A stretch of 64,000 bases of DNA, taken from Micrasema longulum (lineage: Eukaryota > Arthropoda > Insecta > Trichoptera > Brachycentridae). The notes under the pieces are model-generated. The model searched no databases. It was not told where the DNA came from and saw only the letters and a list, made by a program, of their open reading frames with translations. A program made the position numbers and the translations under genes. Of the stretch, positions 1 to 64,000 are shown piece after piece; the stretch's first letter is position 1, and every line of letters starts with the position of its first letter. The DNA lies in assembly GCA_022494885.1 (NCBI GenBank), contig JAGVSM010000209.1:62001-126000 (forward strand), written 5' to 3'.

Positions 1-6
1 ATACTA

Positions 7-2272
7 TAGGGGTCTCCAAACTACGGCCCGCGGGCCAAATCCGGCCCGCCAGTGTCATCAATTTGGCCCGCGACAGCCAATGATTTATTGTTGTTACTAT
101 TGCTGTGATAAGTTGAAGCAGAAAACACAGAATGATAATTACTCGGTTTTATTTACTTGCAAGGTAAAACTTAACGACAGAAATTATGACGCAGAAAACT
201 TAACTTAAGTATCTAAGTTTAAGCATATTAATAACTAACAAATAATTGAAATGAATGCCACTAATCATAGTAAAACAAAAACACTAATGAGATTTATGTA
301 ATTGTGGCTTTCCACCGACAATAGTTTGTAGTTGTAGATCAATTTTACTTGTATTAATTTCATTCGCAATGACATCAAAATTTGAGAAACGAGTATCAAA
401 ATTTATTTTCAAAGCACTCAAAGTTTCGATTGTAAAATCGACGGGAACTTCAGTCTATGTAGTGTGGCTAAATATTTCACATGCTTTAAAATGTGTTAAA
501 CATTTTTTACGTAATTGCGATTGATATAGTATTATTTTCTGCCTGAAGGATTTGATATTGGTGCATAAATCAGGAAGAAGCTGATTTTCTCCTTGCAATC
601 TCAAATTCAGTTCGTTCATATGATTTGTAAAATCGACATAGAATGCTAACTTCCACATCCATTCACTATTTTCTAAATCGGCAAAAGGGCGCTGCTTCTC
701 ATTAAAAAAAAAATCGATCTCTGCTCGAAGTTCAAAAAAGCGCTTAAGGACTTTTCCGCAACTAAACCAGCGTACTGCAGTATGATATGGTAAGTCATTT
801 TCTCCAATCTCTTGAATAAACTCGCAGAATTGTCGGTGATTCAGCCCAGTGGATCTGATGAAGTTAACAACTGAAATGACTGGTTTTAGAACTTCAGACA
901 TATCCAAACATTTTCCGCACAAGGACTGTTGATGAATGATACAATGTAAGACTAATGGTTTTGAACCACCATCATTTTCTACAGCCTTTGACACAAGTAC
1001 AACTACTCCTTTATTTTTACCACACATATTTTTGCCTCCATCAGTTGTAATAGATTTCAAATTTTTCCATCGAAGAGTCTTTTTATTAATGGCATTTTCA
1101 ACTCCCTTAAAAATATCTGCCCTAGTTGTCGTGCCGTGAATACTATCAATATCAAGAAGTTCTTTATACACTTCATAGCTTTTATCCACTCCGCGAATAA
1201 AAATCAACACCTGAGCAGTATCTGATACATCCGTTGACTCATCCAATGCTAGAGAAAACCACTCATGATGTCCATTTTTGTCAGACAGTTGAGATGATAT
1301 ATTTTCTGCGATGTCTTGCACCCTCCGAGCCACGGTGTTTGCTGACAAACTGACACTTTTAAATAAATTTACCTTTTCGGGGAATATTTCTTCGGCTACT
1401 GCAATCAAGCATTCTTTTATCATTTCTCCATCGGTGAATGGTTTTCCACGTTTTCCGATTTCAAGAGCCACACAAAAGCTGGCGCGAGTTGCAGACTCTT
1501 GTTCAGTATTCGCTTTGGTAAACAAAGATTGCTGCGATTTGAGTCCGCGTTTCAAAGCTTCAAATTTTTCCGTCCGCAAACTTCCTGTATACTTGGAGTA
1601 ATTTTGAAGATGTTTCGATTCATAGTGTCGTTTAATGTTATATCCTTTGGAACAGCTATGGTTTCATTACAAAATAAAACTTATTACTGGACTCAATCAC
1701 AAAATACTGAAAGTTCCATTTATCTTGGAACGTTCTGCATTCACTGTCGATTTTTCGCTTCTTTTCCATACTAACAAATCACACATAAAAACAATAATTA
1801 AAATCAAAATACTTTTATGCACGGGTGTTACTTTATTTCACAATAGACAGTTTCGCTTCCTTAGCCTTTCCTACGCAGACTGACTCGCGGTTGCGCCGCT
1901 AGCTTTTTTATATGCAATTACTGCCATCTCGAAGTGATCGGAATACACTAGCCAGAACCAGAACTTTCTCGAACCAACGCGGTAATTCCAAATATTTAAT
2001 TACGACTTATGCCACCTGTTAGCGGGTAGCTGAAATAGATAGTACATAGTATAATACATAGTACCACTACTCGCCACTAGATGTCGTTAAGTGTCACAAT
2101 ACACAATAATAATTGAAATGCAAAAAAGCGTAAGTTTGCTTAGGTCGCGCACTTTGCGACTATTCTAGTCTAGAAATATAGTTAACGGCAGAAAAATTAA
2201 AACTGGTTTGGCCCTTGGAACAAACTGAAAAAAACATTATGGCCCGAAGGCTTCAAAGTTTGGAGACACCTG
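7..2272 (-). mobile_element. Autonomous-type hAT DNA transposon, decayed (BED finger / GTF2IRD2-like transposase)
   Basis: The ends are imperfect inverted repeats: 7-25 reads TAGGGGTCTCCAAACTACG, and the reverse complement of 2254-2272 reads CAGGTGTCTCCAAACTTTG (15 of 19 match). Both ends are followed inward by CpG-rich 'ggcccg' tracts. Inside lies a minus-strand transposase pseudogene. TIRs beginning CAGGNGT with TCCAAACT are known from hAT elements related to vertebrate and insect ZBED5/GTF2IRD2-like genes. hAT elements make 8-bp duplications. The right flank 2273-2280 is ctctagca, but only six bases of left flank lie in the window and they do not match, so the duplication is unproven. The right flank is LINE coding sequence, so the element landed in an older LINE copy. 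Confidence 0.85.
285..1769 (-). pseudogene. hAT transposase pseudogene (BED zinc finger plus RNase-H-like core)
   Basis: The longest open stretch is 455-1579 (374 codons), but the gene is longer. An upstream ATG at 1769-1767 starts MEKKRKIDSECRTFQDKW. That frame is lost by a frameshift before a BED/C2H2-like segment (FCNETIAVPK, then NIKRHYESKH in another frame) that leads into SLRTEKFEALKRG. The open part carries the usual first catalytic segment LALDESTDVSD, a second acidic segment ITTDGGKNMCG and the downstream LHCIIHQQSLCGK, as in GTF2IRD2/ZBED-type hAT proteins. At 453 an in-frame TAG follows SHTT, and the frame continues with SALKINFDTRFSNFDVIANE to about 287. The C-terminal hATC dimerisation region is short or lost. 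The protein would bind the terminal repeats and cut DNA in the nucleus. With two frameshifts and a stop it is not expected to be active. Confidence 0.85.
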
Positions 2273-2965
2273 CTCTAGCACAATCAATTTTCAGTTACGG
2301 AATAATAGGACGGGGAGGAACAAGTAAAACCACATGAAAGCACAAAAAGCCGTACTAAGAGTAGTCAACAAAAAGCCTTACCAATACTCTACAGACATAT
2401 TCTTTACAGAATTTCCAGTACTAGACATAAGACAAATATACATAAAGACAATTTTAAGACACTTCCATCAAAATCCTGACAGACATAATGACGGACAACA
2501 AATTTACGACACTTTGCCTAGACAAAGTAAAAAACAATATTTCTGCTCCCAAAGAAAAAAACAAATTGCGGACAAAGGCATCATACTTTTCTGGCCCCTA
2601 AGCTATATAATTTTTTAAGCAAGGACATATTGGTGAACAAAATGAAAAACAATATCTTCAAAGCTCGAGTCCATAAATGGATTGTTCAAAAGACTAGACA
2701 GGAAGCTGAGGAATATGTTTCATATATCAGAATATAATTTTAGTTTCTTGAAAGTCATTCCTCGTTTTATTGATGTAGGTATGTTTTAGAATCTTTTTTC
2801 ATATTTCTTTTGAATTTTACACAACAATTGATGTGAATGTATGTACAATTATGCATAAAATAAATAATACACTGACACTCCGGAACGTGCCTGTGGGCCA
2901 GTGGAGTGGCTACATCCATAAATAAAAATAAAATTATATTGAATGTACCTATTGTATAAACATTT
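2272..2965 (+). mobile_element. LINE 3' fragment (Jockey-like reverse transcriptase C-terminus and 3' UTR)
   Basis: Directly after the hAT end the sequence translates ALAQSIFSYGIIGRGG, a frameshift, then KKAVLRVVNKKPYQYSTDIF and VLDIRQIYIKTIL. After another frameshift it reads NIFKARVHKWIVQKTRQEAE. This is the usual order at the end of the reverse-transcriptase ORF of Jockey-type LINEs (xxLSYGIxxWGG, QKxAxRxxxxKP, LxxRQLYIK). The A/T-rich 3' UTR has AATAAA-like signals near 2860-2940. The upstream part lies beyond the hAT insertion, outside the window. Non-functional. Confidence 0.7.
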
Positions 2966-3325
2966 TCTTTTGTAAACTGTGTATTTGTATTTTATATTGG
3001 ATTAAAAAATAAATAATAAAAAATAAAAATCACTACTAATAAAAAAATAATAAAGAAATGGTGGCGAAAACATGCGTGGAAAAAATTACGGTGGTTCAAA
3101 ATTACTAATTGTACTTCGCACCATTCATCAACAGTCTTTGTGCGGAAAATGCTTGGATGAGTCAGAAGTTTTCTCTAAATATCAATTTTAAAAAAAAAAA
3201 ATTTACACAAACCTTAACAGGTTTCTAAAAAAAAAACAGTATTAAAAGGTCGTGATAATCTGGCAAAAAAAAAACAAAAAACGATACAGACTTTTATTTA
3301 TAAATAAATTATTATATCGTTCGAA
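2966..3325. other. AT-rich stretch, no gene
   Basis: Mostly A/T-rich runs, with poly-A tracts near 3190 and 3270. 3118-3170 shows 'caccattcatcaacagtctttg' style similarity to the hAT transposase segment HQQSLCGKCLD, so a small hAT fragment on the plus strand is likely at about 3115-3175. Confidence 0.35.
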
Positions 3326-3334
3326 TTTTGTCCG

Positions 3335-3520
3335 CGTCCAGGGCAGCGATTACAATGGGAAGCTAAGGACGTCATACCTTCACCATAACGGTTTGCTTGG
3401 AGATTAATTATCCTGAGCGATTACGAAGATACGCTACCGACCCCTCATTACCAAGTTTTGAGGTAAGTACATTGGTTTGTACCGACGGGTCTAATACCTC
3501 ACGGTACACGTAAATACTCA
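3335..3520 (+). repeat. Dispersed repeat family R1 (copy 1)
   Basis: Shares a long run of similarity with 7540-7700: 'tgggaagctaaggac' then 'cataccttcaccat' and 'gattacgaagatacgctaccgac', the last also resembled at 23390-23450. No coding content was recognised. It is probably a short non-autonomous element. Confidence 0.5.
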
Positions 3521-4315
3521 ATAGTGATTTTTTTTCCGCAGAACGGTTTTTGCTTTAATTACAGTTGATTTAATTTTTTTGATCGGTCTGAGGTTTTTTC
3601 TTAAAGGCCTATTTCAAACATGAGAGAGAAATAAGTAAATTTTGAAGTCGAATCAAATCCTGACATAACTGTCAGTTTTGAAAACAAAGGGCTAGATGCC
3701 GGATAATGCAGCTAGATCCTACCCTATGAACATAATATAAGAGCACTAGGCGTAAAAATGTTGTCACTATGAAAAATAAATTTTGTTATTATTATTTTTA
3801 ATTTATTTTACAATTTTTCTGAGTTTACGTATCGAGACGTTAAAAAGTCGGCTTTGTAATAGCTTGGTAGATAAATACAGACGAAAGTTAAGCATACCGT
3901 CTTGGTAATTTTCAAAACTAATATAAAAATCATGTTTAACCGATATTTTTTTGCTTGAATTGGGATTTATTGGAGTTTATAATCGCTTAGAAGTCGCCAC
4001 TTTTTATCACAGAAGCACATTTAAAATACAAATAAGAACAATTTGAAAATGTTATTAAGTAAGGAACGCGAGCTAAATTTTTGGGGTCATTCATTGATTA
4101 GATTCGATCATATGATGAATTCGGTTGAACAAACCGAGGTAGATAGAGATAGAACAGAAATTATGTATACCGTCTCGGTATGTACCGATAAAGATAGCCT
4201 TTATAATCGCGGCCCAGGGGGATAAAAAAAATAGTTTTGTATGTGAAATAAAACCAGAACCCTGGACGAGTGTTTTTGACTCGATGGCTACTATTTACAA
4301 AAACGAGTGGGGATA

Positions 4316-4548
4316 AGTCAACCCATTAGTGTAATGGTTCGCGCATTCGCTTACCATGCTTGAGGTTCCGGGTTCGATTTCTTGCAGGGTCTACATGAAT
4401 ATTTGTTTTAAAGGTTGTTTAACACTGCAAGATTTCACTGTCTCTGGACTGGTAGCTGAAGCGTTAGACTAATCACATTACCTTTATGTAAAAGATGACC
4501 AAGATACGCTGCAATCGATGCAGACAGGGAAGTTGAGATGACAATGAT
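4316..4548 (+). repeat. tRNA-derived SINE, family S1 (diverged copy)
   Basis: The head resembles a tRNA gene with an A box (tagtgtaatggttcgcg) and a B box (ggttccgggttcgattt). The body has the family words 'tttcactgtctctggactggtagctgaagcg' and 'aagatacgctgcaatc' seen in the better copies at 6009, 41548 and 48938, and it ends in a degraded gatgaca tail. Such elements are transcribed by RNA polymerase III from the internal boxes and mobilised by a LINE. Confidence 0.7.
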
Positions 4549-5182
4549 ATCGTATCTCGCGTTATAATTAATCACGAAAGCAACTGATTTATTTAAGCTT
4601 TTTTTTCGTAGGTTTTTCGTTTTTCGAACTAAATTTCTCAGGAATGAAACGTTTTTTAATTAAATGATATCGTATGTCGCTTTATACTCATTCACGAAAG
4701 CAACTAATTTATTAAAACCGTTTTTTTTCGTAGGTATTTTGTTTTTCGTTCAAAATTTCCCAGGAATTAAATGTTTTTCTTTACTACCTTTTGGATATAA
4801 TAATTTATTTGGGTATTATTTCGTATTCCCCTAGCAATTATATGGGAGCCTTTCCCTTTAGAATAAAATATCTGATTGAAAATATCTAATTTACCTACAT
4901 AAATTACTTTTTGTAAGGGTTTTGTGAATTAAATGATATATCAGGTGTTACACTCGAGGACACAACAAAGGTTGGCAAAAACCTGCAGAAAAAAATACCG
5001 AAATAAACAGCACCTAATACCTACATTGATTGTGAAAGCATGCAGTATCTATATGCACTATTTATGACGATTAAAAATGTCTAAAATGCACGTTAGGAAA
5101 TCATTAAAAAAAGTATTTTGATAGTAGGTAGTGATTTTCACGATTTAACGTAGGAGTCGGCAAAAGATTTTTTTTTCATTTA

Positions 5183-5257
5183 CATCGTCATCATTACTCC
5201 CTTTGCCGCACCAAGTGGTACATAGAGCACTGCATTGGTAAACGAAATGCAGCATAT
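5183..5257 (-). repeat. SINE S1, 3' fragment
   Basis: Reverse-strand 3' end of the S1 family: 'catcgtcatcattactccctttgccgc', then 'agagcactgcattgg', matching the terminal part of the full copy at 48938-49197. The tRNA-like head is missing. Confidence 0.65.
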
Positions 5258-5399
5258 TTCAATAAGTTATAGCCGATTTGTTATTTTTATTTTAAAATAA
5301 TGAAATCGATAATTGACAGCCCTTCTCTGATTGAACTAATTTAAATTCGAATACCTGTTAGGTGCACTAGAAGTAAGGAATTATTTTTTTGTAACAATT

Positions 5400-5885
5400 T
5401 ACTGACCAACTTCAAAATGCACTCACCTATACCCAGGATATTATATTCTCTCTCACTTCTTATAATATTCTTCACAACCCTTGCGTTCTAAAATATCTTG
5501 CTGAGAATTTCATTTACCTTGCTTCGCTCTTCTTAGGAGAGAACACTTTCCATTCCTCGACATAGCTTATAACTTTTAGCTATTCCTTTTCTGTTCAAGG
5601 TGCTAGACTTTGGAATGAGCTACCTCTTAAAAAATGCACCTTCTCTTGCCACCGTCAAGAAAAACCTGAAAAATTACTACATATTCTTAGAATCCTGACC
5701 TTCCCATATTTTATTGTTTTTTTAAAATACATATTTTAATCCTTTCTTTCCTTGCTACCTCTTTCTCTCTTCTTCCAAACTCATTATCCACATTCCTCAT
5801 CCTTTAATAATACATATACCATAATGTAGGTACTTAATTTAAGTTAATATGTGCAACCCTTCTTTTCTCATTAAAAAACATGTTA
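5400..5885 (+). mobile_element. LINE 3' fragment (CR1/L2-like)
   Basis: Around 5575-5680 the plus strand reads SYSFSVQGARLWNELPL and, after a frameshift, a short basic segment. This is the hallmark end of the CR1/L2-type reverse-transcriptase ORF (SFxVxGARLWNSLPxxI followed by FKxxLKxxL). It is followed by an A/T-rich 3' UTR. Only the last part of the ORF is left and it is frameshifted. Confidence 0.65.
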
Positions 5886-6008
5886 TTTTTTTATATTTTT
5901 TTTTGTCTTAGGTATGTATCTTTTTATATATATTTTCGTTTTCTAGTACACATTTTCCACCAACTCTTCTTTTAACCAGTCTGTTTATATGTTGGCTGGA
6001 AGATATTG

Positions 6009-6271
6009 TCGGCTTCGTGCTGCAATGGTCAGCGTGTTTGCCTTCCATGCAAGAGGTCTCGGGCTCGATTCCCAACAAGGTTGATATGAAATACTTATTT
6101 AAAAAGGGTGTTTTTACACTGGAATATTTCTTAGTTCTTGGACTGGTATCTGAAGCTTAAGACTGATCATCTTACCTTCACGTAACAAAAATGATCAAGA
6201 TACGCTGAAATTGGTGTACCAATGCAGTGCCCAATGCACCATTAGGTGCGAAAAAGGAATGAGGATGGAAG
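6009..6271 (+). repeat. tRNA-derived SINE, family S1
   Basis: Near full-length copy. The head 'tcggcttcgtgctgcaatgg' carries a tRNA-like A box; 'ctcgggctcgattcccaac' is the B box. The body words 'cttggactggtatctgaagc', 'gatcaagatacgctg' and 'gcagtgc' precede a 3' end at gaggatgg. The same order is seen at 41548 (+) and 48938 (-). Confidence 0.85.
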
Positions 6272-7370
6272 ATATTTCTTTCAGCAATAAGTCTGCTTAA
6301 GTACTTTTATTTATATTTGAAGATTTAAATAAACAAATAAATAAAAGAACAGTTGTAGAAAGAAAAAAAAACAAATTTGTGACTGGTGGGACAGACCTTT
6401 GCGACTGGTGGGATTTCTAAATAGTAAATATGCGTGAAGTATGTTTTTATTGAAAAAAACGCATTACTTATTATTTAAAAAATATTTTATAATAGATTTA
6501 TAAAAGAAAGACGTTTAGCTTTGTTATTATCAAATTAGAGATGATAAAAAGAAATTCAAAATTTACGTCATTTGACTACTTTTCATGGAATGGCTCAAAA
6601 ATATTTGTCTTAAATACCACCTAACGGATTTTTCCAAAAGCTTTTACTATGGTTTCTATAAGGAGAAGTTTTTTTTTATTTTAGTAAATTTTCAGTTCCA
6701 ATATTTCCATATTTTTTTTTTACTTTTCAACAATTCCGTTTTTTATCCCTCGAATGTAATGCGCTATCATTGTTTAATGTAGATGTCCAATCAAATTACA
6801 CTGAAAACATTAAATAGTAAGGATTGCTGGTTGAATTTTTATTTTTTGCTTATGTTATGAATAAATAACCCTTTTTTTGTAAAAAGTACTTTATTTAACC
6901 ATCTAAGGAGTTTACTTCTTACTCAGGCAGGATTTTTTACTTTGTTATTTTAAATCATTTTTAAGTATTCTTTGTCATAAATAATATTTTGTTAACTAAC
7001 GTTTTTATTACATGTATATATTTTTATCTAAAAAAAGTAATGTTATATTTTAATGCAAACTTTTTTATTTTCATTTTCTGCTTTAAATAAAAAATAAAAA
7101 AATTCACTCAAGTCAGTTTATATTATGAATATAATTTTGTGGAAGGGTCATAAATAAATAAATATTTCCATTCCTTATAAGGTAAAATTCAATTCTATAG
7201 AATTATTTTACCTAAATCGAGACACCGAAAAATATTTAAGAATGTTTTTAGAATAATTGACTATTATTTAGTACGATTTCATATTTGTAGAAAAAGGCTT
7301 TATTTAACCCCCTGTGGAGTTTATCAAGCGAGCGATCTTTTAATAGTCTGTGTCCGGGTGAACGAAGGAT
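6272..7370. other. AT-rich stretch, no gene recognised
   Basis: Long A/T runs and short hydrophobic reading frames without codon structure. I see no transposon coding motif, splice-exon signature or RNA gene. Confidence 0.4.
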
Positions 7371-7459
7371 ACAGTTCTGTCTGTTCATTAGAACCGCTAC
7401 CCTGGACGAGCGTTTTCGACTCAATGACTACCCCAGGGCTGCGATAAAAATAAATTCGA

Positions 7460-7545
7460 ATCGGGTTATGGTCCCTTGGCTAGTGTTGCGGCCTCACGGA
7501 TCAGAGGTCCAAAATTCGAACCCCACTCTACTCCAACTTGCTTCC
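7460..7545 (+). repeat. Possible tRNA-like SINE head
   Basis: 'tggctagtgttgcggcctc' resembles an A box and 'aaaattcgaaccccac' loosely a B box about 35 bases later. It runs straight into the second copy of repeat R1, so the two may form one composite SINE. Weak, because the B box departs from consensus. Confidence 0.35.
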
Positions 7546-7760
7546 TATTTTTTAATTGGGAAGCTAAGGACTTCATACCTTTACCATGACGGTACAGTTG
7601 AAGATAAGTTTTCCAGAGCGATTACGGAGATACACTACCGACCGATCTTCAAGTTTTGGGTGGGTACATCGGTATGTTGAAAAGAAATTAGAAATGCCCG
7701 GGTGCAGGTATGCAACACCCAACTATGTTACACCCTACACGTTAGACCTAGTGCATAGGG
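7546..7760 (+). repeat. Dispersed repeat family R1 (copy 2)
   Basis: Matches 3335-3520 over 'gggaagctaaggac', 'catacctttaccatgacgg' and 'gcgattacggagatac'. No coding potential was recognised. Confidence 0.5.
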
Positions 7761-8420
7761 TATCTACCTTACCCTTTACCCAGAGCATGAGACAGTTTCT
7801 CGGGGCAGGTTCTTTGACTGGCAATCGTGTGTTGTGATTTATCCTGTGCCTTCACCCTGTAGGAAGCGAATGTAACATGTCTATTGGATTGTAACAGAGG
7901 ATTTATTTTTTACACAAGGCGGGTTTATTAACAGAAACACATGTTTTGATTATTAGCCGAACGGATACACACGACATAAAGAATGCAGTTGCATGGAAAA
8001 GTACGCATTTAGATATACGATTAGATGGCACAATACAAATGTGATCGTTCATGGATTTACTCCTTTTACCTGCTGTACCAGGTAGTACAACAGCTTTACT
8101 GTACAGATACATACATAATTGTAACAATACACAGGTCTTGACAACTATACAGGAACGGTGTAACTTTCAATATATCGCTTTCAAGATAAGCGGATCTTAG
8201 GTCCATAAATATCACAGAGTTTTATAACCTCAAAAGGGAATGTTCCGAGATTACGTGTCCGAGGCTTATTGACAGGTGGACATTGACTCGCTCTAATCAA
8301 ACGGGCATGTAACGAATATAACCAAGTTTCTATACATGAATTCCGATGTACTAAGTCAACGAGGATACGTAAGTACGACACACTGAATAGGAATGAATTT
8401 GGCTTAATTGGTCTGATGGT
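7761..8420. other. No recognised content
   Basis: Unique-looking sequence of slightly higher GC than its surroundings. Reading frames here are short and without recognisable motifs. No repeat relation to the rest of the window was found. Confidence 0.35.
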
Positions 8421-8429
8421 TTTTGCGCG

Positions 8430-8610
8430 ACGATGGACAATTCCGGTGAGACGGTGAGGTGCAACTTCGCCAGAAAGGGGGGCGAAGGTCGAGGTTCTTT
8501 GCCTGTGGTGAACGTCTGGCGCATGAATGCGCGAGGGTCGGCCCAGCGGTCAAGCCGAGCTACGGGGATGCGTCTCGCCCATGGCGAGGGCGATTGCGTG
8601 TAAGTGTCAA
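8430..8610. other. GC/CpG-rich patch of unknown nature
   Basis: This stretch (with a smaller one at 9262-9322) stands out as CpG-rich in an AT-rich window: many gcg, cgg and cgcc words. The 65-codon frame at 8459-8656 has no motif I recognise. It may be part of a non-autonomous DNA transposon bounded by the repeat at 8690, because the two GC patches flank that repeat. Confidence 0.3.
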
Positions 8611-8689
8611 TTTGATAACTGAAAAAAGTGCTTGTTTTTTCTGTAATTCAGAATAGGGAAAATATCACATTTTTTATTACATTTTAAAG

Positions 8690-8910
8690 TAGTAAAGGTC
8701 TATGAAATACTGCCTACCCAAAAAAATGTTGGTACTAATTATTAGTAGCATAAAAAATACTTGTAATTTTGAATTCCCGCAAAAACGGTGAATACATTGT
8801 CCACGCCCTTAATACGTCACGATTCATATTTATTTGTTCCTATCCATTGAAATTTGTGCAGAACAATACCACTTTTGACGTCACAACAACCAAGGCCAAA
8901 CACGTTGCGT
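8690..8910 (+). repeat. Dispersed repeat family R2 (copy 1)
   Basis: Same sequence in reverse at about 59600-59860. Shared words include 'ttttgaattcccgc', 'ccacgcccttaatacgtcacg' (copy 2: ccacgcccctaatatgtcacg) and 'aaggccaaaca'. Non-coding, probably part of a DNA transposon. Confidence 0.6.
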
Positions 8911-9831
8911 TTTTCTACGAACGTATTTTTATTGAATTTTTTTTACATTTTTGTATGAAAACATTTCTCCACAATATCCATATTGATTTTGAAAATACAA
9001 CTAATTATTCTAAATCCATTTCATATATTTTTATCGGAATTCGTAATATGTGATTTTTCCCTATTGAAAATGTTTCCTCACAAATTTACTACCAAATTTA
9101 ATAATTCTTTGATGACTAAATCTTGTAGTTTTCAGATGGCAAACTCCCACAGTAAATACACTGATTTAGATTTTTTCCTTAAAACCCATTTTATGTGTGG
9201 TATCACTTTACAAATCTATCACGTTGATTTGCAAATCGCTTGGTACGTTATCAATACTGCGAAGGGCGAGAATCTTCGGGGCGCACCAAGACCCTCGCGG
9301 GCCGCTGGTTGCCGACCGTTGTTATAGAGTATAGGTGAAGATGTGTCATACTTTGATCATAATTGATCCTAATTCGTTAAAAACGTATAGTTCAATTAAA
9401 TGATAATGCCTTAGTTTTATAATAAAGTAAATTGGTTAACATTTACCTAATTTCTTTCTGATATTTTTTTATGTTTAAAAGGAACGTGTTAGGAATAACC
9501 AGAAGCAATTTCTTAAATTGAAAGCTGTTTAAGTGATTGCAAGAAGGAGGGGATGTGACAAGCCATTAAAAAGCTCTCAAATGTAAAACGTCTAGGGACA
9601 CAATACAACATAATATATTGTTGCACGCTGCTTTAATATCAGCTTATAAAACGGTTTAATATACATCTGAATTTGAATTATAATACGAAGTTGCTTGACA
9701 TACATAATAAAAAGTATTTTACTATTTAAAAATGGCGCAAAGGACCCGCCTACATATTAATGTTTGTACAAAATATGTTTCATGCAAAAATTTGATATTA
9801 ATTTAAAACAATATTTCTTTTAGTCCGCTCC

Positions 9832-10486
9832 TTTTTTTTTTTTGATGGGGAGAAATCCATTATGGACACTCAGATAGCCTGAGTAGTGCCGGACTCACAC
9901 CGGCTAAAACCCCTCCTTTTCTTCTCTGCTGACAGGTTCCCGCCTCGCGGCCTTACCTCTGCCTGCAGTTTGTCTATACTTCCGCTTGTGACATCTCATC
10001 TTTTTCTTTTTTCTTCATTATATTTTCCATAAAGAGTTTTATAAGAGCCCAATTTTGCGCCTTTTTAATCATAGTTTCTACAAGATTATCTGGAGTCAGT
10101 CTTTCGGGTATGTCCAGGTCCGTTATATGTTTTTCTTTTTTTTTCTCCATTTTTTGCAATCAAACACCGTGTGTTCTGCATCGTCTTGTGGTTCATTGCA
10201 GTACATGCATCTTTCTGATTCGGCTTTATTGATTTATTTCAAATATTTATAGAATACTCCATGACTTGTAAGGCACTGGATCATTCGGAATGATGTTTCA
10301 CCGTGGGGTCTCTTTACCCATGCTCTTACATCTTTTATAATACGGTGCGTCCATCTTCCTTTATTTAAGTTATCCCAATTTTCTTGCCATTTATACATGG
10401 TCATAATTCTTTCTCATTTTTTTATATCTTCTATGATGACACCTTGGTTGTGCTTGTACAGGTTTTCTCTTTCAGCTGCCAATAGA
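9832..10486 (-). mobile_element. R1-like LINE, 5'-truncated, with 13-bp target duplication
   Basis: It starts (on the minus strand) inside the reverse-transcriptase ORF and ends in poly-A (plus-strand poly-T 9831-9842). It is bounded by 13-bp direct repeats: TTTAGTCCGCTCC at 9819-9831 and TTTAGTCCACTCC at 10487-10499, one mismatch. The duplicated sequence belongs to the interrupted Penelope-like copy, so this LINE is the younger insertion. The clade is judged from the C-terminal Cys-His cluster and the 3' UTR, which has the word 'ttttagccggtgtgagtccg' next to the tail. Confidence 0.85.
9974..10480 (-). pseudogene. R1-like reverse transcriptase C-terminal remnant
   Basis: Read on the minus strand: RENLYKHNQGVIIEDIKK, MTMYKWQENWDNLNKGRW, IIKDVRAWVKRPHGETSFRM, IQCLTSHGVFYKYL, then a stop, SERCMYCNEPQDDAEHTVF, and after a frameshift the open part 9974-10159 (EKHITDLDIPERLTPDNLV, ending EKDEMSQAEV). 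The CxxC-x8-H-x4-C cluster (CMYC, H, FDC) following a W-rich segment is the usual C-terminal zinc-finger of R1/LOA-type LINE ORF2. Stops and a frameshift make it non-functional. Confidence 0.8.
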
Positions 10487-10630
10487 TTTAGTCCACTCCA
10501 GTCTAGCTTCGAAAATATTCATCTCAAATTACCACCGTTTTAGGTGAAAAGACCTTATTTATTGGCTCTACGTGAAATATTAAGTAAACATGAAAAAAAC
10601 AAAATAGGAATGAAATCATTAGTTACGTAA

Positions 10631-10670
10631 ACCTTGACGAAGAAGCTTGTTTGCTTTGAAACCGGTCGGT
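10631..10670 (+). ncRNA. Hammerhead-ribozyme-like motif, family A copy 1
   Basis: In order: stem I strand ACC (10631-10633), core TTGACGA, one extra A, stem II GAAGC / GCTTT around the loop TTGTTT, then GAAA, CCGG, TC and the stem I partner GGT (10668-10670). This is the layout of a type I hammerhead, with ACCGGT as a minimal, self-complementary stem III. The expected first core base C is T here, and the extra A before stem II departs from the canonical motif, so cleavage activity is doubtful. Confidence 0.55.
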
Positions 10671-10775
10671 GAAAAAAATGAAAAATTAGTTGTTAAAAAT
10701 TTAATGGTTTAATTCATTTTATTATAATGAATAACCACAAAGTTAGTGCTTCAAATATACAATTTATAAATTAAA

Positions 10776-11113
10776 TTAAATTATTTTTGTCTTAAGGATC
10801 AAAAACAAAGTGTTTCTGGTTAACTAATGAGTTGATATAATGATATTTTAATGAGTTTTAGTATTGTAAGACAAAAATAATTTAATTTAATTTACTTTCA
10901 TATGACTTTGAATTCTCAATCTTTACCTCTGTTTTGTATATATACATTGAATTTCTTATGAAAGATACCAGTTTCGAAGATGTCGCAAGAGCGATTAAAC
11001 CGATCACTGGATATTCCAAATTTGTGGATTAAAGTATTACCCGTTTTTTATTTTTATAATAAATTACAATGAACTTCCTTCAAGAATTTTCACTTACAAA
11101 CTTAAATGTTTTA
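10776..11113 (+). mobile_element. Hammerhead-type element, family C copy 1 (Penelope-like terminal repeat)
   Basis: The right half matches the elements at 13419 and 55105 and ends at 11113 with 'cttaaatgtttt', the reverse complement of the left end of those two copies. The left half is an inverted partial copy: 'ggttaactaatgagttg' and 'ctcattaaaat' words appear in reverse, with the pivot near 10868. A 5'-truncated body preceded by an inverted partial terminal repeat is the usual form of Penelope-like insertions. The hammerhead-like motif is at 10968-11010. Confidence 0.65.
10968..11010 (+). ncRNA. Hammerhead-like motif, family C copy 1
   Basis: Stem I CCAGT / ACTGG is intact, but the core and GAAA segment are mutated: TTCGAAGA, stem II GTCGC / GCGAT with an AAGA loop, then TAAACCGATC where the other copies have GAAACCGGTC. 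Probably a dead copy. Confidence 0.5.
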
Positions 11114-11875
11114 AAATAAGAGTGCTTAAGAATTTGTAAATATTTTAAAGCTCCAAAAGCAAGAATACATCGTCTGCATGGCATGTGTGTTAACGACCTT
11201 ATCTCCCTTAGTAGATTTACCACTTCCTTCATTCTTGAAAGCGTCTTTATATATTTATTCCGCTTGTGTAAGAAAAGGTTTTTGGCTTATATATTGTTGT
11301 TATATTAAGTTAAAAAGGTGCCAAACACACTTTGTTTCTTTGTTGCTCTTAATATGTGTTTTAAAAAAATGATGATATTATTTAAGCCCCGAATTGAGTT
11401 GTGGTAACCCCAGGATATGTAATTAATATGTATTATACTTGTAAAATACTTTGTGTTCCGTGATTTATAAATAAAAAAATAAACCATGTGAAATATCACT
11501 AAAGACTCAAAGACCAGTATTGAGTATTAATTTTATAGCTCTCATTTTGAAAGTTATTTTATTACGGTCGAAAGGGTCACTAGAATGAAAGTTTAATTTA
11601 TACTCCTAAGCGAAGCGTACAAGTGGAGAGTCCTGGGCATAGTTTGTTCGAACGAATGGTACATATATGATTGAATTTTTTCTCATTAACTAAAACACGA
11701 GTAAAACAGCATTCAGTTAAAACTGCTTTACCGTATTTTTTGTTGTCACAATTCACAATAAACTTAAAACAAAAAAAAAATATTTAGGATTCTGAAGCCT
11801 TTTCAACCATCAAATGTTTAGTACTATATTTTTTCGTTCTGCCACGTATAACCGTTATCTGGAGATCGGATGTTT

Positions 11876-12290
11876 ACTCAGCGAAAACCAAATGTCGCCT
11901 ATATAATGCTTGCATAACGCCTATTCTCCTCTACAGATGCGAACCATGGCATCTTACTAGGGCCCAAAACAGCAAAATTCTGAGTTTCGAGAATCGGTGT
12001 CTCAGAAGAATCTCGGGTGCGGGGTGGTTTGACTTCGCAAGGCATGAAGTAATATGAGAACGGACGGAACAAACTCCGGTGACAATTCTCATCAAGCGGA
12101 GGCGATACGGTTAGCTTGGCCATGTAGTGCGGATGCCTCCCGAGAGTCTTAACCACACTTGCCTACTTTACAAGACACCAGGTTCTCGACGTCCTGGACG
12201 TCCACTAATGACTGTCCGTCGGCAGTTGGGAGGATGCACGACAGCCGGTGGCCGACAGAGATGCCCCGAGGATTCTGATGATGATGATGA
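11876..12290 (+). mobile_element. LINE reverse-transcriptase C-terminal fragment
   Basis: Plus-strand translation reads ACITPILLYRCEPWHLTRAQ, SKILSFENRCLRRISGAGW, a stop, ERTEQTPVTILIKRRRYG, a stop, LGHVVRMPPESLNH and PGSRRPGRPLMTVRRQLGG. The order LLYxCExW, FExxCLRRI, TxxxxIKxRRxxWLGHVxRM, GxRxxGRPxxxWRR is characteristic of the C-terminal region of several LINE clades (RTE, Dong/R4 and relatives). Two internal stops. It ends at a (GAT)n microsatellite at 12275-12296. Confidence 0.75.
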
Positions 12291-12296
12291 TGATGC
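12275..12296. repeat. (GAT)n microsatellite
   Basis: About six GAT units directly after the LINE ORF end. It is probably the simple-repeat 3' tail of that LINE. Confidence 0.8.
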
Positions 12297-12399
12297 CATA
12301 GCTGGAGGATACTTGTGCATAGTAATAAATAAATGTCGAAATTTCGTTATCTTGAACTGCCATGCGCCATATGTTGACGTGCTCCTGAATGAATGACAT

Positions 12400-13297
12400 T
12401 ATTCGACACAACTGATTGTTCCGTTCGATGATTTTGTGATATGAAATCTTAATTAGAAACAAAATGTCCAATATTTTGTTTGCGATTTAGCAGTGTGAGA
12501 GTGATAAAGAAATGAAATTAACTATTATAGTATGAACATGAGATGTATTTCCGGATCTTTTTAGTTACAGCAAAATCGATATGATATATTACGACTGAGA
12601 TGGAGAATACCCAAGAGAATAGAAAATAAATGTCTAGATACTCTAACTACATTAAGGCATTTACAGAGTTCATTCCTGTACTTGGTTAGTTTGTGCTCAC
12701 TTTAAGAGTGCACTCAGTGCGGGTGTTTCACCACTCTGCATTTATTAAACATCCAATATAATAATCATCACTTTCTCTACTACATACACACTTAGGTAAT
12801 AGATTTCTCTGGATCATGTCTAGTCTGCCTAACTAGGTACAACCTGTTTTACGGCAGACATTTTATGCAAAAATAAACAATAAAATTACTACATACTAGT
12901 TAATTTACTATACAGTTATACAATATTAATTAATTAGGAATATATTTTGAGAAAATTTTCCGATTTTCCTCAACCTAAACCCAGTAACCATTTTTTTACA
13001 AATTTGTTAAATTGAATCCGGGTCATGGTTTTGCAATCTTTGGGTTACATATTGAATATTTTGGGGCCCAGAAACCTGAAATTTCTTTGCCCGAATTCAG
13101 AGTTTGTGATAGACCCCATGACCCTTCCTCTAGTTTGACTTCTGGTAGTGTGGGAGTGTTCCTTTTGGGATTTGATAGAATAATTTACTTTCACAAACAT
13201 TATTATTCTAGAAATATATAATTGCCTTATATCTAAGATCTCAAATTCCTCAAATAAGTTGACGCTGACTTCGACTTTCATCTGTAATTATTTGAAA
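12400..13297. other. AT-rich stretch, no gene recognised
   Basis: No coding motif was recognised. The 13012-13221 frame has 'TSGSVGVFLLGFDR' but nothing family-specific. Confidence 0.35.
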
Positions 13298-13418
13298 TGT
13301 AAACGCAGGGGCGAACCGTGTAAAGAAGCGATTATGCGTAGCTTACTATTATATTTGACTATGCATAATAATGTTTTACGGTAACTTTATTTACAGAAAA
13401 ACAAACAAATAATTACTA

Positions 13419-13749
13419 AAACATTTAAGTTTGCAAGTGAAAATTCTTGATGGAAGTTCATTGTAATTTATTATATAAATAAAACACGAGTGATACTTTA
13501 AATTCATTAGTTAACCCAAAGAAAATTTGTTGATAATGATCCTTAAGATAAAAATAACTTTATTTAATTTACTTACATATAACTTTGAATTATGTATCCT
13601 TACTTCTGTTCTGTATAAATACATTTAACTTTTTAATAAAGATACCAGTCTCGAAGATGTCGCGAAAGCGATGAAACCGGTCACTGGATATTCCAAATTT
13701 GTGGATTAAAGTATCACTCGTGTTTTATTTATATAATAAAAAATAAAAA
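13419..13749 (+). mobile_element. Hammerhead-type mini-element, family C copy 2, 331 bp, 12-bp TSD
   Basis: Flanked by the 12-bp direct repeat AAATAATTACTA (13407-13418 and 13750-13761). The uninterrupted family H copy at 26837-27621 has this site once (reverse strand, near 27506-27517), which confirms the insertion. Near the ends is a perfect inverted repeat of about 34 bp ('acacgagtgatacttta' near 13482-13498 and its complement near 13697-13713). The element has no ORF. The hammerhead-like motif is at 13645-13687. It has an A-rich right end. Confidence 0.85.
13645..13687 (+). ncRNA. Hammerhead-ribozyme-like motif, family C copy 2
   Basis: Stem I CCAGT / ACTGG (5 bp), core segment CTCGAAGA, one unpaired T, stem II GTCGC-GAAA-GCGAT (5 bp with a tetraloop), then GAAA, CCGG, TC and the stem I partner. 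Compared with CUGANGA, the core has an extra or replaced C before GA. The architecture is complete, but the catalytic core is not canonical. Confidence 0.55.
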
Positions 13750-14529
13750 AAATAATTACTAGTTCTTATAAATCAATGCCACCGTTTGTATATTTCTCCA
13801 AATATAAAAAAAAATATTCATAAAGCGCACCCAGCACCAGCAATGAGCCAAGAAACTAGCCGATTACTCCAGCTTATATCTTTATACTAATAAGTGTACA
13901 ATAATTTGAACATCTTAAACCCAATGGCGCGATTTTTCTTTGAGAGTAAACTTGCAGATTACACAAATTCTTTTAAGATTCTCAATTTGAAAAACAGTAT
14001 TTCAAACATTATTATTTAAGGACTATTTTTCTTTGAGATGATACTTTTGACATATGACTCGCAACACATGTGGCGCTCGACGCGGCCGTTTTTGGCATTA
14101 TTTATTTCTAGAACAAATCGGCCAGTTGACTTTTCAATCGTTATGAGAATATCTAATATAAACTGAATTGATTGTGATATTTTTATACACTTTTACAAGA
14201 GCTATATGTTAAATTAATGGATTATATAGCTACACAATATAATATATCACGAAGTTACGTCGTTTAAGTTGATTTCATAGATGAGAGTTGTTGTGTCACA
14301 CATAATCACAAAAAAATAGCAATTTATAGTTTACATCACTTACATTATATTATATACCTACCAAGTCGGTAAAAATAATGATATTTTTTTATTGCTTACG
14401 CGTAAATAAAATCATTGTTTGCCACTGGGTAAAAGTGTTATTGATTTGACCAACTAGTTCAAGAAAAAGTGCACATTATTATATTTTTTTAGCATTTGCC
14501 TAGTAAGTGAATAAATTTGGATAAATATC

Positions 14530-14700
14530 ATTTATGTCTCACCTACCCGATGGAACGACTTTATTAAATCTACGCTGGGGTTTTCAGTGGCTGATGTTCT
14601 TGGCTCTGCCCTGAGCAGGACTACCCGGAGGCAGACCACAAAAATAATCTTTGAGTGCCGCCACCATCCTCAGTCTTGAAGGAAAAGACGAGTATTAGTA
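14530..14700. other. GC-richer patch of unknown nature
   Basis: 14575-14690 is richer in G and C than its surroundings, with words like 'ctgagcaggactacccggag'. No protein family was recognised on either strand. Confidence 0.25.
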
Positions 14701-14754
14701 TCATTAAAGGTAAAAAAAACAATAGGAATTAGAAATGTTGAGGTTTTAAAATGG

Positions 14755-14900
14755 GCATAATGGTTAATTGCGGTGTTTAAATTGATCACTTAAACTAGCC
14801 ACGTACAGGTCTTAAGCTCTGTTAATGCCTAGACTTCGATATTATAATCAATTTAATGTTCTTTATTTCTGTTGTACATGTGTATCAAATTTTATAACTC
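14755..14900. repeat. Fragment of palindromic repeat family P
   Basis: 'cacttaaactagcca', 'gctctgttaatgcctagac' and 'tttctgttgtac' match one arm of the palindrome at 54370-55090. Other arm fragments lie near 26545-26680, 28360-28450, 45845-45900, 57190-57310 and 62330-62640. Confidence 0.55.
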
Positions 14901-14919
14901 CTAAGGGTTAGTTGGCGAA

Positions 14920-14951
14920 AATTCTTCTTTGAAGTTCATTGTAATTTATTA
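14920..14951 (+). repeat. Family C hammerhead-element left end, split by the mariner
   Basis: 'gaaaattcttctttgaagttc' then 'attgtaatttatta' is the left end of family C. It stops at the mariner's TA and resumes at 15700 with 'caaataaaagacgagtgatac', matching 'taaataaaacacgagtgatac' at 13475-13496. The mariner therefore landed inside a family C copy. Confidence 0.7.
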
Positions 14952-15053
14952 TACGAGGGTTGGTTAAAAAATGAGGTTCTCAATTTTTTTTCAGGTTTAA
15001 GGCATTTTTTATTTGAACTGAAAAATACATCATTGGAAAGCTTAATTTCTTAA

Positions 15054-15494
15054 CTATTTTTCGACACAATCACCAGATTTTTCAACGCATTTTTGTTGAC
15101 GACTAATCTACTTTTGGAATCCAGCTTCAAAGAAGTCCGCCGCCAGTCCGTGGAGGAATTTGGTGACCGCTGCCTGCACTCTTTCATCAGTCTCGAAACG
15201 TTGTTCACCCAACTGTTGCTTTAATTTTGGAAACAAGTAGAAGTCACTCGGTGCAAGATCAGGACTGTAGGAAGCCTGTTCAACGAGATCCAAGCCAAAA
15301 TTTTCGATTAAATCCTTGGTTTGGCGAGATACGTGCGGGCGTGTATTGTCGTGGTGCAGTCTAACGCCTTTCGTCAGTCTTCCTCTCCGACGATTTTGGA
15401 CGGCTCTTCTGAGTATCTTCAAGGTCTCGCAATAATTTTCCGAATTTATTGTGGTCTCTCGAGTCATAAACTCAACAAGCAGGACGGTCACCAA
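15054..15494 (-). pseudogene. Mariner transposase, catalytic C-terminal part (D34D)
   Basis: The open part 15108-15494 has VRLHHDNTRPHVS and SPDLAPSDFYLFPKLKQQLG. Exactly 34 residues lie between the D of HHDN and the D of PSDFYLFP, the D34D spacing of mariner transposases. The N-terminal helix-turn-helix DNA-binding part and the first catalytic Asp are missing, replaced by the inverted arm. The frame stops early: GFQK is followed by TAG where the right arm has TGG (W), and the old C-terminus ISRQQKCVEK continues behind it. There is no proper start codon, since the upstream end is the rearrangement breakpoint. Not functional. Confidence 0.9.
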
Positions 15495-15600
15495 ATTCCT
15501 CCACGGACTGGCGGCGGACTTCTTTGAAGCTGGATTCCAAAAGTGGATTAGTCATCAACAAAAATGCGTTGAAAAATCTAGTGATTATGTTGAAAAATAG
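15484..15600 (+). pseudogene. Mariner transposase C-terminus duplicated in the right arm
   Basis: On the plus strand this arm reads VTKFLHGLAADFFEAGFQKW then ISHQQKCVEKSSDYVEK and a stop. It is the same C-terminus as the minus-strand copy at 15054-15170, and here the W codon is intact. It is a by-product of the fold-back rearrangement, not an independent gene. Confidence 0.85.
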
Positions 15601-15894
15601 TTAAGAAACTCTTTCCAATGATGAATTTTTCAGTTCAAATAAAAAATGCCTTAAACCTGAAAAAAATTTAAGAACCTTATTTTTTACACAACCCTCGTAC
15701 AAATAAAAGACGAGTGATACCTTGAAATAAAGTTAATGAACAGCTAACACATATTTATTTCCTATTAGTAACCATTATAATAAATTTACTAATTATTTTT
15801 AATACTCTTACTTTTCAGACGTCCCGACGCCGGCGAATGGCCGATATGAACATACAAATTGTGCTACTGTATAAATGAAATATTTACAACCAAA

Positions 15895-16110
15895 ATATTC
15901 TTCATAAAAAAAGAAAAAAAGTAAAATAATTCCATAAAAATAGGTTTGAACTAAAATATTAAGATTTATTTACGATTGATTAAGTTAGTTCATAACATCT
16001 CAAGAACTAAACAGGTGCGTTTCACGGTCACTGTTATCAATAATCCAACTCACATGGGATTGTCCAAAGAAGATACGTTTTCTTAAGAACTAATATAAAC
16101 TTTTAATAAA
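15895..16110. repeat. Dispersed repeat shared with 26285-26360 and 29495-29540
   Basis: 'aattccataaaaataggttt' and 'aactaaaatatt' recur at 26322-26355. 'gttagttcataacat' plus 'aagaactaatataaacttttaat' recurs at 29500-29540. Non-coding. It seems to belong to the outer inverted-repeat element around 24-26 kb. Confidence 0.5.
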
Positions 16111-16439
16111 GTTACGATTTTACAAACGAAATTCCAAATTAATTTAATATATTTTAAGGCTTTCGGTTTCTTTTATTTCTTCAGGTAACTCATTGAACAG
16201 TTTTAATCCTTTGTACAAAGAGTTTTAGGTCTGCTTTTCTCCTTATTGATAATCTTTTTTTTTATCCCTAGTTTCATATGTCTGTATGACATTGTTGGAT
16301 AAATTTAATCGTATTTTTTATTTAATTTACCCCCTTAATTATTTTATGCATAAAAATTGCTACATTAATTATATCATATTATATTTGTCGCTTTACTGTA
16401 AGCAAGTTTATTTATTTGTGAATTATTTCTGGAGTATAA

Positions 16440-16800
16440 TATACAGGTGTTCATTAAACCCTGTCACATCCGAAGCCACGATGATCAGTATGAGCAAGAA
16501 GACATATTGGGACATTAAAAATTTTTTTTAGAACGAATAAAATTTTTGAAAAAAATATATAAAAAAAAGCAAATGGTTGTTTACTTCTGCAGTGGTGAAA
16601 CGAGGAGGGGGATGGGGGAGTTTGATTCTGCACCGCGCTCCTCTCACTTCTCTCCTGCAGAAGTTGTTTTTTTAAATATTTTATTTAAAAAAAAATCTTT
16701 ATTCTAAATTTTTTTTTAAATATGCTAATATGTCTTCTTGCCCATACTGATCATCGTGGTTTCAGATATGACAGGGTTTAAAAAACACCCTGTATATTTG
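16440..16800. repeat. Imperfect inverted repeat, possible MITE
   Basis: The left arm 'caggtgttcattaaaccctgtcacatccgaagccacgatgatcagtatgagcaag' segment (16445-16500) is matched in reverse by 16738-16795 ('gcccatactgatcatcgtgg', then 'gacagggttt'). The inner part has complementary T- and A-rich arms around a GC-rich centre at 16600-16660 (ctgcagaag also repeated in inversion). It is a fold-back of about 350 bp without coding sequence. Confidence 0.7.
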
Positions 16801-16889
16801 GAAGAATTTAGGTGTTTTGAATTTTCCTTTCATTACATAAAAAAATAATAAAAGAACAGTTATTTATATGTAGGCATACGATTGTTTAA

Positions 16890-17400
16890 AAGATAGTGTC
16901 TGGAGTCGATTATTGTAATGGTATCTACGCAGGTCTACCAATGAAAAAAATGTCTCGCGTGTAGTCTGTATTGAATGCCCCGGCGAGACTTATTTTTGGA
17001 ATCTCTAAGTTCAGTCATATCACTTCACTACTTCGGGAATTACACTGGCTACGTTTTCTACAGCGGGTGGAATACAAACTCTATTGGCTTATGAACAACT
17101 CTGCCCCGGATTATCTAAGGGAACTGTGCATTCCAGATGAACGAGCTGACAGGCGTCTTACGCTTAGATCAACAACATCTACGATGAGAAGTTATTATAC
17201 CTGTATGCAACCATCGCACTAAATTCCGTGAACGTGCATTTGCAGTCGCAGGCCTAATGACATGGAATGCTCTCCCAGCAGAAGCGGGAAACAGTGAGAG
17301 TGAAGTAATGTTTCGGAAAAAACCTAAAACCGACTTGTTCTCTAAATCATTTAAATAAATTCGTAGCATGTGTAAACTGTTTAGCTTAAATTACAAATTT
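16890..17400 (+). mobile_element. CR1/L2-like LINE 3' end
   Basis: The plus strand codes SGVDYCNGIYAGLPM, then a stop, SVLNAPARLIFGISKFSHIT, SLLRELHWLRFLQRVEYKLY and APDYLRELCIP. After a frameshift near 17210 it reads FRERAFAVAGLMTWNALPAE and FRKKPKTDLFSKSFK with a stop at about 17357. The chain SxLDYCNxxYxGLP, VQxxxNAAARLI, LRELHWLPxxxRxxFK, RxFxVAGxxxWNxLP is diagnostic of the CR1/L2 reverse-transcriptase C-terminus. It is 5'-truncated, with one stop and one frameshift. Confidence 0.85.
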
Positions 17401-17954
17401 AAAACTTTATTACAAGAATGGCGTTATATAAATTCTCAGATTCTCAGATGATTCAGTCAATTTTATTTATTCTATTATATTCAAATCATTAAAACAAATT
17501 TTACTTAAAAATTTCGTCTTTATATGAGTACCAATGTAAGATACCTATAGTTTTATTATTTTTCATTTGGTCTATATAGTACAAACCACAGATATATTAA
17601 ATAGCGTAAAAACATAATATATGAATGTCCTAATACTAACTTCACCTCAGATTCTCAGGTGACATGGTGGTCATAAATGTGAAATACACAGATTAACTAG
17701 GTGAAATGATTATGGAATTAACTGAAGCTTCAAAAAGGATTGTTTGGAAATGAATATTCATAAAACAAATATAAGGAGTCCAACAAAGAGAGACATTCAC
17801 ATAAACAATAAAAAAAAGTCGTTGATGAATATAGTTAGAGTAAGTTCACAGGCACGGGTCGTTACTAATTGTGTCGCTATAAACTGTGTCACTGTTCCTA
17901 ATAAATGTATGTGAAATGTCATTAATAAATAAAAAATAAAATACATGCAAACTT

Positions 17955-18495
17955 GGTAGAGATAGCCAGACAGCGGAATTGCCAAAAAGAATAGGGCCAA
18001 GTTGGGCTGCTTTCGGCAAACTAAAATATATTTTTGAGAATAAACAAGTCCCCGTATGCTTAAAAAGACAAGTCTATGAATCTGTACATAGCCGGTGACT
18101 ACATACGGACTAGAAGCATATCTGAAGCACATAAAAGTAGCCAGAAACTAAAATGCAAGCAACTATCTACGGAAAGACAAATACTCGGTGGATGTCCATG
18201 AGACAGAATAAGAAAAGAAGAAATAAGGCGCCGAACCGGAGTTGTGGATATCATGGATCGTGCAGCAACATTAAAATGGCAGACGCTCAGAATAATAAAG
18301 TGGAGACCATAGGCAAACAAAAGAAGTGTTGGAAGGACACGGAAAAGGTGAGTCGATCACATTGCCTCGATAGCCGGTAAAACATGGATGATGAAAGCTG
18401 GTGATAGGAAGAAATGGAGACGTTCGGAAGGGGCCTTTATTCACTAATGGAGAGAATCAAGCTGAAGGAGAAGAACAAGATTACTAACTAATGTC
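17955..18495 (+). mobile_element. RTE-type LINE 3' fragment
   Basis: Segments on the plus strand in different frames: ELPKRIGPSWAAFGKLKYIF, NKQVPVCLKRQVYESV, TLKWQTLRIIKWRP, and KTWMMKAGDRKKWRRSEGAF. This is the usual order RRIxxGWxAFGKL, IPxCLKxxVxxxC, LKWxWAGH, WRPRxxxRxxGRP, GxxWMRxAxDRxxWRxxxEAY at the end of RTE reverse transcriptases. The middle (the LPxxTYGxExW part) is badly mutated. The frames open at 18153-18380 are incidental. Confidence 0.7.
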
Positions 18496-18499
18496 TAAT

Positions 18500-19435
18500 T
18501 GTCATTAAACTATCATTAGTCGAAATTTCAATAGGCGTAAACTGCCGGTCGAAATGTTTTAACTTCGTTGAGATTATTTTAGTGATAATGTAATTTTTTT
18601 ATGATTATTTAAGGTTTTTTTTTTTTTAAATACGGTTTTTATCTGCATATGTAATACATGTTTTTTTAATGGCTCAATTTTTGAAAGAACGGAGGTTTCA
18701 AATAGAAAAATCGTATGATTCCCTTACTTTTCATCAGACTAAAAAAACCACTCGTCTTTTATATCCATAATTAATTCAATGCTCAACTATAAACATTTAC
18801 AGCATACTCAACACATCGATGAATAAAAAATGGAGTCAATAAATATAACTAAAAATTACTAATTTAGTACTTTCAAAAACTAACGATCCTTCTGTAATTT
18901 TTCTTGATTTCGTCCTTCGATGAGCCCCCGAATAAAATTTTGATTGATTACACAGAACCTCACTAGTGACTTATGATGGCTAAACTGTATTAAAATAGAA
19001 GATAGGGAAGCTTTAATAATTATACTTTCAACCTCTCTGGATCTAGGAACGAGCTTCTCGTTACTATACACGCCATTTATCAAAACTAACTTTGATAGAA
19101 AATGTTAAGTGTAAAGTTTTTAGTTCAGAGTGGATGATTATCTCTTTGATCATTTATCATAGGTAATGATATTTCACGCTTATTATTATTAAATTTATAG
19201 GTTAAACATCATTAAGGAAACATTTTACAAAATGTGAAACATGCCTAAGATTAGCAATTTAACAAAGTTAACAAAATAATGACAATAAAAAATAATAATT
19301 AATCCAGTTAACCTAATTATAATTAACATAATAAACAATAAAAAACTTAAATATTTAAAAAAAACATAATCAATTTATATAGACTATAGACCAATAGAAA
19401 AAAAATCATAAACAGTGCACACATTTTACCTATTT
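18500..19435. other. AT-rich stretch, no gene recognised
   Basis: Contains poly-T and poly-A runs (18617-18628) and short frames only. 18655-18740 ('gaacggaggtttcaaatagaaaaatcgtatg') resembles 27650-27700 ('gaacggcattcaaatggcaaaatcgtatg'), a small shared repeat. Confidence 0.4.
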
Positions 19436-19439
19436 GGCT

Positions 19440-19990
19440 TGATCCACTCATCGATCCGCGCGCAACCCACCACCACTATTCATTTATTAATAGCAATTTT
19501 ATTTTGTGAGAACTTACTAATTGTCCTTATGGATAATGGAAGTAGATTGTACACTTTAACCGAGTAGTAGGCCAATCCTATTTGACCGAAGGTTGTATAT
19601 TTTTTTTTTTGCAGTATCAGGGTGGAGTATCTAGTAACTCTCGTATTTGTAACGGAAGGTAGAGAATAATGTTTACGTGCGTATAGTTACAATTTTTTTA
19701 CATAAAGTTGTTTTAGAGATTTGACATCAAGATTTTTAAATATACCGAGGGAGCTAGTTCTGATTGAAATGATTCGCCCATAGTCTGTATTAAATGGCTT
19801 ATTTTTATAATCTCTAAGTAATGTAATTCCAGTTCTTCTGAAACGAGTAAGTTCAGCGCTACGGGAAAGTAGATATTATTTTTTTTCTTGCACGCGCTAA
19901 AAATAAGAGCATTTAGCATTAGTACTGTGAAGTTTTTTGAAAATCCATCGAGTGTTTTTTAATTTTTTTTTTAACATAGGTGTTACATAA
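19440..19990 (-). mobile_element. Jockey-like LINE 3' fragment
   Basis: The minus strand reads (with frameshifts) GITLLRDYKNKPFNTDYGRI, FKNLDVKSLKQLYVKKL, RKHYSLPSVTNTRVTRYST, then FGQIGLAYYSVKVYNLLPLS and SQNKIAINK before a stop near 19475. This follows the C-terminal plan of Jockey-type reverse transcriptases (..LxVxSLxQLYVKK.., FGQxGLxYxxxxxYNxLPxxI). The 19713-19919 frame is one of several broken pieces. Short relatives of its upstream part occur at 22125-22240 and 23915-24012. Confidence 0.65.
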
Positions 19991-20439
19991 GTTGTGTCCG
20001 TTTTTATCCAAATAAAGTTTAAAAAAAGTAAACAACAAAAAAAAATACAGCAAATTAGACACGAATGAATTCTCCTTCATTATTTGGAATAAAAATTAGT
20101 CAATAATTTATAGCGTCTTTACCGTACCCTGAGGAAATATCGCGATCAGCTTTATTCCCTCGATTGAACATGAACGCGTAGGTGTCAAAAATGCTCACTA
20201 TTGTCAGCTTGATATTCCATTTTTAAGGCTAGTAATCAAATAAAATTATATATGTAACGTAAAAGCAAACATGATATCGTTTAAAGTAGAAAAATTTCTT
20301 TTGAATGTCGTATTACCTGTACCAGTTTCTTTTATTTTTGGTGCTCAATTTTAAATTAGGAAAAAAATGGACACAACGTTTGTCAACGCATAATATTATA
20401 TTCATAAAAAATATTATAAACTACATAATTCTTCGCATA

Positions 20440-20965
20440 TTTTTATTAATTTAACTTTTTGTACATAATATTAATAGTACACCGGCGGGCTTATTGCCAA
20501 ATGGCAATTTCTTTCAACCAACCAATAAAATAAAACTTTTATTTTTATAATTCAAGATGCAAAACATATTCAATAGCAAATAAAAAAGCTAAAGACATAT
20601 AAAAATAGAAATAGTATTTGTATATAAATGACCTTAGACCAATACTATTACTCGATGGGAAGAAGGAAAAAAAGAAGAAAGGAGGAAAGATTAAGGAAGA
20701 GAAAGAAGATGTTTCTTCAGACGTGATTTAAACAGAAATACTGTAGTTACATCTTTAATGGTGGATGGTAGATGATTCCACAGTCGAGCCGCATGGACAC
20801 TATATGAGTTAGAGATGAAAGAGCGAATCTGTTTCACACAAACATCGGCCATAAAACAGCGTCTCAGTCTTACTTGTTATGAGTTCTATCTTCGTGCTCT
20901 CTCTCACACAGATTTATTGCTGTATTGAAGTCACGTTCGTTTTACAAATTTTACCTTTCAAATCC
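20440..20965 (-). mobile_element. CR1-like LINE 3' end with 3' UTR
   Basis: The minus strand from about 20870 reads RRCFMADVCVKQIRSFISNS, SYSVHAARLWNHLPST, then FLFKSRLKKHLLSLP and a stop near 20691. The ending ARLWNxLPSxIK, FKxRLKxHLL is the CR1-family C-terminus. The 3' UTR ends near 20440-20500 with the minus-strand word GGCAATAAGCCCGCCGG. Related words occur at 22763-22780 (+) and in reverse at 59479-59500, so all three are 3' ends of one LINE group. Confidence 0.8.
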
Positions 20966-21109
20966 GGTGTGAAAATATCAATTTGAATATTTAAAAAAAT
21001 AAGAGAGATACATCAAGTTAAATAATGTTCACGACAGTCCCGAACTTTAAAATTGTGTGAATTTTTATGCGAGACAGCGTGGGACGAGACAAAATACTTT
21101 TTTTGCTGT

Positions 21110-21543
21110 CGATTTGCATAGTTCAAACTATGCCAAATACTCACATATTCCACGGTTCCACATGTTAGCAAACAAACATTGAAACTTAGACTTATTTAAT
21201 TTATTTTTGTACCAATTAAAAACTTTACTTTTTAATCACCTCTTTTCTTAATTATAAAAATGTACTGTGTTATACATGTTTTACTGTTTATGCTATGATA
21301 CATCGCCTCTGTTACTTCAATATTTTTTTATTTAAACCCTTTATTTATTGTTAATTTGCTGAATACCTATATTATGATTAATATTTTTTTTTTTTTTATT
21401 ATTTTCTTTATTTTCTGCTGATTTTATTTTACGTTTTTAATATTTTTATACTGTGTTCAGGTGTTTTGTTTTATTTTAATTGATTTTTAATATTATTTAT
21501 TCTTTGTCAAAGGCGTAAGCCGTCGAAATAAATAAATAAATCT
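21110..21543 (+). mobile_element. LINE 3' UTR with (TAAA)n tail
   Basis: T-rich 3' region ending 'ggcgtaagccgtcgaaat' followed by (AAAT)n to 21543. The last codons may be near 21120-21190 (YSHIPRFHMLANKH). TAAA-type tails also end the LINEs at 29490 and 50760. No clear ORF. Confidence 0.5.
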
Positions 21544-21999
21544 TGTATCGTATGTAGACTAGTGTGCCATTACAGTCACACAAGAGTAAATCATATACAA
21601 ATATTAGAACATACTCAAAACAGTTTTTCAATCAAGAATGTTATTTGAATGAATTTTCCTTTTACATACTAAAAGGTCTATTATATAATAAAAGCTTAAC
21701 TTGTACAGATTGTCGAGTTGAATTACTTTATGCCCCCATTTTGTGGGAATATAATGTAAGCCTTTATTTCCATACCTGTAATAAATAGGCCTTTTAATAT
21801 TACGACGACGCCGTTAAATTATTTCAACTTTACACAAATCGCAAAATTTTATCGTCAGCTCATCCTCGGAGTAAAGTATGTCGGTGAACTTCTGTTTAAT
21901 GTGTCTACATGCAACTTGCAATTTAATGGTGATATAAAATGACTTATTCTAATCCATGCGTGATCCACATTTACGAGTTGAAAGATTTTGCGGAATAAT

Positions 22000-22125
22000 T
22001 AACATGGCCTTTGGGCAGTACTGTGAGACCTCCGGAGTTCATCTGGAAGCGTATATGGCAAAGCTACATTAGCTCGTCACCTCGAGCGGCGACGAACTGG
22101 TGTAGCATTTCCATGGGGGCAATGA
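22000..22125. other. GC-richer patch, unassigned
   Basis: 21990-22120 has higher GC ('ctcgtcacctcgagcggcgacg'). No recognisable translation on either strand; possibly an exon-like relic or part of a LINE. Confidence 0.2.
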
Positions 22126-22240
22126 AGAACTTTAGCCCTATGGGAAATTGGATACAAATAATGTTTTCTTGCGCGTGTTAAAAATTAGAGCACTAAATTA
22201 TACCACAAAGTTTCTTGAAAATGTACGAAAAAAATAATAT
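22125..22240 (-). repeat. Small fragment of the 19.9-kb LINE
   Basis: 'ttttcttgcgcgtgttaaaaattagagcac' and 'aagtttcttgaaaat' resemble 19880-19945. The same fragment recurs at 23915-24012. Confidence 0.5.
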
Positions 22241-22269
22241 AAAATATTATTTAATAAAAATACACCACT

Positions 22270-22828
22270 CTGATCGACGTCACTGGATATGAACCAACCA
22301 ATGATATGAGAGCTGTGAAGGATATCCGGTTTGCTTTCCGTAAACGAACCAATCGGAAGAACCTCTTTCACAACACGGACTATCTCTTCGTTCTAGTAAC
22401 GAGAGAACCCTTTTAATACCCTGTCATCGCTCTAATTTTTTTGCCTCCTCTTTCACAGTAGTAGCCGCTCGATTGTGGAATAATCTACCAACTAATGTTA
22501 GAGACGCCCCTTCTTTATTTACATTTAAGTCGAGATTGAAATGTCACTATCTAAATATTTGAATTGTTCCTTTATCCTTCTTCTTTCCTTCCCATCCCCT
22601 CTCCTCTCTTCATAGTAAAGTGTTATTTTTTTTTTTTTATGCATATATTTATTTTTGTTAATCTTTGCTTTTAATTTTTGTATAAAATTGTAAGATTCAA
22701 TATGTCCATGTATTTATAATTTTCTCAAACTGAACGGTTTGGGTAGGTAGGAAGAAATTGCCTTAAGGCAATATGCCCGCCCTTATATGTATATTTATTG
22801 TATATGTATATAAAGTGTCAATAAATAA
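22270..22828 (+). mobile_element. CR1-like LINE 3' end
   Basis: Plus strand 22440-22545: SSFTVVAARLWNNLPTNVRD, APSLFTFKSRLKCHYLNI, then a stop. This is the CR1-type C-terminus. Following is a 3' UTR with 'aaggcaatatgcccgccc' (22763-22780) and a terminal TATA/TAAA-rich tail to about 22828. 5'-truncated. Confidence 0.8.
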
Positions 22829-22864
22829 AAGAACTAACAGAGAATTTTAACATTAACATTAACA

Positions 22865-23044
22865 TTTTTTTTGCACCACAACAGGCCAGGAGGCCTAATT
22901 ACAGTGGTAAATTACATCACAAAGCACCCAGGCTTGAGAAAAATCACATTTTTAATTTTTGTGTTTTAATTCTCACCGGGAATCGAACCCGGAACCTTCC
23001 GTGCGTGAGTCAAGCATCTTGACCACTACACCACGGAGGCCGCC
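22865..23044 (-). repeat. tRNA-derived SINE, family S2 (copy 1)
   Basis: Reverse orientation. The head at 23044 reads GGCGGCCTCCGTGGTGTAGT on the minus strand with a tRNA-like A box, followed by a B box (GGTTCGATTCCC). The body has the word 'gtaatttaccactgtaattagg' on the minus strand and ends in poly-A (plus-strand T run 22865-22872). Two more copies lie at 54488-54684 and 63130-63312, all on the minus strand and about 180 bp long. Confidence 0.9.
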
Positions 23045-23154
23045 GAATAACCTCTGACGTCGCACGCCGAGTTATTTGAAAAATACCAAACTTTACAAAA
23101 TTATAGCACTGACAATACGATATACAAAATTTAAAAAAAAATAGCTTTAGTCTA

Positions 23155-23275
23155 ATTTTGGTTTGCATGTTGGTTCAATTGGTGTCCTGACGAAGAGGCG
23201 GGTACGTCTCGAAACCGGTAGACATAGAAAAGTCGGTAAGTGATAATATATAAATATTTAATAACATTTAGAAAA
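23155..23275 (+). mobile_element. Hammerhead-type repeat, family B copy 1
   Basis: Shares 'tttgcatgtt', 'gttcaattgg', 'gggtacgtctcgaaaccgg' and 'tagacatagaaaagtcgg' with the two inverted copies at 43117-43225 and 43660-43757. It probably derives from a Penelope-like terminal repeat, by analogy with family A. Its right side is cut off by a SINE S1 3' fragment. Confidence 0.65.
23182..23225 (+). ncRNA. Hammerhead-ribozyme-like motif, family B copy 1 (canonical core)
   Basis: Stem I GTGTC (23182-23186) pairs with GACAT (23221-23225; four Watson-Crick and one G-U). The core CTGACGA (23187-23193) fits CUGANGA exactly. One extra A, then stem II GAGGC / GTCTC (one G-U) closes a GGGTAC loop. GAAA (23211-23214) is followed by CCGG and TA, giving a possible cleavage site after A23220. 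Of all copies in the window this has the most hammerhead-like core; the unpaired A before stem II is the one deviation. Confidence 0.65.
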
Positions 23276-23360
23276 ATGATCAAGATACGCTGCGATTGGA
23301 GGACCAATGTAGTTTCCTATGCACCGTTCGGTGCAGAAAAAGAATGATGATGATGATTAT
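23272..23360 (+). repeat. SINE S1, 3' fragment
   Basis: 'aaaatgatcaagatacgctgcgattggagg' and 'accgttcggtgcagaaaa' then (GAT)n, the S1 3' end without its tRNA-like head. Confidence 0.75.
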
Positions 23361-24179
23361 GAGATATGTGTACCGTAGGGTACTAGACTATCGACTAGCG
23401 ATACGCTATCGATCCCGTATCTTCGAGTTTTGACGTAAATTTATCGATAACTCTCGGTAGAGCACTCGCATAACACCGATATAACATAGATTTTATATAC
23501 ACACATAATATGTAGATACGGAAAATCTTATTGAGTATTGTGGCCTTTGTCCCATCTCAACTAAACATAGTTCGAATGATAATCACACAGTGTCAACATG
23601 CATTGTTGAACGAATGTACAAATAATGATTGATTGTGGACATTAATCAGATATACACATAGAAGGGAAAGCCAAAAGATTTAGATTAAATTATGGAATCC
23701 TGTCGATAGCGTTCTGTTTTACCATTGCTAAACAAACAGAGAAATATCTGGAAAGGATAAAGTAAGATGGAACTGATTTGAATAAGGGTTGGAACATTTA
23801 TTTTATTCGGAAAATAATCAAATACGTCACCGGTTTAGGGAAATTAATAACTTTATGCTAAGATCAACATTCGCAACGCTATACACAGCCAGTAAGGAAG
23901 TTTAGTGTTACGGGGAATTATATATAAATAGAGTTTTCTTACACGCGGTTAAAAATATGTTCACACGGCATTTCATTGTTCTGTGAAGTTTTTCGAAAAT
24001 ATGTGAAAAAATAAGTTTACGATTATTAACTACTTTGAAGCGCCACAGGTTTAGAGAAAAGTTTTTAGAAAAGAACTACAATAATTTTAAATCACACACA
24101 TTTTTGTGACATTTTCCTTTATTTCTACGTAAAATTACTTCGGTTATTACCAAATACTGATAAGGACAGGTATGAAGAT

Positions 24180-26253
24180 ACCGTCAAACGTGACAATTTT
24201 GCCCAGTTATGACAATTTTTCCCACTGCCAAAATCAAGTTTTAAAGTAAAAAAAGTCACTGGTATCATAAAAATTACATTTGTTAAGTATATTTTGATAG
24301 TTCCATGGCAAAACTAAATATTTAGTTTACTGCCAGCTTCAGTTGATCACTTGAAATTTGAAGTTAAACTTGAAGGTCTGTTTGTGTATATCTACAAATA
24401 TTGTCAAAACTTTTGTTGTTGCGGAGTTTGTGTTGAAAAGAGGCAAGTAAGTTTTATATATTTAATTGCATACATAATAAAGACGCTATAGAACGTATTT
24501 CTGTATATCTACTTGAACAAACACAATAGATATTTTAGTGGGCAAAATTGTCTTAGATTTCTTAGCTAGTGCTTTGACAATTTTGCCCACGTCTAGGGTT
24601 GTCGCTACATACTACATTGAAAAAACATTATCCAAGAAAGTAGAAAAAAACAAAGAAGAAAATATAAAAGAAAATGAAGTAAATGGCAAAAACATGATTT
24701 TAAACGAGGTAACGGGATGTTTCTTTCAAACTGGCCTATAAATCAGATTTTTTGCCAAAGATTAAACAAATAAGATTTTAAAATCTGATGGGCGTTTCAA
24801 CTCAAATACACGCTGAAAATGACAAGCCAGTTATTTTGTTCATTTAAACTTTTTATACCACACAGCAATTGGTAAACAATCCATCCGATTTTTCTCTGCC
24901 ATCAGGATCAAAAGATACCTACACCTTATAGAGGAGAACATTGAAAAAAATGTCATAGCGACACGGAAACAACAGACTTTGATGCCTACTCAGTTGATGA
25001 ATCAACAAATTTCGAGACATTCATCATAAGTCATTACGACGAAAATAAACAACGTGCCTCCGAATCTTCGGCCGATGAAAACGAAAAAACAGTGTCTGAT
25101 CCGCTTGAAATTAATAACGGTGAAGAAGTCGCTTTCGTTTTAGTAAAGTTTAACACTGTTGATATGAAAAATGACAAATATTATGTCGGTTAAGTTATCA
25201 GTGCATCAACTACTACAATTTTAATATTGTTATTTCATTTGTAAGATGCAAACGTAATGGAGCTTTGTGTGATCTCAAGTTGAGGATATTGCTGATGTAT
25301 TTAATTGGAACATACTGAAATCTTTACCTGAACTTGTAATCTTACGTCAAGGTTTTCATAAATTCAATGTAAATCTTAAAAACTGCAAAATTGAGTCATT
25401 TTCAAAACCAATTTTAATTTTTACTACTCAAAAATAATTTAAACCATTTTAAAAAATGTAAGAATATCCATCCACATTTTAGAAAGTTTTATTTATTAAA
25501 TTTGCCAGCTTTTTGTGAAATTATGAAGACTTATTTTTTTATTTTAAATGTTTTTTTGTATTAATACTTTTAAGTCTAAAGAAGAAAATAAAACATACAA
25601 AATATTATGAATTCTGTACATAAAATACAATTTCAAAGTAAAGGTAATCAAGCAAATAATTGCACTGCTCTACAAAAAAATAAAGATAATTTTTTTTTCT
25701 ACATACACATTTAAAGAAAAATCATTTTGGGGGCAAGCTCTCTTAATTACGAAAATCGCATCAGAACTGAAATGGTTTGTAAAAAAAAATAATTGGCTTA
25801 TGCATAGTCAAACACGAACAAATTAAAAGGATTAGAGATAAACTCCTTTGGTTTTGTTGAAAATCCAATTATGTGCCAACCCTGGCCCACAAATCCACAT
25901 TGTGTAGAAAAGTTGAGGAAATAGTGATGCCTCAATGATGCTATTGTTTAAACATAAACAGTTTTTTTCGCCCAAAAAGTAGTAATAAACCGTATGATAA
26001 GGATGATTAAACCAAAAATAACAGTTATTTACCAAGTGGGCAAAATTGTCAACAAGTGGAGATAATTTTGCCCAGCATGTTTTGTCTTCTAAAATTGCAC
26101 AAATAAAAGAAAAGCAAACGTTTTGTACTTGTAAAAATGCTCAGAATAATTAGTATCACTATTCAATAAAATGGATAGGAGTAGTCCTATACAAAAAAAT
26201 TATGATATTGTAAAAGTTTGTTAAAACTGGGCAAAATTGTCACGTTTGACGGT
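24180..26253. mobile_element. DNA transposon with 29-bp perfect TIRs and iterated subterminal motifs
   Basis: 24180-24208 and 26225-26253 are exact inverted complements over 29 bases (ends ACCGTCAAACGTGACAAT). The flanks share only GAT (24177-24179 and 26254-26256), so the target duplication is short or lost. The word GGGCAAAATTGTC or its complement occurs at least six times: in both TIRs, at 24541, 24577, 26039 and (one mismatch) 26069, all within 0.4 kb of an end. Iterated subterminal words are typical transposase-binding sites. The superfamily is not decided. Confidence 0.8.
24958..25400 (+). pseudogene. Remnant of a transposon-encoded protein
   Basis: Plus-strand frame reads DAYSVDESTNFETFIISHYD, a Glu/Ser-rich linker, then EEVAFVLVKFNTVDMKND, KYYVG and a stop. 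Further on, shifted, it reads SQVEDIADVFNWNILKSLPE. An acidic linker followed by VLVKF..KYYVGKV and a later VEDI..V....IxxxLPEP is a C-terminal pattern I associate with transposase-like proteins of arthropod DNA transposons. The catalytic part is absent, so the element is an internally deleted relic. The frame at 24538-24741 lies upstream and may be part of the same protein. Confidence 0.45.
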
Positions 26254-26544
26254 GATAAAAACATAAAAAAGACATTGAATATTACAATAAGAATTATCTT
26301 CTTTTTTGAAAAAAGATAATACAATTCCATAAAAAAGGTTTTAACTAAAATATTTCAATAAATGTATTTTTTTTAGTATTACCGAAGGCATAATTTTACG
26401 TAGAAATAAAGGAAAATGTAACAAAAATGTATGTGATTGAAAATGATTGTAATTCTTTTCTAAAAATAAAATTAAGATTTTGTTTCAGCCACTTTCATGT
26501 TTAATTTATTATCTTTGAATCATTGCAATACATTTTAGTTTAAT

Positions 26545-26690
26545 ACTTAGTCTTTATTGAGATCCCAGATACCTATGTTGCCCTAAATGCTTAGATTTCT
26601 ATATTCACAATTAAACCATGTATTTTTATCTCTGTTTTAATATATTAATATTGATAACTCCCAAAGGGTTGACTCCACGAAAAATTGGAT
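26545..26690. repeat. Fragment of palindromic repeat family P
   Basis: 'ccctaaatgcttagatttctatattc' and 'tctctgttttaatatatt' follow the P arm order (gcctagacttccatattc, tctctgttgaaat). It ends near 'aactcccaaagggttgac', as at 14895-14915 ('aactcctaagggttag'). Confidence 0.5.
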
Positions 26691-26836
26691 AGACTCAAAA
26701 TATTGTTAATTCAATAATTCTTTAGCATTAGTGCTTCAATCAAAATAATTATGAAGTAATAGAAGCAATTTGGTCAAAGAAATAGTAATTTTACTCTCGT
26801 TAATATTCTCTTAAATAAATATGTATGTGGTTACAG

Positions 26837-27621
26837 CAGTGGCGAACGGTAATTTTATTTACTGGTAAGCTATAAAAAAATATCATTTATTTGTACCTAC
26901 ATAGTAGGTGCATAATATAATATAAGTGATATACACCTACTATAAATTGCTATTTTTTCTGTGGTTATGTGTGATACAACAACTATCATCTATAAAATCA
27001 ACTCTAACGACGTAACTTCGTGAAATATTATATTGTGTAGCTATGTTATCCATTTATTTAATACACAACTTATTTAAAAGTTTATAAAAAATAGCACAAT
27101 GAATTCAGTCCGTATTAGCAATTATCATTACGATTGAAATGTCAACTGGCCGACTTGTTCTAGAAATGAATAATGCTAAAAACGGCCGCGTCGAGCACCA
27201 CATGTGTTGCGAGTCATATGACAAAAGTATCATCTCAAAGAAAAATAGTCCTTAAAAAAAAATGATTGAAATACTGTTGTCTAAATCAAAAATTTTCAAA
27301 GAATTTTTGTAATCTGCAAATTTACTCTCGGAGAAAAATCCCGCCACTGGGTTAAAGATGTTCAAAATATAGTACTTTTATTTGTATGAAAAAATAAGCT
27401 GGAGTAATAAGCTAGTTCTGTGGCTCATTGCTGGTGCTGGGCGCGCATATGAATATTTTTATTTAAATTTGGAGAAAAATACAAATGATGGTAATGATGT
27501 ATAAGAAATAGTAATTATTTGTTTGTTTTTCTGTAAATCACGTCATTGTAAAGCATTATAACGGATAGTCAAATATTATGGTAAGCTGCGCATAATCACT
27601 TCTATACACGGTTCGCCCCTG
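26837..27621 (-). mobile_element. Non-autonomous hAT element, family H (copy 2, 785 bp)
   Basis: Uninterrupted copy in inverse orientation to 13306-14427. The ends are CAGTGGCGAACGGTAA and, in reverse complement, CAGGGGCGAACCGTG. The flanking octamers GGTTACAG (26829-26836) and GTTTATAG (27622-27629) match at six of eight positions. The segment 'ggccgcgtcgagcaccac' (27184-27201) is CpG-rich and conserved in both copies. No ORF. Confidence 0.85.
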
Positions 27622-27747
27622 GTTTATAGCCAAAAAATGGGGTAAGGCATGCGAAAGAACGGCATTCAAATGGCAAAATCGTATGATTTTTTTAACTTTT
27701 TATCGGGCTACCGTCTTCACTCAGCGGTAAAATGCCATTTACATGCA

Positions 27748-28097
27748 AAATATTATTGTTCTGTCCCAGGACCCAACCATTGTCCATGTATTAACAGCAA
27801 TTTGTAGGACAAGACACTGTTCTGAGACATTGTCACGGAGATAGACAGGCAGGCTATCTCAGAAGGACAATGATTACCTCCATCACCACGCGCACTGGAA
27901 CATCTTACGTACGTACATTTTGGTATTAAACAAATATTATTTTTCGTAAAATCGCTCGTAATATACACCGTCGTGTATTCATTTTCGCAGCACTCACGTG
28001 TGAGCTGCGGTCGAATTTTCGTATTGTCCCAGCGTTCTATCTTGCTCGGTCGAGGCTGTTCACGGAGCTGGGACGAGACATTATTGTACTATCTATT
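27748..28097. mobile_element. Possible small DNA transposon with TGGGAC-type inverted ends
   Basis: 'attattgttctgtcccagg' (27751-27769) is matched in reverse by 28069-28090 'gctgggacgagacattattg'. Similar words occur at 21093-21107 (gtgggacgagacaaa). The interior is GC-richer, without recognised coding sequence. Boundaries and class are uncertain. Confidence 0.4.
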
Positions 28098-28359
28098 GTA
28101 TCGTCCACGTGTAAACGATAGTTAAGAAATCAAATGAGTAAATTAATTGTCAGGTTATAAGTACGCAAGGGAAAACATAACTTTCTACCGGTGTCAAAAC
28201 AGCCGTTACCTGAATAAATAATACTGAATATCCTTAAATGTTGATAAATACATGTTATGAAGCAGTTAAGTACTAAAATTAGAATCTTAAGCTTAACCGG
28301 AATGAATCAAATTATTTTATTTAACAATAATATTTAATATATGAAAATCTAAATTAATT

Positions 28360-28460
28360 GCAACAGAGAGGGAAAACATTTTTGAGAAGGAAGTCTAGGC
28401 ATATTTTCCCCCATTATTGCAATAAATTAATATCTAAATAGCTCCCTAGGGAGAAAATCC
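28360..28460. repeat. Fragment of palindromic repeat family P
   Basis: 'caacagagagggaaaacatttttgagaagg' segment then 'agtctaggcat', and after a gap 'gctccctagggag'. All are found in the arm at 54350-54440. Confidence 0.65.
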
Positions 28461-28959
28461 AGCCTGTCTACGAACATTTGGACATAATAAAAATATTATA
28501 ATAATGATCATACTTGTAATATTGGAAACGATGTTTTTGATAGCCATAACTGTAGGAACCCTAAAACGTTTTTACATAGATTCGTTCAGTAATAATGTAC
28601 AGATTAAATATGTGCAGATTATATTTACAATAGTATTGAGAGCACAAACATGATCAGAGATTGACATTTTTGACAGCAAATAGTTTATCAGAAGCGTTTT
28701 ATACAAAATAAATTAATAAAATATTTATGTGCTGATATTGCGTTTGTGTCCAAAAATATTTTATGGTAATTCCGGTTGGCACTAAACATCCTTATTGTTT
28801 TACAAGATAGCAAAAAATTAACGTTTAATTAAAAAATTATAACATCCCTTAAAATTAAAAAAGGAAACGCAAAATAATAAATATAATAACAATCAGCCGG
28901 TCCTCCAACCATCGATGTGCAAAAAAGGACGATTCGTATGTCTATGGCGACGTAACATC

Positions 28960-29492
28960 GTTATTCAATTTATTTTTTATTATTTTGCATATGATTTATT
29001 GCTCCTATTTCTTATATGTTTTACTATAGTATTGAGTGAGTTTCTAGAAAAAAAATCTCAATTATCATTTAAATTATGTTTTTATTTATATATTATTTTT
29101 CTGTTGATTTCAATGATACTCTCATTTTGTTTTTTTTTAGTACTACTATATTTTACTATTATTTTGTTGATTTTAATGATACCATTATTTTGTACATTTG
29201 ATTATGTGTGATTCTTAATTTGTATAATTTATATTTTTAAAATTATTTCTGATTATCTTTTTTGCACTGTATTCTTTGGAATTTTATTATTTATTACTTA
29301 TACCCCTTTTTCTAGACTGTTATTCTATTGCATCACATGTCATTATAATTTAATCGAAATTATTTTAGTATGTATTTTTATTGTTATTTATTGTGGCTTG
29401 ACACGGGCATAGCCTAAAAAGCCTCAACAAGTTCATTAATATTTAAACTAGTGTAATTTTGAATGAATAAATAAATAAATAAATTTATTTAT
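28960..29492 (+). mobile_element. LINE 3' UTR with (TAAA)n tail
   Basis: Very T-rich region ending 'gacacgggcatagcctaaaaagcc', then an AATAAA-type run and (AATA)n to 29492. The 98-codon hydrophobic frame at 28915-29211 is a product of T-richness (Phe/Leu/Ile). A LINE 3' end is inferred only from the tail and its likeness to 21110-21543 and 50570-50762. Confidence 0.45.
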
Positions 29493-29676
29493 GCTTACGT
29501 TAGTTCATAACATTTTAAGAACTAATATAAACTTTTAATATTTTTTTTCTTTCTATTTTGTTTTTGTGTCCTGCAGGTCTTAACGGGGTGACGATTTTTC
29601 TGCACAGGAATATACGGAGAAATGGAAAGTAAAATAAGCCACTATACTTTTCATCCCAAAAATTTAAAAAAGGACA

Positions 29677-29960
29677 CTAAAAATAAATACGGTTACAATC
29701 AGCAACATTTTTTGAAAATGAGTAGACGGTAAGGTGGAAAGCAGCTTCATCCTCAGGGGACCATTGATTCAGCCTGAGGATGTTAAAGAGCTCGCCCCCT
29801 ACCAAATAGCTTGATACTTTACGGATCTGGGCTTGGAGGGGGAGATTTAGCAAAATGTAAACTCTAGCTTTCCACACAGTAGCCAGGCTCTTTATAGACC
29901 TGGGCTTGGAGGGCGAGAACTTTTTACGGGGACCCGTCACAATAGATCTTCGCAGGTCGC
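29677..29960. other. GC-richer segment with a local duplication
   Basis: 'ctgggcttggagggggaga' (29827-29845) and 'ctgggcttggagggcgaga' (29901-29919) are a 74-base-spaced direct repeat. An 87-codon minus-strand frame runs through it without recognised motif. It could be a relic exon or a transposon piece. Confidence 0.3.
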
Positions 29961-30934
29961 AGTGACGTCAGAAACTTGCGGCTTGCATAGCACTAACTTC
30001 CATATCTAAGACTAAAAATAAGGCGGGATGTCAAAAGTAATACATTTGAAATGAATTCATTAAATTTCAAAAATGGACTTGGTTTATCTATGGTAAGTGT
30101 GCTTTTCGTTTTGATTTTGCAATAGGATTTTTTGTTTGTGAATAGAATAATCATGCTACATTGCCTTATACCCGTATGCAGAGACAAAACTTAAGGTGAG
30201 GAAAGTACATTCTAATCTCAAATTAGAAGAATAACCTGAAGGTGAAGACAATTGAATGAACTTTGCATACGCGCATTATACTAACGGATCATCGTATTTC
30301 TTTCATATAGCCCTGGCAAATTAGACTTTTTGAGTGAAAAAGAGCCTAGAGTTTTGTGCATAACATATTAAAATTTAATAACCTAAAGTACCTACCTAAA
30401 GTAAAAAAAAGTCTATAAACTGTCAGTCCTAGCGAAAAATATTGTACAAATAAATAAAAATAAATTATAATTATTTATAAAAAAACAATCAAGTGTATTT
30501 TTTTTGGAGTAATATTTTCGGAGATACAAGATACAAAATACGAAAATTTCGGGAACATACGTCCAGGGTCTTGGTTCTATTACACACACGTTTTTTTCCC
30601 CCCGGACACAAAATACAATGTAAATTAAATTCTATCCACGCACGTTTTACACGTTTGATATTAAATTACGTAATTATTTTTATAATAGAGCGACAGAGCA
30701 GTTTATTGATTTAATACAATGTTTTCTGTTCAGAACAGCGACAAGCAGAAGTATTTTCCACTCTGATGCAGATTTTGCATTATTATGTGACGCGCTGAAT
30801 AGTAATGAGGATTCTAAGGGTACATTATGGCGGTGTAGCGCTAATAGTTCTGAGCTGTCGGTTATAATAAATACGACGGCTGTTTAACTGCCCAGAATGC
30901 ACATTTCATTCCGATTATAAAACAGAAAGATTGT

Positions 30935-31345
30935 AAATGTACGTTCTTTTCTGAAAACAAAGTACTATTCTAAATACAATATGGGTTCCTTTTCAAAAAA
31001 GAACAATGTATGATTCAGAAAACAAGGTACTGTTCTGAAAACAGGATATCTTTCTGAATAAGTTAATATTCTGAATACAATGTACGGTTCTTAAGCAAAG
31101 GTAGTGTAATCAAAATAAGATATTAAAATAAGGTAATACTTAAAAAAACAGGAATTATTTTTAAAATAAGATACCTACTGTTCTAAAAACCAACTGAAAA
31201 ACAACAGTACTATTTTTGAAATGTGATACTTTTCTGAAAGCAAGGTGCAATTCTGAAAACAGGATATTTTACTGAAAACAAGGTACAATTTTAAAAAAAG
31301 TACCATAGTGTAAACAAAGTTTGTTCTATTCGTAAAATAAGAAAA
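30935..31345. repeat. Degenerate minisatellite, about 20-23-bp unit (left block)
   Basis: The words 'ttctgaaaacaaggtac', 'ttctgaaaacaggatat' and 'ttctgaatacaatgtac' return every 20-25 bases through this block with many substitutions. A second block lies at 31930-32040. The gap contains a T-tailed insertion at 31380. Confidence 0.75.
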
Positions 31346-31375
31346 ACTCATTGAAAATTCCAAAAAATATAATAT

Positions 31376-31700
31376 TCTATTTTATTTATTTATTAAGGAA
31401 ATCATACAGTCTTTATACAAATACAAGGTTCAAAAGAACATAAAAAAAAGTAAGACCAATAACAGATTTAACACTAATTTATTATGAATGCAGGAGGAGA
31501 GGGGAAAAATAATTGAATTCTAAAAAAGTAAAAATATGAATATTAAATAAAAAGTACATAAAAGGAAGAAGACATTGTATTGCTCCAAGTCTAAGTTCCT
31601 CCCCCTCTCTCTGCTTTCATGAACATTTATATTTCTTTGTAAAAATTCACAACCAACGATAATTAATTAGATGCAGGTAAAAGATGTACATGCAAAAAAG
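31376..31700 (-). mobile_element. Probable LINE 3' end inserted in the minisatellite
   Basis: Starts with TTTATTTATTTATTA (31380-31394), the reverse of a (TAAA)n LINE tail, followed by A-rich non-coding sequence. It splits the two minisatellite blocks. The clade is unknown. Confidence 0.45.
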
Positions 31701-31711
31701 TATAAACTGAG

Positions 31712-31832
31712 AGTTAAAATCAAAAGTTAAAATTAAAATAAATGTAAAAGTTAAAATTAAAAGTTTAAATTAAAATTGAAATTAAAAAAACTGAAAGATA
31801 AAATTAAAAGTCAAATTAAAAGTTAAAAGTCA
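31712..31832. repeat. Tandem repeat, (AAAAGTTAAAATT)n-like
   Basis: About nine degenerate units built on 'aagttaaaatta' in succession. Confidence 0.75.
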
Positions 31833-31924
31833 AGCAGGAGATGAATTTAAAATATCTTTAACCGATTTAAGAAAAATATGGTATTTACAATGTAATATGT
31901 CGAAAATTAAGTAGTATGTATTTT

Positions 31925-32040
31925 AAAAATAAAGTCCACTTCTGAAAAACAAAGTATCTGCTATAGGTACTGAAAAGAGGGCACTTTTCTGAAAACCGGA
32001 ACTTTTCTGAAAAAAATAAATTATTTTGAAAACAGACAAA
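31925..32040. repeat. Degenerate minisatellite (right block)
   Basis: 'cttctgaaaaacaaagtatc', 'cttttctgaaaaccgg' and 'cttttctgaaaaaaat' continue the unit of 30935-31345. Confidence 0.7.
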
Positions 32041-32339
32041 CAAACTATTTACAAATAAGAACAAAAATTAAAGCTTCATTATTTTCATAAGAACGAAAAT
32101 GATGGCTTCATTATTTTCGTTCTTATTTCAGCATAAGAAAATAGGTTCGATCAAGAATTGTTAAAATGCTAACAATAAATAACACAAAATAATATTAATT
32201 CAACGTAATGGAAGATCAAAATATAAGTGGGTAAAACATATTTGTTCAATATTGCAGCATTGCATAAAAACACATTACATATTACAACATAATGCCACAT
32301 ATCAATATTATTTAACCAAATTTTGGTTTATTTATATAA

Positions 32340-33032
32340 ACCTACCTGCGGACCCGACAGACGTTGTCCTGCCCAAACGTTGGTTGGCTATTATCTTAGA
32401 AAAAGACTTTTCATTGATAAGTAGGTACCTAGATAATTGTTTGTGGTTGAATTCCAAAACTAGAAATTGTTAATGTTTGAATATTTCATTTAAGTAGGAA
32501 CCTAGGAACTTGTTTACGGTTAAATTTCAGAGTAAAATAAATATTTTTTCAAATATGGCATTCCTTTTGCAAACGTCAAACTCTGATCTTCTCACCAACA
32601 GAGGGGTGTACTTATGTTAGAATACGATTTTTAAAAATGTATTGAATTAAATATTATTTTAGAATTACAAAAATCCAGTAAAAAGAAATAAATGGGTAGA
32701 AATTATAAGGAATTTAAGGAAAGAATCTGATTGAGATCCACAAAAAACAAATGCCGTTTGTAAACATTCAAAAACAAACTTTTTTATACACAAAAAAACA
32801 ACATCTTTCCATTTTTTGTAAATGCATTCTCCTCAAATGTATCCCTGCTTTATCGATAAATAAAACATTTATGCTTTTTACTTCTTTTTTACAAATCATT
32901 TAAGATTTTAATATCTACGAACACGCACAGCGCAAAGATCTATATTTCTCTGAAAACCGCACGTAAATCGGTAAAGACGTTTAGGAGGAGTTCGATGACA
33001 TCACACGTACAGAGGAATTTTATACATAAAGA
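32340..33032 (+). mobile_element. Possible RTE-type LINE 3' UTR
   Basis: 'acccgacagacgttgtcctg' (32353-32372) and, near the end, 'accgcacgtaaatcggt' with 'acgtttaggaggagttcgat' are the kind of phrases found in insect LINE 3' ends just before a short tail (here 'tttatacataaagat'). No coding part remains. Assigned by general likeness only. Confidence 0.35.
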
Positions 33033-33439
33033 TTTGCTTACATAATATAATATTATTAACGTTGTATAATATTTTGTTAAAGTTCATTTAATTATTATTA
33101 GTTAATACGATTATTAACGAGTAGGTAGTAGGTAGATACCTATTCAATTATTTTCAAGGTACTTTTCCCATCGAAAAAGTCCAGGTAAAATCTCTATGGG
33201 GGTTTATAAATAAATAACAGCGCTTTTTTGCGGGTGTTTTGAAAAAGTTTACGCTTAAATGCGTGTATACCATATTCATTTTATAGATTAACATACCTAC
33301 ACACGGCATGTCAGATTTCCTTTATTTTTCTCTCACCTTCTGCGTCATCTTAATAACACAAATTGAACAATAAGAGAGAATTGGAACTATGTATATTTGT
33401 ACGTGTGTAGAGCAAACAAAAAATAAATTCATCTCTTTC

Positions 33440-33563
33440 CTAAATGACGTAGCGGGTTAGGCGGTAGGGTGGTGAGAGGGAGGGGGTAGTGTTCGGCTAT
33501 ATAAGGCGGGGCGACGGGACGCCCATTACGCATTCTACAGCAAAGCCCACTTGTTGTTGGATC
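33440..33563 (+). promoter_or_regulatory. Core promoter (TATA, Inr, DPE) of a host gene
   Basis: A GC-rich island in an AT-rich region holds TATATAAG (33498-33505). 34 bases downstream of its first T an A at 33532 lies in CGCATTCT, an initiator-like context. GGATC at 33559-33563 is at +28 to +32 from that A, exactly where a downstream promoter element (RGWYV) belongs. Upstream there is a CRE-like TGACGT (33445-33450) and a purine-rich GAGAGGGAGGGGG tract (33474-33486). RNA polymerase II would transcribe to the right. An LTR promoter is an alternative, but no second copy or LTR boundary was seen. Confidence 0.65.
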
Positions 33564-33684
33564 CGGAAGGCGCGAGAATAAGGAACCCCTGTCTACTGAG
33601 GCTCTTCATCTACTTTCGAAGTTCGAACTTCACGCCGTAGAAGCTTCTACGCTGCTGAACATACCCATCTTTAACACCAGAAAG
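33532..33684 (+). other. Inferred non-coding first exon (5' UTR) with splice donor
   Basis: From the predicted start, 153 bases run to AAAG|GTAAGA, a near-consensus donor at 33685. The exon contains no ATG, so it would be pure 5' UTR. It is much richer in GC than what follows, and base composition drops to AT-rich at the donor, as expected at an exon/intron border. It holds two perfect palindromes (33618-33631 and 33636-33651). No matching coding exon was recognised in the window, so the first intron probably extends past 37 kb or out of the window. Confidence 0.6.
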
Positions 33685-36600
33685 GTAAGATTTTAAAACG
33701 ATTTTATTAATCATTTTATTGAATCTTAACAATGTTGTATTTTTATCTAAATAATTATGAAGTTTTACATAAAAAATCATGGATTTAACTATCCACATTA
33801 CCGATATCACGTTTTTGTATTAATTTTATTTTTAACCAGACTCAAAGCAACATTTCGCCTATTAAAGATATTAATAAATTTTACACAAAAATGTATAATT
33901 TAAGGTTTTAATCAAAGCCTGAAAAAATATCCAAACAACAAATAAGTATTATCTTATTTTTCAAAATTTGAAAATAAAAAAGGAAAACGGAAAAAATCAG
34001 CTTATTAATGTAAATTGTGTGTTTTATATATGTTGTTTTAATTAACCCCTTTCGGTGGAAGGAAATTTTTTTTTTACACATTTGATTGTTGAAAAGGGAG
34101 CAGAATCTCAAACAACTTTTTTTTGTTTTAATCAAAGCTGAATGAATTGTAATAATGCAATTTAAAAAAAAAATATGTCAAAACTGTTCAACTGAATACT
34201 GTTTTACTGGTGTTATGTTAGTTTATGAAAAAAAAAACCAATCGTATAGGATACATTGCCAAGAAAAGGTAAAACAGAATTTTTTGTTAAGAATACAGAT
34301 AATATATTCTTGTAATATTAAAAAAATTAAGCCATATTATTTTAAGTTTTTCAATTGTTTGATTTCTACATCATTGTATTAAATTGTAAAATAAATTAGA
34401 AACTATTTCAAATTGTTTCAATAAACAATGTACATTGAATAATATTTTTTTATTAAAAATGTGGGCATATTTTCACGTATAAATTGTAAAATATATTATG
34501 TAATCCGATTTAAAAGCTGTAAGAGTAACATGAAAAATAAAACAGATTGAATGAAAATAGAGACTTGTATAAGGATAAATTACCCGGATTAGGTAAATAC
34601 ATATTTTATAGACGTTAATTTTAGGTAATTTTACGATATTTCTATTTATCGTTTAAGAAACTAAAAGCAACAATCTAAATATTAAAAAAAATATTCAGTT
34701 TTAAATTTTCATAGAGAAATCGTAAAAAGAAATGACAAATTATTAAATAAAATACCAAGAGTTACTTTACAATACAATCATTATAAATATTTTATTAGAT
34801 GGAACGACAAAATACTTTTTCGAAGACAAGACAAAATTTTCACTTACTTGCCTTTTTCAAATATGTACATAGTCAAAAATTTAACAGTCACTTTTCACGT
34901 CAAGAATCATAAATATTAATTTTATCGATACTTTTTAATTTCATTAATACGTATATTTGTTTTTAAAACCTTACTGTGCCAGTATTTGTATTTTTTTTAA
35001 CATTGGCGTAATTCAAATAAAATTCTTAAGAAAATTTGAATTAAATACATTCGATAAAAAATAATTTACTAGTATTCATTTTTACTCGAAATCATAATTA
35101 AACATTATATATCTAATCAGATAATTAATAACATACTTGATTTTCAAATAAAATCTACCTTAGAACGGGTTGGACCATGTAAGATGGAGAACTAAGTTAT
35201 TAATGTAATTTTTAACACTTGTTTTGTGAATTTTCTTGATACATTAAAAACAAATATTTCCAAATTAAATTATTAAAGTAATATTTTGAAAATGAATTTT
35301 TATTTCTGTATGAAAAAAAAGTATCTATTTTTTAATTCATAATTTGGTTGAATACTAATATTTACCACGAATTTATTTTGGTGAATTCTAAAATGTGTTT
35401 TCAACATTATAATTTTAAATCTACTTAAGTCAATAATCACTCATCTCAAATTTATGGAAGAGACGATATATTGTTTTGGTTTCTTGTGCAAACAACTGAA
35501 TTTTCATAATTGCCTTCAAGTAAAAATAAATAGTACTCCAAGAAACACAAAGATAAATAAATAATAATATTCCCTCTGCAGAGATTTACGGAACGAAAAA
35601 TATTTTTTTAGAAGTAATGTAAAACGTTTTGGGATTTCGAAAACGAATTGTTATCAAAACACTGTTGTTTTAACAGTACTTCTTATGCACCTCTTTATTA
35701 TTTTTATAAGATTTAATGTTTTATTTAGTAAATGTTGAAAGTAAAACCCCCGCAACTCGCAAAATTACAGATAAAATGTGACAAAACTTTCTAATATCGT
35801 TTTTTTACCATTTAGAAACCTCAAAAACGCATGATTAAAAAGATACGTTTTTACATATATATAATAAAACAGTAGATCGAAAATAATCGAGTAAACTTCA
35901 CCAAAAATTATTACCAAATGAAATACCAAAATATATTCTGTAATGTTTCAAACTGTATTTATTTAATTAAATAATATTGAAACACCACAACAAGTAGGTG
36001 TTTTTATATGGTGTATTTATATAGTAATTCATAAATTATTTAATCGTATACGACCGCTCAACTAAAGTTGAAAAAACAACTAGGAAAAAATAGTTTAAGA
36101 AGAGAATATAAAACAAAAGGCACTAAAAAGCAAAAACTTAAAATAGTAGAAGAAAAAACGCTTTGACCTTGTTTAATTCTAGCGATATAGTAATAAAACC
36201 GATCCTTCTTTATTTGTTATTAAATTCTGAACTATGAGAATTTAAAAAGAAAATGGTTGATTGAGAATTTATCTTATTTTATTTAAATTTACTATTTTTT
36301 TTACTTTTTTATTTATACTTTTATAAATACGTATTGATAGTGTTAAGTTTTTCAAGCGTTATTTTGTCACCTTGTCTTTATTCTCTCAATTTATTTATTA
36401 TTTGTATTTTTAACACAAGCAAAATTGGTGTTGCGAACATCAAAACTAATTTACAACATAAATTTCTTGTAAATAGAATAGAAATCTATAAACAGACGAT
36501 AAAAATTATACTACCGAATATTTATGAAGTTTATTACATTTTACATGATATGAACAAAATAAGAGTATTTCGTTTTTATAGCGCTAGGCCAATATTTGAT

Positions 36601-37900
36601 AAACTGAATAAGAGTATGTATCTCATCAAATTACTCTGAGCTAAAAAAACGGTAAAAATAAAAAATAAGCGTATTTTGAGGTGAAGTTAATTTACTACCG
36701 AAATATTCATAAATTAATGCGTTTATTCATGGCTTTTTACTGAATGAAAAATGGCTTTTTTATGAGTCTTTCAAAGCCTTCGTTTTTTTAAGTGCGCCTC
36801 TATAACATTCCCAGTCAATTAAAAACAACCCTTATTTTATTGACATCATAATTTGAATACATTCCATTTAAAACTTTTTTTTTTCTTGTAAGAAATGATA
36901 TATATTGTAAAAAGACAAACCTACATCTGAAATAATAAGAATACATATTTATTAACTATAATATACAATGTGATAAATACAAAATAAAACAAAGCTTTTC
37001 ATATTTGAATGGCGGACTTATTTCTCCGCTAGCGATTTCATACAGCCTGACCAAAAACAAAAAAAAAATACAATGATAATAAAAATAAAAAAAACATTAA
37101 AAAAAACAAATAAATAAACTAGTTAAGAAAATACAAACAGTTAAAACATTTGAAAAAAACATGGTGTCTATTGCTCACATTTTATATATTTTAATTGATT
37201 CAGTTGCATGTTACACGTATTTATTTATAGTATAGAAACATTTGTTTATTAGAAACACTTTTAACACTCCTGCAAATTTTTTTATACAATTTATTTCCTT
37301 ATTTTTTTTGTTAAGCATGTTATAATTTTATATTGTCATGCATATAAGCCCTCTTTGCATACATGATTGTTTCGCCAGTAATTTTTTTTATTTATTCTTA
37401 TTCCTGGTGTTTTGTCAATTGCAATTTAAACGGAGGAAAGTGCAGGTACACTTTGAATGCCAGTTATTGGTGATATTATTATTGGCATTGACTTGCTAAA
37501 AGTACGTGGTAATCTAAATTACTCTTAAATGAAATATTAATTATATTTCGCCATGGAAATTGAGCATAGTAATTTGATTTACATGCTTGTAATAAATTCA
37601 TAGTTCCAACATCGATCCATTATTTCTGATAACTCAGAATTTTAAAACATCATAATTACCCAAAACAACTGGGAAAATCCGAAAGCATTGCAAAAATCCT
37701 GAAACGTCATCATACAACATTTTGAAACCGTGTTTTCTAATTTGTAATAAGGACAATTTGAAAGAATCTTCTTAAATTTACTAATATATTCTTCTCGTCT
37801 TTTAAGAGATCCTTAGATTTGTGTTACAGAAACTAGTTGTTCTACTGAAGTAATGAGGTCCAGCTGTCTCTTTATATCTTGGGTGGTTGTCTTCCAGGCG
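33685..37900 (+). other. AT-rich stretch, possible first intron
   Basis: 4.2 kb of very AT-rich DNA with few repeats and no transposon coding motif, unlike the flanking regions. The 101-codon frame at 36334-36639 has no recognisable motif and no acceptor-like polypyrimidine-AG directly before an open frame that I could support. I see no RNA gene. Confidence 0.4.
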
Positions 37901-37911
37901 GACGTTGTTCA

Positions 37912-38010
37912 GGGCTGGAATTCCGAATGCATTTACAGCGCGCTATAACGCGTATTTAGTATATAAGAACGCGCTATACCGCGCTATAGTTGTGTTCGGA
38001 ACACCAGCCC
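37912..38010. mobile_element. 99-bp hairpin element (MITE-like)
   Basis: The left arm starts GGGCTGGAATTCCGAA and the complement of the right arm starts GGGCTGGTGTTCCGAA. The inner arms carry GCGCGCTATAACGCG and GCGCGGTATAGCGCG. The loop is about 7 bases of TA-rich sequence. It interrupts LINE-like sequence. No direct repeats at the borders were found. Confidence 0.7.
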
Positions 38011-38175
38011 AGATGGGATTTCATTGGCTGCAGCATACACAAGTCTGTCACTGCTCATCCTGCCTACATGGTCCTTCCAGTATCTTCGTCTGAATCTGCT
38101 CCATCGCACGATATCCTCTACTTCTTACGTATCACTAATATTAGTATTACGGATTCGGTCTCGGAGCATTTTTCC
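38010..38175 (-). mobile_element. LINE reverse-transcriptase C-terminal fragment
   Basis: Minus strand from 38165: VEDIVRWSRFRRRYWKDHVG then RMSSDRLVYAAANEIPSG. This resembles the WxRxRFRWRDHVxRMxxDRL segment of LINE C-termini. Short and decayed. Confidence 0.5.
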
Positions 38176-38696
38176 GGTAATGGACTTTCAGACCTTAATT
38201 TAATCAGTTATTTTTGTTCTTGTTTTTTTTTTTTAAATTTTTATTTCGTCTTAAAATAGTACAAATAAATAATAAAAATGTCCTAATATTAACTTATATC
38301 TAATAATCCTTAAAATATATACTAATTATTAACATTTCTAAACAATATATGTGCACTTGACAGCTACAACAAAAAATATTGCAGAGAACAAAACATTTTT
38401 AATTTCAATTTTCGGGAAGAACCAGAAGATTTGTTGGTATGGGTTCATGTAAAATTACCTATAACACAATCATTGAATCACACACCAATCACCGCGGCAT
38501 CACAGTATCCTTTCAAACCAGGACAAATTTGAAACAAATTCACCATACTTTAAAATAAAGCTCCAAGAAAAATCCCAAGAAAAAATACGGAAGGGTAGTC
38601 GATGCTAAATTATTGAATTAAAATACTTTCTCATTGAAAACAAAGAAAATCTTCCAATACAATGGTTTTCGTCAAAAAAAACATTAGCTCATAATT

Positions 38697-38906
38697 TTGG
38701 AAAACCCACAAAAAAAACTTCTTCAAAGCCAACTCAAATACGATTACTTTATTACAAATTTTGAATCTAGAAAAAATGACATAACATATGTAGATGCTTA
38801 CATAAACGAAGAACGACTAATTGGAATTGAACATGTTAAATATTTAGAACTAACAAAAGACAGACAATTGACATGGACAGCTCACATTAATAATTTCATT
38901 GGCTAA
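38697..38906 (+). pseudogene. Jockey-like reverse transcriptase fragment
   Basis: 69-codon frame ending DAYINEERLIGIEHVKYLEL and TKDRQLTWTAHINNF. It resembles the segment after the catalytic YADD in Jockey-type enzymes (xINxxxIxxxxxVKYLGVxLDxxLTWxxHI). The expected LGV is LEL. No neighbouring coding segments were recognised. Confidence 0.6.
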
Positions 38907-39049
38907 ATAGCAACATTATAAAGTCTTTTTTCAAAAATCAAAAACTTTGTTCCGAAAACGGAAAAAAATATTATGCAAAAACCCTGGCAGTACTCAGAAA
39001 AATCCTATTATCTTCTATGCATTACCACTAATTGTCTCTATTTGTTCAT

Positions 39050-39480
39050 GAAATATCAGGATGTTCACAAATCTAACGCCCAAATTCTTAACATTTGATG
39101 TTTGTATCAGATTCTGGTCGGTTCATTTTGTAGCGAAAAAATAGAGTTTTTTAGGCCCTAGTGAAAGACCTGACCGAACATTTGGAAACATTGAACCTAA
39201 GTTTGTTACGCCTTTCCCATTTAAATCTATTAGATATATCCGCTCGGAGAAGATAAAAATCGTCCAAAGTTGTCCTCTTTAAAAAAGTTTTAAGTCATCC
39301 GTAAAAAACAAAAAATGCCAGTTCAAAATTACATTTTTAATATTATTAATGAAAATAGAGAACAACAATGTACCCAGGTTAAAGCCTTGCGGGACACCCG
39401 TGAAAGTGTAGAAACACTCTGACGCAAAAATACCATACGAGACATATTGGATTCTATTTTGGAGGTAGCTCGCCATTAAT
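39050..39480 (-). pseudogene. Jockey-like reverse transcriptase fragment with catalytic region
   Basis: The minus-strand frame 39279-39476 reads YLQNRIQYVSYGIFASECFY, TGVPQGFNLGTLLFSIFINN and FLFFTDDLKLF. SGVPQGSxLGPLLFxxFINDI followed by FADDLKLF is the core of LINE reverse transcriptases; here the catalytic Y/F-A-D-D is F-T-D-D and the fingers motif has F for S. Continuing in other frames it gives DISNRFKWERRNKLRFNVSK. Non-functional fragment of one LINE on the strand opposite to 38697. Confidence 0.85.
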
Positions 39481-39539
39481 TTTAGCTATAACTTTTATTT
39501 TGTAGATTATCCTCAGGTTCAGCTATTATTATTATTATT

Positions 39540-39690
39540 TTTCTTTTATTAAGATAAACAAAAATGTATACAATATAACTACTAAAATAATATATAAATT
39601 CAATACATATATTTACATTAACGTTTTTCATTACGTAAAAAAAAAACTATTCTCGAGTACTGTCAATGAGGAGTGACGTCTTACAATAAT
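39540..39690 (+). repeat. Dispersed repeat family R3 (copy 1)
   Basis: Inverted match to about 51836-51990: 'aatacatatatttacattaa', 'cattacgtaaaa' and 'gaggagtgacgtc' correspond to 'ttaatataaatatatgtatt', 'ttttacgtaatg' and 'gacgtcactcccc'. Non-coding. Confidence 0.6.
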
Positions 39691-39979
39691 TTGAATATTT
39701 TATTTTTGATTATTGATATTTTTAGGATAATATATAAATTGCAAAAAAATAAATAAATGGTGATTTTAATCAGTGCTACAGAAAAAATAATTAACAATGT
39801 ATCTTTTCACTTCTTTCTTAAATATGTTGTATTTCTGACCGCACTTTTAATTTTCTTTGTTCATTTCATTAAAGAAAAATATTCCTCTAAGTATAATGTT
39901 GTGTTGGAGTTGTTTATAATTTTGGAATTAAGATTTTACCATTTGTTTAAGGTCGTGTACTTACGTTTTGTAACGTAGA

Positions 39980-41020
39980 AACGCTACTATTTATTTTGTT
40001 TTTATGCATTTGAAGCAAACTATTTTTTTCAAGCTACAAACAAACAAGCTGCTTCACTGCATAGCATATCATTTGAATTGTTTTATTGCCCATTTTGCAA
40101 CCCAATTCCAAGCCATTCAGCTCTTCCATAGTTTCATCAATTATAACATTAATCAGAGAAATATTGAATGGTCTAATTAGTCAACTTCTCTGAATATTAA
40201 TTCTACACCAATATAATTTACAAGCCAAGCAAATAAAATTTTCAGTTAATGAAATTAGATAACACAAATTGCAATTAATATATACCTTCTGTAAGAAGAT
40301 TAAAAGTTTGTCTTTTTTTAATGCACATTTAATTATTCATAATTATTTAGATATTAATTTAGTAAAAAGAAAAATAATATTGCTACAAGACGTGTAGTCA
40401 TAGTATATCATATGTGTCAGATGTTGGGATTATTTTTAAATAGAGAAAATAAAATTTAACCATAACATTTTGTGAAAATTAATGAAAAAAAATGTAAAAA
40501 AAATACCAAGTCTATTCTAGTAAGGAGGACACTCAAATTAATTTCGTGTTTTGATACTACTGACAACTTTTTTAAATATACTTGGTTACCCATCTAACTA
40601 AAATGTTAAAAATTGTTTTAAATATAAATATAGTGCCAGATGAATAAAAAAATGTAAAGTAAATAAAAAAATAATAATAACAGTCGGCTAAAATACGGAA
40701 GATTTAATATATCTTAAACATTTAAGATTGTTGGACGAAGAATTTTTTATTCAAATGAGATTGCATTTTGAAATCATAATAAATTTATAAAACGCAGTTT
40801 TCAATCAATAAGTCATCCTTTTTTAAGAGCTTCAATAATTACAATTTTTAAACAAAAAATATGATTATAAACTAGATATTTATTTTACATGAACATACAG
40901 TCAACAATGATGAAATTACATAATGAAAATAAGGCTAAAAAACAGCCCAGCAAAGTTTCCAAATAATAATCATGCATATTCAATTATTTATAGTACATTT
41001 TTAAATGTGTGCATGCGTAT
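39980..41020. other. AT-rich stretch, nothing recognised
   Basis: No coding, RNA or repeat signal beyond A/T runs. Confidence 0.4.
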
Positions 41021-41025
41021 ATATA

Positions 41026-41224
41026 TACATATGTAAAAGGGCGTGTTCGTGTGTATTTGTACAGATATGATATTTGAAACGCTCTCGCGGCCGTAGAAAA
41101 AGCTTTTATCTCGCGTATTTTGTATATAAATACGCGAGATAAAAGTGTTTTCTACGGCCGCGAGAGTCGTTTCGAATATCACCTCTGTCCAAATACACAC
41201 GAACACACCCTTTTATATATGTGT
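41026..41224. mobile_element. Near-perfect palindrome, about 95-bp arms
   Basis: 41037-41120 and 41128-41211 are inverted copies at about 90% or better. The arms contain 'ctctcgcggccgtagaaaa' and its complement, 'cttttatctcgcgtattt', and 'gtgttcgtgtgtattt'. The loop is about 7 bases (TGTATAT). The inner arms are CpG-rich. Non-coding. A fold-back element or replication-derived palindrome. Confidence 0.85.
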
Positions 41225-41547
41225 GTATTTGTGTGGGAGTAAGTATGTAGGTGTGTGTAAACGTGTGCATCATTGAAAAACAAGTGGCACTTGAAGTTTT
41301 AATTAAATAAATCATAAATAAATAAATATGCGGTGACAGAGAAATTTGGTGAATAGGTATTTATGTCTAGTTTTTTTGTAACTATCTCGCAGACACCTGC
41401 CCGATATTGAGCAAAACAGACCACTTTATGTCGGAATGTTAATGCCTAACTAAAATCGACAAAACCGTTTTTGTTTTTTGCACCTCAAAACAGAACCGAT
41501 TTTGTTTTTTTTTTAAAGAATATCATATCCTTAATATCAATATCTTG

Positions 41548-41820
41548 CCGGCCTCGTGGTGTAATGGTCAGCGCGTTTACCTTCCATGCAAGAGGTCTCG
41601 GGTTCGATTTTAGGTATAGTTGACATAAAATACTTATTTAAATACTTATTTGTTTTTTATTAAACATTATAAAATCTCATAGTCCCTAAACTGGCATCTG
41701 AAGCGTGAGGCTGATTATCTTATCTTCATGTAATAAAAAAAATCAAGATACGCTGCGATTTTTTTACTAATGCAATGCCCTATGCTCCATTAGATGTGAA
41801 AAGGAAATGATGATGATGAT
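41548..41820 (+). repeat. tRNA-derived SINE, family S1
   Basis: Head CCGGCCTCGTGGTGTAATGG with A box, B box 'ctcgggttcgattttagg', the body words 'agtccctaaactggcatctg' and 'aatcaagatacgctgcgatt', and a (GAT)n tail ending at 41820. Confidence 0.9.
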
Positions 41821-43115
41821 CTATCAAAATGACATTTTCTGGGGCGGTACCTTTTCCGTTATTCAAAATTATTGACCATCTTTTTATAGCGTACGTCTGA
41901 AGACGGCAATTGAAACTGGGCGTTTATTTGGGTTTTTGGATAATCCTAGCTCCTATGTGTAAAAACATATCAAAAAAGCAAAGCACAAAAATACGCCAAT
42001 GACAAATATCAATATTGTGTAAAAAAACACTACTCTAGTGCTATCCAGGAAGCAAATACGAGAATACGTTTGTAAAATGAAAATTCAGACCGTGTTTTTT
42101 TCTTAAATGTTAGTTTTCCCGCTAAATATCTATCGAAAATAATTTATTTTTATGGAAAATGAGAAACGAAACATAGTTTAAAAATCAAAAAAGCTTTTGT
42201 TGATTTTTAATTTTTCTGAATAGATAAATATCTTTTGTTGAAAAGTTTATAAAGATACATCGAAGGGTGTGTTTTTAAGCAAGAACAACTTAAATTGTAC
42301 AAAAATATACTTCCAATATTTACTGAAGTTTGTTTCATAATAATTGCGGCAGATTCCAACTTTTTTAATTAACAGAAATTGAATAACTTATTATCAAAGC
42401 TTAATGAAAGTAAATGTTTAACAACAGTTCATTAATTAATTACGGGTCCAAGTTTATTTAAATTTATAATAATAACAAATGCAGAATAAAGGGATAAAGG
42501 ATTGAAGCTATGATAAACTAGCGCTTATGAAATATTGAATTGAAATCCTTTATCTAAACTCGCGAGAAGTTTATTTTATAAATCTTTTTTATTATGACGT
42601 AAATCATTGATATTTTTGTGAGTAAAGTAAAACTGCTACAAAAACGATATTTTATATTTAAGAGCTCTAAAGCAAATAAATTATAAGTTACTTTTACCTA
42701 CATATTATTTACCTTAAAAATATGAGGATTTAATGTATGTTTTTTTTTATTGAAATATACGAGTACAGATGACATAAGGTAATGATACATAAAAAGAAAT
42801 ATTACTCGTAAATTCGAAAAATTCACCAAGGCGCTTTTTGTGACTTGTTACTGGAGAATTACGTATACAAAATTAATCCAACTTTAAAATAAATGTCTAC
42901 ATCTAGGTTTAAAATCAAACAACCTTTAAATATAGCCCGTCAAACGATGTTCCATTGTAATGGTCACCCTTTACCTATTAAACTCACGCCCTATCTATTT
43001 ATCCCACAACATAAAATATTTTCTTAACCTAATCAGTGCATGTAAGGGTTGCTTATTAAAATGCATGTCGTGTTGGTTTTATATTTTTGTGCAACAACAA
43101 TGGTGACAGTGTATA
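41821..43115. other. AT-rich stretch, no gene recognised
   Basis: 41888-41930 ('ctgaagacggcaattgaaactgg') is faintly like the hammerhead-type repeats but lacks stem partners. Otherwise nothing. Confidence 0.35.
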
Positions 43116-43116
43116 G

Positions 43117-43757
43117 TGGGTTTTGCATGTTAGTTTAATTGGTTTTAAGACGGGTACGTCTCGAAACCGGTAGACAAAGAAATGTAGGTGAGAGGTTAAA
43201 TACAAATATTTAATAGTATTGAGTTATTACAATTAATTTTGTAATATTTTAATTTATTTAATCATGTTTTCATTAATCAATATTCAATTCTGTTTTACGT
43301 TAGATTATTTTTGATGCTTTAAATGAATTAATATTAAGGACAGCCACTGTGGCACAGTTGGTTAGACGGCCAATTGTGAAACTGGTTCGATTACCGCCAG
43401 TTGCAAGAAAAGATTCATGAAAGATTTATTCCTCAGTTTGTCTTGGTGTTGTAATGTATTATAGAACCTCCTCCCCTTTTCCCTATTTTCTACCCGACAA
43501 GCCTTAAAATAGAGGCTTAGCGGGTTATATCTTTAAAAAAAAAATCTATTTTATTTTCAGTTTAGTTTTTTTTATTCATATTTTATATCAACATATTCCT
43601 TTGGTATTTTTTTTTCTATGCATTTGTTCTTTAGGATAATTAAAAATAAATGTGAGTAAAGATTTGGATAAAACTACTTACCGACTTTTCTATGTTTACC
43701 GGTTTCGAGACGTACCTGTGTCTTCATTTGGATAAAAATTAAACTAATATGCAAAGT
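43117..43757. mobile_element. Inverted pair of family B hammerhead-type repeats
   Basis: The left arm 43117-43225 reads like 23155-23275 on the plus strand. The right arm 43660-43757 is the same family on the minus strand. Both retain GGTACGTCTCGAAACCGG and the 'gaaaa.gtcgg' tail, but their core regions are damaged: the left has 'ttttaagacggg' instead of the CTGACGA part, the right reads ATGAAGACACAGG. The interval holds a SINE (43338-43544). Confidence 0.65.
43338..43544 (+). repeat. tRNA-derived SINE, family S3
   Basis: Head 'cagccactgtggcacagttgg' with A box, B box-like 'gaaactggttcgattacc', a unique body with 'ggcttagcgggttatatc', and a poly-A end at 43533-43544. The only copy in the window. 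It lies between the family B arms and is therefore probably a later insertion. Confidence 0.75.
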
Positions 43758-44346
43758 ACCATTAAACATCTTCATGCATAAATACAATGTAAAACAGCGT
43801 GAAAAGTAAAATGTAAATAACTAACAATATAACAATGCAGAATGTAGAAAATATAACACAAATATACCTGTTATTAAGCTATTAAAATATAAATAATAAT
43901 ATAGCTTTCTTTAATGTGAAATTTAGGTTAGTTAAAATGTAAATAAAAAAGAATATTAATAAAAACACGTTTTTTAAAAGTGTGTCATAATTTAAATTAA
44001 ATTAAAAATTTCACTCTGCTTTGACTGGTATTTCAAAAATTCAATATTCAATTTAATTATTATTTTCCGATGAACTTTTTACATTGTTTTAATGTTTATT
44101 TTTTCTCTAAAAAGGCATCTTTAAATAATCGGGGGTGTCTGTTTGTGATATTTTGGTAATTTCAATCTTACAAGTTATTGATAGATCTTTAATTTATAAC
44201 GAACGCAGCCCGCGGCTGCCGTTTTCTTGAAAGAAAATTGGTTATCTAGAAAAAATATACAGAGAGAAAAATGTCAGTGGATATTTAAAATTTAGTAAAC
44301 AATGAAGGAATAAGTTATACCGATCATCAATATATCTTGATGTTTT

Positions 44347-44504
44347 ATGAAGGTAAAGTAAACAGTCTTTGCTTCAAGTGTCAGTCCAGGGGAAACAGAA
44401 TATTCCTGTGTAAAAACACCATTTTAAATAAATGTTTTATGTCATCCATGTCCGAAACCTTGGATAATGGGAAAACGCGCTGACCATTTGAGTGCAAGGC
44501 GGAT
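44347..44504 (-). repeat. SINE S1 (diverged copy)
   Basis: Reverse orientation: 'atgaaggtaaagtaaacagtc', 'tcagtccaggggaaacagaatattc', then 'tccatgtccgaaaccttgg' (decayed B box) and 'acgcgctgaccatttgagtg'. Older than the copy at 48938. Confidence 0.65.
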
Positions 44505-44529
44505 TACATGATATTGAAATTGAAAAAAA

Positions 44530-45190
44530 AAACGGAGCCATTTTGATTTGTCACCTTGCATGCCATGCGGTTTGTATTCTATACATCTATCACATTCTAA
44601 CGCAATCGATATTGAATTTCGCTCTCGTTTGCGCTACTTACGAACGAACATTTTGTGACTCTTGTGCTAACTACTCTGTTGTCACAAAATACTTTATTAT
44701 TTTTCTTGCGATGCCTTATCAGGTTCCTCTGACGTTGGCGATCACTACAGCGAAAGCATCTGGTCCTACGCTACTCCGCAGCCAGGACAAATGCTTAAAT
44801 GATGTACACGCCATAGTGATTAATCGAAAAAGATGACCAGTAGTTTCTTGTTGCCATCTCTGGTAGATTTTTCTATCGGGGTTACCATCCCTTAGCTGGA
44901 TGGTTCTGGTTTGGAGGCACCAGAAACTTGCCTTTCATCCTCTCGTTATCTGCTGTGATCACACCATTATGCGTGTGATCCCATTGCCCGGGGTTCGCGA
45001 CGTGGACGCTAACGAGTTGGACTAGTCAGTAGTGCCGTTGGAATGTAACTGGGCATTTTATAGAATCACACCCTCCAGCAAGACATGACTTACTGCAACC
45101 CTACTGACGGTTCGAACTCTTTATATTCTAACTAGCTTTAATCTAGAAGAGCTGCAAGAAATGGTGAATGGGGCACTATATTGAAACGCC
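44530..45190. other. GC-richer block of unknown nature
   Basis: Composition near balanced GC, sandwiched between two SINE S1 copies in the same orientation. Contains several CpG words ('tgcccggggttcgcgacgtgg'). A 114-codon plus-strand frame (44492-44836) has no recognised motif. Minus-strand fragments such as NPDRKIYQRWQQETT look protein-like but no family was recognised. Possibly a decayed transposon ORF. Confidence 0.3.
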
Positions 45191-45214
45191 AAATGGACGA
45201 CTCGATCAATTAAG

Positions 45215-45381
45215 TCATGAAGGTGAGTAGATCAGTCTTACTCTTCAGTCTAGAGACAGTTGAATATTGCAGTGTAAAACCACCTTCAAAATAATATTTC
45301 ACGTTGACCCTGTCAGGTATCGAAACCAGAACCTCAAGCATGATAGGCGAATGCGCCAATCACTACACTACTAAGTGGACA
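45215..45381 (-). repeat. SINE S1-like (diverged copy)
   Basis: Reverse orientation: 'gatcagtcttactcttcagtc', 'gcagtgtaaaaccacc', 'atatttcacgttgaccctg', then a B box complement 'ggtatcgaaaccagaacctc' and A-box region 'caatcactacactactaag'. Confidence 0.75.
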
Positions 45382-45844
45382 ATCACTCCACTGATTTCAT
45401 ATTTCAGGATTTTCATCTGAGAATAGCCGTCGAAAACACTTATTCAGGACTCTGGTTCACAGAACTGTATTATTTATCTGTCCGGACACGGACATTATCG
45501 ATTCGTACCGTCCATCAAATAAAAGTGGGAGAAAACGCTCTGTCAACAGAGGGCTCTTTTCAAGGCAGTAAAAACCTTTTGGTTAAATAAAATCTGTCTC
45601 TTGTATAACCTTCTTCTCGTCAGATCATCCAAGTCAGAGTTCCTTCTTAACAATATGGTAGTCCGTTCGTTAACTCATATTTACCTTAATTTTTTATATG
45701 CTCTATGATACATTATGACGTACAGTGGGTTTGAATGTTTGATAACTCTATGGTTATGTGTAAGTACCTGTCGGTGAACAAAGTAAAGATGCAAATTTTA
45801 TTTGTGTTAGTAGGCACAAAACAGAGGTTATTAAAAATAGACTT

Positions 45845-45905
45845 TACATATTTGAGAAGGGAATATGAAAGTCTACGCATTTACATAATTTGAAGACGCC
45901 ATTAC
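45845..45905. repeat. Fragment of palindromic repeat family P
   Basis: 'tttgagaagggaatatgaaagtc' segment and 'tacgcatttaca' repeat the arm at 54405-54442. Confidence 0.65.
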
Positions 45906-45909
45906 GAGG

Positions 45910-47445
45910 TTTTAGTAAACTAACTGGGTTGTGCATTTTTTTTATTTTCAAGCGTTGTACAATATGATTTGATTCATATTAAAAAAAAAAACTTTTAGAC
46001 ACCGTTATCTGCATATAATATTGCACAGAACACTTCTTAAGTGTACCAATTGCATTTAATATTGATACTTTTTTTATTTAATTTTATATGCCCTATAATG
46101 ATTTATTTTTTACTCAATATGTTAGCGTGATCATTGTTTGAAACCACTGTGTATAATATGTACATTTAATTTTTATGATATTTTTTTTTCTTTTATCTTC
46201 TGTACATTATTTAAAATGTTTATTTTTACAAAGTATGAATTTTTTGTATACTAAAAGGTACTACGTGTCGTGTATATTTATAAAGAAATAATTGTATATC
46301 GTTATAAGTTTAATGCCTCAGATTCAGTCCACGGAATAATAAAATATTTTATCAAAATTCTAAATATAGAGATATTCACAAACAACAGAATTTATATAGA
46401 GAAACAATCACCCCTTCTCAAGCATCTCTCCATCTATATTGAGATATTTATTTATCCGGATTTGACAATTACTAAAATATCATAAGAAATAATGATTTAA
46501 AAAAAAACTAGAATGAAGTGAATAAATTTATGATTAAACAAAGCAAAAATACTAATGTTGATTTTGAGCGTCATTAAAAATCCTAGGCTAGGTTTTTTTA
46601 AATAACATGAAAAATATTAAAAGCACGGATACAACAGAAAGTCAAGTGAAAAATTAGTAGCATTAGTTAAATACTTTGTCCGTTTCTATGTAATTAATTA
46701 ACTCTGATAATGACTCTCGTTATATGTAGCGAAATGTCATGGAACGGTGGACTTTCATTACACGGAGTAGGTTTAAAAATATTACATACATACATTCCAT
46801 CTCTCCCCCTTTTGGATTTATATTGTGTCTACAAATAGTTGAACCTCTTTATCGCCCGCCAGCTCCTGTACTTTTTACCTCGTTAAATCAGGGTGGTTAG
46901 GCCATTTGATCACAGCGTAAATAAATTCCTATACTTGTCTCATTAAAAAAAAAATATATTAATAAAACATATAATACACATTGTAGATCTTATACTCCCA
47001 GGAGTTATTAAAAAAAATATTTGGGAGCGTACATAAAACGAAAATATTTTTGTGATAATACATAATATCATACATAGTTAATACGAGTATATCCAAAATA
47101 GTAAGAAAACATAATAAATGAAACATAAAACACAGTATTTTACACCATATATATAAATTACATTAATAACTATCACCATCAAAAAGATTTAAGTAATATT
47201 ATTTAATTACGACACTTTTGGCTTTGCTATTTAGTAGTAGTAATCTAGGATTAAAGAACCTGGGCCCAGATTACAATTGAAAGTAATAAAGAAACATTTA
47301 ACTACATATAAAGTAAAAACTCATTTTCTGAACGAAAATATGCATGTTTGAACGGTAATTCGAAGTATCGTTGTCGAAAATCTGTAATTTAACATGTATG
47401 AATACATATTTGATTTAATATTCAACTAATGATTAAAAAAACAAA
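45910..47445. other. AT-rich stretch, no gene recognised
   Basis: Nothing beyond A/T-rich runs. 46985-47030 ('actcccaggagttatt', 'tttgggagcg') is a small hairpin reminiscent of the end of repeat P. Confidence 0.35.
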
Positions 47446-47449
47446 CGTA

Positions 47450-47535
47450 CTCAGGCTCTCGTGAGGAATCCGCAGTATGTGACCCAGCCGAACGAATTGC
47501 TCCCGCTTTATGATAGGTGTCACTGAAAAAAATAT
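47450..47535 (-). pseudogene. Short LINE reverse-transcriptase fragment
   Basis: Minus strand: SVTPIIKREQFVRLGHILRI then PHESL. Compare with TPVTILIKRRRYG, a stop, and LGHVVRMPPESL in the LINE at 11876-12290. At 86 bases and isolated in AT-rich DNA it could be mistaken for an exon. Confidence 0.55.
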
Positions 47536-47539
47536 TAAT

Positions 47540-48930
47540 CAGTTACTACTGCGTGCTTATGTGTATTAATTATGAACGAAAATTAATCATTAAACTGATT
47601 AATTCGCTAAAAAATGCTGTACGATGTACTACTAATAATGGATTTTGTACGAATTGTCAAACGTAAAATTAAACACTGTAATTATTTCGTTAGGTGTATT
47701 TGTTTGATCGAAAGATTTTATTCATGGTTTTACATTCGGTATCTAAGTGAGATAACATAATTTACGGAGAAATAATAACTGGTTCAAATTCATTTACAAA
47801 TGAATTACAAATTCACTTTAACTAGATGTAACAAGTTTTTGTAATATTAATACTAAATGACAAAATAAAACAAAACAAACTATCCAATTTATTACAAATA
47901 TACTTCAGTATACGACATGTTCACATTTTGCTCAATTAATTACATATTTATGTAATATTTTAAGTGAAAAATAATAATTTATAGTCAGATTTAAAACAGT
48001 AGAGGGCAATTTTGCCGTGTATGTTAATAAAATAAAATTTAAAAAATGCATTTAACAGAAACCAAATGATTATAATATATTTATTATTGAATCAAATATT
48101 GCTTACTTAAATTATTTAAATTAACTTTTTCTACAACGAAAATTTCAATTCAGATTACAAACGTAGAATTTGGCTAAACAAACTTTTACTATGAAACTCA
48201 CATTGTTAAGTATCTTTATAAAATGTGTAAAAGAACTAATTAAATAAGAAAAAATGCTTTCGGTTGAATTTTGATTCTTCAAAGTTGAAAAAAACTTTTT
48301 AATTTGTCGAACTTAATTTAATATGCTATAAGATATTTTATTCCATCGCAAGAATGTCAAATACATTAATCCTAAGGAAATATTACCATTTCATATAAAA
48401 TTAATGAAATTTTATTTCCAACGAAGACGTGATATAATATTTTCTTAAAGAAATATGGACGTGTTTTACCTGTATATTTCAAACTAAAATAAAAACGAAA
48501 AGTCGCGTTTAAAATTTAATCCACAAAAATGGTTTCGTTTTAAATAAGTAAAATACACAAATATTTACTATGGTTATAAATTAATACAGTTTAAAATATA
48601 ATCTACAAATTAAACAGGATAATAATTAGACAACGTTGAGGACAGGATACAAAAACGAATAATTTTTATATGACGAGTTTTGTCTAATTGATGCCCAGTT
48701 GCACAATGCAAGATAAAAATAAATACATGAGTGGATAAAGGTGTTATGTGACAAAAACAAAAAGAAGAGATATCTGGGGTTAAAGTTTGAACACCAGTAC
48801 AAATATTGATAATACAAGACCTTCATTCGCTCTCAAAATCGGTTTTCTGCATCTTTTTGATATTGCAGTTGGCTTTTTGAAAAAAATTGCGACGCAACGC
48901 CTTCATCAACGCATGTCTTCAAATGTTTAT
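47540..48930. other. AT-rich stretch, no gene recognised
   Basis: Only short frames. No repeat relation to the rest of the window was found. Confidence 0.35.
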
Positions 48931-48937
48931 GTATTTC

Positions 48938-49197
48938 ATCATCATCGTTCCCTTTCCGCTCCTAATAGTGCATATAGCACTGCATTGGTACTCCAATCGC
49001 AGCGTATCTTGATCATTTTTGTTACATGAAGGCAAGATGATCAGTCTTACGCTTCAGGTACCAGTCCAGGGACTATGAAATATTCTAGTGTGAAAACACT
49101 TATTCAAATAAATATTTCACATCAACCATGTCGGGAATCGAACCCGAGATCTCTTGCATGGCAGGCTAACGCGCTGACCATTACACCACAAGGCCGA
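48938..49197 (-). repeat. tRNA-derived SINE, family S1 (best copy)
   Basis: Complete copy in reverse: head at 49197 (GTCGGCCTTGTGGTGTAATG on the minus strand), B box complement 'gggaatcgaacccgagatc', middle 'ccagtccagggactatgaaatattc', end 'gcagcgtatcttgatcattt' and a (CAT)n tail. About 260 bp. It defines the family consensus used for the other copies. Confidence 0.92.
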
Positions 49198-49744
49198 CAT
49201 GCATTTAGTGTAATATAATACAATTAAGGTACATTTGTAAAAGTTTCAGTTTTTATAAATATAATTTAAGTAGGGGGTGCTATTGGACACTCTAAATTGA
49301 ATGGTTAAAAATAAGTTCAGTTCAGTTCAATTCCGTAAATCAGTTTTATTTTAGTAAATAAATAAAGCTACATGTTCTGTTAGCAAAACAGTAAAAAAGA
49401 GTACAATTAAGGGGAATTGGAGGCAAAAATGGCAAACTCCCGTTTTGGTGTTTTCGAGAAAAATTACAAAAACTGCTACACTAATGCCAAACAGAGTCTT
49501 CATGTTAGAAATGTTATTTTCATTGAACTTAAACTTTAAGACACTAATAATATAGCTTTAATAGAAACACGAATTCAGAGAACTTTCTTAATATTTGTAT
49601 GGCGCGGCCATTTTGAAAATTTAAATCTCAAGCCTGTCATTGGTCGAATAAAATGGCTGATGCAAATTGCTATGTTTACTTAACACTATTTTCAAACCAC
49701 TAGAAGTAGGATTTTAAACTACATTTGCAACTCAACTCACGATT

Positions 49745-50762
49745 TTTATAAAAATAAAGTTGATAAACTACAGAATGACATCATAATCTTGAAATTGAAT
49801 CTCCCAATGATTGTCTTCTTTTTCAACATGATATTAATTGTTTTAATAAATGGTGCGACATCAATTGTCTTCAACTTAACATTGACAAATGTAAAATAAT
49901 ATCTTTCTCGCGACGAAAAAAACCTATACAATTCAACTACAAACTAAAAAATACTTCCCTTTCAATGGTTTCGTCAATAAAGGATCTTGGCATTATCTTA
50001 GATAGTAAACTCTCCTATCGTGAACACATTGATAATATTGTAAACAAATCTCTCAAACTTCTTGGTTTTATCAATAGAGTGACGGTGGACTTCAAAAATA
50101 TTAATACCATCAAAACTCTTTATTGCTCACTAGTTCGACCCTATCTAGAATACGCTTCTCCCATTTGGTCTCCATTCTACAGGACTCATATTGACCGTAT
50201 CGAGTCTGTCCAACACCGTTTTCTAAGAAAAGTGGCATGGTTGATCGGATTACAAAAGGGTAATTATTCTTATTTTGAAATAGAGCAATCTCTTAATCTG
50301 TCTTCATTGGAGAGACGTAGAACTGAGATGGACCTTATATGCATTTTCAAAATACTTAACGCTTTAAGTGATGTCCCATCTCTGTTGCAATCAATTTCTT
50401 TTCATGTTCCCAACCGTGTCACCAGAAGTCAAAATCTGCTATTTATAAAATCTTCTAAGAGCAACTTTGGTTTTTATGCCCCAATGTCCAGAATGTGTAG
50501 ATTAGTCAATTCATCACACGACTTTTTTGGGATAGATCTTCCGGCTTTTCGTAGATCTCTTCGCGACTAAACAGTATGGGATGAAGTTGGATTGGCATGG
50601 TTTAGCTCAAAGTTTTTGGTCTTTCGTTTTTTTGAATATATTGTTTGTCTTTGCTAAATAGTTTTATATTCTTTTTGTTCAGTTTCTTGCATTTATGTTT
50701 CTTCATGTAACTGTTGTAATTGGCTTAGGCCGTATGTATATTATAAATAAATAAATAACAAA
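49745..50762 (+). mobile_element. LINE 3' fragment, Jockey-superfamily-like, best preserved
   Basis: 5'-truncated body with reverse-transcriptase C-terminus, a 3' UTR of about 190 bp and an (AATA)n tail at 50743-50758. It starts within the region after the catalytic site. No target duplication was identified. Confidence 0.85.
49760..50570 (+). pseudogene. Reverse transcriptase C-terminal part (201-codon open frame plus upstream piece)
   Basis: Upstream, in shifted frames: DKLQNDI, then INCFNKWCDINCLQLNIDKC and KIISFSRRKKPIQFNYKL. The frame then continues through the M at 49965 with VSSIKDLGIILDSKLSYREH, HIDNIVNKSLKLLGFINRV, TLYCSLVRPYLEYASPIWSP and DRIESVQHRFLRKVA. It ends in PMSRMCRLVNSSHDFFGIDL. 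These are the DLGVxLDxxLxFxxHI, LxxLYxSLVRPxLEYASxIWxP and RIExVQxRFLR blocks of Jockey-type LINEs. The M at 49965 is not a true start: coding homology continues upstream, past one frameshift near 49790. Confidence 0.9.
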
Positions 50763-50769
50763 ATATTTT

Positions 50770-51830
50770 GGAGGTTGCTATCTTTGCTTCTAATACCCTC
50801 AATTAGGTAAAATTAGGTATGATACAATTACGTAAAAATAATTTTAAAATTAATTATAAGCAAACATATTAATTACTGTATATCTTCATTAGGTATAGTG
50901 AATACCTGTTCTGATTTAGGTAGCATTAGTTTTTTTAAATACTGCGTATTAGTGGAAATCATATAAAAGATGAAATGATTTTGAAAAATATGAAAATTTT
51001 ACAAAAATAATGGAACTCAAAAACAAAGGTAAGAAAATAAACTAAACAAAACGTAAAAACTTATCTCCACCATAAAATATAAATACTTTTTTTGTGTTTT
51101 TTATAAAAATGAACGCATTATAATATATTTTTTTATCATTAGATTTAGAATGTCCAATTACTGTAGCTTGTCAAATTAGCATAGAACCCACTCTATACAT
51201 TTTATATTATGTTTATGTTTTAATGCTGTCTCTCTCCAAAAAAAAAAAAGCTCTTGTGCTTGGGGAGGGACTTAAAATGAACACGAAAGTTCAGTGTTAA
51301 GTGAAATAGGATTAAAAAAAATATTTCATGGACGCGGTAAAAATCAGAGAATTTAATTGCTATTTGAAGTTTCTTGAAATTGTATAAAAAAGTAAATAAA
51401 AATGAATTACGTCACAAATTTTTCCGAATCATTGTAATAGATTTCCGGTTTCCAGGAAGCCAACGCACCGATCAGCTGAACTGAACGGGCGGAGTAATTA
51501 CAAAATTAAAAAAAATCATGGCGCTGACAATACGAAACATAAAAACGACTTTTATTTAAAGTTGGGTTAGTAAGATAGTATTTTAATAAATTAAATAAAT
51601 AATTAAACCACTGAATTTCCTTCCTATCATTAATACAAGTATCAATAAAAGTGACATAATAAAAAATCTGAAATACTGATTTTTTTTATTGAATTTTATA
51701 TATTACCTAGTTGTTTTTTATAAGAGATAAAAAAAAGTACCCGGTTAAGATAATCCATACGCCAAATTCTTAAAATATGGAAACAAGCACCAAAAAAATC
51801 TACTAGATAATTTGACCACAAAGATGTTAG
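50770..51830. other. AT-rich stretch, no gene recognised
   Basis: A short GC-richer piece at 51440-51500 ('ttccaggaagccaacgcaccg') carries no recognised motif. Confidence 0.35.
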
Positions 51831-51835
51831 ATACA

Positions 51836-51990
51836 AATATTTATATAAACTATTGTGAGACGTCACTCCCCATTATGTACACAAGAATTGTTTATTTCTT
51901 TTACGTAATGGGAAACTTTAATATAAATATATGTATTTGATTAATGTAAAAAAAAATACTTGGTTGTAATATTGTATTTTTATTTGTTAT
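51836..51990 (-). repeat. Dispersed repeat family R3 (copy 2)
   Basis: Reverse-strand match to 39540-39690 (see that entry). Confidence 0.6.
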
Positions 51991-52681
51991 TAAAAAAAAA
52001 AATACACGCGTTTTAGATCAAGACTTGTTTTAAGCCTTTTAAAATTCTAACTATGGTGTTTCTATTTGTTTTAAATGTTTTGTTTCTGCATAACTTCATT
52101 ATGTATTCAAATTTATATGTAAAGGGAAACTTGTTTCTGAATTTCAAAATAACTGGAGAAATGAATACACTGTTAATTATTTTAAGCAATAAAACTATTC
52201 GAATGGGATAATATTTTACTATGTTTCTCCAAGCGAGTGGTGGGTGGCTTCGTTAGAATATATTTGTATTTAAATTGTACGAACAGTTAGGTCTCCCTTG
52301 TCTACCTAAATGAGCATTAAACAAATGTCAAAAGGTGTCAATAATTTGAAACAACAGAGAACAGCGAAATTAAAGCCGGAGAATATATAAAATGGACGCC
52401 GCGTTGTATTTCAGGTTGCCTATGTCTTCGTCCAATTAGAAAGTGTCATTAGGGAGGGTCTATTTGCATTTCTCTAGTGACGATAATAACAAGCCTCCCT
52501 CTTATGTTCCTCTACCTTTGACTAACTTCTGGTCTTGAAAAAGTTTGTACTGAGTTGTACTTTACTGTTCACGTTCAAAATTTCACCGAGTTTAATGGAC
52601 GAGGTACAAAATATTAAGTTAGCTGTAGTTTTATGATAAATTATATCACGCCATACTGTGCGTACTTTGTAGCATACAATG

Positions 52682-53083
52682 GCTCAAGTGACCGGTTGTT
52701 GTCAAGAAATTGACAAAAAACTTTGAAAGGGCGGTGGGGGCGGAGGGGGGGGGGGGAGTCTATCTCTTATAAGTAAAAAAATATTTAAGAAAAAGTAAAT
52801 CAATCATTCATCATCTTACACTGTTGAGAAATTTTTATATTTTAGTAATATCATGATAGTAAAAATACACTGTTATTGCATTAGTTTAAATACATAAAAA
52901 TCGAAAATAACACAGATTATTTGAATAAAGAGTTGTGGAAGCAAAAAATCGAAAAATATTTTTAGTTGTTTTTGTTTATAATAATTAAAACAATGCAATA
53001 ACAATGAAAATAGACCCCATTTTAAAGTTTTTTGTAGATATTTTTTTACATGTTTCCGTATGACAGCGGCCGGTCACTTGAGC
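52682..53083. mobile_element. Fold-back element with 14-bp perfect TIR and a G-run
   Basis: GCTCAAGTGACCGG at 52682-52695 and its exact complement at 53070-53083. Inside, 'acaaaaaactttgaaa' (52713-52728) and its complement 'ttttaaagttttttgt' (53020-53035) continue the inversion. 52729-52757 is a G-rich tract with runs of 5 and 12 or more G, present only in the left arm. No ORF. Confidence 0.75.
52729..52757 (+). other. G-rich tract, quadruplex candidate
   Basis: Four or more G-runs within 29 bases (GGG, GGGGG and a run of 12 or more). Exceptional in this AT-rich window. Confidence 0.7.
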
Positions 53084-53089
53084 TCGGAA

Positions 53090-54330
53090 CACGTTGTATA
53101 ATCAATAAGCACTAGAGCCTTTTAATTTTAAATGAGTTACATCTTTTCTTTTTCCGGAATATTATTATTTCTTTTATATTATTTTGATCCTTAAACATTA
53201 ATATAATTTAATTAAATCGTATTTTAAAATGATGAAATCTCTTATCTACGCTGACCCCTTTTTTTAAAGTCGTTTCTAGATTGACCGCGCATTTTATAAG
53301 CCTAACTATTTTCGGCCACCCTCAGTAAAAAAATGATTTTTTTCAAACGGTAAGTCGAAACGACGTAAATTTGTGAATCTATATTTAAAACGCTATTTCA
53401 GATCTACCGTGATATTTTCCGAGATATATTTTTCTTTGGCTTTTTCTTTTAAATTTAAACGAAATTCATTTTGAAGTAAGTCGTAGCGACTTGAAATTTG
53501 TACACAACATTTAAAATAACAATGACTAACTGCACTGTTTACAAACCAAACTTATCACACGTTCTTCCATATAAAAGAAAGATTATTAACAAAAGCTGAA
53601 GGTATGTGAAATTTATATACAACATTATATAAATTTGATCCAATTACCTTCAGAAACAAAAAGTATTGAAAATATAAAATTATTCAAAACAAATCCATTT
53701 TAATTTTCATGCTGTAATTAAGTCATTTTTGCAAGTACAAATATTTCTATTAAAAAAATTGTAAATCTTTTTATATTAATATTTTTTAAATGTGAGTAAC
53801 TTTTAAAAAAACTTGCTCACTAAACACGAGCATCTTGCTCTATTAATGTTCAAAAAATTGATAAACTTTTTTGATAAAATAAAAAAATCACAAAAAAATT
53901 TCCTGGGCTTTTTCGGTATAAAATAAAACCCCCTAACGGTAAGTCATAGGGTGGTGAAATTATATTACCATATTCTAAAATAAAATTACGTAAAAAAATA
54001 AGCATTCAAAATTATAATATTTGACAATGAATTTTATAACCGATGAAAACTGATTTTATCTCGATCGATTCGTAGGTAAAATTATGTAAAATCATGATTG
54101 ACCCCCGTTTTTACGTGCATATGAGAACTTGTATAGTTTAGTCTGACGATGTGGGGCATAGCGAAATACAGCCACTGGTAAACAGTTTAAAATAAAAGTG
54201 CTCAAAAATTTATTTATTTTTTTAATTATTGTTAACGTAAAATTTAAAGAAATATTTATAAATAAAATACTGCATTTGGGAGGAGATTCTAACGTTAAAA
54301 ATACTTCAACTAAGTTTGAGTATGTCCAAA
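53090..54330. other. AT-rich stretch, no gene recognised
   Basis: No coding or structural signal beyond a repeated word 'aagtcg.a.cgac' (53351 and 53480). Confidence 0.35.
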
Positions 54331-54344
54331 CGCTTGCAGACTGG

Positions 54345-55092
54345 CTGGGTTTCCTCCCTAGGGAGTTATTCATATTTAAATTTATTTCAACAGAGAGGGA
54401 AAACATTTTTGAGAAGGGAATATGAAAGTCTAGGCATTTACAGGGCTTATGACATATCATTGGCTGGTTTAAGTGGATACTTACCACATTTTTTTTTTAC
54501 ATTTTTAGATTTTTTTTTGGCACCACAACAGGCCAGGAGGCCTAATTACAGTGGTGAATTACATCACAGAGCACCCAGGCTTCAGAAAAATCACATTTTA
54601 ATTTTTGTGTTCTCACCGGGAATTGAACCCGGAACCTTCCGTGCGTGAGTCAAGCGTCTTGACCACTACACAACGAAGGCCGCCACACTGTGTAACATTT
54701 ACCATTATGTCCATGTTTGAACATCCACATATCCTCAACTCTTCCATCTGTTGACTTTTGTGAAGTAAAAGAGCTGAAACTTTTACCACGTGGTTAAGAT
54801 TTATCCGGCTGAACCAAATCACCTACTAGGCAACGCCTGAAAACAATTTTCAAATTTTTATACTTCTTCTTTTCACGTGGTAAAGGTTTCAGCTCTTTTA
54901 CTTCACAAAAGTCTACAGATGGAAGAGTTAAGGAAATGTGGATGTTTAAACATGGGCAGAAAGGTAAATGTTACTCAGTGTGTAAAGTGGCCACTTAAAC
55001 CAACCAATAACAGGTCATAAGCCCTGTAAATGCCTAGACTTCCATATTCCCTTCTCAAATTGTTTTTCCTCTCTGTTGAAATAAATTTTAAT
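54345..55092. mobile_element. Large palindromic element, family P, split by a SINE
   Basis: The right arm 54872-55090 is the inverted copy of the left arm 54370-54485 plus 54685-54805. Examples: 'tgaaagtctaggcatttaca' (54423-54442) against 'tgtaaatgcctagacttcca', and 'tttgtgaagtaaaagagctg' (54758-54777) against 'cagctcttttacttcacaaa'. The spacer is about 65 bases. With the SINE removed, the element is about 520 bp. Fragments of one arm recur at six or more other places in the window. The reading frames at 54092-54487 and 54613-54822 are shadows of this palindrome. Confidence 0.85.
54488..54684 (-). repeat. tRNA-derived SINE, family S2 (copy 2)
   Basis: About 95% like the copy at 22865. It has an A-rich tail (plus-strand T runs at 54489-54519) and a head at 54684. 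It interrupts the left arm of palindrome P between 'taccaca' and 'acactgtgtaac'; the uninterrupted order is preserved in the right arm near 54975-54990. Confidence 0.9.
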
Positions 55093-55104
55093 AAAAAATA
55101 CTTG

Positions 55105-55474
55105 AACATTTAAGTTTTTAAGTGAAAATCCTTGATGGAAGTTCATTGTAATTTATTATATAAATAAAACACGAGTGATACTTTAATCCACAAATTCGGA
55201 ATATCCTTAAACAATACTTAAACTCATTAAAATAGCATTATATCAACTCATTAGTTAACCCAAAGAAATTTTTTTGATAATGATCCTTAAGATGAAAATA
55301 ACTTTATTTAATTTACTTACATATATCCTTACCTCTGTTTTGTATAAATACATTTAACTCTTTAATAAAGATACCAATCTCGAAGATGTCGCGAAAGCGA
55401 TGAAACCGGTCACTGGATATTTCAAATTTGTGGATTAAAGTATCACTCGTGTTTTATTTATATAATAAATTTTT
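55105..55474 (+). mobile_element. Hammerhead-type mini-element, family C copy 3, 370 bp, 12-bp TSD
   Basis: Bounded by AAAAAATACTTG at 55093-55104 and 55475-55486. Same left end as copy 2 ('aacatttaagttt'). The inverted arms are longer here, about 54 bp: 'gtgatactttaatccacaaa' near 55171-55190 against 'tttgtggattaaagtatcac' near 55427-55446. The segment between the arms and the motif, deleted in copy 2, is present. No ORF. Two copies with clean 12-bp duplications show that this unit is mobile as such. Confidence 0.85.
55374..55416 (+). ncRNA. Hammerhead-ribozyme-like motif, family C copy 3
   Basis: As at 13645-13687, with one change in stem I (CCAAT / ACTGG, one mismatch). Stem II GTCGC-GAAA-GCGAT, GAAA, CCGG and TC are intact. 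Confidence 0.5.
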
Positions 55475-55489
55475 AAAAAATACTTGGCT

Positions 55490-56030
55490 GAAGATTTCCG
55501 CATAAAGCGGTCCCAGGATATGATTCATAGCAGTGAAATATTATTACCTGAAATCCTGAAAACGCTATGAATATTAAGTATAAAGCACTGAAAAATTGAA
55601 AACGCTGAAATTTCAACTCCTAGAAACTGCATAAAATGCGAAAAAAATCTGCTTAATATTTATAAATATTCAAAGGACTTTGTTTTAGTATTGTAGTTTG
55701 GAAATTTAGAATATTTTTTTCTCTAGAATTTCATATAAATGAACGTATAGTTTAAAAGTTTAATGTATAAATGTACGATTGGCTACTTATTCTAACACCC
55801 AACCCTATTCGATTTTGAAAAATAATCTTGAAACTTTTTACATAAGTGTAAAAAAAAGAAGGATGAAAATAACGAACCATAATCTTCATCATACTTTTAT
55901 TCGCAACATAGGGTAAAGTCTTTGTACTCCAAATGCAGCCTAACGGCAATAATTTGTAAAAAAAACGGAATGAATTTTTTTTAAAGAATATTGTTGCAAA
56001 AATTACAAATGACTTGAATATGTCATGACA
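55490..56030. other. AT-rich stretch, no gene recognised
   Basis: No recognised signal. Confidence 0.3.
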
Positions 56031-56033
56031 TTG

Positions 56034-56100
56034 ATTCAACCGGGAATAAGGCCCGGACCTCAGGTATAATAGGCAAACACACCAACCACTAGATGACTTT
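56034..56100 (-). repeat. tRNA-like SINE head fragment
   Basis: Minus strand: 'agtggttggtgtgtttgcc' (A box-like) and 'ctgaggtccgggccttattcccgg' with a decayed B box. Resembles the S1 head (tagtgtaatggttcgcg) with mutations. Confidence 0.5.
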
Positions 56101-56104
56101 TCTC

Positions 56105-57115
56105 TCAGTTTTCTTCCTTAGGATCTTTATTTGAAAGTAGCTTTTAAATTAAAAACACTCGCCGAAGTAAATAATGCTTTATTCCGCCCTAAAATGAATA
56201 TAAGATAAGTATTTTTAATTCAATACAAAATCACATAATTTAATGGTTAAATGATTTTTAATATTTAAACGTAGTTAAAAGAAGTGGGATTGATTTACAA
56301 AATTATTTTGTTATTTAATATGAAATAATGCTGTACATATACGAGTAAAATAATAAATAGTTTTTTAAAATAAAATAGATGTACTAAAATATATGGAATT
56401 GAAAAAAATAAGGTTGAACCTATTTCTGTATGCAAGAAGTAAATTACAGTATCCCCAAAAAGCCAACTTTCCATACTTTAAACATTTTGTATTTCTCAAT
56501 AAGAGGCTTTAAAATAAATTGTTTTTTTCAATAAAAGATACACATTACAAAAATACACATTTTAAAAATCTGTATGTTTTCTTACTGTTCTTAACCTCTA
56601 ATTTGGTGCGGAGGAAAAATGTAAATTATATTTGTTATTTAAGAAATTAGGAGTTAATTTTATTCACCATGTAATAGAGGAGGAAAAATAGGATTTCGGC
56701 ATTGAAATAACTTAATTTTCGTTATTTAAAAAAAACTTTTTTTGTAACTGTTTTATAAACAGATCAATTTTTAATAATAAATAAATAATATATATAAGAC
56801 GAAAAGTACGAATAGAACATTGAATATTTATTTATATTAAAATCTTATAAATAGATAATAATTCTTTCACAAGATTCCACGAGCCGAATAGAAAGTAGTT
56901 TCTCTGTAAGAATTAAATTCAAATGTCTACAAATGTTCATAAAACTAATTAATAACCTCATAGTTTTATACTTTATCTAATTACGACAAATATGATTGAT
57001 GGAAAAATCGAATTGTTTGTAGGAAAAAAATACACTGAAATAAGTAGTTATTAACTCGGTTAATAATGAAAATAAAAATCTTGACTTGACGTGCCACCAT
57101 TTCGTTATTATCAAA
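56105..57115. other. AT-rich stretch, no gene recognised
   Basis: No recognised signal. Confidence 0.35.
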
Positions 57116-57119
57116 CTAA

Positions 57120-57315
57120 ACTTTACCTATGGTCAGACGGAAACAAGCACAAAAATGTACAAATCACATTTAAGTCAGACATCTTGTTAAGTGCCCACTT
57201 AAACCAGCCAACGACAAGACCTGTAAATAGCCAGACTTTCCTATTACATTTCTAACATGTTCTCGATCTCCGTTGCAATATGTTAATCTTGTTAAGTAGC
57301 TATTTAATAAAAAGT
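57120..57315. repeat. Fragment of palindromic repeat family P
   Basis: 'aagtgcccacttaaaccagcca', 'gacctgtaaatagccagac' and 'ctccgttgcaatatg' follow the order of the right arm at 54975-55085. Confidence 0.6.
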
Positions 57316-57814
57316 TCAAATGTGACTAGAATCACTGTGGTCAGACATCAGACAAAACCTAGCCAATTAAGTTTTTGTGAAGGTTTACTCCGCTAGTTGG
57401 ACGGAACATTTTCAAAGATTTAGATTTACGCTAGAAAGGGTTGTACTCGTATCTTTTAAGCTTCACAAAAAATTACTTTAAAGTTACGGTGATTTATATT
57501 GTCTCGTTTTCCGAAGAACATGGCACATATTATGCATATCGAATAAATCTAGAGAGTTAATGAGAAGTTTTTCGAAAAAGCAGTATTGGAGGATTTGTGC
57601 GGAGCTTAGATGCAAAGTGCTTCTACCCCAGTTGGAGGTGACAGAACGAAACGATGTTTTGCTTTGATATGTATTCATTACACGTTGAATAATATAATAC
57701 AGAATCGGTAATGGAGCACCAGAGTTACCGATTGATAAACTGCTGAACTAGGTGACTGAAGTATGGGCTTCAGTGGCCCAGTATAAAGCTGCTGCAAAAA
57801 GTTCGATGGAATGT

Positions 57815-58300
57815 GTACGTCACCGCCAAATAGTTGAATCAAACACTGCTATTTATTAAATGCCAGCATTCAACTGAATGCCCAGGCCATTCGTCGAATG
57901 AACGTTTAACGAAAGGGTTGAACGTCTTAGCCTATTTAATTTTAATACAACAATAATAATAGTTTTTTTTTATTCAACTGGTTATGTAAAGTAAGGTTAG
58001 ATAAAGATAGGCTGGATTAAGTTTAATAATTTAAAAAAATGTTTTTTCACTTTCTTGATTTAACTCAATAATAATTCCTTAACTTTTATTTTATTTAATT
58101 ATCAAACTTAACCCAACCTATCCTAACCTAACCCGGCGGCTTTTAGTTCAGCCGTTTCCAAAAGGTCAGCTTACAATCAACAAACGGCCTAGCCGTTCAG
58201 CGAACGACCGGCTTAGCCATTCAGGTGAATGTCAGCATTTTATGAACAACCTAGCCATTCTGTTGAATAGATGATGTAACCATTTGGTGGCGACATGTAC
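57815..58300. mobile_element. Palindromic element of about 486 bp with repeated gaatgnctaggc words
   Basis: The outer ends GTACGTCACCGCCAAATAG and (complement of right) GTACATGTCGCCACCAAATGG match. The inversion continues inward through 'cattcaactgaatgcccagg' and through 'aagataggctggattaagtt' (57998-58017) against 'aacttaacccaacctatcct'. The pivot is near 58050. The right arm carries several 'gccattcNNNtgaatg' words in series. Non-coding. Confidence 0.7.
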
Positions 58301-58539
58301 ATTATATGGAAAATAGCCTTAAAAATGTATCCTAGTCTCATATTAAATGAGTGAACCATTGAATTTCAAAATTTAATAAACACCTTTTTAAGAATGAATG
58401 TGAAGTAACAACTAGATCGAATGTTCCTATTAGAAATGATCACCCCTACCTTCTGTTCACTAATTCTTATGGCCATAATTTTCTACTAAACCTTTGTTAA
58501 AAAATAAAACTCTTATCAGATTATAGCTTACCTCCTCGT

Positions 58540-58740
58540 TCACATTCTCATTCTAAATTAGCATCCACGATGTCTACTTTACAAACCCATTTAATATTGT
58601 CCATACGGCTCGACAGTGGAATTGTCTCCCATCCACAATTAAACTTGTTTTTACACCAACTTGGTTTAAATCATCATATCTTACAAACCATTTTCTATTT
58701 CTCCTTTAAACACTTCTCTCTTCCTCTTCTTTCATAACCT
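58540..58740 (+). mobile_element. CR1-like LINE 3' fragment
   Basis: Plus strand: FNIVHTARQWNCLPSTIKLV then FTPTWFKSSYLTNHFL and a stop. This is the ARxWNxLPSxI, FKxxLxxHFL ending of CR1-type ORF2, decayed. Confidence 0.6.
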
Positions 58741-58781
58741 TCAGTTGGAAACTAGTATCGATATGAATGATTTATTTATCA

Positions 58782-59369
58782 AGCTTGTAACTTGGAGGGT
58801 GGATTATTGGTGGCATAGCGATGGGGGACCTCAATGCCTATCGATTTAACCCCTATAATGTTCCGCGATATTCAGTCTCCTAAAAGTTTTTTGGATTTTC
58901 AGTAATCTTAGAAATTTTAGTAATCGAGCCCATTTTGAACGTTTGATTTAAAAATTAAAAATAAAATAACATGTCTTAGTATTTTAAATTTGACACAATC
59001 CCGTCTTTTTATCAAGCTAAAAAAATTTTTTTTAGAGCCCTTCAAAGTTTGTTGATAAATTAAATTTGCAGATTTTTTTGTAAAAAATATTTGGAATTAA
59101 ATCAAATGACGACTCAAAACTGTATTGTCGTATGAAAAACCTACTATTGAGTAACTTAGGGAAACGGGAAGTAAAGGGGAAGTTTGATCGCCAGTTTGGC
59201 CACATTTGGGACATCCAGCCTGAAATCGGATTTTTTCTAAAATTTCTTAAAAATGCAAATAATTGTTAAGCGACTGAATATCGTGGAACATACATGGGGG
59301 TTAAATCGATAGGCATTGAGGTACGCCATTGCTCTGCCACCAATGATCCACCCTCCCAGTTACAGACTG
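58782..59369. mobile_element. Inverted-repeat element, about 100-bp arms
   Basis: 58782-58882 and 59270-59369 are inverted copies at about 85%. Shared: 'cctcaatgcctatcgattta' and its complement 'taaatcgataggcattgagg', and 'ggagggtggat' and 'atccaccctcc'. The interior holds a 60-codon minus-strand frame (59032-59214) without recognised motif. It follows directly on the CR1-like LINE end. Confidence 0.75.
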
Positions 59370-59474
59370 TGTACATAATTTACTGGTTTTATTTTATTAT
59401 TGAAAAAAAAACTGATTGATGGAAACTAACACATTTTTAAAATTTAACGTTTTGTGTATACATACTAGTGTTTA

Positions 59475-59535
59475 TAGATCGGCGGGCTTTTTGCTCAATG
59501 GGTATTTCTTATAACCTGCCAATAAAACAGGAGGT
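59475..59535 (-). repeat. CR1-like LINE 3' UTR fragment
   Basis: 'tcggcgggctttttgctcaatggg' and 'aacctgccaataaaac' parallel 20480-20530 ('ccggcgggcttattgccaaatgg', 'caaccaataaaat'). Confidence 0.6.
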
Positions 59536-59599
59536 GTTATTTATATGGATAGTGTGGAAAAACGTTTTAATACATAACTTTTAAAATCAAATTGTGAAA

Positions 59600-59865
59600 A
59601 ATGTATGAATCTGCCAAAACGCGGCATGTTTGGCCTTGTTAATTGTAACATCAAGATTTGTAACGATGTTCTATTTCAATTTTAACGGTCGCAAAACAAA
59701 GTTCAAAATTTAAGTAAATCGTGACATATTAGGGGCGTGGCCAATGCAATGTATCGTTTTCGCGGGAATTCAAAATTATTAATATAAAAAAAATTATGCT
59801 ACAAATAAGAACATGTTTTTTTCACTCAGTGCACATCAGTATGTCATAGACCTTTATTCATTTAA
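59600..59865 (-). repeat. Dispersed repeat family R2 (copy 2)
   Basis: Inverted match of 8690-8910, e.g. 'gcgggaattcaaaatt' and 'gtgacatattaggggcgtgg'. Confidence 0.6.
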
Positions 59866-59973
59866 ATTGTTTTAAAAATTCGTGATATTTGCCTATGGTA
59901 CAAAAAGACAAATAAGTCATAATAATAAAATAAATAAAACAACTTTTTTTTTAACCAATAATTTTTATTTTTC

Positions 59974-60013
59974 ACCGACCGGTTTCAAAGCAAACAAGCT
60001 TCTTCGTCAAGGT
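59974..60013 (-). ncRNA. Hammerhead-ribozyme-like motif, family A copy 2
   Basis: Minus-strand copy identical in motif to 10631-10670: ACC / GGT stem I, TTGACGA, stem II GAAGC / GCTTT, GAAA, CCGG, TC. It sits in the inverted terminal fragment. Confidence 0.55.
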
Positions 60014-60055
60014 TTACGTAACTAATGAATTGATTTTTCTAATGAATTAATTTTT

Positions 60056-60262
60056 CTGAATTCGCAAACCATCTGATAGAAAATAATCATAACTTTAATA
60101 AAGACTCTGGATTAAAAGTACTTCATGTTAAAAATAAAATATTAAAATTAGACAACTTAGAAATCTTAGAAATTAAAAAAGCGATTCATAATAAGAAAAC
60201 AATAATTAATAACCAATTAAACAATATTTCTTTTAGTCCTCTCCTGTCTTACTTCGAAAAAT
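60056..60262 (+). pseudogene. Penelope-type protein C-terminal remnant (end of GIY-YIG endonuclease part)
   Basis: The plus-strand frame reads EFANHLIENNHNFNKDSG, LKVLHVKNKILKLDNLEI, EIKKAIHNKKTIINNQ, LNNISFSPLLSYFEK and a stop. In Penelope proteins the GIY-YIG nuclease ends with xxFAxHLIxxNHxF followed by VLHxxxKxxKLxxLExxEI and a short tail ending NDQ; the order and the NHL..NNH..F residues match. The frame is open to its natural-looking stop, so this piece is little decayed. The reverse transcriptase and the catalytic GIY part are missing through 5' truncation. No ATG. Confidence 0.75.
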
Positions 60263-60382
60263 AATGATATCAAATTACTACCAGTGTGCGGAAAAAAACC
60301 ACTTGATTTATTGGGTCCACGTGTTGTATTTAGTGAACATGATAGAAATTAAAAAAAAGGAATCAATTCATTAGTTACGTAA

Positions 60383-60422
60383 ACCTTGACGAAGAAGCTT
60401 GTTTGCTTTGAAACCGGTCGGG
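60383..60422 (+). ncRNA. Hammerhead-ribozyme-like motif, family A copy 3
   Basis: Same motif, with the stem I partner GGG instead of GGT (60420-60422), which weakens stem I. The core again reads TTGACGA, so this is the family consensus and not a chance mutation. Confidence 0.55.
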
Positions 60423-61007
60423 GAAAAATAAAAATTAGCGGTTAAAAACAAAGTTGTTTTATTTATTTTATTATAATGAATAACCACAAAGTTAGTGCTT
60501 CAAATATAAACTTTATACAAATAAGTCAGTTTAAAAAAAAAACGTACTTGTGTTTGTTCATTGTAATTAATATTTGAAAGAATTTAACAGAATAAAGCTA
60601 CGTATAGTTGAATTAAGTTGATTACAATCTCTTAGTTGTATAGAAAGTTTACCGTATAATGTATAATATAAATGTAATATGTCCTACATTGGATATGTAA
60701 TGATACAATACTGCGCCGACACGTTCCTGCTAATGTTGCTTTTAACGTTAGTTACCCCTACATTACCACAACCTACCGTTGGTGTTTTGTATGGTGATAT
60801 AGTATATAGGGGATTATTTTTCCAAGATAAAGTGTTTTCATCGATTTAATTTACAATATAAAGCGGGAAAGTCCACGTCAACTAAATACAATTGGATTAG
60901 TTTACCATTTTATGAATTTATATTATTCTAATTGAGTTGAAGTTGATGTTTCCACGGCACCTATTTTCAAATCACATTGTGATGGAAAAGTCCGGGGCGA
61001 AGCACCC

Positions 61008-61288
61008 ACCCAAGCTTTCCACTTTCAACCGACCAGGGTCCCGATTACAATGGGAAGTTAAAATTTATCTTCATTTTTATATATTATTATTAAGTTTTCT
61101 GTATGAAAAGCACAATATGCATGCATTTTTTTTCTTCTAAACATGTTCAATTAGGTTACCGACGAAAATAATTAAAATGTTCATGTAAATATACTCATTT
61201 TCATACATACGTATCGGTTTTTCTTTATAGACAGTCGAAGATAACCCTGTTAACTTCCCATTGTAATCGGGGCCCAGATCAGTCCAGT
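61008..61288. mobile_element. Small element with inverted ends
   Basis: 'gggtcccgattacaatggga' (61026-61045) has its near-exact complement 'tcccattgtaatcggggccc' (61256-61275). The word 'gcgattacaatgggaagc' at 3345-3362 in repeat R1 is related. The interior is AT-rich, without recognised coding sequence. Confidence 0.55.
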
Positions 61289-61289
61289 A

Positions 61290-62325
61290 AACACAAGAGA
61301 TACAACCAAATGTGGACGAAATATATAATCTCACCCCACGAAATTAAGTTAAAAGACATTTTACTTTATAACAACATTTAATAAATAAAAGCATCCATTA
61401 TCTGGCAGTTAAATTGTACAGATATTCAATGTTTTTTAGCTAATATAAAATCAATTCACAACATGTGAATTTTAGGTACCAAATACATGGATTATCTTAT
61501 GAGGATAAATTACAAGAAAATATTGTCATGACATAATTATCAAATTTCTGCAGATTTTATTCATTTTATAATGGAAAGCGTTCCTTGAATTAATTAATGA
61601 AAAAAGAACTTCTTCGACTTTACTTCGACCAAAATGAAATTGCAGATTCCAAACTAAAAGTGTTAAGGTTAACAATTATTGAAAATATAAATAACATATA
61701 ACATTAAAGATTGGCTTTTTATGATTCTACATGAAATTTTATTCAGACGTTTAATTTCAAGTCCATTTTTCCAGTTCGCACTTTGAATCCTGAATAATAA
61801 CCACTGTTAAATTAATTGTTATAATTTGGCTGTAAATTAGTTTCAAAACGTAATTTTGCATCTCGCTTGAATATAATGAATATGCTCTCTCCTGCGCCCG
61901 CGGGGTGCATCTAGTAAAGATAAAAAAAGTAGATTTCTGCTTCACGGCTCGTTTATTTTTGTATTAGAAACGCAGAAAGAAAGCAGATAATATTGATTGA
62001 ACCACGATTCAATTTGGCGTTAGCGTCAAAATAATTGAACTATACTTTACATGTTTGCCAAGCAAAAAGTAATAAAATGGTCATAAGATTCGACCAGAAT
62101 CATTTGAACTAAAGAAGAAAATTTTACATTATTTTTTTAATATCGGAAATATTCTTTTTATTTGCTACACTTCTACGTCAGAAAAAATCCACCAAAAACC
62201 TGATTAAAAAATAAGTGATTCTTATTGTCAAATACATTTAGATACACAACACTTATTGTCGATAAGACCAAACCTAAAAACATAATTTTGATAAAGAACA
62301 TGAAACCTTCATTAACGAGTACTGG
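61290..62325. other. AT-rich stretch, no gene recognised
   Basis: No recognised signal. Confidence 0.35.
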
Positions 62326-62329
62326 ATAA

Positions 62330-62645
62330 TCTAAGAATTTGATTAAAATTGAATGATATTTTAATAGAAAGGAAAACTTTATTGAAAAAAGAATATGGAA
62401 ACTCGTTTGTGAAAAAAAATGTTTGAATCTCGCCTGCATTAAACAACGTTTAAGATTTTTACTTTGAAATTAGCGGATGAAAAAATTGAAGAAATACAAA
62501 TGGTCAAACAATATGGGAAGTGTAACATAGTTATACTTAAACCGGGTATTAACAGGTAGTAGTTCTGTAAGGGCCTAAATTTCCATATTCATTTCTTAAA
62601 CACTCATCTACAATGCATAAAGGGGAAAAACGTTTTTTTAAATTA
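62330..62645. repeat. Decayed copy of palindrome P
   Basis: Left: 'agaaaggaaaactttattgaaaaaagaatatggaaa' segment (62367-62402). Right: 'cttaaaccgggtattaacagg' and 'gggcctaaatttccatattcatttct'. Together they keep the order of both arms of 54345-55092 with many changes. Confidence 0.5.
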
Positions 62646-63129
62646 CAAGTTTTTAAATTGCAATATACAAATTGAGAAAATTCTCTTAATGTTGAGCAAT
62701 ATTTACCTGAACCCAAATGTCTCTCTAAAATAAATACAAAAAAATCTTTGAACATGCAGTTGGCGAATGTTAAAAACATTTTAAGTTTATTTTAAGAAAA
62801 TTATGCAATAATATCAGTTTTCCTTTGACAAAACTGTGAATCTTTCAGTCGGTGATAAATTATCATTTTTCAAAATAAACTAAATTCAATACAAACCACA
62901 CTTAGTAGTAATTAATATTTTTTCCGCTACTATGTTAAAACCCAAAGCTCTTACTCAAGTCTTGAGTCAAGCGAACTATTATTAATCGTCGTAAAAAATA
63001 TCGATAGAGGAATCGTGGGCATAATTTATTCAAAGCTCCAGCAAAAATATCAAAGCTTTTCTGAGTTCTTGGTTATTCATTTTAAATCCTATTAAATATA
63101 AGACGTTATAATATATTTTTTCATTTATT

Positions 63130-63312
63130 TTTTTTTTCATTTATTTTTGCACCACTACAGGCCAGTAGGCCCAATTACAGTGGTGAATTACATCACAGAA
63201 CACCCAGGCTTGAGAAAAATTCATTTTGATTTTTGTGTTCTCACCGGGAATCGAACCCGGAACCTTCCGAGCGTGAGTCAAGCGTCTTGACCACTACACC
63301 ACGGAGGCCGCC
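63130..63312 (-). repeat. tRNA-derived SINE, family S2 (copy 3)
   Basis: Reverse orientation with poly-A side at 63130-63147, B box complement 'gggaatcgaacccggaacc' and head at 63312. Very similar to the copies at 22865 and 54488, so the family moved recently. Confidence 0.9.
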
Positions 63313-63344
63313 ATTAAATTAAATATTATTATATTGATTTACGA

Positions 63345-64000
63345 ATATTATTTACAGTTCGGAATACTTCATCTTCAATGTCAAGATTTGCTATAAAAAT
63401 TGATATGTATATTGGTATATTGGTCCAAGATATTCTTAACATTCTTCGATGGATCCGCAATTCAAATGCTTTAAGATGCTTCATAATATTACTTTTAAGA
63501 GTCTACGCCTCAACACAGTATAGTAAGACTGACCATATAATATTACATTTGGCTATTTGTTGCCTCAGCTTTAGGTTTATATTATGCTGTTCGAGCCGCT
63601 TCTTTTCTGCATTTTACCTTAGTGTTGGGGTCTAGATTCTCAGTAATGATACTGCATAAGTACCTGACGTTTACTCTCCTTATATTGACACTCTTAAGAA
63701 GGAGATTGACGTTGAAATGACTTTCTCGGCTAAAGTCATTAAATTTCGTTTAGTTTCCATTAATATTTAAACCAAAATATTTACCGACGGAGTCCACCTT
63801 TTCAAGCAGTTCTTAAAGGTCTGGTGCACTGTCTGTCATCTACATATCTAATATTATCGATGACTGCACCATTGACCTCAGCATCGAGATTTGTATCAGT
63901 CAGAGGTTCTTTGAATACCATGTCAAAGTACAGGTTAAACTAAGTTGGTGAGAGAACACAACTCTGTCGGACCCCTTGCTAAATGAGAATACATTGTGAA
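63345..64000 (-). mobile_element. LINE reverse transcriptase (RTE/R4-like), partial, runs off the window
   Basis: On the minus strand from the window edge: GVRQSCVLSPT, a stop, FNLYFDMVFKEPLTDTNLDA, VNGAVIDNIRYVDDRQ, then shifted ITENLDP, and KAFELRIHRRMLRISWT near 63400-63460. GVRQGCVLSPxLFNLYxxxVFxE, the catalytic YADD (here YVDD), and LEAFELWIYRRMLRISWT are standard for this LINE group. At least two stops and several frameshifts. The 5' part lies to the right of the window. Confidence 0.8.

Follow-up and report, generated by a model that had tools for sequence, protein, structure and literature searches.

How does a 331-bp insertion come to carry two arms of one sequence in inverted orientation, a hammerhead-like motif and a 12-bp target-site duplication, and from which kind of element does it derive? 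The insertion lies in a stretch of 64 kb (the window; GC content 31%) from the trichopteran Micrasema longulum. It comprises exactly the 331 bp between two copies of AAATAATTACTA (13407-13418 and 13750-13761, both unstranded) and extends from 13419 to 13749 on the plus strand, an orientation that places both its longer arm and its hammerhead-like motif in sense. An uninterrupted paralogue on the minus strand (26837-27621) aligns with both flanks of the insertion and contains the 12-mer once, as the empty target site (27509-27520, minus strand). The insertion, its duplication and its empty site had been proposed in a previous sequence-only reading of the window and are confirmed. The same holds for the inverted subterminal arms: a perfect 35-bp inverted repeat links 13467-13501 (minus) with 13706-13740 (plus). 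This repeat dominates the fold predicted for the insert RNA (z = -7.6; none of 100 shuffled sequences was equally stable).

The interrupted host element (13306-14427) and its relative (26837-27621) have hAT-like ends (CAGGGGCGAACC and TTTGCCACTG) and are flanked by imperfect 8-bp duplications with six of eight positions matching in both copies. The host element is a putative hAT transposon. Elsewhere in the window, a 374-aa open frame (455-1579, minus strand) resembles by eye a ZBED/hAT-type transposase-derived protein.

Copies of the insert were sought in the genome (584 Mb, 5184 contigs). The insert query (354 bp) yielded at least 112 matching rows, with 40 scored of 1870 candidates, and a query of 344 bp upstream of the pLTR, devoid of both pLTR ends, yielded at least 44 rows, with 40 scored of 1343 candidates. 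Since the insert query is itself two-armed, the loci of the upstream query (L032-L060) constitute the fairer sample. A single contiguous copy of 643 nt (L028, 1449-2091 reversed) served as reference R. In R, the ORF ends at about R222, the hammerhead-like motif occupies R495-541, arms without tail end at about R591 and the tail comprises R592-643. Along R the copies diverge by 0.6-5.7% per 20-nt bin, less in the motif (1.6%) than in the remaining pLTR (2.9%), and look young. Loci L031, L051 and L061-L064 are repeats of other loci; they were left out of this profile together with alignments of less than 100 columns, and also of the listing of arms and spans and of the duplication test, to which a window copy at 55 kb was added.

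Projected onto R, the insert resolves into two facing arms. The antisense arm (R557-642; 13416-13501, minus strand) has 99% identity to the L028 reference piece and includes the tail (R592-642; 13416-13466, minus strand), whose first three nucleotides are shared with the duplication. The sense arm (R352-591; 13501-13740, plus strand) is a part of the element's pLTR without the tail, and a 9-nt A-rich filler (13741-13749, plus strand) separates it from the right duplication. The left arm of the 35-bp repeat would represent the overlap of two cDNA arms. Read in sense, the tail opens the ORF of the element (ATGAACTTCCATCAAG, M-N-F-H-Q-E-F-S). A second two-armed copy of the same family of Penelope-like elements (PLEs) is located at 55105-55471 (plus strand), flanked by the 13-bp duplication TAAAAAATACTTG, and a third, older copy with 84-89% identity at 10767-11113 (plus strand) has arms R317-422 (minus) and R395-641 (plus, with tail). 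A fourth PLE-related remnant at 14917-15819 consists of R583-619 in antisense followed by R175-264 in sense, and is apparently split by an element of about 740 bp with inverted ends ACGAGGGTTG and CAACCCTCGT. The splitting element is presumably mariner-like.

Longer copies extend into the domains RVT_1 (PF00078, 3e-10) and GIY-YIG (PF01541, 2.5e-6), both over the Pfam cut-off. RVT_1 was detected in L060, L067 and L071 with values of 3e-10 to 4.7e-10, above the curated cut-off, whereas a piece of L035 reached 27.8 bits and remained below the cut-off of 29.6. GIY-YIG was detected in L063 (28.2 bits, cut-off 22.6) and was not reported by Pfam in the frames of L060, L035, L067 and L071. The 68-aa C-terminus alone matched no Pfam family, and the RT piece matched none of the PDB sequences. 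L067 consists of an inverted pLTR piece (R546-596, minus), a 5' pLTR (R396-643, plus), the ORF and a 3' pLTR with tail (R5-643, plus); the tail runs directly into the ORF, which starts with M-N-F-H-Q-E-F-S and continues into the RT. L071 has 5' pLTR, ORF and 3' pLTR in the same order, with no inverted piece listed. The open frames span 773 aa (L067) and 764 aa (L071), with the RT domain inside both. The pLTR-ORF-pLTR order, the inverted partial pLTR of L067 and a tail on only one of the two inverted ends are features of Penelope/Poseidon-type elements. The Penelope-like nature suspected from the window is thereby borne out, as the copies grade into an element with RT, GIY-YIG and pLTRs.

At E <= 1e-10, 111 homologues were found, listed with RVT_1, HTH_animal and/or GIY-YIG, many of them with HTH_animal (PF26215) and GIY-YIG. 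An organism is named in 16 of the 111 rows, in each case an insect. A protein search of the genome revealed further PLE families beside that of the insert (family A), namely B, C, E and D with RT identities of about 58, 48, 43 and 34%, respectively. In L082, L083 and L084, hammerhead-like motifs of family B on one strand are separated by about 3300 bp, a spacing that would correspond to full-length elements that either have two pLTRs or are arranged in tandem. In L030, an inverted repeat of about 210 bp (around 291-510 and 2100-2320) was seen by eye to flank the second PLE arm.

Pen2a and related Penelope families of Adineta vaga share the pLTR-ORF-pLTR organization and the partial inverted pLTR beside the 5' pLTR; their description reports inverted pLTRs, one of which has a short tail of 31 bp, and short target duplications of 8-10 bp (PMC3846280). 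The caddisfly element differs by host and family, by 12-bp duplications, by a far higher copy number and by the hammerhead-like motif, the word hammerhead being absent from the main text of that study. The accessible portion of PMC12910113 contains nothing on tails or arms.

Arms were classified by their outer ends as tail arms (R630 or later; observed R634-643) or no-tail arms (R585-612; observed R588-608), and facing arms less than 2500 bp apart were considered a pair. All kinds of facing pairs were sought in 59 sources (L001-L060 minus two repeats, plus the 55-kb window copy): 43 pairs were tail/no-tail, none was tail/tail and one was no-tail/no-tail. The arms of this lone pair, in L054, differ by 10.1% compared with 3.2% for the tail/no-tail pair of the same locus, and it probably represents two insertions. 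Within the upstream-query sample, tail/no-tail pairs were present in 15 of 28 loci and tail/tail pairs in none, the L054 case being additional. Some of the 13 loci without a pair are single-armed and others run off the fetched stretch; the single-armed L045 and L050 look like one locus taken twice, and both are counted among the 28.

The longest stretch common to both outer ends measured at least 11 bp in 32 of the 43 pairs and exactly 12 bp in 22. Mispaired ends used as controls shared at least 11 bp in 23 and at least 12 bp in 10 of 1806 combinations. Duplications of at least 11 bp were also present in 9 of the 15 pairs from the upstream-query sample, and two of 12 single-arm cases examined had a duplication of 11-12 bp. 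In 11 of the 43 pairs no duplication of at least 11 bp is present, which, like the 13 loci without a pair, counts against the explanation preferred below. The junctions between arms show short overlaps as well as short gaps. In most copies the outer ends and the 12-bp duplications are constant, as the sequence-only reading had anticipated, whereas the inner ends vary from R604 to positions upstream of R and the spans range from 311 to 2066 bp.

These data contradict a foldback or MITE-type DNA transposon with the inverted repeat as its termini. The perfect 35-bp repeat and the target duplication would suit such an element, yet across the copies the repeats are subterminal and very uneven in length, reaching hundreds of bp in some and almost missing in L027, and a tail flanks them on one side only. 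On the varying repeat length and the one-sided tail this reading was rejected, and its probability is negligible.

The spans bear likewise on a non-autonomous PLE derivative of fixed length, itself transcribed and mobilised in trans; a non-autonomous PLE was one of the two profiles to which the sequence-only reading had compared its mini-retroelement. More than half of the pairs (25 of 43) indeed span 311-376 bp, lack the RT and GIY-YIG part and retain both termini. However, all 25 were either retrieved with the 354-bp query or belong to the window, and none stems from the upstream-query sample, so that the length peak is at least partly an effect of selection. Their inner ends also differ (R294-R541 in the no-tail arm, R352-R604 in the tail arm), and the longer copies grade continuously into pLTR-ORF-pLTR elements. 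We consider a fixed-length derivative highly improbable. The alternative that the reading had itself named, fragments of a long element, applies in part: the copies are 3' fragments of a full PLE, although with outer ends that are constant in most of them.

The insert is thus very probably a 5'-truncated, two-armed genomic copy of a Penelope/Poseidon-type PLE, which would have arisen by double-primed insertion. The duplication, the empty site, the two arms with near-constant outer and variable inner ends, the single tail per pair and the pLTR-ORF-pLTR parent can all be read from the aligned copies. For the mechanism, we infer that the GIY-YIG/RT protein of the element cuts the target in a staggered manner and leaves 3' overhangs of 12 nt, and that the 3'-OH at either side primes reverse transcription of the element RNA. 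Synthesis from one DNA end would start where the tail ends (about R641), and synthesis from the other some 50 nt upstream of this point (about R591); each cDNA would extend over a variable distance toward the 5' end of the RNA, whereupon their free ends would be joined head-to-head and fill-in of the overhangs would generate the 12-bp duplication. The paired arms differ from each other by a mean of 2.6% and from other copies by 3.9% in 18 comparisons, which include the non-pair of L054 (L031, L051, L061-L064, L076, L078 and loci beyond L078 were left out), and they were closer mutually than to every other locus in only five of the 18; this likeness suits a common source of both arms without proving a single RNA. 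In LINE twin priming, too, two cDNAs primed at two DNA ends are joined head to head. There, one internal start site varies, whereas both arms of the present copies start at fixed neighbouring sites.

The closest experimental parallel is the Poseidon-type element PAc of Anolis carolinensis, which likewise has an ORF with RT and GIY-YIG between pLTRs; in vitro, both DNA strands were cut and extended from two adjacent internal start sites that flank the tail (PMC11167929). The tail of about 51 nt and the two arm patterns of family A fit these two RT start sites, the tail being longer than the 30-40 bp given for PLE tails (PMC11167929). In contrast to PAc, the ORF begins in the tail, after the hammerhead-like motif, and the core of this motif has an extra nucleotide. 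The Anolis assay revealed no apparent strand difference in the use of the start sites (PMC11167929), whereas the genomic pairs appear to use the two sites one per DNA end. What the present copies add is how exclusive this pattern is, since 43 of the 44 facing pairs are tail/no-tail, with one start site per DNA end.

The hammerhead-like motif of the insert (13642-13691, plus strand; predicted cleavage after 13682) reads CCAGU-CUCGAAGAU-GUCGC-GAAA-GCGAU-GAA-ACCGGU-C-ACUGG in family A. Family B has the same fold in other letters, ACCAGU-CUUGAAGAU-GCC-UACUUA-GGC-GAA-AGCGCU-C-GUUGGU. The hammerhead likeness noted in the window thus stands in the fold, which holds between two families, and fails in the core, which is CU-C-GAAGA and not CUGANGA, with one nucleotide extra after CU or, in an alternative reading, a bulge plus substitutions. 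The motif folds into three stems and has GAAA as well as an NUH cleavage site; stem III, short and palindromic (ACCGGU), pairs only between two molecules or units. Canonical CTGANGA occurs on neither strand of the insert. Rfam reported no hammerhead in the window and none in six loci of the four other PLE families; as these include L086 with a canonical core, its silence carries little weight.

In seven aligned sequences, 97.1% of the cells are paired, against 14-34% when the partners are slid, and two-sided changes occur in stems II and III. Between families A and B, two pairs differ at both of their positions, a number reached by 315 of 500 shuffles; the observed count of cells with a two-sided change was reached by six of 500 and the covariation score by none, in a test limited by its two families and by a structure drawn from the same families. 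The stems pair in all five families except for three stem II positions in family D (written without bulge). A motif model, built from families A and B with the window copy among others, matched 100 times in the 79 of 90 sources that were searched (79 exact family A and eight exact family B strings), counts that attest consistency and not discovery given the origin of the model. Left out were L001, L031, L051, L061-L066, L076 and L078, of which L066 is not a pure repeat. Viral contigs gave five pattern matches, none of them a relative.

The core is CU-U-GAAGA in family B, CCGUCGA in C (one copy), CUGUAGA in E (one copy) and the canonical CUGAAGA in D (two copies), the most distant of the five families sampled and the only one with this core. 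All five share AUG at position 9, GAAA and a palindromic stem III. From the motif ATG, family A has a frame of five codons; in family D, the frame in L087 has no stop as far as the retrieved sequence extends, as expected if the ORF starts at this ATG like that of the Anolis element, and the frame in L086 meets a stop. The minimal type I hammerheads described for PLEs (Cervera and de la Pena 2014; Lunse et al. 2017, as cited in PMC7761336 and PMC6155905) share the short or missing helix III, the location in the pLTR and the possible dimeric action, but of the five families sampled here only D retains the CUGA turn, which is changed in A, B, C and E, the last two known from single copies.

The motif and its palindromic stem III with possible dimer action would also befit an animal non-LTR retrozyme, whose short unit is bounded by hammerheads and spreads via circular RNA, and 331 bp lies within the 170-400 nt given for metazoan retrozymes in PMC7229834. 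The copies, however, grade into a coding PLE, neither end of the insert falls at the predicted cleavage site (13682/13683), and the core is no canonical type I hammerhead. Arrays of short hammerhead monomers were absent from the 79 of 90 sources searched with the model and, with a narrower pattern, from 89 loci and the window. The shortest spacing of motifs on the same strand, 327 bp, occurred at one locus (L054), where stretches 90% and 97% identical to the reference lie 47 bp apart and look like two insertions. Without short tandem units in the stretches examined, including the tandem dimers for which the reading had suggested looking, and with variable inner ends, the retrozyme was rejected as extremely unlikely.

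For the double-primed PLE copy, the extra nucleotide of the core makes cleavage uncertain, and detectable self-cleavage of family A RNA is conceivable but rather doubtful. More speculative still is that the hammerhead in the PLEs of this genome has lost its cutting role and is conserved as an RNA scaffold; stem III might then pair two element RNAs, allowing a dimeric enzyme to place a single start site at each DNA end, and this would account for one tail per insertion. Mutations in the hammerhead left in vitro insertion of the Anolis element unaffected (PMC11167929), and the in vivo activity and role of PLE hammerheads are called a mystery in PMC7761336. PLE integration and the role of the hammerhead are open questions in the field, and natural evidence on each can come from a family that is young and abundant, reveals both start sites in its copies, and has 12-bp duplications and a non-canonical core: it bears on whether different start sites are obligatory at the two DNA ends, and on whether the element needs a working hammerhead to spread. 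In L052, a family A copy (around 1285-1300 and 2085-2100) interrupts a family B copy within its hammerhead-like motif, with an 11-bp duplication TTAGGCGAAAG.
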